A stretch of DNA of 64,000 bases from an uncultured Prevotellaceae bacterium. GTDB lineage: Bacteria > Bacteroidota > Bacteroidia > Bacteroidales > Bacteroidaceae. The stretch is taken from assembly GCA_947165505.1 (NCBI GenBank), contig CAMVAT010000001.1, forward strand, positions 112,958 to 176,957, in the 5' to 3' direction. Below are positions 1 through 64,000 of the stretch, piece by piece. The notes under the pieces are model-generated. The model made no database searches. It had not been told where the DNA came from and was given only the letters and a program-made list of their open reading frames with translations. How positions within the stretch are numbered: position 1 is the stretch's first letter; the number at the start of each line of letters is the position of its first letter. Made by a program: the position numbers and the translations under genes.

Positions 1-91
1 ACGACCCAACAACCAAACGACTAAAAATCTAAATGTGTGTTAAAGCGACACTAAAGTCTGTTAATCGTGCTTTTTTTATATGATTATGCTA

Positions 92-99
92 TACCTTTG
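92..99 (+). promoter_or_regulatory. Bacteroidetes-type -7 box TACCTTTG upstream of the M23 peptidase gene
   Basis: TACCTTTG matches the Bacteroidetes TAnnTTTG -7 consensus, about 125 nt upstream of the ORF start. Confidence 0.55.
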
Positions 100-224
100 C
101 ACGCAGAAACGTGAGATAGTGACGATTTTCTCATGGAAATAATCGGTGTTTGTCTTTTTTTCGCCCGAGTATTTTCGAGAGATAAACCCTTTGGAAGTCA
201 CTCTAAGCAATTAAACAACAGGCT

Positions 225-1175
225 ATGCATTTAACAAAAAAAATAAAAACACTCGCATTGTCGTCAATCGTATTATTGGCGGCAACACCAGTAATGGGTC
301 AAGACCTCTTAGCACGTCAGGCCCCAGTTGACAAGAAAGTTAGAGCCGTTGACACCTTGGCACTCCAAAGCATCATGGAGCGCGAAGAGGCTGCCTCTCC
401 TGCTGCTTCCCTCTATCAAGATTGGGATAATCGCTATGCACACAAAGCCACCGAACTGCCTGAGACGTACCGCATCGACCTGCGCGACTTCTGCATGCCC
501 ACACCGAGCCGTGTGATCACCTCCAATTTCGGAGCACGCTGGGGCCGCATGCACAAGGGCCTTGACATCAAGGTGTATATTGGCGACACCATCCGCGCCG
601 CCTTCTCCGGCAAAGTGCGTGTGGTGAAATATGAGGCCAAGGGCTATGGCAACTATGTGGTGATACGCCACCACAACGGTCTGGAGACCATCTACGGGCA
701 CATGTCGAAACAACTGGTGCGTGAGAACCAAGTGGTTCGCGCAGGCGATCCCATCGGTCTGGGCGGCAACACCGGCCGCAGCACCGGTTCGCACCTGCAC
801 TTCGAGACACGCCTCTGCGGCGTAGCCCTCAACCCCGCCCTCTTCTTCGACTTCAAGGCACAAGACGTGACGGGCGACTTCTATACCTTCCGCAAGAGCA
901 CCATCGACCGCGAGTCGGCTCAGGCCACGCGTCTGCGCGGCAAGAACGACGGTGGCGGCTATCGCCAGGAGGATGTCACCGGCCGTGCCAGCAGCACAGC
1001 CCAGCAGAGCCAGCAGCGCAGCAGCGGCGCCGCCCGGTTCCATAAGGTGCAAGCCGGCGAGACGGCTTACTCTATCGCCCGCAAGTACAATATCTCTGTC
1101 GAGAAACTGGCTGAGATGAACCATCTGGGTAAGGATCTGCGCATCCGTCCCGGACAATTGTTGAAATACTCATAA
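225..1175 (+). CDS. M23 family metallopeptidase with C-terminal LysM domain
   Basis: Signal peptide; SNFGARWGRMHKGLDI...HLHFE LytM/M23 motifs; C-terminal LysM HKVQAGETAYSIARKYNISVEKLAEMN. Confidence 0.93.
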   Translation: MHLTKKIKTLALSSIVLLAATPVMGQDLLARQAPVDKKVRAVDTLALQSIMEREEAASPAASLYQDWDNRYAHKATELPETYRIDLRDFCMPTPSRVITSNFGARWGRMHKGLDIKVYIGDTIRAAFSGKVRVVKYEAKGYGNYVVIRHHNGLETIYGHMSKQLVRENQVVRAGDPIGLGGNTGRSTGSHLHFETRLCGVALNPALFFDFKAQDVTGDFYTFRKSTIDRESAQATRLRGKNDGGGYRQEDVTGRASSTAQQSQQRSSGAARFHKVQAGETAYSIARKYNISVEKLAEMNHLGKDLRIRPGQLLKYS

Positions 1176-1211
1176 CTCATAACCCATATTTCAAAGAACA
1201 CATCAAAAAAG

Positions 1212-1250
1212 AGTGCCAGACCTCTCCGTGAGGCCTGGCACTTGTTTTTT
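1212..1250 (+). terminator. Rho-independent terminator of the M23 gene
   Basis: AGTGCCAG...CTGGCACT stem followed by TTGTTTTTT. Confidence 0.8.
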
Positions 1251-1318
1251 CGTCAAGGGGGCAAGGGGCTGGGAGTAGGAGAAATGCTACTCACTGGGGG
1301 CTGCCAGCCAAGAGACCC

Positions 1319-1669
1319 CTATTCCAGCGGTTTGGCGGGCATGGCCGTTTTCTGCGTGGGTGCCTCCATCTTCTTCTGAGCGGGAGCCTCCACCTTTCTC
1401 GCCTGACCCTCGGGGCGCTGCACACGTCGGCGGTCGGGGCGCTGTGCGGGCGTCACGGTGCGAGCCGGTGTCACGGTGCGAGCCGGTGTCACAGTACGAG
1501 CCGGTGCCATGGTGCCATCAACCTTCTTCATCTCGCCAGTAGTCACCCGGTCGGCATCTGTCGGCTTTTTCACTTTCGTATTGGTCTGTACACGCTCCTG
1601 CGCACTCACCTGAGTGGAGAAACACAACATACCAGCCACGAGGGCGGCCATCATCATCACTTTTTTCAT
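1319..1669 (-). CDS. Small secreted hypothetical protein with ARTVTP repeats
   Basis: Start re-set to MKKVMMMAALVAGMLCFSTQVSAQ (signal peptide); PARTVTPARTVTPARTVTP repeat. Confidence 0.6.
   Translation of the reverse strand: MKKVMMMAALVAGMLCFSTQVSAQERVQTNTKVKKPTDADRVTTGEMKKVDGTMAPARTVTPARTVTPARTVTPAQRPDRRRVQRPEGQARKVEAPAQKKMEAPTQKTAMPAKPLE
1451..1504. repeat. 18-bp tandem repeat x3 inside the small secreted protein ORF
   Basis: (c/t)gtcac(g/a)gt(g/a)cgagccgg repeated three times. Confidence 0.85.
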
Positions 1670-1683
1670 TTTCAGATTGGTTT

Positions 1684-2466
1684 TTAATGGTTGAACAATT
1701 GTCGTATCACAAACCATCCGTGCATCAGCACGGTGGTACATAGTCCGTAGTGCCGCCGCATGACCTGAAACCGCTCTTTGAGCGAGTCGCGGTGGTGTGC
1801 CGTGGTCTGTCCGCCCTCGAGGAAGAGGGCCGTCACATCGCCCACGGGCGTGAGCGCGGCATTCGTGCGTTGCGCCTCTTTCATCACCCGTATGCACCAG
1901 TCAACGTCGGCAGAGTAGCGGTAGCGGGTGTCGTAGCGTATATGGCGTGCGATGTCGGTGCGCGCGAAGAACGCCTGATGGCACACCAGCATGCCGTGGC
2001 GGAACGAGCGCCAGGAGAGTTGCCGGGGCGGTCGGAGCCGCCGTGGTCCGAGGTCATGCCCCTCGCTGTCAATCAGGTGTGTGTCGCCATAGATGACCGC
2101 GGGCAGTTGTCCGTCGCCGGCCGCCATGGCCGTGGCCGCCACCCGTTCGAGCGTATCGTCGCCTGCGAACCGGTCGCCCGCATTCAGGAAGACGACATAG
2201 TGGCCCGTGGCTTTGGCCAGCCCTTTGTTCATCGCATCATAGAGCCCCTTGTCAGATTCCGAGCAGATCACCACCTGATGCGGGGAGCCGGCGTGGGCGC
2301 AATCGTCACGATAACGCTCGGCGATAGCCAGCGTGCCGTCGGTCGAGGCACCGTCGATGATGAGGTGCTCCACAGCCTCGTACGTCTGCCGGGCCACGCT
2401 GTCGAGCGTGGGCTGCAGCACCTGTGCCGCCTGCCACGTGACGGTGACCACCGTGATGGTGATCAT
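1684..2466 (-). CDS. Glycosyltransferase family 2
   Basis: ITVVTVTWQAAQVLQPTLDSVARQTYEAVEHLIIDGASTDGT...SESDKGLYDAMNKGLAKATGHYVVFLNAGD. Confidence 0.93.
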   Translation of the reverse strand: MITITVVTVTWQAAQVLQPTLDSVARQTYEAVEHLIIDGASTDGTLAIAERYRDDCAHAGSPHQVVICSESDKGLYDAMNKGLAKATGHYVVFLNAGDRFAGDDTLERVAATAMAAGDGQLPAVIYGDTHLIDSEGHDLGPRRLRPPRQLSWRSFRHGMLVCHQAFFARTDIARHIRYDTRYRYSADVDWCIRVMKEAQRTNAALTPVGDVTALFLEGGQTTAHHRDSLKERFQVMRRHYGLCTTVLMHGWFVIRQLFNH

Positions 2467-3737
2467 ATCTTGTAGTTTTTGAAAGCCAGCGCGTGGTTGT
2501 ACACCTCGATATATTTCAAGGCCACGGTATGCTGCGAATAGGATGTAGCCACCTTCTTGATGGCGCTATCGCTCAGCGCCTCGCGGTCGGCCTCTTTCAT
2601 CACCCAGTAGATACCCTTAGCCAGGTCAGACGAGTCGCGGTAGTCTGCCACATAGCCATTCTTCTCATGGTCTATCTCCTCGGTGATGCCGCCCACTTTG
2701 AATCCCACGCAGGGCACGCCGCACGCCATGGCCTCCATGACGGTGTTGGGCAGGTTGTCTTCCAAGGATGGCAGCACAAACACATCAGCAGAATTATATA
2801 CATCGACGATTTTCTTCTCGTCGCTCACATAGCCGAGCGGATAAGCGGGCAGCCGCAGATGTCCGGTGAAGTCTTCAGAGTGCCCTCCGAGGATAGCCAC
2901 AGCCGTATCTTCTTTCATCTCGGGATGCTCAGCGGTGAGTTTGTCGATAGCCTCGATCATGAAGTCCATGCCCTTGCGCCTGTCGTTGACCCGTTGCGAC
3001 ACGAAGAGGATGATGCGCTTATCGAGAGGCAGTCCGGCGCGTTTGCGTGCCTCCTGCTGGTCTTTCTTGCAGAAGACCCGGGTGTCGATGGGGTTAGGTA
3101 TGGCCGTGACCTGCTGTCCTGTGAGCAGAGCGCTCTTTTTGGCGAGTCCTTCGAGCCACCGGCTGCACGTGACGAACGAGATATGCTGTCCGTCGAGCAT
3201 AGCCTCCTTTTTCTTCCACACGCGGTAAGCCAAGTCTTTCGGACCGCCTTTGTCGGGCAGCATCTTACAGTTGCGGCATGTAGAGGTGTAGGCCTTGCAC
3301 CCCTGCGTATAATGGCAGATGGCGGTGGCGGGCCATGCGTCGTGCATGGTCCACACCACGGGTTTGCCCGACTCTAAGATTTTTCTGATGCCCGCGATGG
3401 AGAGCATCCCCTGATTGATCCAGTTGAGGTGTATGATATCAGCCTCTTTAAATTCACGCAGGTTGGTGATGTCGTAACCCGTATTGGCGATGTCGATTTC
3501 AAAAAGGCGGTTGCGCGAGAGATGCAGGTTCCAATAGACCGTCCACCGCTCCCAAAGGAATTTCAGACTTCCGACCAGGCCTTTGCCCAGTCCTACTACG
3601 GTGATTTGGTCGGTGTCTTTGTCGCGCACCAACATCTTCGCTTTCACCCCGTTATTATTGAGCGCTTCCATCAGTCGGTTGGCAGCCAATGCGGCTCCGC
3701 CTGTCCGCTCACTGGTATTAACAATCAGAACTCTCAT
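2463..3737 (-). CDS. Glycosyltransferase family 4/group 1
   Basis: Start re-set to MRVLIVNTSERTGGAALAANRL; C-terminal PSLEDNLPNTVMEAMACGVPCVGFKVGGITEEI. Confidence 0.9.
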   Translation of the reverse strand: MRVLIVNTSERTGGAALAANRLMEALNNNGVKAKMLVRDKDTDQITVVGLGKGLVGSLKFLWERWTVYWNLHLSRNRLFEIDIANTGYDITNLREFKEADIIHLNWINQGMLSIAGIRKILESGKPVVWTMHDAWPATAICHYTQGCKAYTSTCRNCKMLPDKGGPKDLAYRVWKKKEAMLDGQHISFVTCSRWLEGLAKKSALLTGQQVTAIPNPIDTRVFCKKDQQEARKRAGLPLDKRIILFVSQRVNDRRKGMDFMIEAIDKLTAEHPEMKEDTAVAILGGHSEDFTGHLRLPAYPLGYVSDEKKIVDVYNSADVFVLPSLEDNLPNTVMEAMACGVPCVGFKVGGITEEIDHEKNGYVADYRDSSDLAKGIYWVMKEADREALSDSAIKKVATSYSQHTVALKYIEVYNHALAFKNYKI

Positions 3738-3881
3738 AATTTCGATTTTTTCAATACGACAAAGATACGGAAAAATGCTGTTTGCACAAAAAAAATCGCA
3801 AAAAAAATCGCTGTTTGCGCACACAACGCTTGATTTAAATCAAGAATGAGCGTATTTTTACGAAAAATGAGGTAAAAAGTA

Positions 3882-3912
3882 TTGCAAAGGGCTCGTTTTC
3901 GTTGTACCTTTG
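3882..3912 (+). promoter_or_regulatory. Bacteroidetes promoter (TTG - 20 nt - TACCTTTG)
   Basis: TTG 3882-3884, 20-nt spacer, TACCTTTG 3905-3912. Confidence 0.65.
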
Positions 3913-3918
3913 CAGTGT

Positions 3919-4114
3919 CAAAAGGTTAATAGATTGTTTAGGTTAGTAGTAATAGATTTAGGTTTTTAGTTATTAGGTTTAAGGTAATTAAATTAAGATT
4001 GTTTAATTGGACAACAATGGAGGCCGTGAGGTTTTCATTGATTTTTGAAAAGGATTTTTAGTTAAACATAGGCTCGTGCGCCACAGCTCGCTGAGAGTTG
4101 CGGCGCACTTTTTT
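3919..4114 (+). ncRNA. Candidate ~195-nt small RNA or orphan leader between a promoter and a terminator
   Basis: Promoter 3882-3912 and terminator 4076-4114; no plus-strand ORF longer than ~14 codons recognised between them. Confidence 0.45.
4076..4114 (+). terminator. Rho-independent terminator
   Basis: GTGCGCC (4076-4082) / GGCGCAC (4102-4108) followed by TTTTTT. Confidence 0.75.
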
Positions 4115-4153
4115 AGCACGTTTTTTTCAGGATGGGCGGTCAGGCAGCAAATA

Positions 4154-4303
4154 TCACTTCACCCTGACGATTTTTGCCCGGTCGATGGTGCGGCGGTCGG
4201 CACTAATGTTCATGCCCACGGCATAGACGGGGCGCGTATCGGCGGCGAAGCGCACGGCATAGTCCTTGGCGATGATCTGGTCGGTGGCCTCCTCGGCGCT
4301 CTT
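4154..4303 (-). pseudogene. C-terminal remnant of an AAA-ATPase-like / PD-(D/E)XK nuclease family protein
   Basis: Reads AEEATDQIIAKDYAVRFAADTRPVYAVGMNISADRRTIDRAKIVRVK*, resembling the C-terminus of that family; no N-terminus present. Confidence 0.55.
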
Positions 4304-4433
4304 ATTGTATTATAAGAGCCACATGATTGCCGTTGGTAAGGGCAGTGGTCAACACGTTGGTTTCTTCCACGCGGTCGCAGAAGTAATGCGGTGACAGATA
4401 GCCACTGGTGACGAACGGATTGGTAATAGTCAT
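4302..4433 (-). pseudogene. N-terminal remnant of an AAA (archaeal ATPase-type) protein
   Basis: MTITNPFVTSGYLSPHYFCDRVEETNVLTTALTNGNHVALIIQ* resembles the N-terminus just before the Walker A of Bacteroidetes AAA ATPases; truncated. Confidence 0.6.
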
Positions 4434-4609
4434 AACAGCAAAAAGGTTGTTCAGTTTGAATTATGCAAAGATAATTATAATCTTATTATAAAGCAAACTT
4501 TCCGCTGTTTTTTTCATCATTTCATCATAATTGGTTTTTGCTACACTATACAAACAACAATCCATTTTTTATCAATTGAAATGTCGGATGAACCAAATTT
4601 TGTTCTCTT

Positions 4610-4650
4610 ATTTGGCTAAAACCATGTATCACATGATGAAATAGCCAAAT
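4610..4650. repeat. Inverted repeat ATTTGGCTA...TAGCCAAAT
   Basis: Perfect 9-bp arms 4610-4618 and 4642-4650. Confidence 0.85.
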
Positions 4651-4682
4651 AAAAAGATGTCCAACGAATGGCAAATCTATAT

Positions 4683-4729
4683 TATATTCGGCTTTTTGTG
4701 TTAAATATTGCAAGTTTTAGCCGAATATA
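4683..4729. repeat. Inverted repeat TATATTCGGCT...AGCCGAATATA
   Basis: Perfect 11-bp arms 4683-4693 and 4719-4729. Confidence 0.85.
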
Positions 4730-4768
4730 AGGATGTTTTTTGTTGTCTTTGCATTGCTAATCAACAGG

Positions 4769-4906
4769 ATGCCCCGACTGGCAGAAGAGACAAAGACCCG
4801 AAAGGCAGTGCAGGCTATACTTATTACCACATACGGACTGAAACAGAACGAGTATTCAGACATCGTGCAATCTGTGGTTACGATGAACGACCTGTTTTTA
4901 GAGTGA
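4769..4906 (+). pseudogene. C-terminal remnant of an AAA ATPase family protein
   Basis: MPRLAEETKTRKAVQAILITTYGLKQNEYSDIVQSVVTMNDLFLE* resembles the C-terminus of Bacteroidetes AAA ATPases; frame differs from ORF track 4708..4998. Confidence 0.6.
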
Positions 4907-5334
4907 GACTCGTCAGGTTTACGACCAGTTTTTCGTCTTATGGCCGATTAAGAATTTCTAATCCAACTTTCGCAAGTGCTCTATGTCTTCGCAGTTAAAG
5001 TAGCTAAGTAGTTATCGCTCCGCTCGTCCTTCGGACAGTAGTGAAGCCATTACTTCTATAGGCTGCATCCTATAGTCTGTTGTCTGCCACCAGACATTTA
5101 GTTTAACTACATAACTACAGACAACTTAACTACTTCAAAAAGTTGAATAATATCGTTATAGAACAAGGTTTTCTCTGTTTTTTCATAAAAATATGATTTC
5201 CGCGAATAGCTAATAGCGGCCCACTAATCTTTCGCATACTGTATCACTGAGCTGCGGTGAACGACATGGATTGTACGCAATTTGCACTTTTCTCACCTTG
5301 GCTTACAGGGCATGTCTATTGCTTATTATTTGTT

Positions 5335-6090
5335 TTAAAGGTCAATGCTATTTGGTGTCTGATAGACACAATGATTAAAGATAAGATTGGCATTACAACC
5401 ACCTAAAGAACGAACATTATCAATTTGATTCTTTATGTATGAGATAGTGTCCATGTCCTTGTAATAAACTCGGTTTATGGGTGCATCTGTTCCAAATAAA
5501 ACTTTTTCCATTAGACCTCCATTCAAAATTTTATGTAAATCGCACATTGGCATAAACGCGGTGTCAACGAAAGCATTTGAACATTTATTCATTATTTCAA
5601 TGGCTTCATCTACAGGCCGGCCATGAGCCAGCACAAATGTCAAGTCATTATTATTCTGAATAATTTCTGCAAACTTTCCTGCATGGCAATTTTCAAAATT
5701 TCCTGTATGCAATAGGACAGGAACTTTCAGCTTTTTAGCAACGCCCAAACCACGCTCCACCAATTTTTCATTATGCGCCCACTCTGGATGAGCCCCCCAA
5801 TGCATTTTTATCCCCCTCCATCTGACTTTGCTGCGCAGCATAAAAGGCAGAGCGTATCTTCTCTTCATCATTTTGGGGGTAAGCCACAAGATGGGGCATA
5901 TTCGATTTCCTCCGATTCCGATGAGTTCTCGCATTTCGCGAACCACCACTTTGTAGAGTTCGGCGCAAGTTGAGGTGGAGGAAACAACAATTCCATCGAC
6001 ACCTGCTGCCATCTCTGAATACCACACTTCCCTTGGAGAGTGGTATCCATCAGTAAACCATCCAACATGTACATGATTGTCTATAATCAT
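5335..6090 (-). CDS. Amidohydrolase family metal-dependent hydrolase (TIM barrel)
   Basis: MIIDNHVHVGWF HxH motif, VPVLLHTGNFENCH, FVLAHG, VLFGTDAPI. Confidence 0.85.
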   Translation of the reverse strand: MIIDNHVHVGWFTDGYHSPREVWYSEMAAGVDGIVVSSTSTCAELYKVVVREMRELIGIGGNRICPILWLTPKMMKRRYALPFMLRSKVRWRGIKMHWGAHPEWAHNEKLVERGLGVAKKLKVPVLLHTGNFENCHAGKFAEIIQNNNDLTFVLAHGRPVDEAIEIMNKCSNAFVDTAFMPMCDLHKILNGGLMEKVLFGTDAPINRVYYKDMDTISYIKNQIDNVRSLGGCNANLIFNHCVYQTPNSIDL

Positions 6091-6170
6091 TTTACACGTA
6101 CTAGTAAAAATAAAAGGAAGATAACGCTATCAATTTCCCGAATGGAATAACCCCCATGAATATACAGAAG

Positions 6171-6380
6171 CTAAATCATCTCACTGTTTTTATCATTTAT
6201 TATTTTTTTAATTTGAGAAATTGTTTCTTTTACGCGGACAGTTATAACTTCTTCATTACCTTTCCAATGCAATAATGCTGGAGTATCTTCGTCTTGAAAA
6301 CCCCATTCTACAGAATTTGGAACTAATATTGTCCTTCCCGTTTTGTAGTCATGTAACTTAATTTGTATAATTTGTGCCAT
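6171..6380 (-). CDS. Small FlbD-like hypothetical protein in the RiPP-like locus
   Basis: 69 aa; KLHDYKTGRTILVPNSVEWGFQD...LLHWKGNEEVITVRVKETISQIKKII pattern. Confidence 0.55.
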   Translation of the reverse strand: MAQIIQIKLHDYKTGRTILVPNSVEWGFQDEDTPALLHWKGNEEVITVRVKETISQIKKIINDKNSEMI

Positions 6381-6492
6381 AAAAGTAAATTTCTTTTAAA
6401 TCTGTATAAAAAAATGCCATTTCATCATTTTTCTTTTTGCAATGTGCTGTACAGGTTTCGTTTATAAGAAAGCGTTCTAAACGTTAGTAATT

Positions 6493-6520
6493 CTACGCCA
6501 GTCTTATTTAACTGGCGTAG
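6493..6520. repeat. Perfect 10-bp stem-loop between precursor ORF and downstream genes
   Basis: CTACGCCAGT (6493-6502) cttattta ACTGGCGTAG (6511-6520). Confidence 0.9.
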
Positions 6521-6580
6521 ATCAAAGAATGGTAAAGGATGGAAATCTAACACCATTTAACCTTAAACCGTCAACATAGC

Positions 6581-6733
6581 TTACTGGCTTCTTTCACAAA
6601 CACTGCATCCATCTTCACCATGGTTAGCGAAAATTGCACATTGTTTTCCACGATTCTTAGTAGGGCATCCTGCGGCATAAGAACCAGCTACTTGGTTTTT
6701 TGCGACCAATTCCACTTTTTTGTACTTTTTCAT
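6581..6733 (-). CDS. Candidate radical-SAM-modified RiPP precursor peptide (50 aa, 4 Cys)
   Basis: MKKYKKVELVAKNQVAGSYAAGCPTKNRGKQCAIFANHGEDGCSVCERSQ*; starts 53 nt after the rSAM stop, same strand; absent from the ORF track because shorter than 60 aa. Confidence 0.75.
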   Translation of the reverse strand: MKKYKKVELVAKNQVAGSYAAGCPTKNRGKQCAIFANHGEDGCSVCERSQ

Positions 6734-6786
6734 TGGTTATAAAAATATAAATTTAGCCTACCTCCTTTTTAGCGAATCGGCATTTT

Positions 6787-8283
6787 CTATTTATTGGTAT
6801 TATCTTCAAAATAAAGAGATTTCAATAAGCCTTTAGAATGATACTCTTCAACAAGACTCTTTAAAAGGAATGCTTCATCACAAAATGCTTTACTTATTTT
6901 GAACATGTTTCCATCATTCTCATTAAAATTTCTTACAAGGCAACGAGAACAAAAATCAAATGCCTCACACTCTAAACATTGTGGGAATGATGATTCTTTT
7001 ATCTTTCTTAATTCTTTTATCTTTTCACTGTTTTCCCATATCTCCTTAAGGGATTGCTTATAAACATTACCTAAGATATATCCTTGCCAACCAGCACAAG
7101 GATACACATCTCCATTTGCGGTAATACAACAATTATCATATCCGACCCCACATAGAGGCTGATTCTTAAACGCCTCAAAATCTAAAAGCATTTCCTCTGA
7201 CTTAGGAATCTGTTTTAATGTGCCATTTCGATAATCAACATCATATTCAATAATGCTTCTCAACAAGGCTTCCGTTTCCTCAATTGAAAGACGTTGTTCT
7301 AGATTGTCGGTGGAAAAATCAGAACGTGCCATCATTATATAATCTGTTTGTACTCTAATATCGCGCTTTCTAGCATACTCTATAACTCCTAAATATGAAT
7401 CTTTATTTGTCTTCATTATAGGACAAGAAATCTGAACTGGAATGTCTGCTTTAATCAGTTTATCTATGGCCATTTTTGTTTTCTCACAAGAACCGCTTAC
7501 TGTTGTTATTTTATCGTGTACTGCAGGTTCAATAGAATAAAGAGATGTTTGCACAATAGACAAATTAGCGGCTTTTAGGATTGGAATATGCTCGTCTTTC
7601 AAAGAAATCAGATTAGACAAGACACTTATTCGTAAATCTTTTATTCTACAATACTTTATTATTTCCATTAAGTCTTTGTGCATAAATGCTTCTCCACCAC
7701 TTAAAGTAATATGAATTCCACCCATCCGGGCAAACTCATCGATAAGACTAAATACTTTTTGTTTGGGCATATCGAAACCATTATTCTTTTTTTCATTAGG
7801 AATGTAACAGTGAATACATCGTTCATTACATTTGCTTGACAGCTCAAATTGTAGTGATGAAATTTTTGGACTACCTTGTATCTCTTCTAAAAAGAAATCC
7901 TGTGTACTCATTCCTATTTTTTGTGATGTCTCCTGGAAATACATACTCGTAAGTGTTTTAGGATTATTCTTTTTGTAAGAAAAATCTAAATCTTTTTCAT
8001 CTATTTCTTGGATAGTTTCACCTATAATCACAAAACGATGTTTTTCGAGATCTTTGATAAAATCAATAAAGTCTTTCTCAAGCTCATCTCTTGACACCCC
8101 TTCAAAAACGGTTAAAAGATGATTGATTATAACTTCCACATCTTTTGCTTCTCTACCTATTTCTCGCAAAAAATCTGCACCAGTAGAATTGTACACGCGA
8201 TCAAACTGGGTAAGCTGATTTGTTACATAACCATAACGTTCTGTATTTCTAATGAAAGTATTCTTCGATTGTCTTATATACAT
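6787..8283 (-). CDS. Radical SAM/SPASM peptide maturase with N-terminal PqqD-like (RRE) region
   Basis: CNERCIHC (CxxxCxxC); SGGEAFMH; SPASM-type Cys CGVGYDNCCITANGDVYPCAGW...CLECEAFDFCSRC; about 90-aa PqqD-like N-terminus. Confidence 0.9.
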   Translation of the reverse strand: MYIRQSKNTFIRNTERYGYVTNQLTQFDRVYNSTGADFLREIGREAKDVEVIINHLLTVFEGVSRDELEKDFIDFIKDLEKHRFVIIGETIQEIDEKDLDFSYKKNNPKTLTSMYFQETSQKIGMSTQDFFLEEIQGSPKISSLQFELSSKCNERCIHCYIPNEKKNNGFDMPKQKVFSLIDEFARMGGIHITLSGGEAFMHKDLMEIIKYCRIKDLRISVLSNLISLKDEHIPILKAANLSIVQTSLYSIEPAVHDKITTVSGSCEKTKMAIDKLIKADIPVQISCPIMKTNKDSYLGVIEYARKRDIRVQTDYIMMARSDFSTDNLEQRLSIEETEALLRSIIEYDVDYRNGTLKQIPKSEEMLLDFEAFKNQPLCGVGYDNCCITANGDVYPCAGWQGYILGNVYKQSLKEIWENSEKIKELRKIKESSFPQCLECEAFDFCSRCLVRNFNENDGNMFKISKAFCDEAFLLKSLVEEYHSKGLLKSLYFEDNTNK

Positions 8284-8338
8284 ATCTTTTATTGTTAATG
8301 TTTTTTACTGGTAGTTTAAAGATTGAGGAATGGCGTCG

Positions 8339-8581
8339 CTACTCCTTCTGTCCTATTTTAAAAGAATAAAACTCATTTGATTGTTTTTCGAAAAGAGGTA
8401 CGAATTCAGATTCGGTAATACATTCTGTTTTTATTATTTCTTTAACCCCACTTATTTCCCCCAAATATCTAAGCGCAACGATACTTGGGTCGGAAGACCC
8501 TTCCATCGCCACAAGAATTTCCAAAGAACGAGGAGCTTTTCCTCTTTCTGTTAACTCGACTGTAACTTTGTAAAAATACAT
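8339..8581 (-). CDS. Hypothetical 80-aa protein, first ORF of the RiPP-like locus
   Basis: Start re-set to MYFYKVTVELTERGKAPRSLEILVAMEG; alternating beta/alpha pattern; upstream part of the listed ORF looks non-coding. Confidence 0.5.
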   Translation of the reverse strand: MYFYKVTVELTERGKAPRSLEILVAMEGSSDPSIVALRYLGEISGVKEIIKTECITESEFVPLFEKQSNEFYSFKIGQKE

Positions 8582-8698
8582 ACGTAATAAAACTAACATT
8601 ATGCCTACGTCCTTTTTTGTTAGCCCCGAGTACGGACACCAATGGTTGAATCGATTCGGCTTTCTATTCGCTTCATGACAACGAGAATTGCATACTAA

Positions 8699-8997
8699 GG
8701 TGGGCTTATTTAATGAGATGTTCTTATCTCGCCCCACACACAACAACAGAGGTGTGAGCCTTCAGACATTCCTTATCCGAAGGTTCTGGAAATACCGTGA
8801 AAGAAAGAATGAAAATCAGCTCACACCTGTAGGGATATATATGCGAGTTGGCCATGACTTGGCATGACAGCACAATATATACACGCTACAGGAGAAGCAG
8901 CGTTCAGACTTTTACCCCTTTCTTAGTGAATTTTCCAGATTCTCGGATGGGTTCAAGCTTATAGCTCTTCTCGATGTCGGCCGTCTTTATTCAAGAC
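8699..8997 (-). ncRNA. Candidate structured leader or independent ncRNA upstream of the radical SAM locus
   Basis: Three consecutive stem-loops: 8826-8832/8886-8892 with AT-stem extension; 8750-8759/8819-8828; 8701-8705/8731-8736 enclosing 8715-8719/8726-8730; promoter-like box at 9005-9012. Confidence 0.45.
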
Positions 8998-9004
8998 GAC
9001 TGTG

Positions 9005-9012
9005 CAAAGATA
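9005..9012 (-). promoter_or_regulatory. Bacteroidetes -7 box TATCTTTG on the minus strand
   Basis: CAAAGATA on plus = TATCTTTG on minus; canonical TAnnTTTG; -33 element not clear. Confidence 0.45.
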
Positions 9013-9193
9013 AGAGTTTTTTCTGAAAATGACTTCATTGTGAGCTGATTTTTTTCGTTATTATTGTTGTTGGCGCACACAGCACAGATGATTATCTCTT
9101 AGCGCGCGTGTGTTGGTGCAAAAATAACGGAAAATGACGGACAATGCAAGAAATCAACTGAAAAAACGACAAAGATGGATGAGATGGACGGTG

Positions 9194-9745
9194 TCATCCG
9201 CCGACGGATACTTCACTGACACCTCCCTCGATGCCACCGGTGTAGGAGCCGATGTCGTGGCCGTCGCGTATCAGACGCTTGGCGATGAAGGGTTGACCAA
9301 CCAACACCATGGGCACTTCGAGCAAGTCGGACACGAGCAACTTACCGCCACTGACGGATTCGACACGGCAACGGCCATCGTCGGACACACGCATCACCAC
9401 ACGCCGCCGGGGCGGATAGCTGACGGTGACGACGGTGCCAACGGGCAAATCAACGGGAAAGACGGCACTGTTCTCGGCATCAATGACCGAGTTGCTGTCT
9501 TCGGTGCAACGGCAGAGCAGGCGCCAACTGCCATAGCCTAAGTAGCGGGCGACGACCTGAAGTGTGGACTCAGTGGGCTTTACCTCGGACAGGAGGCCGA
9601 ACAGCCGCTTGAGGGTGTTCACGCCGATACGCTCGCCCGTCCGCTGTTCGATGTCTAAGGCGAGAGCGTCGAACTGTGAGGGGCGCGAGAGGTCGCACCC
9701 GATGCGCTCACGGATGAGTTTTTGGATATAGGGTGAAAGTGTCAT
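9194..9745 (-). CDS. Hypothetical protein, possible regulator, downstream of and coupled to a Ser/Thr kinase
   Basis: 183 aa; YIQKLIRERIGCDLSRPSQFDALALDIEQRTGERIGVNTLKRLFG N-terminal helical domain; ATGA overlap with the kinase stop. Confidence 0.65.
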   Translation of the reverse strand: MTLSPYIQKLIRERIGCDLSRPSQFDALALDIEQRTGERIGVNTLKRLFGLLSEVKPTESTLQVVARYLGYGSWRLLCRCTEDSNSVIDAENSAVFPVDLPVGTVVTVSYPPRRRVVMRVSDDGRCRVESVSGGKLLVSDLLEVPMVLVGQPFIAKRLIRDGHDIGSYTGGIEGGVSEVSVGG

Positions 9746-11118
9746 GGTTGCACGATATGGTCGTTATGTTTCTGATTGAGTCGGTAATGGTCGATATTTG
9801 CTTGAAAGAGCGAATCAATACGCCTCATCTGTTGGTAGAGATAATTGTCGCACGGGTTGTAGGGCTTGGGGTTGCCTGTGTAGTTCATCCAATGGATGCG
9901 CATCCAGAATGGGGCTTTTCTCCTGCCATAGTCCAATGCAGCGTTTTTCATAGGCTCATAGGCCGCACGGTATGCCTCTATGCCTCCTAGTTGAAAAGGT
10001 TTCTGCGCATCAGACACAAACTGTATGAGTTTGGTCAATATCGAGTCGGTAGTGGGTTGGAACAAGGCCAACTCACGCATCTGACGGGCGCGGAAACCTG
10101 TCTTGGGTATGACATGAGGGTCGATGGTGTCGAACGTTGTGGCTGTGGCATCGTCGATAGAGATGACGGGGTGAGGGGATGCTTCGGTGGTGACGACGGG
10201 CTGAGGGGCAGCATCATTGGTGACAGGGGACCCTGTGTCCGCATCTGATGCGACTTCGCCAACTGCACCAGACAGAGCGACACTGCGCTCAACCGCCGTA
10301 TCGTTGACAGCCATGCCTGATGGTGGCGGTAAGGCCTGCTCTTCTACCGCCGGGGATTTGCCGCTCCATGCCCACCATGCCCAACCTCCCAGCAACAGGA
10401 GGAGCATTGCGGCTGCCAGGGGCCACCACCGACGTGGTTTTAGCAGAGCCGCAGACAGCTGGTCGATGCTCTGATACCTCTCCGCTGCATCGGCACGACG
10501 ACAACGGGCAGTCACCGACTTTCTGGCGATACCCAGCTCATCAAAAATGACACCTAAAGAATAAATGTCACTGGCGGGGGTCTTCACCGGGTCAGGGGCC
10601 GTGTAGTGCGGCGTGCCGCCTGTGGTGAAGGGGTAGCTGTCTTGATAGGCATACCCCAAGTCGATGAGCTTGACGTGACCACCTATGCGCGTCATCAAGA
10701 TGTTGTCGGGCTTGAGGTCTAAATGAAGCACCCCATGCTGATGAAGGTATGCTACGGCAGACAACAGTTCGTCGATCAACTGCCGTGCATGGTCTTTCCG
10801 TGCGAAATAGCCGGGATGGAGCGACTCCCATTCGTTGAGCGTGACCCCATCGACATAGTCCATGAGGAAATAATCGTCGTGCCACTCCAGATAACGTGGA
10901 ATATTGGGATGCTGCAAAACACAGCCCAGCTCAAACTCCTTTTCCAATGCCTGAAGGTATCGCTCATCGGCCGCATATTCGGGAAGCAGTTGCTTGCGCA
11001 CCACCAAGCGTCCACGCTGTCGGACCAGCGTACACGTACACATCCCCCCGCTCGCCAAAAAAGAGTCGTGCGGCTGGGCGGTGGCATCATGAGGCGTTAT
11101 GACAGATTCTTCAGGCAT
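9742..11118 (-). CDS. Membrane-anchored serine/threonine protein kinase
   Basis: VRK Lys, HLDLKPDNI catalytic loop, LIDLGYA, GTPHYTAPD; TM WWPLAAAMLLLLLGGWAWWAW followed by a C-terminal domain. Confidence 0.9.
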   Translation of the reverse strand: MPEESVITPHDATAQPHDSFLASGGMCTCTLVRQRGRLVVRKQLLPEYAADERYLQALEKEFELGCVLQHPNIPRYLEWHDDYFLMDYVDGVTLNEWESLHPGYFARKDHARQLIDELLSAVAYLHQHGVLHLDLKPDNILMTRIGGHVKLIDLGYAYQDSYPFTTGGTPHYTAPDPVKTPASDIYSLGVIFDELGIARKSVTARCRRADAAERYQSIDQLSAALLKPRRWWPLAAAMLLLLLGGWAWWAWSGKSPAVEEQALPPPSGMAVNDTAVERSVALSGAVGEVASDADTGSPVTNDAAPQPVVTTEASPHPVISIDDATATTFDTIDPHVIPKTGFRARQMRELALFQPTTDSILTKLIQFVSDAQKPFQLGGIEAYRAAYEPMKNAALDYGRRKAPFWMRIHWMNYTGNPKPYNPCDNYLYQQMRRIDSLFQANIDHYRLNQKHNDHIVQP

Positions 11119-11540
11119 GGTTTAGGCGGTTGCATTCTGGCTCTTCTACTGACAGGTCGCTCTCGCGGAAAGCAGCGGTCAGGCAACCATGTGGTGAGAC
11201 GATTATCGGGCAAAGATAATCATTATTCCACTATCCTGCAAATAAAAGACGAGATTTTAAAGAATGGCAAGTTTTTCGGGGCAGGGGACAGGGCACAGTG
11301 AGCCGACCCAACGACGTGCACTAAACGACCCGACGACCAAACGGATCAGACACACGCCCCCTACCCCCCTCTAACTTAGAGGGGGAATAAAGATGGCTGA
11401 GAACCTGGTGAGGGACGCTCATTTTGAACTTTGAACTTTATGATTACCGAACTAATGTCCAAACTCCTAAACTCCTTAACTCCCAAACTCCCAAACTCCC
11501 AAATAGAACACTAAACACTCAACACTAAACGAAAAAAGAA

Positions 11541-11562
11541 ATGCGAACCGAAAGGTTCGCAT
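11541..11562. terminator. Terminator hairpin downstream of rplQ
   Basis: ATGCGAACC GAAA GGTTCGCAT perfect 9-bp stem followed by T-rich tract on minus. Confidence 0.8.
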
Positions 11563-11575
11563 TTCTTTTAGTATC

Positions 11576-12061
11576 TTACTCAGCCTTCTCCTCTGCTGCG
11601 GGAGCCTCGGCGGCTGCCTCAACGGGGGCTTCTGCCTTGGCAGAAGACTTGCGGCTACGGCGGGTCTTCTTAGCTGCCGACTTGGGAGCCTTCAGCATGT
11701 TCTCGTCGAAGTCAACCAGTTCGATGAAGCAGACAGAAGCGCCGTCGCCCTTGCGGGTGCCGAGCTTGATGATGCGGGTGTAGCCACCGGGGCGGTCGCC
11801 CACTTTCTCGGCCACGTTTTTAAACAGCTCGGTGACGGCATACTTGTTCTGCAGGTAGCTGAACACCACACGACGCGAATTGGTGGTGTCTTCCTTCGAA
11901 CGGGTGATGAGCGGCTCAACATACATTTTGAGCGCCTTCGCCTTGGCGAGAGTCGTAGTGATTCTTTTGTGCATGATCAGCGAGATGGCCATGTTCGCGA
12001 GCATCGCCTGACGGTGGTCTGCAGTACGACTCAGATGGTTGAATTTCTTATTATGTCTCAT
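11576..12061 (-). CDS. rplQ: 50S ribosomal protein L17
   Basis: [25 protein letters not shown]. Confidence 0.98.
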
Positions 12062-12067
12062 TGTGAA

Positions 12068-13060
12068 TTACTCTTGATTTAATTTGTATTTTGTAATGTC
12101 GGTTCCAAACGACAGATTCAGACTCTCGAGCAAATCATCAAGCTCTGAAAGCGATTTCTTACCGAAGTTGCGGAACTTCAAGAGGTCGGTCTTGTTGTAT
12201 TGCACCAAGTCGCCGAGCGTCTCGACATCAGCCGCCTTGAGGCAGTTGAGCGCGCGCACAGAGAGGTTCATATCAACGAGACGGGTCTTGAGCAGCTGAC
12301 GCATGTGGAGCACCTCCTCATCAAACTCCTGATTGCCCTCGACGTCGGGATTCTCGAGTGTGATCTTCTCGTCGCTGAAGAGCATGAAGTGATAGATGAG
12401 TGTCTTGGCGGCCTCTTTGAGCGCGTCTTTCGGGTGAATGGAACCATCCGTCGTCACCTCGAGCACCAGTTTGTCGTAGTCAGTCTTCTGCTCGACACGG
12501 TAGGGCTCAACGGTATATTTGACGTTGCGGATAGGGGTGTAGATAGAATCGATTGGAATTACGTTGACATCGGTGCAGAACTCACGATTCTCATCGGCGG
12601 GCACATAGCCGCGGCCTTTGTTGATAGTAATATCAATCTGCATCGACGCTTTGGCATCTAAATGACAAATCACCAAATCAGGGTTTAACACTTCAAATCC
12701 AGTCAGATACTTACCTATATCACCTGCTTTGAATTCGGTGGAATTCTCTACGGTGATACTAACTTTCTCGTTCTCGAATTCTTCTACTACTTGCTTGAAT
12801 CGAACTTGTTTGAGATTCAAAATAATGTTGGTGACATCCTCTTTGACGCCGGGTACGGATGAGAACTCATGCTCCACACCACCTATTTTGATGGTGTTGA
12901 TGGCATAGCCCTCGAGCGACGACAGGAGAATGCGGCGGAGCGAGTTTCCGATGGTGACACCGAAACCAGGCTCTAACGGACGAAATTCGAACTTGCCGAA
13001 TTGGTCGTCAGCTTCCAACATTACAACTTTGTCAGGTTTTTGAAATGCTAATATCGCCAT
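12068..13060 (-). CDS. rpoA: DNA-directed RNA polymerase subunit alpha
   Basis: [27 protein letters not shown]-terminal [20 protein letters not shown]. Confidence 0.98.
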
Positions 13061-13071
13061 TGATTTAATGA

Positions 13072-13677
13072 TTATTTAGAGTACAACTCAACGATTAACT
13101 GTTCCTTAATATTCTCGGGGATGTCGGCACGCTCCGGTTTGTGGAGGAATTTGCCGCTCTTCGTGTTCTCATCCCACTCGATCCAGGGGTACTTGCTGTG
13201 GTTGAAACCAGCGAGTGCTGCATCTATCACCTCAAGCGACTTTGACTTTTCGCGGACGCCGATGACCTGTCCCGGTTTGACAGAATAAGAAGGAATGTTA
13301 ACCACTTGACCATCGACCACGATGTGGCGATGACCAACGAGTTGACGTGCTGCCGCGCGTGTGGGAGCGATACCCAGACGGAAGACGACGTTGTCGAGGC
13401 GGCTCTCCAGGTTCTGGAGGAGCACCTCGCCGGTGATACCGTCGGCCTTGGCAGCCTTCTCAAACATATTACGGAACTGGCGCTCAAGCACTCCGTAGGT
13501 GTACTTGGCTTTTTGCTTCTCTGCCAACATGACAGCATACTCCGACTGTTTGCGGCGACGGTTGTTGCCATGCTGTCCGGGAGGGAAGTTTCTCCGGGAC
13601 AAAACTTTGTCAGCGCCGAAGATGGGTTCTCCAAAACGGCGTGCAATCTTTGATTTCGGTCCTATATATCTTGCCAT
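13072..13677 (-). CDS. rpsD: 30S ribosomal protein S4
   Basis: [48 protein letters not shown]. Confidence 0.98.
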
Positions 13678-13823
13678 AACTGTTGATATATTAAAAGATT
13701 AAAAAATTAAAAAATTAAAGGATTTAAGAATGTCCTGACGTTATGTTGTCGCGCTGTTTTTAACTTCTAATTTCTTAATCGTTTTAATGTGTTATTTATT
13801 GTTGTTGATTGGGTGCTTGAATA

Positions 13824-14213
13824 TTATACGCGGCGGCGTTTGGGGGGGCGGCAGCCATTGTGCGGCAGCGGTGTGACATCAACGATCTCAGTGACTTCGA
13901 TGCCGGCGCCATGGATGGCACGGATAGCCGACTCGCGTCCGTTTCCGGGGCCTTTGACGTATGCCTTCACCTTGCGCAGTCCCAGGTCGTAAGCCACCTT
14001 GGCGCAATCCTCGGCAGCCATCTGGGCAGCGTACGGAGTATTCTTCTTCGAGCCACGGAAGCCCATCTTACCTGCAGACGACCATGAAATGACTTGTCCC
14101 TCGCTGTTGGCCAGCGACACGATAATATTGTTGAAAGAGCTGTGGACATGCAACTGTCCGAGAGCATCAACCTTTACGTTTCTTTTTTTAGAAGTGACTG
14201 TTTTCTTTGCCAT
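13824..14213 (-). CDS. rpsK: 30S ribosomal protein S11
   Basis: [52 protein letters not shown]. Confidence 0.98.
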
Positions 14214-14255
14214 GATAATTAAAGCATTTAAATGTTGTAATCTTTTACTTCTTAA

Positions 14256-14636
14256 TTACTTGGTAGCCTTTTTCTTATTAGCAACAGTCTTCTTCTTTCC
14301 CTTACGGGTACGGGCATTGTTTTTGGTACTCTGGCCGCGCACGGGAAGACCATTACGATGACGCACACCACGATAGCAACCGATATCCATGAGTCGCTTG
14401 ATGTTCATCTGAATCTCAGAACGGAGATCACCTTCAACTTTAAACTCAGCGCCGATAATTTCGCGGATTTTAGCTGCCTGGTCATCAGTCCATTCGTTGA
14501 CTTTCAGGTCACGGCTTACGCCAGCCTTGTCCAATATCTTTGCTGAACTACTTCGACCTATACCGTAGATATAAGTCAATGCGATTTCGCCACGCTTGTT
14601 CTGGGGCAAATCTACTCCAACAATTCTTATTGCCAT
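14256..14636 (-). CDS. rpsM: 30S ribosomal protein S13
   Basis: [54 protein letters not shown]. Confidence 0.98.
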
Positions 14637-14676
14637 TTTGTGTTTGAAAAAAAATAATTAGTTTGTACTTAGAATC

Positions 14677-14793
14677 TTAGCCCTGACGCAGTTTATACTT
14701 CGGGTTTTTCTTGTTAATCACATACAGCCTGCCCTTGCGACGCACGATTTTGCAGTCGGGGGTACGCTTTTTTAACGATGCTCTTGTCTTCAT
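14677..14793 (-). CDS. rpmJ: 50S ribosomal protein L36
   Basis: 38 aa [38 protein letters not shown]; too short for the ORF track. Confidence 0.97.
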
Positions 14794-14808
14794 ATCTTAT
14801 TCAATAGT

Positions 14809-15027
14809 TTATTTGTATCTGAAAACGATTCTGCCCTTGGTGAGGTCGTAGGGGCTCATCTCTACTTTCACCTTGTCGCCGGGCAGTATTTTGATGTAGT
14901 GCATTCTCATTTTCCCAGAGATGTGTGCAGTGATCTGCACTTCGTTTTCCAACTCCACACGGAACATTGCGTTAGAGAGCGCCTCGATGATTGTCCCGTC
15001 CACTTCGATAGCGGATTGTTTTGCCAT
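14809..15027 (-). CDS. infA: Translation initiation factor IF-1
   Basis: [53 protein letters not shown]. Confidence 0.98.
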
Positions 15028-15043
15028 AAATGTCCTTGTTGCT

Positions 15044-15826
15044 TTAGTTTTCTATTTCTTCGAATGTTGATAAAATCTCTGCCTTTCCGCGCCTGACCGC
15101 CATGGTATGCTCGAAATGAGCTGCCGGCTTGCCGTCGCGGGTGCGTATGCTCCACCGGTCGTCGTCGAGATAAACAGCCTTGTCGCCCATGGTGATCATC
15201 GGCTCGATAGCGATGCACATGCCCGCCTTGAGCATCTTGCCGTTGCCGGCCCTGCCGTAGTTGGGCACTTGGGGTTCTTCGTGCATCTGCCGTCCGATGC
15301 CATGTCCTGTGAGCTCGCGCACCACTCCATAGCCGTAGCCCTCGCAATAGTCTTGCACCGCGGCACCGATGTCGCCGATATGCTTACCAGCCACGGCATT
15401 CTCGATACCCTTGTAGAGCGACTCTTTCGTGACACGCAAAAGCTGCTTCACCTCATCTGACACCTCGCCCACACAAAAGGTATAGGCAGAGTCGCCATTG
15501 AAGCCGTTGAGCAGCGTACCGCAGTCGATGGATATGATATCGCCCTCACGGAGCACCACCTTGTCGGATGGTATGCCATGCACCACCACGTCGTTGACAG
15601 AGGTGCAGATGGCCGCCGGAAACGGTTTCCCGTATGGGTTGGGGAAATCCTTGAAGGTGGGAATGGCTCCGTGGTCGCGAATGAACTCGTCGGCGATGCG
15701 GTCGAGTTGGAGCGTGGTGACGCCCGGTTGAATATGTTTACCTAATTCGGCAAGCGTAGCACCGACGAGTCGGTTCGCCTGCCTCATCAGGTCGATTTCA
15801 TCTTCAGTCTTGAGATAGATACTCAT
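15044..15826 (-). CDS. map: Type I methionyl aminopeptidase
   Basis: [44 protein letters not shown]. Confidence 0.97.
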
Positions 15827-15839
15827 GAAGTGAAAGGAA

Positions 15840-17174
15840 TTAGTAAGCCGACACGCCGTTGCCGCGTGTATGTCCAGCCTTGAGCAAACCGTCGTAGTGA
15901 CGCATCATCAAGTGGTTTTGTATCTGCTGCAGCGTATCGATGACCACGCCCACGAGGATGAGGAGCGAAGTGCCACCGAAGAACTGTGCGAAGCTCTGAT
16001 CCACATTGAAGAGCGACACGATGGCCGGCATGATGGCGATGAAAGCGATGAAGAGCGAACCGGGCAGTGTGATGCGCGACATCACCGTGTCGATGTAGTC
16101 GGCAGTCGGTTTGCCGGGTTTCACACCCGGAATGAATCCGTTGTTGCGCTTCATGTCTTCAGCCATCTGTGTGGGGTTGAGCGTGATAGCCGTATAGAAA
16201 TATGTGAAGGCGATGATGAGAATCGCGAACACGATATTATACGGCAGGCTCGTATGGTCCATCAGCTGGCTGAGGAATCCGGAGCCACCAGCAGAATACT
16301 GCACGATGGCCAGCGGGATGAACATCAAAGCCTGTGCGAAGATGATAGGCATCACGTTGGCAGCGAACAGCTTCAGAGGTATGTACTGACGTGCCCCGCC
16401 GTATGTCTTGTTGCCCTGCACGCGACGTGCGTACTGCACGGGCACCTTGCGCACTGCCTGCACGAGCAGGATAGCAGCGCAGACCACGGCAAAGAGTACG
16501 AGTATCTCGATGATGAACATCACCAGACCTCCGCCCTCGGAGTGCGACACGCGAGCGTTGAACTCCTTGAGGAACGCCTCGGGCAGGCGTGCGATGATAC
16601 CGATCATGATGATGAGCGAGATACCGTTGCCCACGCCCTTGTCGGTGATACGCTCGCCGAGCCACAGGATAAACATACTACCAGCAGCCAAGATGATGGT
16701 GGCGGGCACCATGAAGGTGGTCCAGTCGAGTCCGGCGGCAAGCGCCCCACCCGACTGCATCTTCAGGTTGATGAGGTAAGAGGGAGCCTGGAAGAGCAGG
16801 ATGGCCACCGTAAGGATACGGGTGTACCAGCTGATCTTCTTTCTTCCACTCTCGCCCTCACGCTGCATCTTCTGGAAATAAGGCACAGCGACAGCCAGCA
16901 GCTGCATGACGATAGATGCCGAGATGTACGGCATGATACCCAGTGCGAAGATCGACGCATGGGAGAATGCACCACCGGAGAACATATCGAGAAGGGCCAT
17001 CAGTCCGTTTTCTGTCTGCTCGGTCATAGCCTTCAGTCCGGCATGGTCGATACCCGGCAGTGTGACAAACGAACCGAAACGGTATATCGCGATAAAAAGG
17101 AGGGTGATGAGAATCCGCTGACGCAGATCCTCCACCTTCCAGATGTTCTTCAGTGTCTCAATAAACTTTTTCAT
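15840..17174 (-). CDS. secY: Preprotein translocase subunit SecY
   Basis: Multi-TM; ILITLLFIAIYRFGSFVTLPGID; GIMPYISASIVMQLLAVAVPYFQ. Confidence 0.97.
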   Translation of the reverse strand: MKKFIETLKNIWKVEDLRQRILITLLFIAIYRFGSFVTLPGIDHAGLKAMTEQTENGLMALLDMFSGGAFSHASIFALGIMPYISASIVMQLLAVAVPYFQKMQREGESGRKKISWYTRILTVAILLFQAPSYLINLKMQSGGALAAGLDWTTFMVPATIILAAGSMFILWLGERITDKGVGNGISLIIMIGIIARLPEAFLKEFNARVSHSEGGGLVMFIIEILVLFAVVCAAILLVQAVRKVPVQYARRVQGNKTYGGARQYIPLKLFAANVMPIIFAQALMFIPLAIVQYSAGGSGFLSQLMDHTSLPYNIVFAILIIAFTYFYTAITLNPTQMAEDMKRNNGFIPGVKPGKPTADYIDTVMSRITLPGSLFIAFIAIMPAIVSLFNVDQSFAQFFGGTSLLILVGVVIDTLQQIQNHLMMRHYDGLLKAGHTRGNGVSAY

Positions 17175-17178
17175 TTAC

Positions 17179-17625
17179 TTAGATTATAGTTGTGATACCA
17201 CCTGCTGCTTTGATCGCCTCTTCAGCGGTCTTAGAAAAGGCATGAGCCTCTACCTCGAGTTTCAGCGTGAGTTCGCCATTGCCGAGAATCTTCACCAGTT
17301 CCTTGCCATTAGTCAGGCCAGCCTCTACGAGTTCGGCGATACCGATTTTGTTGAGGTTTTTGCTCTCAGCGATACGCTGCAGAGTAGAGAGGTTGACTGC
17401 GAAATACTCCTTATGGTTGATGTTTTTGAACCCAGCCTTCGGCACGCGGCGCTGAAGCGGCATCTGACCACCTTCGAAACCAATCTTTCTCTTGTAGCCC
17501 GAACGTGCCTTGGCACCTTTGTGACCACGTGTAGAAGTGCCTCCGAGACCCGAGCCCGGTCCGCGGCCTATGCGGCGGCGAGAGTGGGTAGAGCCCTCAG
17601 CAGGTTTTAAAGTATGTAATTTCAT
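17179..17625 (-). CDS. rplO: 50S ribosomal protein L15
   Basis: MKLHTLKPAEGSTHSRRRIGRGPGSGLGGTSTRGHKGAKARSG. Confidence 0.98.
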   Translation of the reverse strand: MKLHTLKPAEGSTHSRRRIGRGPGSGLGGTSTRGHKGAKARSGYKRKIGFEGGQMPLQRRVPKAGFKNINHKEYFAVNLSTLQRIAESKNLNKIGIAELVEAGLTNGKELVKILGNGELTLKLEVEAHAFSKTAEEAIKAAGGITTII

Positions 17626-17658
17626 AATTCCTGTTACAGTTTAATGATAATGATTTAA

Positions 17659-17835
17659 TTATTCTACCACAGTTACCAGATGATGCACCTTGCGCACCAT
17701 GCCCATGAGCGAGGGAGTGTCTTCCACTTCGACGGTCTGTCCTATTTTACGGAGTCCGAGAGCCTTGAGCGTGGCCTTCTGGTCTTTAGGGTAACCGATT
17801 TTGCTCTTAATCTGCTTGATTTTGATAGTTGCCAT
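17659..17835 (-). CDS. rpmD: 50S ribosomal protein L30
   Basis: 58 aa [58 protein letters not shown]; not in the ORF track. Confidence 0.97.
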
Positions 17836-17847
17836 GTTTGCGTCTCC

Positions 17848-18360
17848 TTATCCTCTAAATACTTTGTCCATACTGATACCGCGGTCGTGAGCCACAGTAT
17901 ATGCGTCGCGCATCTCAGAGAGAGCCTTGATGGTGGCTTTCACGAGGTTGTGAGGGTTGGAAGAGCCTTTCGACTTGGCGAGCACATCATTGATGCCGGC
18001 GCTCTCGAGCACGGCGCGCATAGCGCCACCAGCCACCATGCCGGTACCGGCAGCGGCGGGTTTGAGGAATACTCGTGCGCCACCGTAGGCCACTTCTTTC
18101 TCGTGAGGTATGGTACCTTTGAGCACCGGCACCTTCACGAGGTTCTTCTTAGCAGCCTCAGTGCCTTTAGCGATGGCAGCTGTCACTTCGCCAGCCTTAC
18201 CGAGGCCCCATCCGATGACACCGTTGCCGTCGCCGACGACCACGATGGCTGCGAATGTGAATGTACGACCACCCTTGGTCACTTTCGTGACACGGTTGAT
18301 GGCCACGAGGCGGTCTTTTAACTCAACGTCACTGTTTATTTTCACTTTATTTGTTGCCAT
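17848..18360 (-). CDS. rpsE: 30S ribosomal protein S5
   Basis: [39 protein letters not shown]. Confidence 0.98.
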
Positions 18361-18366
18361 AATCGC

Positions 18367-18711
18367 TTAGAATTTAAGTCCTCCTTTACGTGCTGCGTCT
18401 GCCAGTTCCTTCACACGGCCATGATAGAGATAGCCGTTGCGGTCGAAGACCACCTGTTCGATGCCCGCCTCGATGGCTTTCTTAGCCACGAGCTCGCCCA
18501 CCTTGGCAGCCTGCTCCTTTTTGGGCATGGCCTCCATGCCGAGCGAAGAAGCAGCGGCGAGGGTATTACCTGTCAAATCGTTAATAATCTGTACGTAAAT
18601 CTGCTTGTTGGAGCGGAACACCGACATGCGGGGGCGCTCAGCCGTGCCGTTTACGCGTTTGCGAATTCTGTATTTGATTTTGATCCGTCTTTCTACTTTC
18701 TTTGTTGTCAT
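18367..18711 (-). CDS. rplR: 50S ribosomal protein L18
   Basis: [31 protein letters not shown]. Confidence 0.97.
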
Positions 18712-18729
18712 AGTCGTAAAGAATTAAAG

Positions 18730-19296
18730 TTACTTAGCTGAAGCTGACTTACCAGACTTTCTGCGGATGACTTCGCCCTTGAAGAGCACACCCTTGCCCT
18801 TATAAGGCTCCGGCATACGGAAAGAACGGATTTTAGCACAGATGAGACCGAGCAACTGTTTGTCGCACGACTCGAGGACGATTTGCGGGTTCTGGTTTCT
18901 CTCAGACTTGGTCTCCACTTTCACCTCGGGGGGGAGCTGGAGGAAGATGGGGTGAGTATATCCGAGTGCGAACTCGAGCAGGTTGCCCTGGTTGGACACG
19001 CGGTAACCGACACCGATGAGCTCCATTTCCTTTTTGAATCCCTGGCTCACGCCCACGACCATGTTATTGATGAGTGCGCGGTAGAGTCCGTGGAACGCCT
19101 GTTTCTGTTTGATATTGACGGCGCTCTTCTCATCGATGGTGAATGTGATGTGTCCGTCCTCGATTTTCATGATGATCGACGAGTCCACCTTTTGCGAGAG
19201 TTCTCCCTTGGGTCCTTTGACGGTCACGACGCCGTCTTTCTGTTCTACTGTAACGCCAGCAGGAATCACGATGGGCAATTTACCTATTCTTGACAT
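18730..19296 (-). CDS. rplF: 50S ribosomal protein L6
   Basis: MSRIGKLPIVIPAGVTVEQKDGVVTVKGPKGELSQ; EPYKGKGVLFKGE. Confidence 0.98.
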   Translation of the reverse strand: MSRIGKLPIVIPAGVTVEQKDGVVTVKGPKGELSQKVDSSIIMKIEDGHITFTIDEKSAVNIKQKQAFHGLYRALINNMVVGVSQGFKKEMELIGVGYRVSNQGNLLEFALGYTHPIFLQLPPEVKVETKSERNQNPQIVLESCDKQLLGLICAKIRSFRMPEPYKGKGVLFKGEVIRRKSGKSASAK

Positions 19297-19315
19297 AGTC
19301 TATTCCTCCATTCGT

Positions 19316-19711
19316 TTAGTAGACATAGCAGAGCACCTCGCCGCCGATACGCAGCTGACTGGCCTCTTTGTCTGTCATTACACCTTGGGATGTAGATAAG
19401 ATAGCGATACCTAATCCGTTAATAACTCTCGGCATGTCTTTGTATCCGGTGTATTTACGCAAACCGGGTTTAGACACTCTGGTCAGTTTTTTGATGGCAT
19501 TGGTCTTTGTGACAGGGTCGTACTTCAAAGCCATTTTGATAGTACCCTGCGGACCGTCCTCAACAAACTTGTAATTGAGGATGTAGCCCTTGTCGAAGAG
19601 GATCTTGGTGATCTCTTTCTTCAAGTTTGAGGCGGGAACCTCTACCACACGGTGATGAGCCATGATGGCGTTTCTGAGCCTCGTCAGATAATCTGCTATT
19701 GGATCTGTCAT
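19316..19711 (-). CDS. rpsH: 30S ribosomal protein S8
   Basis: MTDPIADYLTRLRNAIMAHHRVVEVPASNLKKEI; GLGIAILSTSQGVMTDKEA. Confidence 0.98.
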   Translation of the reverse strand: MTDPIADYLTRLRNAIMAHHRVVEVPASNLKKEITKILFDKGYILNYKFVEDGPQGTIKMALKYDPVTKTNAIKKLTRVSKPGLRKYTGYKDMPRVINGLGIAILSTSQGVMTDKEASQLRIGGEVLCYVY

Positions 19712-19777
19712 AAAAAAAATGTTTAATTAATCGGGACTACCCCGACAATATTAAATAATAAAGAAACTGTTACTTGT

Positions 19778-20080
19778 TTACCAGCTGGCCTTTTTCACGC
19801 CGGGGATGAGGCCTGCCGAAGCCATTTCGCGGAATTGGATACGCGAGATGCCGAACTGGCGGATGTACCCTTTGGGACGGCCGGTGATTTTGCAGCGGTT
19901 GTGCAGACGGATAGGATTCGCGTTGCGGGGGATGCTCTGCAGTTTGCGTGCTGCCTCGTATGCCTCTGCCGGATCATCCGTTGTAGCGATGACTTTCTTC
20001 AGGGCTGCTCTTTTTGCAGCGTAGCGTGCCACCAGACGAGCTCTTTTCACCTCGCGGGCTTTCATTGATTCTTTTGCCAT
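19778..20080 (-). CDS. rpsN: 30S ribosomal protein S14 (Zn-independent type)
   Basis: [49 protein letters not shown]. Confidence 0.97.
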
Positions 20081-20085
20081 GTCAG

Positions 20086-20640
20086 TTAATCTTTTTTAGC
20101 GTTCTTAAACGGAAGTCCGAAAGCCTTGAGCAGTGCATATCCCTCTTCGTCGGTCTGAGCCGATGTCACGAAGGTGATGTTCATGCCCTGGATACGGTCT
20201 ATCGCGTCGATATTGATTTCCGGGAAGATGATCTGCTCTTCGATGCCGAGCGTGTAGTTGCCACGTCCGTCGAGCTTGCTCTCGATACCCTTGAAGTCGC
20301 GGATACGGGGCAGAGCGATGCGCACGAGTTTCTCGAGGAACTCATACATGCGCTCTCTGCGCAGGGTCACCATGACACCGATGGGCATCTTCTTACGCAA
20401 CTTGAAGTTGGCGATATCCTTCTTCGAATAGGTGGCCACGGCTTTCTGACCGGTGATGGCAGAGAGCTCGTTGATAGCCACATCGATGATTTTCTTGTCC
20501 TGTGTAGCGTCGCCGAGACCTTGGTTGACGACGATTTTCTTCAGGACAGGAATCTGCATGGCAGAAGAATAGTTGAACTGCTTCATGAGTGCCGGAGCGA
20601 TCTGCTCGGCATAGATTGTCTTTAACTGTGCTGTATTCAT
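20086..20640 (-). CDS. rplE: 50S ribosomal protein L5
   Basis: [50 protein letters not shown]. Confidence 0.98.
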
Positions 20641-20960
20641 TATTTGATCTCCTCCCCTGATTTTTTAGCGATACGTACTTTCTTTCCGTCAGCGCCGACC
20701 TTCATGCTGATGCGTGTAGCTTTTCCGCTTTTCGGGTCGATGAGGCTCAAATTAGAGACATGAATAGGAGCTTCCACCTTAGTGATGCCACCCTGCGGGT
20801 TTTTGGCAGAGGGTTTAGCGCTCTTTGTGACGATGTTGACGCCTTCGACGATGGCGCGCTGTTTGTCAGCGATGACCTTCAGCACTTTGCCAGTCTTGCC
20901 TTTATCCTCACCGGCGATGACAATCACTGTATCGTTTTTCTTGATATGTAACTTATTCAT
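20640..20960 (-). CDS. rplX: 50S ribosomal protein L24
   Basis: [44 protein letters not shown]. Confidence 0.97.
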
Positions 20961-20981
20961 TACTGTAATCGTTTATATAAA

Positions 20982-21347
20982 TTAAAGTACCTCGGGTGCG
21001 AGAGACACCACCTTCATGTTGACGGCACGCAGTTCTCTGGCCACGGGTCCGAAGATACGGCTTCCGCGCAGTTCGCCGGCATTATTGAGGAGCACACAGG
21101 CGTTGTCGTCGAAGCGGATATACGAACCGTCGGCGCGACGCACCTCTTTCTTGGTGCGCACGATGAGCGCCTTAGAGACAGTGCCCTTTTTCATGTCGCT
21201 TGAGGGGATGACGTTTTTCACAGCCACCACGATGATGTCGCCCACGCTGGCGTAGCGGCGGCGAGTACCGCCGAGTACTCTGATACAGAGAGCCTCACGA
21301 GCTCCACTGTTATCGCAAACTGTAAGTCTTGATTCTGCCTGTATCAT
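20982..21347 (-). CDS. rplN: 50S ribosomal protein L14
   Basis: [44 protein letters not shown]. Confidence 0.98.
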
Positions 21348-21349
21348 AA

Positions 21350-21607
21350 TTACTTCGCTTTTTCAATGATTTGAACTAATCTCCATCTCTTTGTTTTGCT
21401 CAGGGGGCGAGTCTCCATGATGAGTACGGTGTCGCCGATGTTGGCTTCGTTTTTCTCGTCGTGAGCATGGTATTTCTTCGTTTTCTGGACGAACTTACCA
21501 TAAATCGGGTGTTTCTCTTTGAACTTAGCTGCAATAACAATGGTCTTCTCCATTTTGTTGCTGATGACGACACCCTGTCTTGTCTTTCTTAAATTTCTTG
21601 TTTCCAT
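21350..21607 (-). CDS. rpsQ: 30S ribosomal protein S17
   Basis: [45 protein letters not shown]. Confidence 0.98.
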
Positions 21608-21618
21608 GTAGCCCCTTG

Positions 21619-21813
21619 TTATTTGTTAAGTTCTCTCTGTCGGAGGATGGTCTTCATGCGCGCGATGTCCTTTTTGATGGCTCTGATCTGCATCGGGTTC
21701 TCCAGGGGAGTGATGGCGTGGTTGAGCCTCAGCTGATGAAGTCTAGCCTCTTCGCTTTCCAGTCTCTCCACCAAGTCGTTGGTTTCGAGTTCTCTTATCT
21801 CGTTAATCTTCAT
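21619..21813 (-). CDS. rpmC: 50S ribosomal protein L29
   Basis: [61 protein letters not shown]. Confidence 0.97.
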
Positions 21814-21819
21814 ACTGGT

Positions 21820-22248
21820 TTATGCGTTTTTGTCGTAATCACGACGTACTACAAATTTGGTTTTCACGGGCAGCTTCTGTGCTCCGAGGCGGAGAGCCTC
21901 CTTGGCCACTTCAAAACTGACACCTTCTACTTCGAAGAGGATACGCCCTGGGGTGACGGGTGCGACCCATCCTGCGGGGTCACCCTTACCTTTACCCATA
22001 CGTACGTCGGCAGGTTTGCGAGTGATGGGTTTGTCGGGGAAGATTCTGATCCAGACCTGTCCCTCACGGTTCATGCGTCTGTTGACGGCCACACGGGCAG
22101 CCTCGATCTGTCGTGCGTCAATCCATTTTGCCTCAAGCGTTTTGATGCCGAACGAGCCGAAAGCCAGCTGTGTGCCTCTGTGGGCGTTGCCTTTATTGCC
22201 TCGTCCGTCTTGAGGTCTTCTATATCTTACTCTTTTTGGCTGTAACAT
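21820..22248 (-). CDS. rplP: 50S ribosomal protein L16
   Basis: [39 protein letters not shown]. Confidence 0.98.
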
Positions 22249-22263
22249 GATAGCTTCTTACTT

Positions 22264-22992
22264 TTAACGGTTATTGTTTCTCTTGCGATTTCCCCGGCCA
22301 GAGCGTCCGCCACCATTGCCACGTCCCGACTGTTTCTCCTGTGTGAAGTTGGGCGTGAGATCGACGGCTCCGTAGATTTCGCCGCGGCAGATCCACACTT
22401 TGATACCGAGCAGTCCTACTTTGGTGAGTGCCTCAGCGGGGCAGTAATCGACATCAGCGCGGAAGGTGTGCAGCGGTGTGCGTCCTTCCTTGTACATCTC
22501 GCTGCGTGCGATCTCGGCTCCGTTGAGTCGTCCGGAAATCTGTACTTTGATACCCTCGGCACCGGCGCGCATGGTGTTTTGAATGGCCTGTTTGATAGCG
22601 CGTCTGTAAGCCATCTTGCCTTCCACCTGGCGAGCGATGTTGTTGGCCACGATGGTTGCGTCGAGGTCTGGTCTCTTCACCTCAAAGATATTGACCTGAA
22701 TCTCTTTCTTGAAGACTTTCTTCATCTCCTTCATCAGGTTATCCACCAGTTCGCCGCCCTTGCCGATGACCACGCCGGGTCTGGAGGTGCAGATGGTGAT
22801 GGTGACGAGTTTGAGAGTACGCTCAATGACGATTTTAGAGATATTGGCATTTTCGAGGCGTTTGTTGAGGTACTTACGGATTTTCTGGTCTTCCACCAGA
22901 TTGTCGCCGAAGTTTTTGCCGCCGAACCAGTTTGAATCCCATCCTCTGATGATACCGAGGCGGTTGCTTATTGGATTAACTTTCTGTCCCAT
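22264..22992 (-). CDS. rpsC: 30S ribosomal protein S3
   Basis: [58 protein letters not shown]. Confidence 0.98.
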
Positions 22993-23000
22993 TCTGCTAA

Positions 23001-23405
23001 TTATTTTTCGTCATTGTTTCTTGTATCTACGAAGAGTGTCACGTGGTTGCTGCGTTTGCGGATTCTGTATCCGCGTCCCTGCGGTGCGGGGCGCATGCGC
23101 TTCATGGTCACTCCCTCGTCAACGAAGACGGAAGTGATGTAGAGTTCGCCGTCTTCAGCTTTACGCTCATTCTTTGCTTCCCAGTTGGCGATAGCCGAGC
23201 GAAGCAATTTCTCCACGTTTTCGGATGCTGCTTTATTGGAGAATTTGAGCACGCCGAGTGCGCGGTTGACCTCCATGCCGCGAATCATATCGACGACATA
23301 TCGCATTTTCCGGGGTGAAGAGGGACAGCCTTTGAGTTTGGCAAAGTACTGTGTCTTTTTGGCTTCTTTTCTTTTTTCAGCCGCAATTCTTTTTCTTGCT
23401 CCCAT
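23001..23405 (-). CDS. rplV: 50S ribosomal protein L22
   Basis: [53 protein letters not shown]. Confidence 0.97.
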
Positions 23406-23446
23406 TATACTGTTAGATTTTTTTAATTCTGATGGTTGCCCTGTTC

Positions 23447-23713
23447 TTATCGTTTGTTACCGGCATGTCCACCGAACCGGCGTGTGGGTGAGAACTCGCC
23501 GAGTTTGTGTCCTACCATGTTCTCAGTGATATAGACAGGTATAAATTTGTTTCCGTTATGAACTGCAACAGTGTGTCCCACGAAGTCGGGTGAGATCATT
23601 GATGCTCTTGCCCAAGTTTTGACGACAGTTTTCTTGCCGCTTTCATTCATGGCAATGATTTTTTTCTCCAGAGCCACGTTGATGTATGGACCTTTTTTAA
23701 GTGAACGACTCAT
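23447..23713 (-). CDS. rpsS: 30S ribosomal protein S19
   Basis: [62 protein letters not shown]. Confidence 0.98.
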
Positions 23714-23735
23714 AATTTGCTCTTGTTAACTTGGT

Positions 23736-24563
23736 TTACTTCTTATTAGCTCTTTCGATGATATACTTGTTAGAATGCTTCTTAGGAGCTCTGGTCTTGA
23801 GTCCCTTAGCATACAAGCCATTGCGTGAGCGCGGATGTCCTCCGGACTGGCGTCCTTCACCACCACCCATCGGGTGATCGTGCGGGTTCATCACCACACC
23901 ACGGTTGTGCGGGCGGCGTCCGAGCCAGCGTGAGCGTCCGGCCTTACCCGACTGCTCGAGCGCATGGTCTGAGTTGCCCACGCTACCCACAGTAGCCTTA
24001 CAAGCAGAGAGGATCTTACGAGTCTCGCCAGAAGGGAGTTTAATCACACAGTAACTGCCTTCACGAGAAGTCAACTGAGCAAAGTTACCAGCCGAACGAA
24101 CGAGCAGAGCACCCTGTCCGGGACGGAGTTCAATGTTGTGAATCACCGTACCCACGGGTATGTTGGCAAGAGGAAGTGCGTTACCCACCTCAGGAGCGGC
24201 ATCGGGTCCTGAGAGGAGCTGCTGTCCGACCTGCAGTCCGTTAGGAGCAATAATGTAACGTTTTTCACCATCAGCATAGAAGAGCAGAGCGATACGAGCC
24301 GAACGGTTAGGATCGTATTCGATAGTCTTCACTACAGCTGGAACACCATCTTTCTCACGTTTAAAGTCGATGAAGCGGTATTTTCTCTTATGACCTCCGC
24401 CAAGGTAGCGGGTGGTCATTTTTCCGGTGTTGTTTCGACCGCCGGTAGAGTATTTACCGAAAACGAGAGACTTCTCTGGTACGGATGCAGTAATATCCTC
24501 GAACGTACCAATAATTTTGTGTCTTTGTCCCGGAGTGACCGGTTTTAATTTACGTACTGCCAT
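23736..24563 (-). CDS. rplB: 50S ribosomal protein L2
   Basis: [16 protein letters not shown]...[38 protein letters not shown]. Confidence 0.98.
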
Positions 24564-24570
24564 TTCTTAT

Positions 24571-24864
24571 TTAAATATTGCTGTAAAAATCAATTGTTTC
24601 TCCCTCTTTGAGGGTGACGATGGCCTTTTTGAAAGCGCTCTTGTGTCCGCGGATGAGTCCGGCCTTGGTGTAGCGCTGCGAGCGTTTGCCCATATAGCGC
24701 ATGGTCCGCACATCGGTCACGGTGACATTGTAGAGGCTCTCGACTTCGCTTTTAATCTGGAGTTTGTTGGCATCGGGGCGAACAATAAATCCGAAGCGGT
24801 TAGGCATCTTTTCTGTTATCTGGGTCATCTTCTCAGTGACCAGGGGTTTGATGATTATTGCCAT
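24571..24864 (-). CDS. rplW: 50S ribosomal protein L23
   Basis: MAIIIKPLVTEKMTQITEKMPNRFGFIVRPDANKLQIKSEVESLYNVTVTDVRTM. Confidence 0.97.
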   Translation of the reverse strand: MAIIIKPLVTEKMTQITEKMPNRFGFIVRPDANKLQIKSEVESLYNVTVTDVRTMRYMGKRSQRYTKAGLIRGHKSAFKKAIVTLKEGETIDFYSNI

Positions 24865-24881
24865 GTGTTCAATCTCCTTGC

Positions 24882-25511
24882 TTATTTAGTTAAGATAGCG
24901 TCAATAGCCTCCAGCGATTTCTCAGTCATGACGAGCACGTCTGCGTTCAACACTTTGTAGGCGTTGAGCAGATTTGCCAGCATGACCTCGGTGCGCTGTA
25001 AGTTACGAGCCGACAAATATACGTTTTTCTGAGATTCTGGCAAAAGGAAGAGTTGCTTCTTACCTTCGACTTTCAGATTTTTAATGATTTTTATGAAATC
25101 TTTAGTCTTGGGTGCATCAAGATTGAAATCTTCGACGATGATGATGGCATTTTCCTGAGCCTTGTAAGAGAGTGCGCTTTTACGAGCGAGGGCTTTCACC
25201 TTTTTGTTGAGCTTGAAGCGATAGTCGCGGGGTCTGGGACCGAACACGCGGCCGCCGCCACGCAGCAGGGGTGAGTTGATATCGCCATGACGTGCGCCGC
25301 CGCCGCCCTTCTGGCGACCGAGTTTGCGTGTAGAGCCCTGATGCTCGCTACGCTCTTTGGCCTTAGCGGTACCCTGGCGCTGGTTAGCCAGATATTGCTT
25401 CACGTCGAGATACAGCACGTGGTCGTTAGGTTCAATACCGAAGATCTCTTCGTTTAACGTAACCTTTCTTCCGGTCTCCTGACCATTGATATTTAAAACG
25501 TTAATTTCCAT
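24882..25511 (-). CDS. rplD: 50S ribosomal protein L4
   Basis: Start re-set to [62 protein letters not shown]. Confidence 0.97.
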
Positions 25512-26125
25512 TATTTCTGAATTAAGACGGTTGAACCTTTGCACCCGGCGATAGACCCCTTCACGAGGATGAGGTTGTGCTCGGGTATGACTTTTAACAC
25601 TCTCAGATTCTGGGTCGTGACGCGGTCGCCACCCATGTGGCCGCCCATGCGGAGGCCTTTGAACACTTTAGCGGGATACGAGCAGGCGCCGATTGATCCC
25701 GGTTTGCGTGCGCGGTCGTCCTGTCCGTGCGTTGACTGTCCTACGCCACCGAATCCGTGACGCTTCATGACTCCCTGGAATCCTTTACCTTTCGAGGTGC
25801 CTACGACATCAACGAAGGCCTCTCCGTTGAAGATGTCAACTGTGATGACATCGCCGAGGTTGTGTTCCTCTTCGAATTTAAACTCGGCCAAATGCTTTTT
25901 GGGTGTTGTCCCGGCCTTTTTGTAGATGCCCAGCATGGCTTTGGTGGTGTTTTTCTCCTTAGCCTCGCCGAACGCCAACTGGAGGGCCTTGTAACCGTCT
26001 TTCTCGACGGTTTTTACTTGTGTGACAACACAAGGACCAGCTTCGATGACAGTGCACGGCACATTTTTACCGTCGGCACTGAAAACGGATGTCATTCCGA
26101 TTTTCTTTCCAATTAATCCTGGCAT
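25511..26125 (-). CDS. rplC: 50S ribosomal protein L3
   Basis: [54 protein letters not shown]. Confidence 0.98.
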
Positions 26126-26163
26126 TTCAGTTAAAAATTAAAATAAAAGTTTGAATATATTTT

Positions 26164-26220
26164 GTTTCTTTTTAAGTGCTACCTTTGCCGTTTGGGCCAC
26201 AACCACACTTAAAAAGAAAC
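26164..26220. repeat. 15-bp perfect inverted repeat in the rplC upstream leader
   Basis: GTTTCTTTTTAAGTG (26164-26178) / CACTTAAAAAGAAAC (26206-26220), 27-nt loop. Confidence 0.9.
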
Positions 26221-26306
26221 GTCCACTTCTTCACTGTTGAAGGTAAGTCGCTCTTTATCAAGGTATTGTTAGCCTATAGCCAGCGCAATACGCACTTTAG
26301 CGGGTG

Positions 26307-26314
26307 CAAAGGTA
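26307..26314 (-). promoter_or_regulatory. Bacteroidetes -7 box TACCTTTG between rpsJ and rplC
   Basis: CAAAGGTA on plus; TACCTTTG on minus, about 180 nt upstream of rplC. Confidence 0.6.
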
Positions 26315-26526
26315 CACATATTATATGACACACGCAACACCGAGAGGTGATAGAAACAAAGATTTAAGATTATTTAACTTAAACGAATGATTAGATAGTC
26401 AATGAGCCAGACCAAATGCAAGGGAAAAAGCATTGGAGCCCATTGCGACTTACACAAAAAAGCGGCTGACGACAAAAGCCGTCAACCGCTGATGATGGTC
26501 AGGTTCTGCTATGTGCAGACACCATA

Positions 26527-26832
26527 CTATACCTTGATTTCAACCTCAACGCCGCTGGGGAGTTCGAGCTTCATCAGAGCCTCCACCGTGTTGGCGGTAG
26601 AGCTGTAGATGTCGATCAGACGTTTGTAGTCTGAGAGCTGGAACTGCTCGCGGGCCTTCTTGTTAACGAAGGTAGAGCGGTTGACCGTGTAGATACGCTT
26701 GTGTGTGGGCAGGGGGATGGGACCGCTTACGGTGGCACCCGTAGATTTCACTGCCTTCACGATTTTCTCTGCTGACTTGTCCACCAACTTGTGGTCGTAG
26801 GATTTCAGCTTGATTCTGATTTTCTGACTCAT
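26527..26832 (-). CDS. rpsJ: 30S ribosomal protein S10
   Basis: [43 protein letters not shown]. Confidence 0.98.
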
Positions 26833-26920
26833 TGTAGTGAAATTGATTGGTTAAAAATGATTGAATATGGAGTCCGGCTAAAGAGTCATTCGCTCAGCCG
26901 GATACTCCTAAGTTTACTTT

Positions 26921-26990
26921 GAGGTTTGAGATTTGAGAGTTGAGATTTGAGGTTTGAGATTTGAGAGTTGAGATTTGAGGTTTGAGATTT
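26921..26990. repeat. Heptanucleotide intergenic repeat, 10 heptads with a 28-nt super-period
   Basis: (GAGGTTT GAGATTT GAGAGTT GAGATTT)x2 + GAGGTTT GAGATTT. Confidence 0.95.
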
Positions 26991-27067
26991 TCAGTATAGA
27001 AACACCATCTATAGAAACGGTATTCTCTTACCTCTCACTCCTTACCTCTTACCTCTTAAATAAATCC

Positions 27068-29185
27068 TTAAACCAGGTCGGTACGTCCCTTAACCTCTTC
27101 GAGCACCGCCTTAGCGAGCGTGCTTGAGAGGGGTGCGTGGTGGTCGTACTCCATCGAACTGGTAGCACGGCCAGAGGTGATGGTACGCAGTGCGGTAACA
27201 TATCCGAAGGTCTCTGCCAGCGGCACGAGCGCCTTGACGATACGTCCGCCCGAGCGGGCCTCGTCCATGCCCTGCACCTGTCCGCGGCGCTTGTTGAGGT
27301 CGCCGATCACGTCGCCCATGCTCTCCTCGGGTGTCACCACCTCGAGTTTCATGATAGGCTCCATGAGCACCGGTCCAGCCTTCACGCAAGCGTTCTTGTA
27401 TGCCTGGATGGCAGCGATCTCGAACGACAGCTGGTCTGAATCGACAGGGTGGAACGAACCATCGAGCAGCGTCACCTTGAGCGAGTCCATGGGGTAGCCG
27501 GCGAGCACGCCGTTCTTCATGGCCGACTCGAAGCCCTTCTGCACCGAGGGAATAAACTCCTTGGGGATATTACCGCCCTTGACCTCGTTGACGAACTGCA
27601 GTCCGCCCTCTTTGAAGTCGGGATCCACGGGACCGACGTTGACGATGATGTCAGCGAACTTACCGCGTCCACCGCTCTGCTTCTTATATACCTCGCGCAG
27701 GTTGGTGACGGTCTTGGTGATTGCTTCCTTGTAGTTCACCTGCGGTTTGCCTTGGTTGCACTCCACCTTGAACTCACGCTTCAGGCGGTCGATGATGATA
27801 TCGAGGTGCAGCTCGCCCATACCCGAGATGATGGTCTGGCCGCTCTGCTCATCGGTGCGCACGGTGAAGGTGGGATCCTCTTCAGCCAGTTTGGCCAGTC
27901 CGATACCCAATTTATCCACGTCGGCCTGCGACTTAGGCTCCACGGCGATACCGATCACGGGATCGGGGAACGACATCGACTCGAGCACGATGGGATGACC
28001 CTCATCGCACAGCGTGTCGCCGGTATGGATATCCTTGAATCCCACGCCTGCGCCGATATCGCCGGCGTCGATGCTCTCCATGGGAATCTCCTTGTTGGAG
28101 TTCATCTGGAACAGACGGCTGATGCGCTCTTTCTTGCCCGAGCGGGGGTTATACACATACGAACCAGCCTGCACCTTGCCCGAATAGACACGGAAGAACA
28201 CCAAACGGCCCATATAGGGGTCGGTGGCAATCTTGAATGCCAGTGCTGCAGTGGGCTCCTCCTCAGAGGGTTTGCGGCTCTCTTCCTCATCGTTTTCGGG
28301 GTTGACGCCCACGATAGCCTCGGTGTCGAGGGGTGAGGGGAGGAATGCGCACACATAGTCGAGCAGGGGCTGCACACCTTTGTTCTTATACGACGAGCCG
28401 CACACCATCGGTGTAATCTGCATGCTCACCGTGCCCTTGCGGATGGCGGCGATGATCTGCTCTTCGGGAATCTCCTCGCCCTCGAGGAATTTCTCCATGA
28501 GGTCGTCGTCGAAATCGGCGGCGCACTCGAGCATCTTTCCGCGCCACTCCTCAGCTTCGTCAGCGAGTTCGGCGGGAATGTCTTCCACATCGTATTCAGC
28601 GCCCATCGACTCATCGTGCCAAAGGATGGCCTTCATCTTGATGAGATCGACCACGCCCTTGAAGTTCTCTTCAGCGCCGATAGGAATCTGCACAGGGCAG
28701 GGGTTAGCGCCGAGGATGTCGCGCATCTGCTGCACCGTCTCGAAGAAGTCGGCGCCAGAGCGGTCCATCTTGTTGACATAACCGATACGGGGCACATTGT
28801 ATTTATCAGCCTGGCGCCACACCGTCTCCGACTGCGGCTGTACGCCGTCGGCAGCGGAATAGGTAGCCACGGCACCATCGAGCACGCGCAATGAGCGCTC
28901 CACCTCGGCGGTGAAGTCAACGTGTCCCGGAGTGTCGATCAGGTTGATTTTATACTTATCGCTGTTCCACTCCCAGTAGCAGGTAGTAGCAGCCGAAGTG
29001 ATGGTGATGCCTCGCTCCTGTTCCTGAGCCATCCAGTCCATGGTAGCGGCGCCGTCGTGCACCTCACCGATTTTGTGCGTTTTACCTGTATAGAACAGGA
29101 TACGCTCGGATGTAGTGGTTTTTCCGGCGTCGATATGAGCCATGATACCGATATTACGTGTCAGCTTTAAATTTTGCTTAGCCAT
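27068..29185 (-). CDS. fusA: Elongation factor G
   Basis: [58 protein letters not shown]. Confidence 0.98.
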
Positions 29186-29225
29186 TTTCTTTCTTTCGTC
29201 TTTTTACCTTAAAACAATGTTATCC

Positions 29226-29702
29226 TTAGAATCTGAAGTGAGCGAATGCACGGTTAGCCTCGGCCATACGGTGCATGTCCTCCTTACGTTTGAAGGCACC
29301 ACCTTGGTTATTGTATGCGTCGATGATCTCGGCAGCCAGTTTCTCGGCCATGCTCTTACCACCGCGTTTGCGTGCGAAGTTGATCATATTCTTCATCGAG
29401 ACGCTCTCTTTGCGGTCGGGACGAATCTCAGTAGGCACCTGGAAGGTAGCGCCACCGATACGACGGCTCTTCACCTCCACTTGCGGGGTGATGTTGTCGA
29501 GTGCCTGTTTCCAAATCTCGAGGGCGGGTTTCTCCTCTTTGGCCAATTTGGTCTGCACCAGATTAAGAGCATTGTAGAAAATCTCGTATGAGATGGACTT
29601 TTTGCCACTATACATGAGATGGTTGACGAACTTAGACACCTTCGTGTCGTTGTACACGGGATCGGGCAGGATCACGCGCTTCTTTGGTTTTGCTTTTCTC
29701 AT
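29226..29702 (-). CDS. rpsG: 30S ribosomal protein S7
   Basis: [46 protein letters not shown]. Confidence 0.98.
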
Positions 29703-29837
29703 TTTTTTATTAAAAAGATTATTTCTGCTTGGGGGCTGTCTTTACGCTGTCTTCAACACTCACTCCTGAGTATTTACTCAACCTTGTTTAAACAAATCTC
29801 CAGCAAAACGATAAATAAAAGTGTTTTTTGTTTTGTA

Positions 29838-29932
29838 AACCTGGGGGTTTTAAGCTGTTGGGGTATAGTTCCGAAGTTATGTGTCACCACAAGCTTACCA
29901 ACCACCGTCTCAACGCTTAAAGGCCCCAGGTT
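29838..29932 (-). promoter_or_regulatory. Candidate structured rpsL-rpsG intercistronic element
   Basis: AACCTGGGG (29838-29846) / CCCCAGGTT (29924-29932), extended by TTTAAGC (29849-29855) / GCTTAAA (29915-29921). Confidence 0.5.
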
Positions 29933-29949
29933 GGATGGTCTCAGTCAGA

Positions 29950-30330
29950 TTATTTCTTCTGCTTCGGCCGTTTAGCACCGTACTTCGAGCGGCGCTGTGT
30001 GCGGTTGGCCACGCCTGCGGTATCGAGGGTGCCACGCACGATGTGATAGCGCACACCGGGAAGGTCTTTGACACGACCGCCGCGCACGAGCACGATGGAG
30101 TGCTCCTGCAGGTTGTGTCCCTCTCCGGGGATGTATGAGTTCACTTCCTTCTGATTGGTCAGACGGACACGGGCAACTTTACGCATTGCCGAGTTAGGCT
30201 TTTTAGGAGTGGTGGTATAGACACGCACGCACACGCCGCGACGCTGGGGACATGAGTCCAACGCGGGTGACTTGCTCTTGTCAACCAAGTCCTTTCTGCC
30301 TTTTCTTACTAATTGTGAAATAGTAGGCAT
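29950..30330 (-). CDS. rpsL: 30S ribosomal protein S12
   Basis: [59 protein letters not shown]. Confidence 0.98.
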
Positions 30331-30552
30331 TTTAAATTGATTTTTTTGTTTATATTGTTGTTTATGTTATTGTCTGATAATCAGGTATGCTCGCAACACA
30401 CCATTTTGGGGTGCAAAATTACAAACTTTTCTACAAATAACACCATTGCTTTATCTAATATTTTTCGGCCATATCGCAAAATTAACATTTTATAACTCAC
30501 TGCACACTTTTTAACTTTGATTTTATGTATTCTTCCCCCACCCTATCCACGC

Positions 30553-30590
30553 AATAAGGTGGCTGCACTTGGACGTGCAACCACCTTATT
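30553..30590. terminator. Terminator hairpin
   Basis: AATAAGGTGG.TGCAC...GTGCA.CCACCTTATT stem downstream of minus-strand genes. Confidence 0.75.
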
Positions 30591-30613
30591 ATATATGAGA
30601 CCCTATCGAATCG

Positions 30614-30805
30614 TTATTTTTCCCAGACGTTGAGGTGCCGGAGGTTTTTGTAGTAGGCATCGGTTTCCTCTTCGAAGAGACCGTCTTCGTTGGCGAAGCC
30701 GCCCTCGTCGCCCTGTTGGTTGTAGATAGAGATTTCGGGCATGCCGTCGTCGCAGAGTTGTCCCATCTCGATGCGTTTTACCGCAGGTTTGATATATTTC
30801 TTCAT
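30614..30805 (-). CDS. Small hypothetical protein (63 aa)
   Basis: MKKYIKPAVKRIEMGQLCDDGMPEISIYNQQ..., 21 nt downstream of a secreted protein gene, followed by a terminator. Confidence 0.6.
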   Translation of the reverse strand: MKKYIKPAVKRIEMGQLCDDGMPEISIYNQQGDEGGFANEDGLFEEETDAYYKNLRHLNVWEK

Positions 30806-30826
30806 GGTTGTATATGTTTTAATTGT

Positions 30827-32731
30827 TTACTTGCGGATTTGCTTTTTACCATTCACGATGACCACGCCCTTATACTGAGCGTTCACCTTCTGTCCGTTGA
30901 GGTTGTAGATGGCGCCTTTGGCAACAGCCTCATTATTCTGGATGGCATTGATAGCGGTCACGGTCCCGTCGAACATCACGAAGGAAGCGTTGGAGGCCAC
31001 ATCAGCAGCGAGGGCGAGATAGGCTTTGTGAGCGCCCAGTTCGAACACGCCACCATCGACAGCGCCCCAATAGAATCCACACACACCGCTCTTGGCACCG
31101 AGGGTGTAGTAGTAGAACTCTGCAGTGGGATTTGCTTCAATGGAACCTGCATTTTCCTGACCGATAAGGATATTGTCAGGGTCCTGAATGGCATTAGCTG
31201 CATCGAGGGCCTCGTTGAAGTAGTACGTTGTGTTGGGTTCGCCCTTGATAACCACCGGCACACCGGCTGCAATCATACCTCCAGCTTCGATGGTCATATT
31301 CGGCTGCACCTTCGTATTATCTGCGTTGAGGGCATAGGTGGCTGCTATCACGCCCTCAGGAATAACGAATGCATTGTCGCTGTAGTAGAATGTGCCCAGT
31401 CCGTATTTGTTGAAGGTGACTTCAGCGGTAACTCCTATCGGTTCCTCGCTCGGTGTGAACTCTATCTTGAAGAAACGGAGTGCGGTGTTACCACCCTCAG
31501 TGCCCGCAACGCCAGTAATTACAACATCGCCAGCAGCAACCTCAAATTCCTCAGTCTGTTTTGCTGTGCCGACAGCCTCCACCGAACCTGTTACACCGTT
31601 GACCTGGCAGTAACGATCACTATTGCTACCACCCGTGTTCGAGAAGGTCACCTTAACGGTTCCAGGCACGGTGGTGTTGAAACGGAGCGTACCGTTCTGG
31701 GCATAACCGCCACGGGCTGCATATTCACCCTCGAAAGTCAATGCCTTGGCGTTGAAGGTCGATTTATAGGTCAGTTCGGTAACATTGGCATAGAGACGCT
31801 CCTCCTTAGGTTCTTGGCCTTCTCTACCATATTGTACTGTTCCCGTAACATCGGCAAAGTCCCATGTGGTGGCATCGCTGATGCTCTCCTGTTCCCAAGG
31901 TTCAACAAGAGCAGAGTAGTCAACGGGAACCGAAGTAGTCGTCGTACCGTCGGAAAGAATCAGTGTGGTCGTTGACAAGTCCACATTCACGTTGGAAGAA
32001 TAAATGACAGTGACGGAGGTCTCGATGCTGCCATTGGTAATCTCAGAAGAAGAGAGTTCTACCGACATTCCGTCAACTGCGGGCGAAAGCTCTGCAGTAA
32101 GTTTTGACCCGGTGAGATTGGTACCTATTACTTCAGTCACCACAGTGTATTCCAAATCTTTCTCTGTAACTTCAAACACAATATCGTCAGCAACACTGAT
32201 GAAAGGATCGTCAGGGCTCACACCGCCAGTAATCTCAAATTCTGTGAAATAGGTGGATTCACTTGGCTTTCTGAAGAGATAAACTTCCTCCTTGCCAACA
32301 ATAGGATCACCTGCTTCGATGGTGTATTCGTACGTCACCTCGACATTCTTGTTGCCTTCCGGAATATTGTAAGAAGCCAGCAGTGTCGTTCCTGCACGGT
32401 CATCATAGAAATAGACACCACCTTTGTTGCTTGATGTGTTATAACACTTCACTGTGATGATGTCGCCGGCAGCAAAGGCTCTCGAAGGAGTCAGGATAAC
32501 ATATTTGGTACTTCCGGTGTCGCCATCACTTTTAAATCCATAGCCACATGCAGCGACAGTTGAGGTCTCACGTTTGTCTGCACCAAAAACAATGATACCG
32601 TTTCCGGCTTCAAGTTCCTTTCCAACAGCATAATTTTCATTGTCCATTGTATAGGACAACAAACTTTCCTGCGCTTGCGCCCCCGTGACGACTGCCACGA
32701 GCAACGCCAATAACGTAAAAATCTTTTTCAT
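30827..32731 (-). CDS. Secreted hypothetical protein with C-terminal sorting-like tail
   Basis: Signal peptide MKKIFTLLALLVAVVTGAQAQ; C-terminal NLNGQKVNAQYKGVVIVNGKKQIRK. Confidence 0.8.
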   Translation of the reverse strand: MKKIFTLLALLVAVVTGAQAQESLLSYTMDNENYAVGKELEAGNGIIVFGADKRETSTVAACGYGFKSDGDTGSTKYVILTPSRAFAAGDIITVKCYNTSSNKGGVYFYDDRAGTTLLASYNIPEGNKNVEVTYEYTIEAGDPIVGKEEVYLFRKPSESTYFTEFEITGGVSPDDPFISVADDIVFEVTEKDLEYTVVTEVIGTNLTGSKLTAELSPAVDGMSVELSSSEITNGSIETSVTVIYSSNVNVDLSTTTLILSDGTTTTSVPVDYSALVEPWEQESISDATTWDFADVTGTVQYGREGQEPKEERLYANVTELTYKSTFNAKALTFEGEYAARGGYAQNGTLRFNTTVPGTVKVTFSNTGGSNSDRYCQVNGVTGSVEAVGTAKQTEEFEVAAGDVVITGVAGTEGGNTALRFFKIEFTPSEEPIGVTAEVTFNKYGLGTFYYSDNAFVIPEGVIAATYALNADNTKVQPNMTIEAGGMIAAGVPVVIKGEPNTTYYFNEALDAANAIQDPDNILIGQENAGSIEANPTAEFYYYTLGAKSGVCGFYWGAVDGGVFELGAHKAYLALAADVASNASFVMFDGTVTAINAIQNNEAVAKGAIYNLNGQKVNAQYKGVVIVNGKKQIRK

Positions 32732-32886
32732 TTTGTTTTAGTTTATTAGATTGTTAATGATATTGTCTGATAGAGGTGCAAAGATAAGCAAAAGAAACGT
32801 AAGTAACAAATATTCAGCATTTAAGCCCGATTTGTTAACATTTTTTCACTCTAATGCCTGCCAATGATCAAATCATGTCACGAAAG

Positions 32887-33683
32887 TTACAGAGCGGCTA
32901 TCTGCTCCTCGGTCAATCCCGTAGCCAAAACGATTTGTTCATTGCTCATCCCCATTTCCCTCATCTTCCGGGCTATCTCCTTGTCCCTCTCGGCACGGCC
33001 CTCGGCCAAACCCTCGGCCAAACCCTCGGCACGGCCCTCGGCCAAACCCTGTACACGACCCTCGGCCAAGCCCTGTACACGACCCTCGGCCAAGCCCTGT
33101 ACACGACCCTCGGCCAAGCCCTGTACACGACCCTCGGCACGCCCCTCGGCCAAGCCCTGTGCATGACCTTGAGCACGCCCTTGTTCCAAGCCTTCTTCGA
33201 CAGCTCCAAGCATGGCATTCAAAGAGTCACGATATTTACGCAATCCCTCGTCGTAAGCGTGCCGCTCCTCTTTTGACATCGCACTCACTTCTGAAATCTC
33301 GGAAAGGCGCTTAAAGACAGCATTCTGTGCTGCCCATGGTAATCTGCTTAATGTTTCCATATTTTTTAGCACATATATCCAACGTTCAAAATCATTCTTA
33401 CACTCGTCAGGCTCTTTTCTGAACATCGGCAACTGAAGATATATCAACCTCAGGCGGTCGGAGAACTGCTATCCGTCTCACAATAGATATCATAAATCAA
33501 CGACCTGTCTCCTTCATAGACCGCGGGTTGTTCCTTGTCTAAAAAAGACAAATCGACAATGACTCTCTCCCCCACCAAGAGATTGTTGAGGAAGTTGATG
33601 AGCAAGGGCTTAGACATTTCCTGTCCGAAGATACGCTTAAACCCCACGTCTGTGAACGGATTGATAAATCTGGCCATATACAT
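32887..33683 (-). pseudogene. PD-(D/E)XK (Rpn-like) family 'transposase'/nuclease with in-gene deletion and frameshift
   Basis: N-part MARFINPFTDVGFKRIFGQEMSKPLLINFLNNLLVGER...YDIYCETD; C-part in another frame FSDRLRLIYLQLPMFRK...; central nuclease region missing. Confidence 0.8.
33036..33131. repeat. 24-bp tandem repeats (4 near-perfect units) encoding EGRVQGLA
   Basis: cctcggccaa(a/g)ccctgtacacgac x4, flanked by degenerate 12-bp units. Confidence 0.95.
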
Positions 33684-33768
33684 ATTGACATTTTACGGTG
33701 CAAACATACAAAAAAAAATTTAAATAACGCAATCTATTCTTGCGAAAATAGCAAAAAAACAAAAAAAA

Positions 33769-33809
33769 GACACAGACAATCTAATTCGCAAGGAACAGCT
33801 GTCTGTGTC
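33769..33809 (-). terminator. Terminator downstream of asnS
   Basis: GACACAGACA...TGTCTGTGTC stem followed by T8 on minus. Confidence 0.8.
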
Positions 33810-33841
33810 GCCGGAAAAAATCCAATAGGAAATCTAGGAAA

Positions 33842-35323
33842 TTAAAATTCTGCTGACTTAGGCGTGCGCGGGAACGGTATGACGTCGCGTATGTTCTGCA
33901 TGCCTGTGACGAAGAGGATGAGGCGCTCGAAACCAAGGCCGAAACCGCCATGGGGGCAAGTGCCGAAACGACGCGTGTCGATATACCACCACAGGTGGGT
34001 CTGGTCCATCTGGCGCCGCTCTATCTCATTCATCAGTTTATCGTAACTCTCTTCACGCACCGACCCGCCGATGATCTCGCCAATCTGCGGGAACAGCACA
34101 TCGGTGCCCTGCATGGTGGGACCGGGTGCCACAGACCCCTTATAACCGATCGAACCGCCATCGGTCGTCTCTTCGTTCTGCTTCATATAGAACGACTTAA
34201 ACGCCCTCGGGTAGTCGGTCATAATGACCGGTTTCTTGAAGTGCTCCTCCACCAGGTAGCGCTCATGCTCAGAGGCCAGGTCGTCGCCCCAGTTGCAGGG
34301 AAACTCAAACTTCTTGCCACCCTTGATGGCCTCCTGCAAGATGCGGATGCCCTCGGTATAAGGAAGCCGCACAAATTCGTCGGCCAAGACAGAGTTGAGC
34401 CGTTCGATGAGACCCTTGTCGATCATCTTGTTGAGGAACTCGAGGTCGTCCTTGCAATGGTCGAGCGCCCAGCGCACGCAATACTTGATGAAGTCCTCTT
34501 CGAAGTCCATCAGCTCTTCCTGGTCGATGAATGCCACCTCGGGCTCCACCATCCAGAATTCGGCCAGGTGGCGCGGTGTGTTGGAGTTCTCCGCACGGAA
34601 CGTAGGTCCGAAGGTATAGATAGCGCCGAGCGCCGTTGCACCCAGTTCGCCCTCGAGCTGTCCACTCACGGTGAGCGATGTCTGCTCGCCGAAGAAGTCG
34701 TCGTCGTAGATGATTTTCCCCTCTTCGTCCTTCTTCAGGTCGTAGAGGTTTTTGGTAGTCACCTGAAACATATTTCCGGCTCCCTCGCAGTCGGACGCAG
34801 TGATCAGCGGCGTATGGAAATAGAAGAAACCATGCTCGTGGAAGTAGGTATGTATGGCCATGGCCATATTGTGGCGGATGCGCATCACAGCCCCGAACGT
34901 ATTGGTACGCAGGCGCATGTGTGCATGCTGCCGCATGAACTCAAAGCTCTGGCCCTTTTTCTGCATCGGGTAGTCGTTGCCGCAGAGGCCATAGACCTCC
35001 AATTCTTTGCACTGTATCTCTGAAGTCTGTCCGGCACCCTGGCTCTCAACCAGTTCACCCACCGCACAGATACACGACCCGGTAGTGATTTTCTTGAGCA
35101 GCTCGGCATCGAAGTCGGCCGGGTTGACCACTATCTGCACATTCTTGATGGACGAGCCATCGTTGAGTGCGATGAAATCGACCGCCTTACCACTGCGGTG
35201 GGTTCTCACCCACCCTTTCACGCATACCATGGCACCGTAGTCGGTGCGCTGTAGCACGTCAACCACCTTGGTGCGGCGCGGTGCCGCACCGGTGGCAGAC
35301 TCTATCTTTGTCTGTTGTGTCAT
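33842..35323 (-). CDS. asnS: Asparaginyl-tRNA synthetase
   Basis: [34 protein letters not shown]; class II aaRS motifs; [29 protein letters not shown]. Confidence 0.95.
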
Positions 35324-35341
35324 TTCTGAAAATGAATTAGG

Positions 35342-36757
35342 TTACTCGAAAGCGCCCATGCGCAGCATCTCCACCTCTTTCTCGGTGAGGAAGCGCCAGT
35401 CGCCGCGGCGCAGGTTCTTCTTGGTGAGTCCTGCAAACTGCGAGCGGTCGAGCTTGACGACACGGTAGCCGAGGTGCTCGAAGATACGACGCACGATGCG
35501 GTTCTTGCCGCTGTGTATCTCGATGCCCACCTGGCTCTTGTCGGTATCCGAGGCATACTCGATGGCGTCGGCATGTATCTCTCCGTCGGAGAGTTCAATG
35601 CCATCCAGTATCTGCTGCATGTCGTGCGCCGTGACATTCTTGTCGAGGAACACGTGGTACACTTTTTTCTTCAAGAACTTAGGATGGGTGAGTTTGCTGG
35701 CCAGGTCGCCGTCGTTGGTGAGCAGAAGCACGCCGGTGGTATTACGGTCGAGGCGCCCTACGGGGTAGATGCGCTCGGGGCAGGCGTTCTTCACCAGATC
35801 CATCACCGTCTTGCGCTGCTGCGGGTCGTCGCTCGTAGTGACATAGTCCTTGGGTTTATTGAGCAGCACATACACTTTCTTCTCAAGTGATACGGGCTGG
35901 TCGTGGAAGCGCACCTCGTCGCTGCGCAGCACCTTGGTACCCAGTTCGGTCACCACATTGCCATTGACGGTGACCACGCCGGCTGCGATAAACTCATCAG
36001 CCTCGCGACGGCTGCATACGCCGGCATTGGCCAGGAATTTATTCAGTCGCACGGGTTCATTGGGGTCGATGTGCGCTTCGCTGTATTCGATGCGTTTCTT
36101 CAGACTGTATTTCGCGTTGGGGTCGTAGCCGGGTGTGTGCTGGCGATAGCCATAGCCGCCACGCTGCTGATAACCGCCGCCACGCTGCTGGTAACCGCCG
36201 CCGCGCTGCTGGTAACCGCCACGCTGCTGGTAACCACCGCCACGCTGTTGATAGCCGCCGCGCTGCTGGTAACCGCCGCGCTGCTGGTAACCGCCGCGCT
36301 GCTGGTAACCACCCTGGCGGGGCTGGTACCCCTCTTGCTGACGGGGCTGATAGCCTTCTTGCTGACGGGGCTGATAGCCGCCCTGCTGCTCTCCCTCCAC
36401 ATTCTCATATCTGGGACGGTAGCCACCCTGCTGGCGGGGTTGATAACCGCCTTGCCGCTGGTAGCCGCCCTGACGTTGCTGATAACCACCGCCACCATTG
36501 TAACGGGGGCGATACTGACGCGGCCCGTCTGTCTGCAGACTGGAGCCGAAGCCCTCGGGACGGAAGCCGCCCTCATCCTGACTGTTGCGGTCGGAAGAGT
36601 AGGCACGCTGCGCATGGATGCGCGGACGCTGCTGCCGCTGTCCACCACGTTGCTCTCTTGAATAGTTGCCAGATTCGTTCGCCGACTGATAGCCCTCACG
36701 GCCACTTTCGTTCTGTCCAGCCGACATTCCTTCGTTTTTCATCTCATTGTCTTCCAT
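35342..36757 (-). CDS. RluB/RsuA-family pseudouridine synthase with long G/Y/Q/R-rich N-terminal repeat region
   Basis: RLNKFLANAGVCSRREADEFIAAGVVTVNG (S4 domain); YPVGRLDRNTTGVLLLTNDGDLASKLTHP; about 200-aa GGYQQRGG repeats. Confidence 0.92.
   Translation of the reverse strand: MEDNEMKNEGMSAGQNESGREGYQSANESGNYSREQRGGQRQQRPRIHAQRAYSSDRNSQDEGGFRPEGFGSSLQTDGPRQYRPRYNGGGGYQQRQGGYQRQGGYQPRQQGGYRPRYENVEGEQQGGYQPRQQEGYQPRQQEGYQPRQGGYQQRGGYQQRGGYQQRGGYQQRGGGYQQRGGYQQRGGGYQQRGGGYQQRGGYGYRQHTPGYDPNAKYSLKKRIEYSEAHIDPNEPVRLNKFLANAGVCSRREADEFIAAGVVTVNGNVVTELGTKVLRSDEVRFHDQPVSLEKKVYVLLNKPKDYVTTSDDPQQRKTVMDLVKNACPERIYPVGRLDRNTTGVLLLTNDGDLASKLTHPKFLKKKVYHVFLDKNVTAHDMQQILDGIELSDGEIHADAIEYASDTDKSQVGIEIHSGKNRIVRRIFEHLGYRVVKLDRSQFAGLTKKNLRRGDWRFLTEKEVEMLRMGAFE
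36150..36500. repeat. Coding tandem repeats (GGYQQR / GGYQPRQQ) in the pseudouridine synthase N-terminus
   Basis: Repeating ccgccgcgctgctggtaa-like units. Confidence 0.9.
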
Positions 36758-36807
36758 AATGTAAATGTTTTTATCGCCTCACGGCATTCGTTATAATTCC
36801 TGTATCT

Positions 36808-38154
36808 TTATATTCCCGTATAGTTGCGAGGGGTGATAGCCATCAGTTCGGCTTTCACGTCCTCATTCACATCCAATCCCTGTATAAACGCATGGATGGT
36901 CTGCTCGGTCATCTTCTCATTGGTACGCGTAAGGGCTTTAAGCGCCTCGTAGGGATGGGGATAGGCCTCGCGTCGGAGTATGGTCTGAATGGCCTCGGCC
37001 ACCACCGCCCACGTATTGTCGAGGTCGGCATCGATGCGCTCGCGGTTGAGGATGAGTTTGCGGAGTCCCTTCAGTGTGCTTTGCAGTGCGATGACCGCAT
37101 GTCCGAGTGGCACGCCCACGTTGCGCAGTACCGTAGAGTCGGTGAGGTCGCGCTGCAATCTGCTCACCGGCAATTTCTGTGCCAAGAATTGCAGTACGGC
37201 ATTGGCTATGCCCATATTTCCCTCGCTGTTCTCAAAATCAATGGGGTTGACCTTATGCGGCATCGCCGACGAGCCCACTTCGCCCGCTTTGATCTTCTGC
37301 TTGAAATACTCCATAGAGATATACATCCAGAAGTCGCGGTCGAGGTCAATGACGATGGTATTGATACGGCGCACCGCGTCGAAGATGGCGCCGAGGTCGT
37401 CGTAATTGCTGATTTGAGTGGTGTATTGCTCGCGCTGCAAGCCCAGTTTCTCAGCCACAAAACGATTGGCGAAATCGCGCCAGTCGTACTGCGGGTAAGC
37501 TACGTGATGCGCATTGAAATTGCCCGTGGCACCGCCGAACTTGGCCTTGACGGGAATCTGGCGCAGGCTGTTGAGCTGTTCTTCGAGCCGATATACGAAG
37601 ACCATCACCTCTTTTCCCAAACGTGTGGGCGAGGCAGGCTGTCCGTGGGTCTTGGCCAACATCGACACATCGGCCCACTCCTCCGCGTATTGACGCAACT
37701 GGCCGACCAGTTCCTCGACCATCGGACAGAACACCTGTTGCAACGCCTCTTTCACCGACAGCGGCACCGAGGTGTTGTTGATGTCCTGCGAGGTGAGCCC
37801 GAAGTGCACAAACTCCTTGTACGCCTCGAATCCTCCGATGGCGTCGAGTTTCTCTTTAATGAAGTACTCCACGGCCTTCACATCGTGATTGGTGGTGCGC
37901 TCTATCTCTTTGACGCGTGCGGCATCATCCTCTGTAAACTGCTCATAGACAGCTCTCAACTGCGGTTTGAGCTGCGCATCGAACCCTGCGAGCTGCGGCA
38001 ATGGCAATTCGCATAGAGCAATGAAATACTCTATCTCAACACGCACACGATACCTGATGAGTGCAAACTCAGAAAAAAAATCTGCTAAACGTTCTGTTTT
38101 ACCCCGATAGCGGCCATCCACAGGCGAAATGGCTGTCAACATGTCAAGACCCAT
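36808..38154 (-). CDS. purB: Adenylosuccinate lyase
   Basis: Start re-set to MGLDMLTAISPVDGRYRGKTERLADFFSE; GSSAMPHKVNPIDFENSEGN. Confidence 0.95.
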   Translation of the reverse strand: MGLDMLTAISPVDGRYRGKTERLADFFSEFALIRYRVRVEIEYFIALCELPLPQLAGFDAQLKPQLRAVYEQFTEDDAARVKEIERTTNHDVKAVEYFIKEKLDAIGGFEAYKEFVHFGLTSQDINNTSVPLSVKEALQQVFCPMVEELVGQLRQYAEEWADVSMLAKTHGQPASPTRLGKEVMVFVYRLEEQLNSLRQIPVKAKFGGATGNFNAHHVAYPQYDWRDFANRFVAEKLGLQREQYTTQISNYDDLGAIFDAVRRINTIVIDLDRDFWMYISMEYFKQKIKAGEVGSSAMPHKVNPIDFENSEGNMGIANAVLQFLAQKLPVSRLQRDLTDSTVLRNVGVPLGHAVIALQSTLKGLRKLILNRERIDADLDNTWAVVAEAIQTILRREAYPHPYEALKALTRTNEKMTEQTIHAFIQGLDVNEDVKAELMAITPRNYTGI

Positions 38155-38243
38155 AGGAAATTGATAATTTAGGTAGTACCTACTGAAATAAAGATGAAAT
38201 ATGTCTGAAAAATCAAGACAATAGAGCTGTATCACTACACTCG

Positions 38244-38318
38244 TGGGCGTTGACGGATTCGAACCGCCGACCCTCTGCTTGTAAGGCAGATGCTCTAAAC
38301 CAACTGAGCTAAACGCCC
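38244..38318 (-). tRNA. tRNA-Val (anticodon UAC)
   Basis: GGGCGTTTAGCTCAG...CTGCCTTACAAGCAGAG...GGTTCGAATCCGTCAACGCCC cloverleaf. Confidence 0.95.
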
Positions 38319-38389
38319 CTCTCATAAAAAGCTGTGCAAAGGTAACAGCTTTTTTTGAGATAGCCAAACATTCTTGGTATTTTTTTCAC

Positions 38390-38812
38390 TTACAGGCCCA
38401 TCTGCTCCTTATCGAGCTTGCCCACTTGCATGTCTTCGAGGATACGTGCGCACTCTTCGAGGTCGGACGGACGCACGATGATGTTGGCATGGTCACCGAA
38501 ATTGAAGGAATACATATACTCGATAAACACGCCTTGGTCGGAGAGTCCGCGCAATATTTTCGCCAGCGAACCGGGCACGTTGGGACATGTGAAGCCCACC
38601 ACGTCGGTCACCTTGACAGCGAAATGCTCGCGTTTGAGCACCTGATAGGCGTGGTCGGGGTCACTTACGATGCAGCGCAGGATGCCGAAGTCGGAATTAT
38701 CGGCGATGCTCATGGCTGAGAGGTTGATATTCTCGGCGGCCAGCACTTCGGTCACCTCGGTGAGTCGTCCGGACTTATTCTCCAGGAAGACGGACAATTG
38801 TTTTGCAAACAT
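38390..38812 (-). CDS. ACT domain-containing protein
   Basis: Start re-set to MFAKQLSVFLENKSGRLTEVTEVLAAENINLSAMSIAD; second ACT-like half GFTCPNVPGSLAKILRGLSDQG. Confidence 0.88.
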   Translation of the reverse strand: MFAKQLSVFLENKSGRLTEVTEVLAAENINLSAMSIADNSDFGILRCIVSDPDHAYQVLKREHFAVKVTDVVGFTCPNVPGSLAKILRGLSDQGVFIEYMYSFNFGDHANIIVRPSDLEECARILEDMQVGKLDKEQMGL

Positions 38813-38975
38813 AATGTTAAAAATGATGGTTATACATGATATTGCAGGCGCGACCGAAGCCAGTAGCCTATTTTTGTGCAAACTTACACAAAAAAAATGA
38901 CATAGGCATCAAATCGAAAGAAAAAAAACAAAAAAACTCCACCATTCCCGAAAGAACGGCGGAGAATCACCCCAG

Positions 38976-39050
38976 TGGGCGTTGACGGATTCGAACCGCC
39001 GACCCTCTGCTTGTAAGGCAGATGCTCTAAACCAACTGAGCTAAACGCCC
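38976..39050 (-). tRNA. tRNA-Val (anticodon UAC), second identical copy
   Basis: Same sequence as 38244-38318. Confidence 0.95.
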
Positions 39051-39058
39051 TGAAAAAA

Positions 39059-39082
39059 GCTTCCCGCCCGAAAGCGGGAAGC
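39059..39082 (-). terminator. Terminator downstream of the OmpA-family gene
   Basis: GCTTCCCGC ccgaaa GCGGGAAGC perfect stem followed by T6 on minus. Confidence 0.85.
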
Positions 39083-39103
39083 ATGTTTCTTAGCAGTGTC
39101 AGA

Positions 39104-40294
39104 TTACTCGGTGATCTGCACAGTAGCGCGACGGTTGAACTCGATGGGCGACAGAGTGTCAACACCACCCTGACCAACGGTCTGGATCTTCGAGCGGCTC
39201 ACGCCCATGTCTTCCAGCTCACCGGCGACGGTCTCAGCACGCTGCTCAGACAGCCACTGGTTGTGCTCTGCATTACCGGTAGCGCTATCAGCATAACCTG
39301 TCACGAGCACACCAGTCTTGTTGTCAACAGCATACTTAGCAAGAGCGCGAACGTTCACGAGGTCTTTCTGAGAAGCGATCTCGGTACGGTTGCAGTTGAA
39401 GAACACAGAAACGGGAGTGTTCACGAACTCCTTCATGCCCGGGTTGGTGGGGCACTTGTGGTTCTTGATGAGGTTGTTCAGGCGGGCGATCTCAGCGTTA
39501 GCATCGTTGAGCTGTGAGTTGAGAGCGTCGATCTGAGCCTGATACATAGCCTTGATAGCGTCCACATCGGGAACAGCGTCCCAAGAAGCGCGACCGAGGT
39601 TGTAGGTGATACCGACCTCAGCATAGAGAGTCATGTCGTGAGCTTTCCAGCCTCTCTTGTAAGGATTTCTTGCCACATCGTCAATACCATCTTTGTCGGC
39701 CTCGTTGTACTTCCAACCGAGCTCGAGGTTGATGGCGAACTTCTTGGTGATGTTGAACTCGTTGAGCAAACCGGCGGTCACACCGATAGAGCTGCGGTTG
39801 TCACTCCAGTTGCGGGTGAAATCAGCACCAGCGAAGGGGATGAAGTTCCACACACGGTTGGGGTTGTAGCCGCACAGCATGTTGCTCAGGTTGAACATCA
39901 CGGCAGGATCAATCGAGAAGAATTTGTAGTGGTGAGAGTGCTCTTTGTCCTGAGAAGTGCGAGCATAGTGGTCGGGATACATTGCCTGACCCCAGAGGCC
40001 CATACCTTTCACGCGGACACCGATACCCGGTGTGAACCACTTACCGATAGCGACGGAGAAACCACCGTGCGAACGCTCACCGGCTGTGGGGAAGCCGTCG
40101 AACATATCGGTATTGTCAATTCCTTGCTCATGCTCCTGCGAGCCGATGAACCAGTTCCAATTGGCGCCAACCTGGATGAACCAGTTGCTCCAGAAGGAAT
40201 TCGTAGCGACGCTGTATTTATTCACAACGTCATTCTGTGCCATAGAGGCGACAGAAACGCCGGCAAAAGCCAGCACCATGAATAATTTTTTCAT
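39104..40294 (-). CDS. OmpA family outer membrane protein
   Basis: Signal peptide; C-terminal VLVTGYADSATGNAEHNQWLSEQRAETVAGELEDMGVSRSKIQTVGQGG. Confidence 0.93.
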   Translation of the reverse strand: MKKLFMVLAFAGVSVASMAQNDVVNKYSVATNSFWSNWFIQVGANWNWFIGSQEHEQGIDNTDMFDGFPTAGERSHGGFSVAIGKWFTPGIGVRVKGMGLWGQAMYPDHYARTSQDKEHSHHYKFFSIDPAVMFNLSNMLCGYNPNRVWNFIPFAGADFTRNWSDNRSSIGVTAGLLNEFNITKKFAINLELGWKYNEADKDGIDDVARNPYKRGWKAHDMTLYAEVGITYNLGRASWDAVPDVDAIKAMYQAQIDALNSQLNDANAEIARLNNLIKNHKCPTNPGMKEFVNTPVSVFFNCNRTEIASQKDLVNVRALAKYAVDNKTGVLVTGYADSATGNAEHNQWLSEQRAETVAGELEDMGVSRSKIQTVGQGGVDTLSPIEFNRRATVQITE

Positions 40295-40467
40295 AACCTT
40301 TATTAATTAAACAATCAAAAAAATATATCTTTTTAAGAAGCTTCAATGCGAATTCGTGGGCAAAGATAATCATATTTTTTAAAACTTATCAATTTTTCTT
40401 CATATTTTTTCATTTTTTGGTTAAAAAAAATGCACAAAATAGGAAAAACGAGCAAAAAACGCTGCTT

Positions 40468-42279
40468 TTACGCCAACATTTGTTCGATTTCTTTCTGTTG
40501 TAAGATTCTTTGAATAGGGTGGCCGTCGGGGGTGCGGTTGACATCACGGCAGCCGAAAAGGCGGTTGACCACCATGTCCATCTCGTCGTTGGTGAGCACC
40601 TGCCCGTATGGGATGGCGGCGGCGCGTGCCATGGTCAGTGCCAGACGCTCGCTCTGTGCCTGCGACGCCTCATGCGTCTCCTCCAAGGCCTGCTGCACGA
40701 AGTCGCGAAGGAGCCGTTCGCCCCCCACCCCGTCCATCTCGGTGGGGATGCCGTTGACGGCGAAACTGCCACCGCCCAGGTCAGACACATCGAAGCCCAT
40801 GGTCTCGAGCGTGGGAAGTAGCGCACGGAGCGCCACGGCCTCGGCGGGAGCGAGCGTGAGCATTTCGGGGAAGAGCAACCGCTGCGCTGCCCATGTGTGT
40901 GAGGCAGTCTTGTTGAGAAAATCCTCGTAGAGGATGCGCACATGCGCGCGGTACTGGTCGATAATCATCAGCCCCGACTTCACCGCCGTCATGATATACC
41001 GTCCCTTATACTGATAGTGTGCGGGCGACTTCTCGGCCAACACATCGGCAGGTGTGTCGGACGTGTCGAAGAGGTCAGGTTCCTGCGACGGCTGCGTTAC
41101 GGTCTGCGACATCTCGGGGAAGAGTGTCTCCCACTGTTCGTCCACACGCTTGCGCGGTGACTGCCCGCCTCCCTTGAAGGGGTTGTATTGCGGATTGTAA
41201 TTCACTTTCGGCGCCTGCGCCGTGGCTGTGGGGTCAAACACCGGAATATCGGGCTTGCCCTCGGTATCGAAGTCGATGGTAGGCACCAAGTCGAACTTCC
41301 CGATAGCATCCTTGACAGCGGCAGAGAGCACCTGCCAGATGGCCTGTTCATTCTCGAACTTAATCTCCGTCTTGGTGGGGTGTATATTGACATCTATGTC
41401 GCCAGGCTCCACGTCGAAATAGATGAAATAGGGCACCTGTTCGCCCTGAGGCACCACCCGTTCGTAGGCGTTTTGCACGGCACGGTGGAAATAGGGGTGC
41501 TTCATGTACCGGCCGTTGACGAAGAAATACTGTTGTGCCCCTTTTTTGCGTGCCGCCTCAGGTTTGCCCACAAACCCGTAGATGCGGCACATGACGGTCT
41601 CCACCCCTACTGGTATGAGGTCTTGATTGAGTCGTTTGCCAAACACGTCAATGATGCGCTGCCTGAGCCCCGTCTGATGCAGGTTCAGCAATTCCGCCCC
41701 ATTGCTGACGAGTTTGAAAGCCACCTGCGGGTTGACCAGGGCGATACGCTCGAATGCGATGAGGATATTATTGAGTTCGGTAGTGTTCGACTTGAGGAAT
41801 TTTCTCCTTGCCGGCACATTATAAAAGAGGTTCTCGACCAAGAAGTTAGCCCCTTCTGGGCAAGCCACCGTCTCTTGTCCGCGGAATTTTGAGCCTGCGA
41901 TATTGACCATCGTGCCCACATCATCGCCCCGTCGCCGTGTCTTGAGCGTCACCTGCGCCACAGCCGCCACCGACGGCAGTGCCTCGCCCCGAAATCCCAT
42001 GGTGGTCAGGGCGAAAAGGTCGTCGGCCTTACGTATCTTCGATGTGGCATGCCGTTCGAAGGCCAATCGCGCGTCAGTGTCCGACATCCCCACGCCATCG
42101 TCGATGACCTGTATGGAGGTGCGCCCGGCATCCACCACGATGACGGTGATGTGCCGTGCCTCAGCATCCACGGCATTCTCGACCAGCTCCTTGATGACGG
42201 AAGCGGGCCGTTGTATCACCTCGCCAGCCGCTATCTGGTTGGCTACGGAGTCGGGTAATAGCTGTATGATGTCTGACAT
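40468..42279 (-). CDS. mutL: DNA mismatch repair protein MutL
   Basis: MSDIIQLLPDSVANQIAAGEVIQRPASVIKELVENAVDAEA; GFRGEALPSVAAVAQV. Confidence 0.96.
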   Translation of the reverse strand: MSDIIQLLPDSVANQIAAGEVIQRPASVIKELVENAVDAEARHITVIVVDAGRTSIQVIDDGVGMSDTDARLAFERHATSKIRKADDLFALTTMGFRGEALPSVAAVAQVTLKTRRRGDDVGTMVNIAGSKFRGQETVACPEGANFLVENLFYNVPARRKFLKSNTTELNNILIAFERIALVNPQVAFKLVSNGAELLNLHQTGLRQRIIDVFGKRLNQDLIPVGVETVMCRIYGFVGKPEAARKKGAQQYFFVNGRYMKHPYFHRAVQNAYERVVPQGEQVPYFIYFDVEPGDIDVNIHPTKTEIKFENEQAIWQVLSAAVKDAIGKFDLVPTIDFDTEGKPDIPVFDPTATAQAPKVNYNPQYNPFKGGGQSPRKRVDEQWETLFPEMSQTVTQPSQEPDLFDTSDTPADVLAEKSPAHYQYKGRYIMTAVKSGLMIIDQYRAHVRILYEDFLNKTASHTWAAQRLLFPEMLTLAPAEAVALRALLPTLETMGFDVSDLGGGSFAVNGIPTEMDGVGGERLLRDFVQQALEETHEASQAQSERLALTMARAAAIPYGQVLTNDEMDMVVNRLFGCRDVNRTPDGHPIQRILQQKEIEQMLA

Positions 42280-42342
42280 AGTTGTTGAGTTGACGAGTTG
42301 TTTCTTAGTTGACAAGACGATGATGAAATTCGGTTTCTATCT

Positions 42343-43980
42343 TCACTTAGCGGCTTTAGCTCCTTTTGAGCTGTTTTTGCCACGCCATACGAAGATGTCG
42401 TCCTTGCTGACAGGGCGGATGTCGTCGTACCAGGCGAACTGCGGCAGGTGTTGCTGTCCGGGTGGTATCTGCGTCATCGGATATAGGGTGCCCTCGGCCT
42501 TCGCCATCCATATCTTTTCCAGTTTCCTCTCTGGCGAGATATACATGCGCATGGTGTCCGTCTCGGTATAGTTGAGTCCGATGAGTGTGCTGTCGCTGTC
42601 GTCCATGGGGTAATACACCACCATCACGTTGCCCTCAGCCTCGTTGCGCCGCAGGTGTCCCCCGTCGTCGAAGAAAGAGTGCATGATTTTAGATGCCACC
42701 TGATTATAGTGTTTGCTGTCGCTCATCAGTTCTACAGACAGGGCGTTGCCCATGACATGCGCCTCGCGCACCGTCGAGTCGTTCATATACACCAGTATCT
42801 GGTTGCCCAGCAGTTGCCGTCCGCCGTTCCACATGATAGGATCGACATACATGGTGAGCGACGAGTCGCGCGAGCAGATGACCATCGAGTCGCATACCGC
42901 CTGCACATCGCGCCTATACGCGCGAACCTTATTATAACAATACACCTCGCGATAGACAGAGTCGGTGTCGATATGAAATGTTTTCACCCGCATCGTGTCG
43001 GCATGCAGATAGAGCGTGTCTTTCTGCGAATAGTCGATGAACATGGCATTTTGTGTGGCCACGCCCGCCCCCGTCTTTTCATCGTACGTGAAGAAATCGG
43101 CGTGCAGCTCGTTTTTATTCCGTTTATCCACGTACACCACATTGCCATAGCCGCGGCTGATCTTCGTGGCGCTGTCGTAGTAGAGGCTGTCGCCCACCAC
43201 CGACCGCGCCGCATTCTCTATCCGTGAGCGGTCGAACATCTCGGTGCGGTCGCCATCCATGAAGTAATAGCCGTTGGACGAGATGATCTGATATCCGTCT
43301 TTATTGGAGTAGATGGTCGAGGGACTCACTACCTGCGCCCGTCCGAGCCGGTCGTCGTAATAGAGCGTATCGGTGCGTATCTCGTAATCAGGACTTTTGA
43401 GCGTGACGTTGAAATAGGCTGAAGCCTCACGTGTGTCGAGGTTATACCTGCCCCAGTCGCTCACCAGATCGACATTTTTCTTCGAGTCGTGATAGTGTCC
43501 TCCCTCGGCATAGAACACGTAATTGAACTTACGGTCGTAGTTGAGGCTGTCGGTTTTGAGCACCGATGTCTTGCGATGAGTCACCACCACGTTTTTCCGG
43601 GCGAAGACCATCTCCCGTTCGGGGCGTCCGTCATACCAAGCATAGTCGGAGGTGAGTGTGAGCGTGTCGCTTTGGTTCATGCGCACATGCCCGAACGCCT
43701 CGAAGGTATTGTCGCGCTCATTGAAATAAGCGCTGTCGCACCTCAGCGTGGTGCCCGCGTGTCTGAAAGCGACATTGCCCTTGACTATCTGTATATTAGG
43801 TTTCTTATACTGGTCGTACATCAATTGGTCGGCATGGTCAAGATACACCTTTTGGTCGTTGGCCTGTCTGCGTTGTGCCGTGGCCGACAGGCAGACGACA
43901 AAGAGGCATAGAATCAGGAAAAGGATTCTATGCCCAAGATGTTGTCGATATGTCAAGCACGCCGTAGTCATCTTATCCAA
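42343..43980 (-). CDS. OstA-like / LPS transport-related protein
   Basis: VYLDHADQLMYDQYKKPNIQIVKGNVAFRHAGTTLRCDSAYFNERDNTFEAFGHVRMNQSDTLTLTSDYAWYDG OstA-type repeats. Confidence 0.85.
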   Translation of the reverse strand: MDKMTTACLTYRQHLGHRILFLILCLFVVCLSATAQRRQANDQKVYLDHADQLMYDQYKKPNIQIVKGNVAFRHAGTTLRCDSAYFNERDNTFEAFGHVRMNQSDTLTLTSDYAWYDGRPEREMVFARKNVVVTHRKTSVLKTDSLNYDRKFNYVFYAEGGHYHDSKKNVDLVSDWGRYNLDTREASAYFNVTLKSPDYEIRTDTLYYDDRLGRAQVVSPSTIYSNKDGYQIISSNGYYFMDGDRTEMFDRSRIENAARSVVGDSLYYDSATKISRGYGNVVYVDKRNKNELHADFFTYDEKTGAGVATQNAMFIDYSQKDTLYLHADTMRVKTFHIDTDSVYREVYCYNKVRAYRRDVQAVCDSMVICSRDSSLTMYVDPIMWNGGRQLLGNQILVYMNDSTVREAHVMGNALSVELMSDSKHYNQVASKIMHSFFDDGGHLRRNEAEGNVMVVYYPMDDSDSTLIGLNYTETDTMRMYISPERKLEKIWMAKAEGTLYPMTQIPPGQQHLPQFAWYDDIRPVSKDDIFVWRGKNSSKGAKAAK

Positions 43981-45398
43981 CCGTCGTATTCGAAGTCGCA
44001 GTCGCGATACTTTTCATCCATGCGCACGTACGTGTTTTTGAGTTTCTGCTTCACCCAGTCTTGCAGCATCTGCTCACGCCGCTTGGCCAATACGATGTTG
44101 CGCATATCCTGGAAGTCTTCAGTGATGGTGGCCCGATGGCTTTCCGTTCTGTTTTTCAGCCGTATGATGGCGCATACCGTTTTGCCACGGTTGTTGATCA
44201 TCGTGAAAGCGGGTGATATTTCGCCTGGTTTCAGTTTTTCCACCTCTCTGGCCACCTCGGTGGGCAGGTCCTGCATCCGGAACTTCGACGTGCGCATCAT
44301 GTTCGTCTCATCCACGTTGGCCATCAGTCCATGATTCGAGCGAGTATCTTTGTCGTCGCTGAGATAGGTGGCCGCCTCGTCGAAGGGGAATTTCTCTGCC
44401 CTGATGTCGTTGGCGATGGAGTCGAGGCGCAGCTTCATCTCTTCTACGGCCTCACTGCTGATCTGTGGCTTGAGCAGGATATGCCGCACATTGATGCGGT
44501 CGCCGCGACGGTCGATGAGCTGTATGATATGAAACCCGAACTCCGACTCTACGATTTTGGATATCTTATGAGGGTCGGTCAGATTGAACGCCACAGCGGC
44601 AAACGCGGGGTCGAGGCGTGCCCGCGGTTCGTATCCTAACTCACCGCCCTGTCTGGCCGACCCGTCTTCGGAATAGAGTCTTGCCAGCGTAGCAAAGGTC
44701 GTCTCGCCGTTGTTGACCCTGTCAGTGAACTCTCTCAATTGGTTTTTCACCCTGTTCACCTCCTCATCGGTCACTTTCGGCTCTTTGGTGATGATCTGCA
44801 CCTCTACCGTAGTGGGGATGAGGGGCAGACTGTCTTCTGGCATATCCTTGAAATAAGCCCTCACCTCAGCCGGCGACACAGAGATATCGCTCACCAGCTT
44901 TTGCTTCATCTTCTGCACGAGTTCACGGTTTTTGAAGTCATCGTGCATCTCTTGCCTCATCTGAGTGATTGACTGTTTACGATATTCCTCCAATTTCTCG
45001 CGCGAGCCAATCATCTGTATCCAATAGTTGATCTGCTCCTCTATGCTCTGTGTGATTTCCGCTTCCGACACCTCGATACTGTCGATGGCAGCCTGGTGCA
45101 GAAACAGTTTCTGCACGGCCAACTGCTCAGGTATCGCACAGTCGGGGTTTCCGTTCCATTTCATCCCTTCAGCTTCGCCTTGCAGTCTCATCATCTCGAT
45201 ATCAGAGCGAAGGATGGGCTCATCGCCCACCACCCACACCACCTCATCGACCACATGATGCTGGGATGACTTTTTCGGAACGCTGTCATTGGCGTGTGCA
45301 GGACCTGTCGAGGCGCTCCCGGGTAAACCCGTGGCCTGCACCGTCAGTACGGTGGCCGCCAAGCACGCAGCCAACTGAAAGATTTTCTTCATCTGCAC
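43968..45398 (-). CDS. SurA-like peptidylprolyl isomerase
   Basis: VVDEVVWVVGDEPILRSDIE; parvulin domain FATLARLYSEDGSARQGGELGYEPRARLDPAF. Confidence 0.92.
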   Translation of the reverse strand: MQMKKIFQLAACLAATVLTVQATGLPGSASTGPAHANDSVPKKSSQHHVVDEVVWVVGDEPILRSDIEMMRLQGEAEGMKWNGNPDCAIPEQLAVQKLFLHQAAIDSIEVSEAEITQSIEEQINYWIQMIGSREKLEEYRKQSITQMRQEMHDDFKNRELVQKMKQKLVSDISVSPAEVRAYFKDMPEDSLPLIPTTVEVQIITKEPKVTDEEVNRVKNQLREFTDRVNNGETTFATLARLYSEDGSARQGGELGYEPRARLDPAFAAVAFNLTDPHKISKIVESEFGFHIIQLIDRRGDRINVRHILLKPQISSEAVEEMKLRLDSIANDIRAEKFPFDEAATYLSDDKDTRSNHGLMANVDETNMMRTSKFRMQDLPTEVAREVEKLKPGEISPAFTMINNRGKTVCAIIRLKNRTESHRATITEDFQDMRNIVLAKRREQMLQDWVKQKLKNTYVRMDEKYRDCDFEYDGWIR

Positions 45399-45405
45399 GT
45401 CTTTT

Positions 45406-46824
45406 CTAATGTTTATTGACCGTGGCCACCACCTCTTTATTGACCACCACCGTATAGCGTTTGCGCAACTGGGCTACCCACTCTTTTTCCAGCTGGTCTT
45501 GGTAGTCGGCCACCACGAGCCCTCTCACGTCGGTATAGTCTTTAGGCGCCTTGAGCACCTTGCCGTATGTGGCATCGATGGGATAGTCTTTTGTGGGTTC
45601 CACCGTGACGTTTTTCTTAAACACGTCGCGGTCAACCAGTTTGCTGTCGCCGGGTTTGAATAATCCTTTCTCCACGCGTATGCGTATCACGGAGTCGGCA
45701 TTGAAGGTAGTGCGCAACCGTTCGTTCCACTCATCGAAGGGAACATTCTTCACGCATTTTTTCACAGCCTTCACGTCGCTCTTCACTTTCACATGATAAG
45801 CGATGCCCTTGAAACGGGGCTGGTCCCAAGCGTATTTCTTCTTGTTTTTCTTGAAGTAAGCAGCCAGTCCGGCCTCGTCGTTGGCCGCCTTTTCCCACAC
45901 GTGCTGGTTACTGATCTCGTAGAGCAGCAGTCCGTCGTGATACTCACGGATGAGGTTGGCCAGTTCAGGGTCATCGGCCTTCATCTCGTCGGCCTTGGCT
46001 TCGAGCAGAGCCGCCGTAGTGGTGTTTTGCTCCTCGGCCATCGCTTTCAGTTTGCGGTCGATGATGCTCTCGCGGATGCCCCGTTGGTCGATAAACCGGA
46101 TGATATCGTTTTTCAGCGAGTCAAAGGGGAAGAAATTCGACTTGTCGTTCATGTAGATGACATGGTAGCCGAAGGGCGAGAGCACCGGCTGCGACAGCTC
46201 ACCCTTGCGCAGGGCGTATGCCGTCTGTTCAAACTCGCGTACGGTCTGTCCGGGTTGTATCCAAGGCAGTTCACCCCCGTTGACCGCCGTCCCCTTATCG
46301 TCGGAGCATTGGCGTGCGAGTGTAGCGAAGTCAGCCCCTCCCTGCAAAGCTCTGTAGATCGAGTCGATACGATTCTTAGCCTTGCTCTGCTGTTCTGCCG
46401 TAGCGTTCTGGCTGAGTTGTATGAGGATGTGCGACGGTTTGATCAGTCCGCCGAGCGAATCGACCTGATGCTGGGTGCGGTCGTAAATACGGCGTGCCTC
46501 GTCAGCCACATCCTGGTCGTTGATGACGAAGGGCCGTATCTGCTGGTCGCGGTATTGTGCGAACTCGTTTTTAAAGGCCGTCGTCGTGTCGATGCGTGCA
46601 TCAAGTGCCGCCGCCACTTTCAACTTATAATTGATGAAAAGATCCACATACTCATCGACGCTTTTTTTGTCAATGACCCCGTCGGAATTATTTTTGTTGT
46701 ACGAATATTCGAACTCTGACCTTGTCACGGGTTGTCCGTTGATGGTCATAATCACCGGGTCGTTTTGCGCCTGAGCGGCCGTTGTCATCAACAGCAGAGC
46801 CGCCACGATAGACTTCAGTTTCAT
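45406..46824 (-). CDS. Parvulin-type peptidylprolyl isomerase
   Basis: Signal peptide; PSHILIQLSQNATAEQQSKAKNRIDSIYRALQGGADFATLARQCSDDKGTAVNGGELPW. Confidence 0.92.
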   Translation of the reverse strand: MKLKSIVAALLLMTTAAQAQNDPVIMTINGQPVTRSEFEYSYNKNNSDGVIDKKSVDEYVDLFINYKLKVAAALDARIDTTTAFKNEFAQYRDQQIRPFVINDQDVADEARRIYDRTQHQVDSLGGLIKPSHILIQLSQNATAEQQSKAKNRIDSIYRALQGGADFATLARQCSDDKGTAVNGGELPWIQPGQTVREFEQTAYALRKGELSQPVLSPFGYHVIYMNDKSNFFPFDSLKNDIIRFIDQRGIRESIIDRKLKAMAEEQNTTTAALLEAKADEMKADDPELANLIREYHDGLLLYEISNQHVWEKAANDEAGLAAYFKKNKKKYAWDQPRFKGIAYHVKVKSDVKAVKKCVKNVPFDEWNERLRTTFNADSVIRIRVEKGLFKPGDSKLVDRDVFKKNVTVEPTKDYPIDATYGKVLKAPKDYTDVRGLVVADYQDQLEKEWVAQLRKRYTVVVNKEVVATVNKH

Positions 46825-46839
46825 ATTTCCTGTTGTATT

Positions 46840-46895
46840 GGAAGTTTAGGAGTTTAGGAGTTTGGAAGTTTGGGAATTTGGGAGTTTGGGAGTTT
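46840..46895. repeat. Octanucleotide intergenic repeat
   Basis: ggaagttt aggagttt aggagttt ggaagttt gggaattt gggagttt gggagttt. Confidence 0.9.
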
Positions 46896-46952
46896 AGACA
46901 TTACCTTGACATTCCCTGTTCATTTTCTGTTCATTCCCAGTTCATTCCCAGT

Positions 46953-48476
<1,524 letters not shown>

Positions 48477-48532
48477 CTAAACAAGGATAGCGTCTGCCCT
48501 CTTTTCTCTTTGTTTTAATTGTATTTAACTTT

Positions 48533-48574
48533 GAGGTGAGAGGTAAGAGGTGAGAGGTAAGAGGTGAGAGGTAA
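48533..48574. repeat. Heptanucleotide intergenic repeat
   Basis: (GAGGTGA GAGGTAA)x3. Confidence 0.95.
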
Positions 48575-48643
48575 GAGATTACTCTGTAAATGGAGTATCG
48601 TCTTCACTCCTAAACTCCCAAACTCCTAAACTCCCAAACTCCT

Positions 48644-50830
48644 TTAATTAGCCATCTCAGAGAGGAACTTGATGCGTACCAGCCTCACTTGGTCTTCTTC
48701 GGCCTCGCCGCCCAGTTCTTCCATCGCCACGCTCAGGCGGTCGGTCTCGCTCTCGCTGAAATAGTCGTAGATGTCGTCCACCAGGTCGTCGTCCATCACT
48801 TCGTCGAGGAAATAGTCGATGTTGAGTTTGGTGCCGCTATATACGATGGCCTCTATCTCAGAGAGCAGTTCGCCGAACTCCAGTCCGAGTGCCTCGGCGA
48901 TGTCGTCGAGTGCCACTTTGCGGTCAATGCTTTGAATAATCTTTACTTTTAGCATTGATTTTTTGGCCACCGTGCGCACCCTCAACTCCTCGGGCCTTTC
49001 TATCTCATTCTCTTCGCAATGCCGCTTGATGAGATCGCAGAACTCCTGTCCATACCGCTTGGCTTTGCCAGCTCCTACCCCCTGTATGTTTTGCAGTTCC
49101 TGCAATGTGACGGGATACATCGTAGCCATCTGCTCGAGCGAGGGGTCTTGGAAAATGACGTATGGCGGAATATTCAATTTCTTTGACATTTTCTTCCGCA
49201 GATCTTTCAGCATGGCATAGAGTTCCGGGTCTAAGGCGTTGGCGGCGCCATCTACATGCTCGTCGCCCTCCTCTTCCTTAAACTCAGCGTCCTCGACAAT
49301 CATAAACGTCTGCGGATGTTTCATAAAGCGCTTGCCCGCCGCCGTGAGTTTCAGCAGTCCGTAGTTTTCCACATCCTTCTTGATATATCCGGCAATCAGA
49401 GCCTGCCGTATCACGGGATTCCATAGTTTCTGGTTTTCATCCTCGCCGCTGCCGAACTCTTCGAGCTCATTGTGGCGGTGCGACACGATGTCGTCGGTGC
49501 CCCGTCCTTTCACGAAGTCGATGACATAGTCGCTGCGGAAATTCTCCTTAATGGCACTGATGGCATGGAGCACGATGAGCAGCGCATTGGTCGCCTCGAT
49601 CTTGGTCTTGGGATGCAGGCAGTTGTCGCAGTTGCCGCAATTCTCCTTGGTATATTCCTCGCCGAAATAGTGCAGCAGCATTTTGCGTCTGCACACCGAC
49701 GACTCGGCGTAGGCCGCGGTCTCCTGTAGCAGTTGCCGTCCGATATCCTGTTCAGCCACGGGTTTCCCCTCCATGAATTTCTCCAGTTTTTGAAGGTCTT
49801 TGTAGGCATAGAAGGTGATGCACTTGCCCTCGCCGCCGTCTCTGCCGGCCCGTCCCGTCTCCTGATAGTATCCCTCCAGACTCTTGGGTATGTCGTAGTG
49901 TATCACGAAGCGCACATCGGGCTTGTCGATACCCATACCGAAGGCGATGGTAGCCACGATGACATCTATTTTCTCCATGAGGAAGTCGTCTTGCGTGTCG
50001 CTGCGTGTGGCCGAGTCGAGTCCGGCATGATAGGCCGCCGCCTTGATCTCGTTGGCGCAGAGGATGGCAGAGAGTTCTTCCACTTTCTTTCTCGACAGGC
50101 AATAGATGATGCCGCTCTTCCCGGGGTTTTGCTTGATAAAACGTATGATCTGCTTGTCTATCTCCTGCGTTTTCGGGCGCACTTCGTAATAGAGGTTAGG
50201 CCTGTTGAACGAGCTTTTAAACTCCAGCGCGTCGGCGATGCCCAAGCTCTTCTTGATGTCGGTGCGCACCTTGTCGGTAGCCGTGGCGGTGAGAGCGATG
50301 ACCGGGGCCTCGCCTATGCGCTGTATCGTGGGGCGGATATTGCGGTATTCCGGGCGGAAGTCATGTCCCCACTCCGAGATACAATGCGCCTCGTCGATCG
50401 CGTAAAAAGATATTTTGACCGTTTTGAGGAAATCCACGTTGTCGTCCTTATTCAACGACTCGGGAGCCACATAGAGCAGTTTTGTCTTCCCCTCCACGAT
50501 ATCGGCCTTGACCTGGTCGATAGCCGCCTTATTGAGCGACGAGTTGAGGTAGTGAGCCACCCCCTCCTCTTCGCTCATGCCATTGATCACATCTACTTGG
50601 TTTTTCATGAGAGCTATCAGCGGCGAGATCACGATGGCTGTGCCCTCCATGATGAGCGAGGGCAGTTGGTAGCACAGCGACTTGCCACCGCCGGTAGGCA
50701 TGAGCACAAAGGTATCGTTGCCAGCAAGCACATTCTTGATGATGGCTTCCTGGTCGCCTTTGAACTTATCGAAGCCGAAATACTGCTTCAGTTTCTGGGT
50801 TAGATTAAGGTTGTCGGTCATAGATGTCAA
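48644..50830 (-). CDS. recQ: ATP-dependent DNA helicase RecQ
   Basis: VLMPTGGGKSLCYQLPSL; DEAHC; QETGRAGRDGGEGKC; RQC and HRDC domains. Confidence 0.96.
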   Translation of the reverse strand: MTSMTDNLNLTQKLKQYFGFDKFKGDQEAIIKNVLAGNDTFVLMPTGGGKSLCYQLPSLIMEGTAIVISPLIALMKNQVDVINGMSEEEGVAHYLNSSLNKAAIDQVKADIVEGKTKLLYVAPESLNKDDNVDFLKTVKISFYAIDEAHCISEWGHDFRPEYRNIRPTIQRIGEAPVIALTATATDKVRTDIKKSLGIADALEFKSSFNRPNLYYEVRPKTQEIDKQIIRFIKQNPGKSGIIYCLSRKKVEELSAILCANEIKAAAYHAGLDSATRSDTQDDFLMEKIDVIVATIAFGMGIDKPDVRFVIHYDIPKSLEGYYQETGRAGRDGGEGKCITFYAYKDLQKLEKFMEGKPVAEQDIGRQLLQETAAYAESSVCRRKMLLHYFGEEYTKENCGNCDNCLHPKTKIEATNALLIVLHAISAIKENFRSDYVIDFVKGRGTDDIVSHRHNELEEFGSGEDENQKLWNPVIRQALIAGYIKKDVENYGLLKLTAAGKRFMKHPQTFMIVEDAEFKEEEGDEHVDGAANALDPELYAMLKDLRKKMSKKLNIPPYVIFQDPSLEQMATMYPVTLQELQNIQGVGAGKAKRYGQEFCDLIKRHCEENEIERPEELRVRTVAKKSMLKVKIIQSIDRKVALDDIAEALGLEFGELLSEIEAIVYSGTKLNIDYFLDEVMDDDLVDDIYDYFSESETDRLSVAMEELGGEAEEDQVRLVRIKFLSEMAN

Positions 50831-52078
50831 TTAGCGGTTATCTAATTTGGCGAGATGTGCTTTATCGAGTTGCTGTTCTACATACTCTTTGGTCACATTG
50901 AATTTCTTGGCGCGCTGCGATGGTTTCTCAAACATGGCGTCCATCATCACGCTCTCCACGATGCTTCGCAGTCCGCGTGCTCCGAGTTTGTACTCCATGG
51001 CCTTATCCACGATGGTCTCGAGCGCGTCTTTGTCAAAGGTGAGGCTGATGCCATCCATCTCAAACAGTTTGATATACTGTTTGACGATAGAGTTCTTAGG
51101 CTCCACCAGTATTTTGCTGAGCGCCTCGCGGTCGAGCGGGTTGAGGTAAGTGAGCACAGGCAGACGCCCGATGATTTCGGGAATGAGCCCGAACGACTTG
51201 AGATCTTGCGGCAGGATGTATTTCATCATGTCCTCCTTGTCGATGTTGCGCACGTTTTGCACCGAGTTGTATCCCACCACATGGGTGTTGAGGCGCTGTG
51301 CTATCTTGCGCTCGATGCCGTCGAAGGCACCGCCGCAGATAAACAGGATATTTCGCGTGTTGACATGGATATACTCCTGGTCGGGGTGCTTGCGCCCGCC
51401 CTGCGGCGGCACATTGACCATGGTGCCCTCTAGGAGTTTGAGCAGTCCCTGCTGCACGCCCTCGCCACTGACGTCGCGGGTGATGGAGGGGTTGTCGCTC
51501 TTGCGTGCGATCTTGTCTATCTCGTCGATGAAGACGATGCCCCTCTCGGCTGAGGGCACATCGTAGTCGGCCACCTGTAGCAGTCGCGAGAGGATGCTCT
51601 CCACATCCTCGCCCACGTAACCAGCCTCGGTGAAGACGGTGGCATCGACGATGGTGAAGGGCACCTTGAGCAGTTTGGCGATGGTGCGCGCCAGCAGAGT
51701 CTTGCCCGTGCCGGTGGCGCCCACCATGATGATATTGCTTTTCTCGATTTCCACGCCGTCGTTGCTCTCGGGCTGCTGCAACCGTTTGTAGTGGTTATAG
51801 ACAGCCACGGAGAGAAAGCGTTTGGCCTCATCCTGCCCGATGACATACTGGTCGAGGTATTCCTTGATCTCTTTAGGCTTCGGCACCTTTTTCAGGTCGA
51901 TGGGGGCCGGTGGCGCCCCGTTGAAGCCTCTGGCCCCGCCTTCGGCCAGTCCTGCCGATTTTACGATATCGTAAGCCTGCTGTGCGCAGTCCTCGCATAT
52001 AAACCCGTTGACGCCCGTGATGAGCAGTTTCACCTCATTTTCGTTCCTGCCGCAGAAGTTGCAAGTTTTCTTTTTCAT
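50831..52078 (-). CDS. clpX: ATP-dependent Clp protease ATP-binding subunit ClpX
   Basis: [29 protein letters not shown] zinc finger; [18 protein letters not shown]. Confidence 0.97.
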
Positions 52079-52080
52079 TC

Positions 52081-52749
52081 TTATTTCTTGCGTGTCAACA
52101 CATTGTCAATCATTCCGTAAGCCTTGGCCTCGTCGGCGTCCATCCAATAGTTGCGGTCAGAGTCTTGCCACACCTTGTCGTACGGGGTATGCGAGTGCTC
52201 GGAGATGATGGTATATAACAATTTCTTGTACTTCTGTATTTCGCGTGCTTCGATCTCGATGTCGGATGCCTGTCCCTGCACGCCGCCGAGCGGCTGGTGT
52301 ATCATCACGCGGCTGTGGGGCAGCGCCGAGCGTTTGCCCTCGGTGCCGGCCACGAGCAGCACGGCAGCCATCGATGCGGCCATGCCGGTGCAGATGGTAG
52401 CCACGTCGGATGTGATAAACTGCATGGTGTCGTATATGCCGAGTCCGGCGGTGACGCTTCCGCCCGGCGAGTTGATGTAAATAGAGATGTCTTTTCCGCT
52501 ATCTACGGAGTCGAGGTATAGCAACTGCGCCTGCAGTGTATTGGCGGTATAGTCGTCGATAGGTGTGCCGAGGAAGATGATGCGGTCCATCATCAGTCGT
52601 GAGAACACATCCATCTGTGTCACGTTCAACTGTCTTTCCTCAAGGATATAAGGATTGAGATACTGCGCTTGTGCGCCAGCGACATCGTCGAGCACCATGC
52701 TGTTGATGCCCAAATGCTTAGTAGCGTATTTTCTAAAATCGTTCCACAT
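52081..52749 (-). CDS. clpP: ATP-dependent Clp protease proteolytic subunit
   Basis: [64 protein letters not shown]. Confidence 0.97.
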
Positions 52750-52919
52750 AAAAATATATATAACAGAAGAGCGTTTTTCTGCTCTTGATTAACTATTTGC
52801 AGACGCCCGGTCACCATTTTTTGGGCCCTTTCGCGTCTATGTTATGCAAAGATAATCAAAAAAAACAGAAAAACGCTCTTCTTATGTTTTTTTTTGAAAA
52901 AAAAATTCAAATTTAGGGT

Positions 52920-54281
52920 TTATTCGCTCATCAACTTATTAAAATCGTCGATACTGATGCTCTTGACGTCCATTTTCACCACATTTTTGAGCGCTGCGGT
53001 GAGTTTGCGGTCGATGGCGCGGTCAACGAGTCCATCCACGTTCTCACGTTTCTTGATCATCTCGTCGGCGTAGTTCTGCAGGTACTCATCGGGCACATCG
53101 TTCATGCCATACTGGGCAAACTGTGCACGGGCAGCCTCTACGGCCACGTTCTTCACATCGCTGTCGTCGATCTTGATGCCATTGGCGGTGACCAGCTGCT
53201 CCTTGATGAGGTGCCATTTGAGTTCGCGGATGCTTCCCTCGAAGTTCTTCTCCACATACTCCTCGCCCTTGTCTTTGTTGTTGCTGATCATCACACGCTT
53301 GAGCAGAGCCTCGGGGAAGGTGAGCTCGCCCACTTTCTCCTCGGCATACTTACGCACGTCGAGCAGGAAGCGGTACTCCGAGTCGGCAGCCAGCTGAGCC
53401 TTGAGCCCTTCGGCGATGCGTGCGCGGAACTCCTCCTCGCTCTTCACGTTGCCTTCGCCGAAGACGTTGTCGAAGAGTTTCTGGTCAACGGGGGCACTCA
53501 CATAGCGTGAGATCTCCGTCACCTGGTAGCTGAAGTCGGCGGTCAGGTCGGCCACCTCTTCTTTTTTGAGTTTGAGCAGTGCAGCCACCTCGGCATCGTT
53601 GTCGGGATAAGCCTTCTTGGGGTTGAAAGTGATGATGTCGCCAGGCTTTGCTCCGTCGAAGAGGAACTTCTGTGCGTCCTCTTTCATATACTGCGGCATG
53701 ATCGAGGCACCACTCACGGTGATGCCGCCCTCTTTGGTGTTGCCTTCTTCGTCGAGCTCGCGCAGGTCGCCCACGAGGCGGTCATGCTTGTCGGCGTCGT
53801 ATTCGTCGGCCTTGTCGTAATGTCCGTTGCGCGAGGCGAACATGCTCACCTGCTGGTCGATGAGTTTGTCGTCCACCTGTATTTCATAATAGGGGATGGT
53901 ATCTTTACCGGTCAGTTCAATCTTGAATTCGGGAGCCACGGCGATGTCGAAGATGAACTCGTAGGGTCCGGCACCCTCCAGGTCTTGAGGCACTTGTTTC
54001 TCTGAGGGCAGGGGCTCGCCGAGCATCTGAATATTGTTTTCGCGGATATATTTATACAGTTCCTCGCCGAGGAGCTTATTGATTTCGTCCACCTTGACCG
54101 AAGCGCCAAACTGCCGTTTGATGAGCGACATGGGCACATGTCCGGGGCGGAATCCGGGCACATTGGCCTTACGGGCATATTCGTTCAGTTTTTTCCTTAC
54201 TTTGTCAGCGTAGTCAGCCTCTTCCACGGTGAGGGTCAACAGACCGTTCACTTTCTCGGGGTTCTCGAATGAAATTTTCAT
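52920..54281 (-). CDS. tig: Trigger factor
   Basis: RKKLNEYARKANVPGFRPGHVPMSLIKRQFG; position upstream of clpP/clpX. Confidence 0.94.
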   Translation of the reverse strand: MKISFENPEKVNGLLTLTVEEADYADKVRKKLNEYARKANVPGFRPGHVPMSLIKRQFGASVKVDEINKLLGEELYKYIRENNIQMLGEPLPSEKQVPQDLEGAGPYEFIFDIAVAPEFKIELTGKDTIPYYEIQVDDKLIDQQVSMFASRNGHYDKADEYDADKHDRLVGDLRELDEEGNTKEGGITVSGASIMPQYMKEDAQKFLFDGAKPGDIITFNPKKAYPDNDAEVAALLKLKKEEVADLTADFSYQVTEISRYVSAPVDQKLFDNVFGEGNVKSEEEFRARIAEGLKAQLAADSEYRFLLDVRKYAEEKVGELTFPEALLKRVMISNNKDKGEEYVEKNFEGSIRELKWHLIKEQLVTANGIKIDDSDVKNVAVEAARAQFAQYGMNDVPDEYLQNYADEMIKKRENVDGLVDRAIDRKLTAALKNVVKMDVKSISIDDFNKLMSE

Positions 54282-54772
54282 TTTATGTACTTAATAATTT
54301 TGTTAAATTCAGTTTTGGGGTGCAAAATTACGAATAATTGCCCTAATCACCTAATTATAAACATAAAAATTAGTTTTTTTAACCAAGAATGAGGGGGGAA
54401 GGCGGCTGTCCGGCCCGTGAAGATATGATACTTCTACATTTTATTCAAGTTACGCATGTTTAAGGAGTTTAGGAGTTTTCGCGGCTTTCAGCCGCTGGAG
54501 TTTAGACGTTAGTTTGATGCAAAAACAGGTGCGCTACGGCTATTGTCTAAACTCCCAAACTCCAAAGAGCAAGCGGAGTTTGCGAAAGTTGAACTTTTTA
54601 TCTTTTGCTTCTGGTTTTGCACAGTCTTATCATCGTGCCCTGTCCGAATGATTCATGTCGCCATTCGTGCTGACGGACAGGGCACGCCCTGTCCCTACTT
54701 GGTGACGGTGGCGCATACGGCGACGCGTAACAGTAAGGATGTTCAACCTTAACGCCATTTGCCTCGCCACGC

Positions 54773-55046
54773 TGTAGGGGCGGGTCACCGTGCCCGCCCG
54801 CACGGACCGTAGGGCCGTTGAATTTGAGAAAGTTGAAAGCAATTTGTAAAATTTCCCGCCGCAGGCGGCGACATCTTTAGCACGCTACGCGTGGAAATTT
54901 TCAAAATTCGGTTCAAATGATTCAAATTCGATTCAAATGATTCAGAACGCTTTGCGTAATCATCTGAACTCGCTGTCGCTCGTGAGGGCGGGCACAATGA
55001 CCCGCCCCTACGACATGGCACATCGCTCGTGCGGGCGGGCACAACG
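54773..55046. repeat. Inverted REP-like repeat cluster
   Basis: tgtaggggcgggtcaccgtgcccgcccgcacg (54773-54804) vs inverted cgtgagggcgggcacaatgacccgcccctacg (54981-55012), partial third copy 55028-55046. Confidence 0.85.
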
Positions 55047-55058
55047 ATATCTACAACG

Positions 55059-55862
55059 TTATTCCTCCTCGTCCTCGCTCTCCTCGCGTGCGCGGCGCTC
55101 CTCGTCGATGGTCTGGAAGTCTTTCTTGCGGAGCACGAAACTGGTGCTGAGGTATTTCTCGCGCACCACCTTGTTGGCTGCCAGTTCCTCGGGCTTGCCC
55201 TGGAAGAGGATGCGCCCCTCGAAAAGCAGATAGGCGCGGTCGGTGATGGTGAGCGTCTCCTGCACATTATGGTCGGTGATGAGGATGCCGATGTTGCGGT
55301 ACTTCAACCGCCACACGATATGCTGGATATCCTCCACGGCGATAGGGTCAACGCCGGCGAAAGGCTCATCGAGCATGATAAACTTCGGGTCGATGGCCAG
55401 ACAACGGGCAATCTCGGTGCGGCGGCGCTCGCCTCCGGAGAGTTGGTCGCCCTTGTTTTTGCGCACCTTGTTCAGGCGGAACTCAGCAAGCAGGCTCTCC
55501 AGTTTCTCTTTCTGTTCCTTACGCGAGAGCTTGGTCATCTCGAGCACCGCGAGGATATTGTCTTCGACGCTCATCTTTCGAAATACGCTGGCCTCTTGCG
55601 GCAGGTAGCCGATACCGGCCCGCGCCCGTTTATACACGGGGTAGTCGGTGATGTCTTGGTCGTTGATGAAGATACGCCCGGCATTGGGGATAATGAGTCC
55701 GGTGGTCATATAAAACGACGTGGTCTTGCCGGCGCCATTGGGACCGAGCAGTCCTACGATCTCGCCCTGTCTGACGTTGATCGACACATCATTCACCACG
55801 GTGCGCTTGCCGTAGCGTTTCACGAGTCCCTCGGTGCGGAGCACCATATCTGTTTCGCCCAT
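55059..55862 (-). CDS. lptB: LPS export ABC transporter ATP-binding protein
   Basis: Start re-set to [63 protein letters not shown]. Confidence 0.93.
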
Positions 55863-56099
55863 ATTCGCTGTTATTACAATGTTTAGAAAAAGCCTGCTGT
55901 GATTGTATGCTGCAAAATTACCGCAAACCGAAGACAATACAAAATGAAAACGAGAGTTTTTATTTTGTATTGTTGAGGTGAAGCGTAATTTATTTAAAAT
56001 TACTGCAAAATTACTGAAAAATATCGATTCTGCGAATGAAATAAAAAATAATTTCTTTTCAGTGCGCGAGATATTTATATTTTTGGTTACTTTTGCACC

Positions 56100-56840
56100 A
56101 TGATAAAAAAACTGCACACATTCGGTGAATACTTGTTGCTGATGGGGCGCGTGTTCAGCCGCCCGGAGCGCATGCGGATGTTTCTTAAGAAATATGTGAA
56201 AGAGATGTCGGCGCTGGGGGTCGATTCCATCGGCATCGTGCTGCTCATCTCCTTCTTCATCGGAGCCGTGATCTGCATCCAGATGAAACTGAACATTCAA
56301 AGCCCCTGGATGCCTCGGTTTGTCACCGGCTACACCACGCGCGAGATCATGCTGCTGGAGTTTTCGTCGTCTATCATGTGCTTGATATTAGCCGGTAAGG
56401 TGGGCAGCAACATCGCCTCGGAATTAGGCACGATGCGTGTGACACAGCAGATAGACGCTTTGGAAATCATGGGTGTCAATTCGGCATGCTATCTGATACT
56501 CCCCAAGATACTCGGCATGATCACCATCATGCCTTTCCTGGTCATCTTCAGCGCGGCCACGGGCATTCTCGGCGCATACGCCACTGCCATCGTGGGACAT
56601 GTGCTCAGTCCTGAAGACCTGACGGTGGGTTTGCAGCACGACTTCAACCCATGGTTCATCTGGATGAGCATCATCAAGAGTTCCGTCTTCGCCTTCATCA
56701 TATCGAGCGTATCGTCTTATTTCGGCTACAATGTCAATGGCGGCTCGGTAGAGGTGGGCAAGGCGAGCACCAGCGCGGTGGTGTCTAGCAGTGTGCTCAT
56801 CCTCTTCAGCGACGTGTTCCTCACCCAACTGCTGTCGTAA
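56100..56840 (+). CDS. MlaE family ABC transporter permease
   Basis: [68 protein letters not shown]. Confidence 0.93.
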
Positions 56841-56874
56841 CCCTACACTCCCAAACTCCTACTCTCCCCAAAAA

Positions 56875-57639
56875 ATGATAGAAGTCAACCACTTATACAA
56901 GACATTCGACGACAAGGAAGTGCTGCACGACATCAGTGCCCGCTTCGAAAACGGCCAGACCAACCTGATTATCGGTCAGAGCGGCTCGGGCAAGACCGTG
57001 CTGATGAAAAACCTGGTGGGCCTGCTCTCCCCCACCAGCGGCGAGGTGCTTTACGACGGGCGTGACTTCACGGCGATGAGCAAAAGCGAGAAGATTCATC
57101 TGCGCCGTGAAATGGGCATGATATTCCAAGGTGCGGCCTTGTTCGACTCCCTGTCGGTGTTGGAAAATGTGATGTTCCCGCTCGACATGTTTTCCAACAT
57201 GAACTACCGCGAACGAGTGCGCCGGGCGCAGGAATGCCTAGACAGGGTCAATCTGACCGAGGCACAGTCAAAATACCCCGGTGAGATCTCCGGCGGCATG
57301 CAGAAACGAGTGGCCATCGCCCGCGCCATCGTGCTCAACCCGCAATATCTGTTTTGCGACGAGCCCAACTCCGGTCTCGACCCTAAGACATCATTGGTCA
57401 TCGACGAACTGCTCAGCGGCATCACCAAGGAATATAACACCACCACCATCATCAACACCCACGACATGAACTCGGTGATGGGTATCGGCGAGCATATCAT
57501 TTTTATTTACCAGGGTAAGAAAGAATGGGAGGGCAACAAAGACATGGTCATCTCGTCGAACAATGAGCGGCTGAACGACCTGGTGTTTGCCTCAGACCTG
57601 TTTAAGAAAGTGAAACAAGCAGAAGAGCATGGCTTATAA
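56875..57639 (+). CDS. MlaF-like ABC transporter ATP-binding protein
   Basis: Start re-set to MIEVNHLYKTFDDKEVLHDIS; IIGQSGSGKTVLMKNLVGLL; ISGGMQKRVAIARAI. Confidence 0.93.
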   Translation: MIEVNHLYKTFDDKEVLHDISARFENGQTNLIIGQSGSGKTVLMKNLVGLLSPTSGEVLYDGRDFTAMSKSEKIHLRREMGMIFQGAALFDSLSVLENVMFPLDMFSNMNYRERVRRAQECLDRVNLTEAQSKYPGEISGGMQKRVAIARAIVLNPQYLFCDEPNSGLDPKTSLVIDELLSGITKEYNTTTIINTHDMNSVMGIGEHIIFIYQGKKEWEGNKDMVISSNNERLNDLVFASDLFKKVKQAEEHGL

Positions 57640-57670
57640 GGCATGACTTCCGCTACAAACCTATCTACAC

Positions 57671-58060
57671 TTATCTCATCATCCATAAAGAACCATTCCG
57701 CACCATGGGCACCATGATCTGCTCATTGCTGCCGTCTTGGTACGAGATGACGAGAAACACCTGCGCCGTCTGCGTCTCGGTGTCGATATCCGCACGCATG
57801 ATGCGCAAGCGCTCAATGCCCCCATGCTCCCTGTTCTGCTGCTCCATAAACATACGCGCATTGTCGGTGAGCTGCCGGCGATATGACTCAGGCATCTCGT
57901 CATAGCCGTCGATGCCTGCCACATAGTCATCATACTGACCTTGCAGCAGATAGTCGTAATAGAGGCGTGCCGTATTCGCCGCCTGCTCGTCGGTCTTGAT
58001 ATCAGACGAGCAAGCGGCGCACACAGCACACAGCAGACCGATGAACGCTACGTATCGCAT
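57671..58060 (-). CDS. Hypothetical lipoprotein
   Basis: MRYVAFIGLLCAVCAACSSDIKTDEQAAN lipobox LCAVCAAC. Confidence 0.75.
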   Translation of the reverse strand: MRYVAFIGLLCAVCAACSSDIKTDEQAANTARLYYDYLLQGQYDDYVAGIDGYDEMPESYRRQLTDNARMFMEQQNREHGGIERLRIMRADIDTETQTAQVFLVISYQDGSNEQIMVPMVRNGSLWMMR

Positions 58061-58069
58061 ACCCCCTCT

Positions 58070-59383
58070 TTACTTCTGTCGGATAAAGATATTGATGGGA
58101 CATCCCGTCATGCGCCAGTTCTCACGTATCTTATTCTCCAAGAACCGGCGATACGGCTCTTTCACATACTGAGGCAGGTTGGCATAAAACACAAACGAGG
58201 GTATCTGCGTATTGGGCAATTGCATGCAATACTTGATTTTGATGTACTTACCCTTGACCGATGGTGGCGGGAAGGCCTCTATCAGCGGGAGCATCACCTC
58301 GTTGAGTTTTGAGGTGCCCACCTTGGCCGTTCTGTTTTGATACACCTCCTTGGCAGTCTCGAGCACTTTGAATATCCTCTGCTTGGTCATCGCCGACGCG
58401 AAGATGATGGGGAAGTCGGTGAAGGGAGCCATACGGTTGCGGATGGCCGATTCGAAGGTTTTGATGACCAACTGGCTCTTATCTTCCACCAAGTCCCATT
58501 TATTGACCACGACCACCAACGACTTATTGTTCTTCTGTATCAGTTGGAAGATGTTCATGTCTTGCGCCTCGATACCGCGCGTGGCATCGATCATCAGGAT
58601 GCACACATCCGAATTCTCGATGGCCCGTATGCTGCGCATCACCGAGTAGAACTCCAAGTCTTCTGTCACCTTGTTCTTGCGCCGTATGCCAGCGGTGTCA
58701 ACGAGATAGAAGTCGAAGCCGAACTTATCATACCGCGTGTAGATGCTGTCGCGCGTGGTGCCCGCTATCTCAGTCACGATATGCCTGTCTTCACCGATAA
58801 AGGCGTTGATGATGCTGCTCTTGCCCACGTTGGGGCGCCCCACGACGGCAAACCGGGGTATGCCCTCCTCAATGAGGTCGGCCCCGTCGCCTGTGAGTTT
58901 CTCCAGCACCAGGTCGAGCAAGTCGCCCGTGCCGCTGCCAGTGGCAGCACTGATGCAGTGAGGGTCGCCCAGTCCCAGTTTATAAAACTCAGCGGCGTCG
59001 CTATATGCGGCATAATTGTCTGATTTGTTGGCCACGAGGATGACAGGCAGTTTAGAGCGGCGCAAAATCATCGCCACGTCCTCGTCCCAATCGGTCAGTC
59101 CGTTCATCACATCCACCAAGAAGAGCACCAGGTCGGCCTCTTCGGTGGCCACAATCACCTGTTTGCGTATCTCCTCTTCGAAGATATCGTCTGAATTAAC
59201 CACCCATCCTCCGGTATCAACGACGGAGAATTCCCTTCCGTTCCACTCGCATTTGCCATATTGGCGGTCGCGTGTGGTGCCCGCCTCGCTGCTTACGATG
59301 GCACGCCTGGATTGCGTCAGGCGGTTAAAGAGTGTAGATTTGCCCACGTTGGGCCGACCTACTATCGCTACTAAATTTCCCAT
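58070..59383 (-). CDS. der: GTPase Der
   Basis: Two GTPase domains: [20 protein letters not shown] and [26 protein letters not shown]. Confidence 0.97.
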
Positions 59384-59415
59384 TTCCTAATCATTTTTTT
59401 AGAGGTGAGAGGTTT

Positions 59416-59560
59416 GCAGGGGGCAAGGGGCAGGGGGCAAGGGGCAGGAGATATGCTCCCGAACACCAACCCGTGTAAGAACACTCAACCCTAAACCCTC
59501 ATCCCTAAACCCTCAACCCTAAACTTTAAACCTAAAACTTTAAACCTAAAGCCCTCACTC
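59416..59560. repeat. Two heptanucleotide intergenic repeat tracts
   Basis: (gcagggg gcaaggg)x2 at 59416-59443; ctcaacc ctaaacc ctcatcc ctaaacc ctcaacc ctaaact ttaaacc taaaact ttaaacc taaagcc ctcactc from 59484. Confidence 0.9.
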
Positions 59561-60436
59561 CGGATTATACCCGAAGGCGTCAAGTTCACGTTGTGAACTG
59601 CGCCAGTCTTTATCTACCTTGACATAAGTCTCCAGGAAGATGGGCTTCCCGAAAAACCTTTCCAACGCCTTTCTGCTCTCTGTCCCCACCTTTTTCAGGG
59701 CATAGCCCTGATGCCCGATGATGATGCCCTTCTGGCTCTCGCGCTCCACGTAGATGACGGCACGTATGTCGATACGTTTGTCACTCTCCTTAAACGACTC
59801 TACGGTCACCTCCACCGAATAGGGTATTTCCTTGTCGTAATAGAGCAGTATCTTCTCGCGTATGATTTCCGACACAAAGAAACGCGCGGGTTTGTCGGTC
59901 AACTGGTCTTTCTCGAAATAAGGCGGCGAGTCGGGCAGCAGCTCCTGAATACGTTTGAGGAGCATGTCAGTGCCGAACTTATTGAGGGCGGAGATCGGCA
60001 ATATCTCTGCTTTTGGCAGCAAGGAGTGCCATTTCTCGACCAGGTCGCCCAACGCCTTTTGGTCGCTCTGGTCTATTTTGTTGATGAGCAAGAGCACCGG
60101 TATGGTCATTTTCTGTACCTTCTCCAGGAAGTCCATGTTCTTCTCCGGGTTCTCCACCACGTCGGTCACATAGAGCAGCACATCGGCGTCGGCGAGTGCC
60201 GACTCAGAGAATGCGAGCATCGACTCCTGCAACTTATAGTTGGGCTTGAGCACCCCTGGGGTATCAGAGAACACGATTTGCATATCGTCGGTATTGACGA
60301 TACCCATGATGCGATGCCTTGTGGTCTGAGCCTTGAAGGTGGCGATAGAGATGCGCTCGCCCACCAATTGGTTCATCAGCGTTGATTTACCCACATTGGG
60401 GTTGCCCACGATATTTACGAAACCTGCCTTATGCAT
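59555..60436 (-). CDS. era: GTPase Era
   Basis: Start re-set to [48 protein letters not shown] domain C-terminus. Confidence 0.96.
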   Translation of the reverse strand: MHKAGFVNIVGNPNVGKSTLMNQLVGERISIATFKAQTTRHRIMGIVNTDDMQIVFSDTPGVLKPNYKLQESMLAFSESALADADVLLYVTDVVENPEKNMDFLEKVQKMTIPVLLLINKIDQSDQKALGDLVEKWHSLLPKAEILPISALNKFGTDMLLKRIQELLPDSPPYFEKDQLTDKPARFFVSEIIREKILLYYDKEIPYSVEVTVESFKESDKRIDIRAVIYVERESQKGIIIGHQGYALKKVGTESRKALERFFGKPIFLETYVKVDKDWRSSQRELDAFGYNPE

Positions 60437-60507
60437 ACGATACTGTTGTGCCAAAAAAACGCATTCTTTCATAAGAGGAAGGATGCGTTTGATATTGTTG
60501 ATTACGT

Positions 60508-61530
60508 TTATTTCACCGGAGTATTGACAGCCGCGCCGTCATACCCCCATTTCAAGTAGGAAGCGCCATGTACGAATCCCGCTCCGAAGGCTGTGAGTAT
60601 CAGGTTGTCGCCCTTCCTGAGCTTCGACTCATACTCCCAGAGAGCCAATGGTATCGTGCCAGCCGAGGTGTTTCCGAAATGCTCGATATTGACCATCACC
60701 TGCTCCATGGGCAGTTCCAGCCGTTTGGCCACCGCCTCGATGATACGCATATTAGCCTGATGAGGCACCACCCATTGGATATTGTCCTTATTCAGTCCGT
60801 TGCGCTCGGCTATGATGGCACAATCGTTGCTCATGTTGGTCACGGCATAGCGGAACACGGTGCGCCCCTCTTGATAGAGGTAGTGCAACCGATGATCGAC
60901 GGTGAAGTGCGATGCGGGGCATACCGACCCGCCTGCCTTGAGGTGCAGGAAGGGCAGCCCTTTGCCGTCGGTACGGAAATAGGAGTCTTGGTATCCCACC
61001 TCCTCGTCTTCTGTCGCTTCTACGAGCACAGCGCCAGCGCCATCGCCGAACAGCGGGCATGTGGCCCTGTCCTTGTAATCGACCACCGACGACATTTTAT
61101 CGGCACCGATGATGATGACCTTGTTGTATCGTCCGGACTCGATCATGCACGCCACGGTATCGAGCGTATAGAGGAATCCGCAGCAGGCGGCCCAGAAGTC
61201 GAAGGCATGCGCATTCTTGAGTCCGAGCTTGCCCAGGACGATCGATGCCGTGGAGGGGAACTGGTAGTCGGCTGTCGAGGTGGTCAGGATGAGAGCGTCG
61301 ATGCTGTCTGGATCGACACCCGTCTTCTGCATCAGCTGCTTGGCGGCCTTACGTGCCAAGTATGATGTGCCCAGCCCCTCTTCGGTGAGGATGCGCCGCT
61401 CCTTGATGCCCACGCGAGTCATAATCCACTCGTCGTTGGTCTCGACCATGCGCGACAGCTCCTCATTGTTGAGGATATAGTCGGGCACATAGCCACCCAC
61501 GCCAGTGATGACCGCTCTACGCTTACCCAT
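60508..61530 (-). CDS. fabH: Beta-ketoacyl-ACP synthase III
   Basis: ITGVGGYVPDYILNNEELSRMVETNDEWIMTRVGIKERR; VPHQANMRIIEAVAKRL. Confidence 0.96.
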   Translation of the reverse strand: MGKRRAVITGVGGYVPDYILNNEELSRMVETNDEWIMTRVGIKERRILTEEGLGTSYLARKAAKQLMQKTGVDPDSIDALILTTSTADYQFPSTASIVLGKLGLKNAHAFDFWAACCGFLYTLDTVACMIESGRYNKVIIIGADKMSSVVDYKDRATCPLFGDGAGAVLVEATEDEEVGYQDSYFRTDGKGLPFLHLKAGGSVCPASHFTVDHRLHYLYQEGRTVFRYAVTNMSNDCAIIAERNGLNKDNIQWVVPHQANMRIIEAVAKRLELPMEQVMVNIEHFGNTSAGTIPLALWEYESKLRKGDNLILTAFGAGFVHGASYLKWGYDGAAVNTPVK

Positions 61531-61718
61531 TATTCAGCTACTTCTTCCTTAACGATTGCTACCTTGCCTCTGTAATAGCCACAGGTGGGGCATACGGTGT
61601 GATACACATAATACGCACCGCAGTTGGGGCATACTGCCAATGTGGGTACAACTGCCTTATCGTGCGTTCTTCTTTTCGCGGTACGAGTCTTTGACTGTCT
61701 TCTTTTAGGATGTGCCAT
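61530..61718 (-). CDS. rpmF: 50S ribosomal protein L32
   Basis: MAHPKRRQSKTRTAKRRTHDKAVVPTLAVCPNCGAYYVYHTVCPTCGYYRGK. Confidence 0.97.
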   Translation of the reverse strand: MAHPKRRQSKTRTAKRRTHDKAVVPTLAVCPNCGAYYVYHTVCPTCGYYRGKVAIVKEEVAE

Positions 61719-61723
61719 TGTTG

Positions 61724-62263
61724 TTAATCGTTTAATATTGTTTTTAATTTTTCAAGTTCACTCCAACGCGGATCGTCCGGCTGCTCACCACCACTGCTTC
61801 GGGCAGCGGAATGCCTCTCAAGGACCTTCATCATCGCAGGGTTGCATTTCCCAGGTTCATGCACATGCTTGATGGGTATGGCCAGCACTATCATCTCATA
61901 GAGGAACCACGATGTGTCGATGATGCCTTCGCGCTCATCCACGGTCACCGTGTCGTCCTCTTCAGCGTATTCGTTACCTAATTTCACCGCCAGGTTGTTG
62001 GTGGCCTCTACGGGCTGCTCCATATCGTCCAGACACAGGTCGCAAGGCACGACCACTCGTCCTTGCACCCCCATCTCCAGCCTGAAGTCGTTCCCGACTT
62101 TGGTCACCCTCACAGTGGCGTTCACGTCGCCATGTTGCACATCGCGCCCTTCGACGGCTGCGAAGAAATCATCATCAAGATGCAGCTCAAAGGTTTCTGT
62201 ATCAGCCTTTAAGCCCAACAAATTGATATGATATTTCTCCAAACTGCACATAACGGGCTGCAA
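61724..62263 (-). CDS. DUF177 (YceD-like) family protein
   Basis: VVVPCDLCLDDMEQPVEATNNLAVKLG; located next to rpmF/fabH. Confidence 0.85.
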   Translation of the reverse strand: MQPVMCSLEKYHINLLGLKADTETFELHLDDDFFAAVEGRDVQHGDVNATVRVTKVGNDFRLEMGVQGRVVVPCDLCLDDMEQPVEATNNLAVKLGNEYAEEDDTVTVDEREGIIDTSWFLYEMIVLAIPIKHVHEPGKCNPAMMKVLERHSAARSSGGEQPDDPRWSELEKLKTILND

Positions 62264-62379
62264 AGTTACGAATAATTTTCATAATGAGCAAATTATCACG
62301 TTTTTTTTGCAAAAAAACGTCCACATCCTTTGTTTCGTGCGTGTGGCAGGCGCTCAACGGTCTTGCCTCACACAGCAGT

Positions 62380-63546
62380 TCATTTATCGAGTTCGATGCG
62401 GAAGGTAGTCCCTTTCCCCACCTCAGAACTTTTCACGAATATTTTGCCGTGGTGATATTCCTCTACGATACGCTTGGCAAGCGAGAGGCCGAGTCCCCAA
62501 CCGCGCTTTTTGGTGGTGAAGCCGGGGCGGAACACATTTCGGATGTCTTTCTTCCGGATGCCTTTGCCCGTATCGGCCACCTCGATGACTGCTTGATGCT
62601 CTGTATCCTCTACATGCAACGTGATGGTGCCTCCGTCGGCACCCATCGCATCGACGGCATTCTTTGAGAGGTTCTCTATCACCCATTCAAAGAGCGAGGC
62701 ATTAATGCTCACCACCACATCATGGTCGGGAAAGTCCTTCACCATCTTCACCTTGTTAGACGTGCGCCGGTCCATGTAGTCGATGACATGCTCCATCACC
62801 TCGTTGAGGCTCGACGGCACGGGTTCGGGCAGAGAGCCGATTTTCGAGAAGCGGTCGGCAATAAGTTGAAGCCGTTTCACATCCTTGTCCATCTCCGGCA
62901 GCAGGTCATCTTCAGGATAGTTCTCTTTCAGCATCTCTGTCCACGCCATGAGCGATGAGATGGGTGTGCCCAACTGATGAGCCGTCTCTTTAGAGAGTCC
63001 CACCCACACTTTATTCTGTTCAGCTCGCTTGGATGTGAGCAAGGCGAAAATGGCGATGACCACGAAAATCATCACGATGCCCAGTTGCACGTAAGGCCAC
63101 ATCGAGAGGCGTTTGATCATCACCGAGTCATCGTAGCAGACATATTGATAGTCGGAGTGCTGCTCGTCGCCCACATCAATTTTTATGAACTGCCCCTCCT
63201 TGAGCCATTTCCCGCCCAGATAAGCCACTTGCCGAAGCGTGTCTTCGTAAGAGCCTCCATTTAGCGTGACATTTCTGAAATCCTGTGCTTGGTGGTCTGC
63301 GTTGAGCACGACCACAGGTATGGTATTATTCTCGTCGAGCACCTTCAGCACCAAGCCCAGGTCTGTATTCTCGTCGGCCGCATTAAACGAACGTATGGCC
63401 TCGGCCCACACTCCCATCTTGTTGCGCTCCTCGATCGACAGGTCATGCACCAGTGCATGCGACACGACAAGCGATGCTACCGCTATCAAGATAGCGGCAA
63501 TCACCAAGACGATTTTCACCTGTCGTATTCTGTCAGTCCACTGCAT
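62380..63546 (-). CDS. Sensor histidine kinase
   Basis: KETAHQLGTPISSLMAWTEML H-box; NLSKNAVDAMGADGG; DTGKGIRKKDIRNVFRPGFTTKKRGWGLGLSLAKRI. Confidence 0.93.
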   Translation of the reverse strand: MQWTDRIRQVKIVLVIAAILIAVASLVVSHALVHDLSIEERNKMGVWAEAIRSFNAADENTDLGLVLKVLDENNTIPVVVLNADHQAQDFRNVTLNGGSYEDTLRQVAYLGGKWLKEGQFIKIDVGDEQHSDYQYVCYDDSVMIKRLSMWPYVQLGIVMIFVVIAIFALLTSKRAEQNKVWVGLSKETAHQLGTPISSLMAWTEMLKENYPEDDLLPEMDKDVKRLQLIADRFSKIGSLPEPVPSSLNEVMEHVIDYMDRRTSNKVKMVKDFPDHDVVVSINASLFEWVIENLSKNAVDAMGADGGTITLHVEDTEHQAVIEVADTGKGIRKKDIRNVFRPGFTTKKRGWGLGLSLAKRIVEEYHHGKIFVKSSEVGKGTTFRIELDK

Positions 63547-63605
63547 GACTATTAAACGCAGAAAGGCTTTAATTATTGTATTTTAGGGCTAGGGGCAGAA
63601 ATATA

Positions 63606-63698
63606 GAGGTGAGAGGTAAGAGGTGAGAGGTGAGAGAATACCACGCCAATAATGGCAGGCTCTAAGCTATTCTCTTACCTCTCACCTCTTACCTCTAA
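63606..63698. repeat. Heptanucleotide repeats in inverted arrangement
   Basis: gaggtga gaggtaa gaggtga gaggtga (63606-63633) facing ttacctc tcacctc ttacctc. Confidence 0.85.
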
Positions 63699-63708
63699 CC
63701 ACAAAAAA

Positions 63709-63734
63709 AAGACACGCCTTAGAAAGCGTGTCTT
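63709..63734 (-). terminator. rRNA operon terminator
   Basis: AAGACACGC...GCGTGTCTT followed by T-run on minus. Confidence 0.85.
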
Positions 63735-63746
63735 TTTTGAAAAAAA

Positions 63747-63853
63747 GGCGGCCACCTACTCTCCCACATTGCATTGCAGTACCATCGGCGCAGGCGGGCT
63801 TAACTTCTCTGTTCGGGATGGGAAGAGGTGGGACCCCGCCGCAATAACCACCT
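63747..63853 (-). rRNA. rrf: 5S rRNA
   Basis: ggcggccacctactctcccacattgcattgcagtaccatcggcgcaggcgggcttaacttctctgttcgggatgggaagaggtgggacc = reverse complement of bacterial 5S; ends approximate. Confidence 0.9.
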
Positions 63854-63929
63854 GATAAGGGGGTTGACATCTACGACACGCGATAACTGATTTTTTTCAA
63901 CAAAGACACCGGATACAGCCGAAGGCACG

Positions 63930-64000
63930 GCACGGTGCGAAAGCGTTCGGGCAATTAGTAGCGCTCGGCTTTGACGTCGCCGTCTTTACACCTGCGCCCT
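63930..64000 (-). rRNA. rrl: 23S rRNA, 3' end (truncated by the window)
   Basis: gaaagcgttcgggcaattagtagcgctcggctttgacgtcgccgtctttacacctgcgccct resembles the reverse complement of a 23S 3' end; boundary approximate. Confidence 0.8.

Follow-up and report, generated by a model that had tools for sequence, protein, structure and literature searches.

A candidate radical-SAM RiPP cluster with a cysteine-containing precursor and an amidohydrolase in a member of the Bacteroidales

Relatives among described systems

The sporulation killing factor system (SkfB/SkfA) is a sactipeptide system. SkfB and CteB are thioether enzymes, and thioether chemistry is also that of the ranthipeptide systems CteB/CteA and PapB. 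SuiB, the maturase of streptide (SuiA), is by contrast a Lys-Trp C-C cyclase. These are the described systems to which the locus reported here (Table 1) stands closest; it lies in the window, by which we mean the whole stretch of 64,000 nucleotides that was analyzed.

The locus resembles SkfB/SkfA in that an RRE-fused radical-SAM maturase adjoins a short Cys-containing precursor, and SkfB is the best sequence match in the PDB (6efn, E 5e-22). SkfB carries a twitch domain (PMC8326336), whereas the window maturase has a full 7-Cys SPASM domain. The latter also scores only 62.9 bits with the NCBIfam SkfB model (cut-off 300), its precursor is unrelated to SkfA, and the window cluster includes an amidohydrolase. 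With CteB/CteA and PapB the locus shares an RRE plus SPASM maturase and a Cys-containing substrate (5wgg and 5why are among the top matches), but the window-type precursors have three invariant Cys and neither the six Cys of SCIFF (six-Cys-in-forty-five) peptides nor a CX3D repeat; the maturases of type B and of locus L051 (see below), where listed, lie far below the cut-off of the PapB model. Under current rules ranthipeptides are largely missing from Bacteroidota (n = 2) (PMC13289728). SuiB is likewise an RRE-SPASM maturase and has the closest fold overall (5v1t), yet the identity is 13-15% and window-type cores do not conserve streptide's Lys-Trp pair. The systems for PQQ and mycofactocin have in common with the locus the PqqD-type recognition domain and the absence of a dedicated exporter; they differ in that the window maturase scores far below their model cut-offs, the core is hypervariable and there is no conserved partner oxidoreductase. 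Within the Bacteroidales the RiPP clusters BGC1-9, which are also dominated by radical-SAM enzymes, are described as having GG leaders and, for the most part, C39 transporters; the paper in question does not contain the word "hydrolase" (PMC10352776).

Table 1. Features of the locus and of its upstream flank (positions in the window)
Feature	Position	Strand	Remarks
Kinase gene	9742-11118		Upstream of cluster
Small partner of kinase gene	9194-9745		Upstream of cluster
81-aa ORF	8339-8584	-	Upstream of maturase; no family match; outside conserved set
Radical SAM/SPASM maturase, 498 aa	6787-8283	-	Pfam PF04055, PF13186, PF05402
5' pseudoknot element, DUF805b-class variant	6756-6789	-	Before precursor; position conserved in 7/8 clusters
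Precursor peptide, 50 aa	6581-6733	-	7 homologues, selection on leader, maturase linkage
Perfect 3' hairpin (CTACGCCAGT...ACTGGCGTAG)	6493-6520	-	z -4.2 over the 95 nt that follow the precursor
69-aa ORF, family unknown	6171-6380	-	Between precursor and amidohydrolase; outside conserved set
Amidohydrolase (PF04909, Amidohydro_2-type), 251 aa	5335-6090	-	Pfam; homologue in 8/8 clusters

The precursor and its maturase

The initial annotation had read the 50-aa ORF, 53 nt behind the maturase gene, as a precursor gene and had given the coordinates and sequences of both correctly; the ORF is indeed a gene. The product consists of a leader (MKKYKKVELVAKNQVAGSYAAGC), a variable core and a C-terminal CxxCER. 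Across eight precursors the leader keeps the consensus MKKYxKxxxxAKNxxTGSYAAGC, and the alignment of the eight peptides has 16 invariant positions (M1, K3, Y4, K6, A11, K12, N13, G17, S18, Y19, A20, A21, G22, C23, C43 and C46). Of the four core Cys originally pointed out, C23, C43 and C46 are thus invariant, whereas C32 is present in only two of the eight. A lack of conservation or of purifying selection had been named beforehand as evidence against this reading. Conservation and selection were both found: codons 2-23 of the eight genes gave a pS of 0.65 and a pN of 0.16 (leader pN/pS 0.24, purifying selection), and the full-length pair L049/L050 a pS of 0.61 and a pN of 0.07. Mean identity is 76% in the leader vs. 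17% in core positions 24-42; in L045 and L046 the leaders are identical, the cores 30%, the maturases 73% and the amidohydrolases 84% identical. A conserved leader followed by a fast-changing core is the usual RiPP pattern. Searches of Pfam, NCBIfam and PHROGs with the 50-aa product returned no match. The precursors of this type (type A) have no NCBIfam model (searched at E ≤ 1 for the window copy and at E ≤ 10 for five homologues), and neither Pfam nor NCBIfam covers them or a second type (type B, see below).

In the maturase Pfam detected all three domains that had been claimed for it, Radical_SAM (E 7e-22), SPASM (E 6e-14) and a PqqD-like N-terminus (E 2e-6); with 28.2 bits for PF05402 (curated cut-off 23.4) the latter qualifies as a PqqD-type RRE, which spans about residues 1-97. 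The Cys of the CX3CX2C motif (152-159) and the seven SPASM Cys (378, 396, 436, 439, 445, 448 and 468) are invariant in 13 relatives. The SPASM spacings are CX12GX4C and CX2CX5CX2C, the last spacing being one residue shorter than the usual CX3C. The AlphaFold2 model (pLDDT 82) has the PqqD-like N-terminus with strands plus three helices. Membership of an anSME or non-peptide clade, which had been listed as a possible refutation, found no support, since the nearest solved relatives are the RRE-bearing RiPP maturases SuiB, SkfB and CteB together with PqqE, by fold (in the order SuiB, SkfB, CteB, PqqE, with anSME ranking lower) as well as by profile-sequence comparison (SkfB, PqqE, CteB, SuiB); the maturase has an RRE, which an anSME by definition has not, and no sulfatase was recognized in the subset of neighboring ORFs scanned. 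None of the NCBIfam maturase models (AlbA, SkfB, StsB, PapB, etc.) was satisfied, the listed scores being about 56-129 bits at cut-offs of 180-850. With a linked, conserved short precursor, a PqqD-type RRE, the CX3CX2C motif and the SPASM Cys set, the locus has the sequence features of an RRE-dependent radical-SAM RiPP cluster.

A search for the peptide in 393 genomes of the same order as the window revealed a second copy in another family (genome G057, locus L018, MKKYQKPKVVAKNNPQGSYAAGCPAKGTGTSTYCRSCERSS), with a maturase (52% identical) and an amidohydrolase (30% identical) behind it. With a profile built from two maturase sequences, another six close orthologues were recovered from five of the 249 genomes searched in the window's genus, each with the peptide at most about 1.4 kb upstream and the amidohydrolase downstream of the maturase. 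All seven homologues adjoin an orthologue of the window maturase, 51-65% identical to it, with radical-SAM and SPASM domains and a PqqD-type N-terminus (RRE). When a profile of the eight peptides was run against the 249 genus genomes, only the window and those six loci were found at E ≤ 1e-22, no other match being better than 0.003; in these genomes the peptide genes adjoin a maturase in seven of seven cases, without orphans and one to one with the close maturases. The question raised at the outset, whether homologues of the ORF always flank orthologous maturases, is answered in the affirmative by these searches. The gene order varies, the precursor preceding the maturase in seven clusters and following it in the window. 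When coevolution was assessed through distance matrices, those of the peptide showed only a weak correlation with those of the maturase (r 0.08 if L018 is included, 0.43 if it is left out). A scan of genome contigs for the maturase alone had a distant relative from Omnitrophota as its sole match, and the plasmid records searched contained no peptide homologue. Weak peptide matches at L006, L007, L022 and L068-L072 were partial (E 0.001-0.007) and judged to be chance; L006 and L007, when inspected, were located in or among unrelated genes.

Precursor, maturase and amidohydrolase occur together in 8/8 clusters (the window and seven others). Because the peptide, the enzyme and a metal-dependent hydrolase co-occur in seven other places, the cysteine peptide family is real, and it is apparently undescribed.

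Maturases 34-40% identical to that of the window are encoded at L039-L043 and L052 and, in viral-contig records, at L061 and L062. They are paired with the type-B precursor, of the form Y/FxKPKILAQSTVxMA(D/E)CRPNSxPSGRPCNPPxPGGR; at L039-L043 and L052 no match to the amidohydrolase was found. At L051, from the window's genus, the maturase is 44% identical and the peptide a different, CCSKC-containing one (MKEYSAPQALTTLVKENKSLLGKAIASGDMVCCSKC), and at L048 two maturases have one visible precursor between them, so that the one-to-one rule has exceptions in the wider family. The leaders of type A share with those of type B an aromatic residue followed by KPx-hydrophobic and then AKN or AQS, which may resemble YxxPxL, the leader motif of lasso peptides that binds their RRE. 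The trait common to the cores of both types is Cys.

Amidohydrolase, RNA elements and mobility

The amidohydrolase belongs to Amidohydro_2 (PF04909, E 5.5e-9, 36.6 bits at a cut-off of 26.4). Its AlphaFold2 model (pLDDT 91) has the uncharacterized protein CAC3332 (3cjp) as best PDB fold, followed by LigY, LigJ, 2-pyrone-4,6-dicarboxylate hydrolase and ACMSD. Since H6, H8, H128, H156 and D202 are invariant across the clusters, it is likely to be a catalytically active metal enzyme. The statement that the locus has no peptidase/exporter ABC gene applies to all clusters looked at: by reading and by selected Pfam scans no C39, other peptidase or transporter was recognized beside them. As the amidohydrolase is also the sole conserved hydrolase, a processing role appears likely; in the literature we found no role described for such an enzyme in this RiPP context.

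The initial annotation had counted two further genes as members of the locus, a FlbD-like one and one of 80 aa (the 81-aa ORF of Table 1). Only the amidohydrolase proved to be conserved. The FlbD-like label (69-aa ORF) finds no support in Pfam, NCBIfam or PHROGs at E ≤ 1, and these databases likewise contain no match to the 81-aa product; both genes, having no tblastn match at the other 15 loci compared, were rejected as parts of the system. When the 81-aa frame was read as a longer ORF, one chance-level NCBIfam match (E 0.18) appeared.

A strong 3' hairpin, differing in sequence, directly follows all eight precursors (z -3.3 to -5.7), as expected if precursor and enzyme levels are set apart. 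Seven of the eight are preceded, 21-27 nt before the ATG, by a 5' element GCCGA...GTAGGC. Its commoner subtype, present at L047-L050 and L051 with scores above gathering, is Rfam family RF02914, DUF805b RNA; once this match had been made, the GCC/GGC element was dropped as a new motif. The copies of the window, L045 and L046 form a second subtype, a variant that escapes Rfam (window positions 6700-6830 have no RF02914 match at E ≤ 10) and that, by its predicted pairing, can form the same H-type pseudoknot as DUF805b. In the window's element the UAG of the P1 5' strand coincides with the stop codon of the maturase and P2 is GCC/GGC. P1 pairs as CAG/CUG, AAG/CUU, UAG/CUA or ACG/CGU, with 43 of 45 cells paired vs. 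at most 30 when slid, a count that is support rather than proof since several genes contributed its 15 sequences, the very ones in which the pairing had first been read; P2 changes from GCC/GGC to GUC/GAC. At L051 both subtypes occur in tandem. The search pattern for the element finds in the window's genome the precursor's copy and one other, no more than the reversed control, and across the genus the element also stands in front of other genes (small, secreted or phage ones). The literature searched contained no paper on DUF805 RNA, and a scan for sigma-70-type promoters gave fewer sites than shuffled sequences.

The window precursor stands after the maturase and yet has both the 5' and the 3' element; it therefore behaves as a cassette. 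Our tentative suggestion, which may well turn out wrong, is that of RiPPs whose radical-modified Cys peptide undergoes an obligatory step catalyzed by a metal hydrolase of the Amidohydro_2 type, which would replace the protease or C39 transporter; each precursor gene of such a class would be a self-contained cassette placed behind a translation-controlling DUF805b-type pseudoknot.

The GC content of the cluster is 33-40% vs. about 52% in its neighborhood in the window, and from this drop the block looks acquired. The gene set, whose host genome is that of a gut-type member of the Bacteroidota, looks like mobile, low-GC cargo. In L018 a 149-nt direct repeat (99% identical), which contains the end of a respiratory-complex gene (nuoE/hndA-like, an assignment made by eye from its sequence), brackets the trio alone; the trio thus seems to move as a unit. 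A protein-kinase gene and a small partner lie upstream, pointing towards the cluster, in seven of eight same-genus loci, although no more than 10 places in the window's genome look kinase-like and about three such kinase/partner pairs exist there. This linkage may reflect regulation or an insertion hot spot.

Proposed chemistry and rival explanations

We propose, with a probability of about 0.8, that the locus is a RiPP cluster in which an RRE-guided radical-SAM enzyme forms Cys thioethers and the amidohydrolase catalyzes a second step. Points against it are that no dedicated peptidase or transporter was recognized in the clusters looked at, the weak correlation of the distance matrices and the looser pairing in the wider family. 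That the 50-aa ORF encodes the substrate of the maturase, as originally inferred, is supported by its conservation, by purifying selection and by the constant linkage. The RRE would bind the leader at YxKP..AKN, and the radical-SAM enzyme would abstract hydrogen from core residues, the invariant Cys (C43, C46 and possibly C23) becoming the thioether donors. The amidohydrolase would then hydrolyze, either to trim leader or core or at a bond of the modified product, which would exit via a housekeeping route or act inside the cell.

The preference for a thioether, a bond that the three invariant Cys would fit, is based on Cys being the reactive residue present in every core, whereas the cores of L047 and of type B are devoid of aromatic residues (Phe, Trp, Tyr). 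For the same reason an aromatic crosslink was rejected as the common reaction. This weakens the explanation that the maturase of the same RiPP cluster links aromatic or other side chains through C-C or C-O bonds (as in the SuiB, triceptide or daropeptide types), with the Cys as disulfides or metal-binding CxxC. The best fold match, the C-C cyclase SuiB, would agree with such crosslinks, as would the F-x-N motif shared by the window and L048 cores and the Trp or Tyr of others; with the thioether enzymes SkfB and CteB among the closest sequences, we regard them as unlikely, but as deserving attention.

Quite improbable is a small, conserved cofactor or redox molecule derived from the peptide in the manner of PQQ or mycofactocin and excised by the amidohydrolase, with the variable part as a spacer. 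The missing exporter, the hydrolase in place of a peptidase, the PqqD-type RRE and the conserved SYAAGC and CxxCER segments are compatible with it, but the distribution is sporadic (of 249 genomes, 5 besides the window's have close orthologues), no gene for a partner dehydrogenase or oxidase is conserved beside the cluster, and the low-GC location and hypervariable core are unlike those of a housekeeping cofactor. The ORF could be a bystander and the maturase, like anSME or QhpD, modify another protein, anSME structures being among the fold matches; strict co-occurrence, selection on the ORF and a linkage kept although the gene order changes leave very little room for this. A tiny lipoprotein with AAGC as lipobox was ruled out for practical purposes, since AAG-C, found at 20-23 in 8/8, is not preceded by a hydrophobic stretch (KKVELVAKNQVAGSY) and the MAD/MAE-C of type B does not make a lipobox.

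The system is a precursor/maturase/amidohydrolase variant among the radical-SAM RiPPs. The hypervariable core suggests a diversifying peptide, for signaling or antagonism, more than a fixed cofactor. Good descriptions of radical-SAM peptides exist for Firmicutes. To our knowledge, those of the thioether type have scarcely been recognized in Bacteroidota, partly because annotation and current family models miss such precursors. What is gained here is a precursor family that has a clear consensus and can be tested together with its enzyme pair, and RiPP precursors are now linked to the orphan RNA motif DUF805b.

RNA elements in front of the precursor genes

A pseudoknot RNA of the DUF805b class sits 5' of the RiPP precursor in the window, in four related clusters (L047-L050) and in L051, a same-genus relative with a different peptide. 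A second subtype, GYCGAWWCGCTNNAAAGGARGTAGRC, for which no Rfam match was found among the copies tested, also lies 5' of accessory genes in the genus, lipoprotein-like ones among them (L094-L106). In L088 and L089 a DUF805b-type element at 1501 directly precedes another candidate Cys peptide, MAEINLKKLLDESMLKEIDQDCIILNEEQADELYGGAEWGYYGNCSFGNCH, whose leader is GG-like.

Coordinates of RNA elements and neighbouring genes
Feature	Locus	Position	Strand
Pseudoknot element before precursor	window	6756-6789	-
DUF805b-class element before precursor	L047	7319-7353	
DUF805b-class element before precursor	L048	5029-5063	
DUF805b-class element before precursor	L049	7399-7433	
DUF805b-class element before precursor	L050	4998-5032	
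DUF805b-class element before precursor	L051	6963-6997	
Protein kinase (PF00069) + small partner gene (likewise L045, L047-L051)	window	9194-11118	-
rplQ near cluster	window	11576-12061	

Other precursors and maturases

A second precursor type, AQSTVxMAxCRPNSxPSGRPCNPP, with a Pro/Arg-rich core, is paired with its own SPASM maturase (L039-L043, L052, L061, L062) and spans several families of the order and two viral-contig records. L048 contains a tandem pair of SPASM maturases (437 and 501 aa; 5283-8114), the first about 32% identical to that of the window, with one visible precursor gene common to both. In L019 (G410; 699-5373), where no precursor was recognised, a 501-aa SPASM-like radical-SAM gene slightly overlaps the two MATE-transporter-like frames that flank it, the second of which is broken.

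Possible insertion site and neighbouring genes

In L018, a cluster from another family, a 149-nt direct repeat (99%; 4194-4342 and 7105-7253) that takes in a nuoE-like gene's 3' end flanks exactly the precursor-maturase-amidohydrolase trio; this bracket, which encloses no integrase, is an unusual insertion footprint. Since rplQ lies near both the window's cluster and a different radical-SAM/SPASM-like gene in L020 (G418; 1159-6105), the two suggest a common insertion site within the genus. Upstream of the cluster, the kinase and its partner gene point towards it in seven of eight same-genus loci, which may reflect regulation or an insertion hot spot.

Follow-up and report, generated by a model that had tools for sequence, protein, structure and literature searches.

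A short open reading frame (ORF) in the window, by which we mean the whole stretch of 64,000 nucleotides analyzed here, probably encodes the precursor of a RiPP that is modified by a radical SAM enzyme and follows a "clamp and loop" design. The gene belongs to a three-gene radical SAM RiPP family of gut and rumen Bacteroidales and spirochaetes, which combines frozen sequence blocks, a hypervariable loop, and a dedicated hydrolase.

The Precursor Gene and Its Relatives

The ORF at 6581-6733 (-) specifies the 50-residue peptide MKKYKKVELVAKNQVAGSYAAGCPTKNRGKQCAIFANHGEDGCSVCERSQ, with cysteines at positions 23, 32, 43, and 46. A sequence-only reading had proposed it as a precursor gene. Among 85,462 species genomes scanned, 80 loci encode relatives. 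In the 81 genes compared, nearly all variation within the eight GSYAAGCP codons falls at the third position (nucleotide diversity 0.045, 0.045, and 0.543 at codon positions 1, 2, and 3), which points to constraint at the protein level rather than to chance or an RNA element. On this comparative evidence, the ORF is judged to be a genuine translated RiPP precursor gene, as proposed; homologues with conserved cysteines, on which the proposal had been made to depend, do exist. Pfam and NCBIfam models returned no credible match to the window precursor or to 31 relatives, in agreement with the earlier remark that the peptide could not be assigned with certainty to a named precursor family. A survey of openly licensed literature yielded neither a report of SYAAGC nor a matching system, which may have been described elsewhere. 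As far as Pfam, NCBIfam, and this literature go, the precursor family is so far new.

Hosts of the relatives are Bacteroidales, Treponema, and other spirochaetes, with a few records labeled Clostridia, Elusimicrobiota, Alphaproteobacteria, and others. Since many host records are metagenome bins, some of the single taxon labels may be wrong. Two near-identical systems, L062 and L075, come from bins labeled Lachnospiraceae and Spirochaetaceae, with radical SAM genes that are 99.2% identical in DNA, reflecting either a recent transfer or a mis-binned contig. Of 150 genomes of the window's own genus, the three that contain the precursor (G059, G062, and G070) are precisely those that contain the hydrolase, which marks the system as sparse and accessory.

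Because GSYAAGCP was one seed of the 85,462-genome scan, the invariance of the motif in that scan is partly ascertained. Profile searches without motif seeding were run at the genus, order, and phylum levels over about 940 genomes; E values fell below 1e-15 for full family members and above 0.002 for noise, and every member retrieved carried the motif. Starting instead from the radical SAM enzyme, a search recovered the same motif and, in L122, a GSYAAGCK variant. Tandem second copies read GAYSAGCP (L041) and GIYAASCP (L076); the latter copy, MSYVKPAFYAQTAPEGIYAASCPMKTGVTNFCSCKIGK at L076:294-407, shows the invariant block in a naturally altered form. Given these variants, GSYAAGCP is strongly but not absolutely fixed.

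Several further leads were set aside. Among weak matches of the order and phylum profile searches (L089-L095), four were inspected (L091, L092, L094, and L095) and taken as chance, as their SYAAGCP-like strings lie in frames overlapping other genes and have no radical SAM neighbor. Viral contigs contain no relative that would suggest phage carriage, and PADLOC matches reflect only unspecific resemblance to radical SAM proteins (viperin) and to kinases rather than antiphage defense.

Table 1. Positions of the precursor gene, its parts, and neighboring features (window coordinates unless a locus is given)
Feature	Position	Strand	Remarks
Precursor peptide gene, 50 aa	6581..6733	(-)	Relatives at 80 loci; codon-position signature, 81 genes
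Leader, residues 1-16	6686..6733	(-)	Y-x-K-[PAV] motif, invariant Ala11, nearly invariant Asn13; from 82 peptides and alignment
Invariant block GSYAAGCP, residues 17-24	6662..6685	(-)	Exceptions in L122, L041, L076
Hypervariable segment, residues 25-42	6608..6661	(-)	Holds nonconserved Cys32
C-terminal block C-x2-C-E-R-x-x, residues 43-50	6584..6607	(-)
Inverted repeat CTACGCCAG...CTGGCGTAG	6493..6520	(-)	About 60 nt 3' of stop codon; no T-run
Small ORF, 69 aa, in precursor-hydrolase gap	6171..6380	(-)	Best identity 41%, to L012 ORF at corresponding place
Amidohydro_2/TatD-like metallohydrolase, 251 aa	5335..6090	(-)	Metal-site residues intact
Maturase, 498 aa	6787..8283	(-)	PqqD-like RRE, radical SAM (CNERCIHC), and SPASM
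183-aa protein gene	9194-9745	(-)	Flanking module with kinase; association only
Ser/Thr protein kinase	9742-11118	(-)	Flanking module with 183-aa gene; recurs near precursor in Bacteroidales
Plasmid 38-aa precursor MSYSKPTVLAKSSTYMAQCRPNSKPSGRPCNPPGPSGR	L125:5809-5925, L126:5807-5923, L127:5809-5925

Anatomy of the Peptide

Residue counts from 82 peptides divide the precursor into the four parts listed in Table 1, and the charged leader and small-residue block GSYAAG of the original description are both borne out among relatives. The hypervariable segment, rich in Gly, Ser, Asn, Ala, and Thr, runs to 8-30 residues, and the spacing between the two blocks varies over the same range. The family form of the C-terminal block is C-x2-C-[E/D], with exactly four residues beyond the last Cys in 78 of the 82 peptides.

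Alignment also allowed the proposed cysteine pattern to be examined. The spacings C-x8-C, C-x10-C, and C-x2-C are correct for the window peptide, and the C-terminal CxxC is indeed conserved across relatives. The four-Cys core with its two longer spacings does not, however, hold as a pattern: exactly three cysteines are present in 62 of 82 peptides and four or more in the other 20. By alignment, the family cysteines are Cys23, Cys43, and Cys46 only, Cys32 being a minority extra in the hypervariable region. Cys32 lies within a C-x-[IL]-F patch that, by eye, is also found in L122 and L006. Most members display a C-x3-[E/D] spacing, which C-x3-C and other variants break.

The Maturase and the Hydrolase

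A gene with RRE, radical SAM, and SPASM domains was found in 70 of the 71 loci with room for it, so that a small precursor with a conserved leader adjoins a radical SAM-SPASM gene, as in radical SAM RiPP systems generally. Pfam recognizes a PqqD-like N-terminus (above cutoff), the radical SAM core, and the SPASM domain in the window enzyme. The N-terminus is assigned as an RRE on the PqqD match together with an RRE-like fold in the AlphaFold model (mean pLDDT 88). No variation occurs in the cysteines of the CxxxCxxC site (CNERCIHC), and little or none in eight cysteines of the SPASM domain. That an RRE-bearing radical SAM-SPASM enzyme is a near-obligate partner makes radical chemistry more likely than a simple metal site.

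The solved structures nearest to the maturase model are SuiB, CteB, SkfB, and anSME, with SkfB nearest by sequence; because these enzymes differ in chemistry, the fold is silent on which link the maturase makes. No curated NCBIfam cutoff is reached by the enzyme, including those of the sactipeptide maturase models AlbA (73.9 bits against a cutoff of 850), StsB (71.9 against 625), and SkfB (62.9 against 300). Models for PQQ, mycofactocin, and heme enzymes match likewise, so radical SAM-SPASM similarity says nothing of the chemistry. A second, divergent radical SAM-like gene lies next to the main one in L006, L013, L015, L021, L039, L062, L075, L078, and L080. An extra gene in L074 and L078 matches the N-terminal domain and lacks the CxxxCxxC site.

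Of the 61 loci with room for it, 59 encode the metallohydrolase. Pfam assigns only broad domains to the protein and no specific family. Across 48 proteins, seven residues never vary (His6, His8, His97, His128, His156, Asp176, and Asp202), among them the metal residues H6, H8, H128, H156, and D202, and this His/Asp set indicates that the hydrolase is probably catalytically competent. Its structural model (pLDDT 96.5) is closest to the amidohydrolase 3CJP, 2-pyrone-4,6-dicarboxylate hydrolase, and ACMSD-like enzymes, a fold that fits small-molecule hydrolases and decarboxylases too.

Genomic Surroundings

The usual gene order is precursor, radical SAM, hydrolase. In the window it is radical SAM, precursor, small ORF, hydrolase, and the radical SAM gene also precedes the precursor in L004, L028, L051, L056, and L064. 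A hairpin 3' of the precursor is a common feature, with z < -2 in 66 of 81 cases versus 9 of 81 for the upstream control (simple base shuffles). No conserved exporter or leader peptidase was found among the recurring neighbors of the precursor.

About half of the loci contain a small ORF between the precursor and the next enzyme. The sequences of these ORFs are mostly unrelated, and Pfam gives them no family, immunity families included. Were they immunity genes, they would be expected to covary with the core, and counterexamples occur both ways. The small ORF is shared and the cores differ in L062/L075, L016/L024, and L055/L071; the cores are similar and the small ORF is different or absent in L059/L077 and L005/L007. 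Lacking strict covariation with the core, the small ORFs were rejected as immunity genes.

Among the Bacteroidales loci, the Ser/Thr kinase recurs in 20 and a 183-189-aa protein in 19. In each of five congeners carrying the system (G000, G059, G070, G985, and G1021), a kinase of this kind is located no more than about 6 kb from the precursor, although the genome possesses just 2-5 of them. As the orientation varies and other kinase copies in G000 stand beside unrelated genes, the link is a statistical one. In 11 spirochaete-type loci (L059, L062, L066, L069, L073, and others), a divergently placed gene ~0.4 kb upstream of the precursor encodes a small Cro/C1-type HTH protein, a candidate regulator. 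The 135-aa ORF at 8339-8746 (-) has relatives in no locus and is probably outside the system.

Core Replacement between Near-Identical Clusters

Clusters were compared at successive levels of radical SAM enzyme identity. As enzyme identity rises, leader identity climbs to 0.97, whereas mean core identity stays flat at 0.26-0.32 at every level (shuffled cores, 0.25). Constant leaders and enzymes combined with chance-level core identity are the mark of a hypervariable-core RiPP. Even where clusters share 85-99% of the radical SAM gene in DNA and 92-100% of the leader, the cores are mostly about as unlike as shuffled ones. In L062/L075, the leaders are 97% alike in DNA and the core is not shared: the alignment is nearly identical up to the end of GSYAAGCP and becomes so again from the stop codon onward. 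Comparable leaders and enzymes with unlike cores are found in L016/L024, L001/L020, and several spirochaete pairs; L071/L077, with similar cores, is an exception. The tandem copies within L016 have their upstream sequence and leader in common and differ in core. Some cores also recur in less related systems (L027/L036 and L005/L007). Unlike cores in near-identical clusters are not explained by neutral drift of a spacer; judged from these alignments, either recombinational replacement or very strong diversification can account for the turnover.

A Sister Lineage on Plasmids

Seven conjugative plasmids (five from E. coli, one from Salmonella, and one from Photobacterium) harbor a radical SAM gene whose product is 38-39% identical to that of the window. 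Directly before it is an unannotated 38-aa ORF, MSYSKPTVLAKSSTYMAQCRPNSKPSGRPCNPPGPSGR, that is identical on all seven. The core follows the pattern CRPNxxPxGRPCNPPGPxGR behind a YxxP leader, and GSYAAGCP is absent. In the three plasmid loci examined, a resolvase-family recombinase gene is situated immediately upstream of the precursor. The search from the radical SAM enzyme also showed that a congener of the window's genome carries MKKYQTPTLVAQSTVKMADCRPNRRPCGRPCNPPGPGGR. In the enzyme tree, the sister-lineage enzymes nest inside the family, with well-supported forks and long branches, which implies that leader and enzyme stay paired while the core type can change wholesale. No hydrolase gene was detected next to the plasmid precursor, and the joint lack of GSYAAGCP and an adjacent hydrolase in this lineage points to the GSYAAGCP-type product as a probable substrate of the hydrolase. 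At L119:5294-5404 (-), a 36-aa ORF, MKEYSAPQALTTLVKENKSLLGKAIASGDMVCCSKC, adjoins a 45%-identical radical SAM gene in a locus with neither a GSYAAGCP precursor nor a hydrolase, and is possibly a further precursor type.

Proposed Mechanism and Alternatives

In the clamp-and-loop scheme, the leader would dock on the PqqD-like RRE, and the radical SAM enzyme carrying this domain would then modify residues of the invariant blocks. Only these residues are common to the members, so any site-specific link must use them, and Cys is their most reactive side chain, making thioethers a first guess. The most likely links would thus be thioethers from Cys23, Cys43, or Cys46 to invariant-block residues. Such links would turn the variable stretch into a closed loop, and the metallohydrolase would trim the peptide or process a modified residue. 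Replacement of the loop alone between near-identical systems suggests that the loop carries the recognition function and may be under pressure to change from strain rivalry, signaling specificity, or evasion, with recombination between conserved flanks or fast diversification as the route. A bolder version, which we consider plausible but somewhat short of an even bet, is natural loop display: the enzyme pair would macrocyclize almost any 8-30-residue sequence set between invariant clamps, and recombination would exchange the loops but leave leader and enzymes unchanged.

The links could also be of known type, namely, ordinary Cys-to-alpha-carbon or Cys-to-Asp/Glu thioethers placed at the invariant blocks of a sactipeptide or ranthipeptide. 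In its favor, the maturases closest to the window enzyme in sequence and fold are SkfB and CteB, together with SuiB, and the C-x3-[E/D] spacing resembles the C-x3-[D/E] spacing of PapB substrates (PMC9413430). The window enzyme nonetheless also matches PQQ, mycofactocin, and heme models, so that radical SAM-SPASM similarity does not reveal the chemistry, and the existence of C-x3-C members means that the Glu/Asp spacing is not universal and cannot serve as a rule. Known chemistry is a real possibility that we would still not bet on, and it is a refinement of the clamp-and-loop explanation rather than its opposite. A much simpler peptide, a small metal-binding or disulfide protein with the three cysteines as ligands and no radical SAM modification, would make use of the C-x2-C and the third conserved Cys to hold a metal, but it is very improbable: it leaves unexplained why nearly every locus with room encodes a radical SAM enzyme whose domain binds leaders, and why the sister lineage keeps leader and enzyme together around a wholly different core.

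PQQ and mycofactocin are small cofactor-like products made from precursor peptides, and GSYAAGCP could likewise be the raw material of such a product, the remaining peptide being a discarded spacer. The near invariance of a block containing both Tyr and Cys, the frequent use of small molecules by amidohydrolase-fold enzymes, and the absence of a conserved exporter are all compatible with this. A mere spacer would not be expected to conserve C-x2-C-[E/D] at a fixed distance from the end; it should also diverge at the synonymous rate, yet cores are replaced where radical SAM genes are 95-99% identical in DNA. With the sparse, accessory distribution also against it, a cofactor precursor appears unlikely. 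That distribution, the hypervariable core, and the tandem copies would instead suit a bacteriocin-type RiPP, whose cognate immunity protein could be sought in the diverse small ORFs at a fixed place (6171-6380 in the window). These ORFs nevertheless fail to track the core in either direction, many loci have none, and Pfam detects no immunity family, leaving a bacteriocin with this immunity gene a slightly poorer prospect still. The clamp-and-loop reading remains the one we favor.

Comparison with Known Systems

Like the ranthipeptides made by PapB/PapA and CteB, the family pairs an RRE-bearing radical SAM-SPASM maturase with a Cys-rich core; the C-x3-[E/D] seen in most members resembles the PapB motif. 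It differs in having one C-terminal block rather than repeated motifs, and in its C-x3-C members, GSYAAGCP, and dedicated hydrolase. Sactipeptides of the SkfB type offer the nearest solved maturase by sequence, although the identity is low, the window family has a hypervariable segment between invariant blocks, and an alpha-carbon thioether is only putative here.

Prochlorosins and cyanobactins are hypervariable-core RiPPs with constant leaders and enzymes and tandem copies. The window family shares all of these traits but relies on other enzymes, flanks its variable segment with constant blocks on both sides, and has one or two precursors per locus. Lasso peptide leaders contain a YxxPxL motif that is read by the RRE, and many members of the window family display Tyr-x-x-Pro-x-hydrophobic; in many others, however, Pro is replaced by Ala or Val (Val in the window), and the recurring neighbors include neither a lasso cyclase nor B proteins. 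The plasmid sister precursor resembles the family in its YxxP leader and nested radical SAM enzyme, but its core is identical on seven plasmids rather than variable and no hydrolase gene was detected alongside.

If loop display is true, the family would be a radical SAM counterpart of the hypervariable-core RiPPs, one in which constant blocks bracket the variable segment. Its maturase must accept nearly any core, a property wanted in peptide engineering, and the frozen blocks point to residues worth examining for chemistry. The E. coli plasmid sister precursor provides a tractable way in, and, with cores turning over to such an extreme degree, it becomes directly testable what selects the diversity of RiPPs among gut communities.
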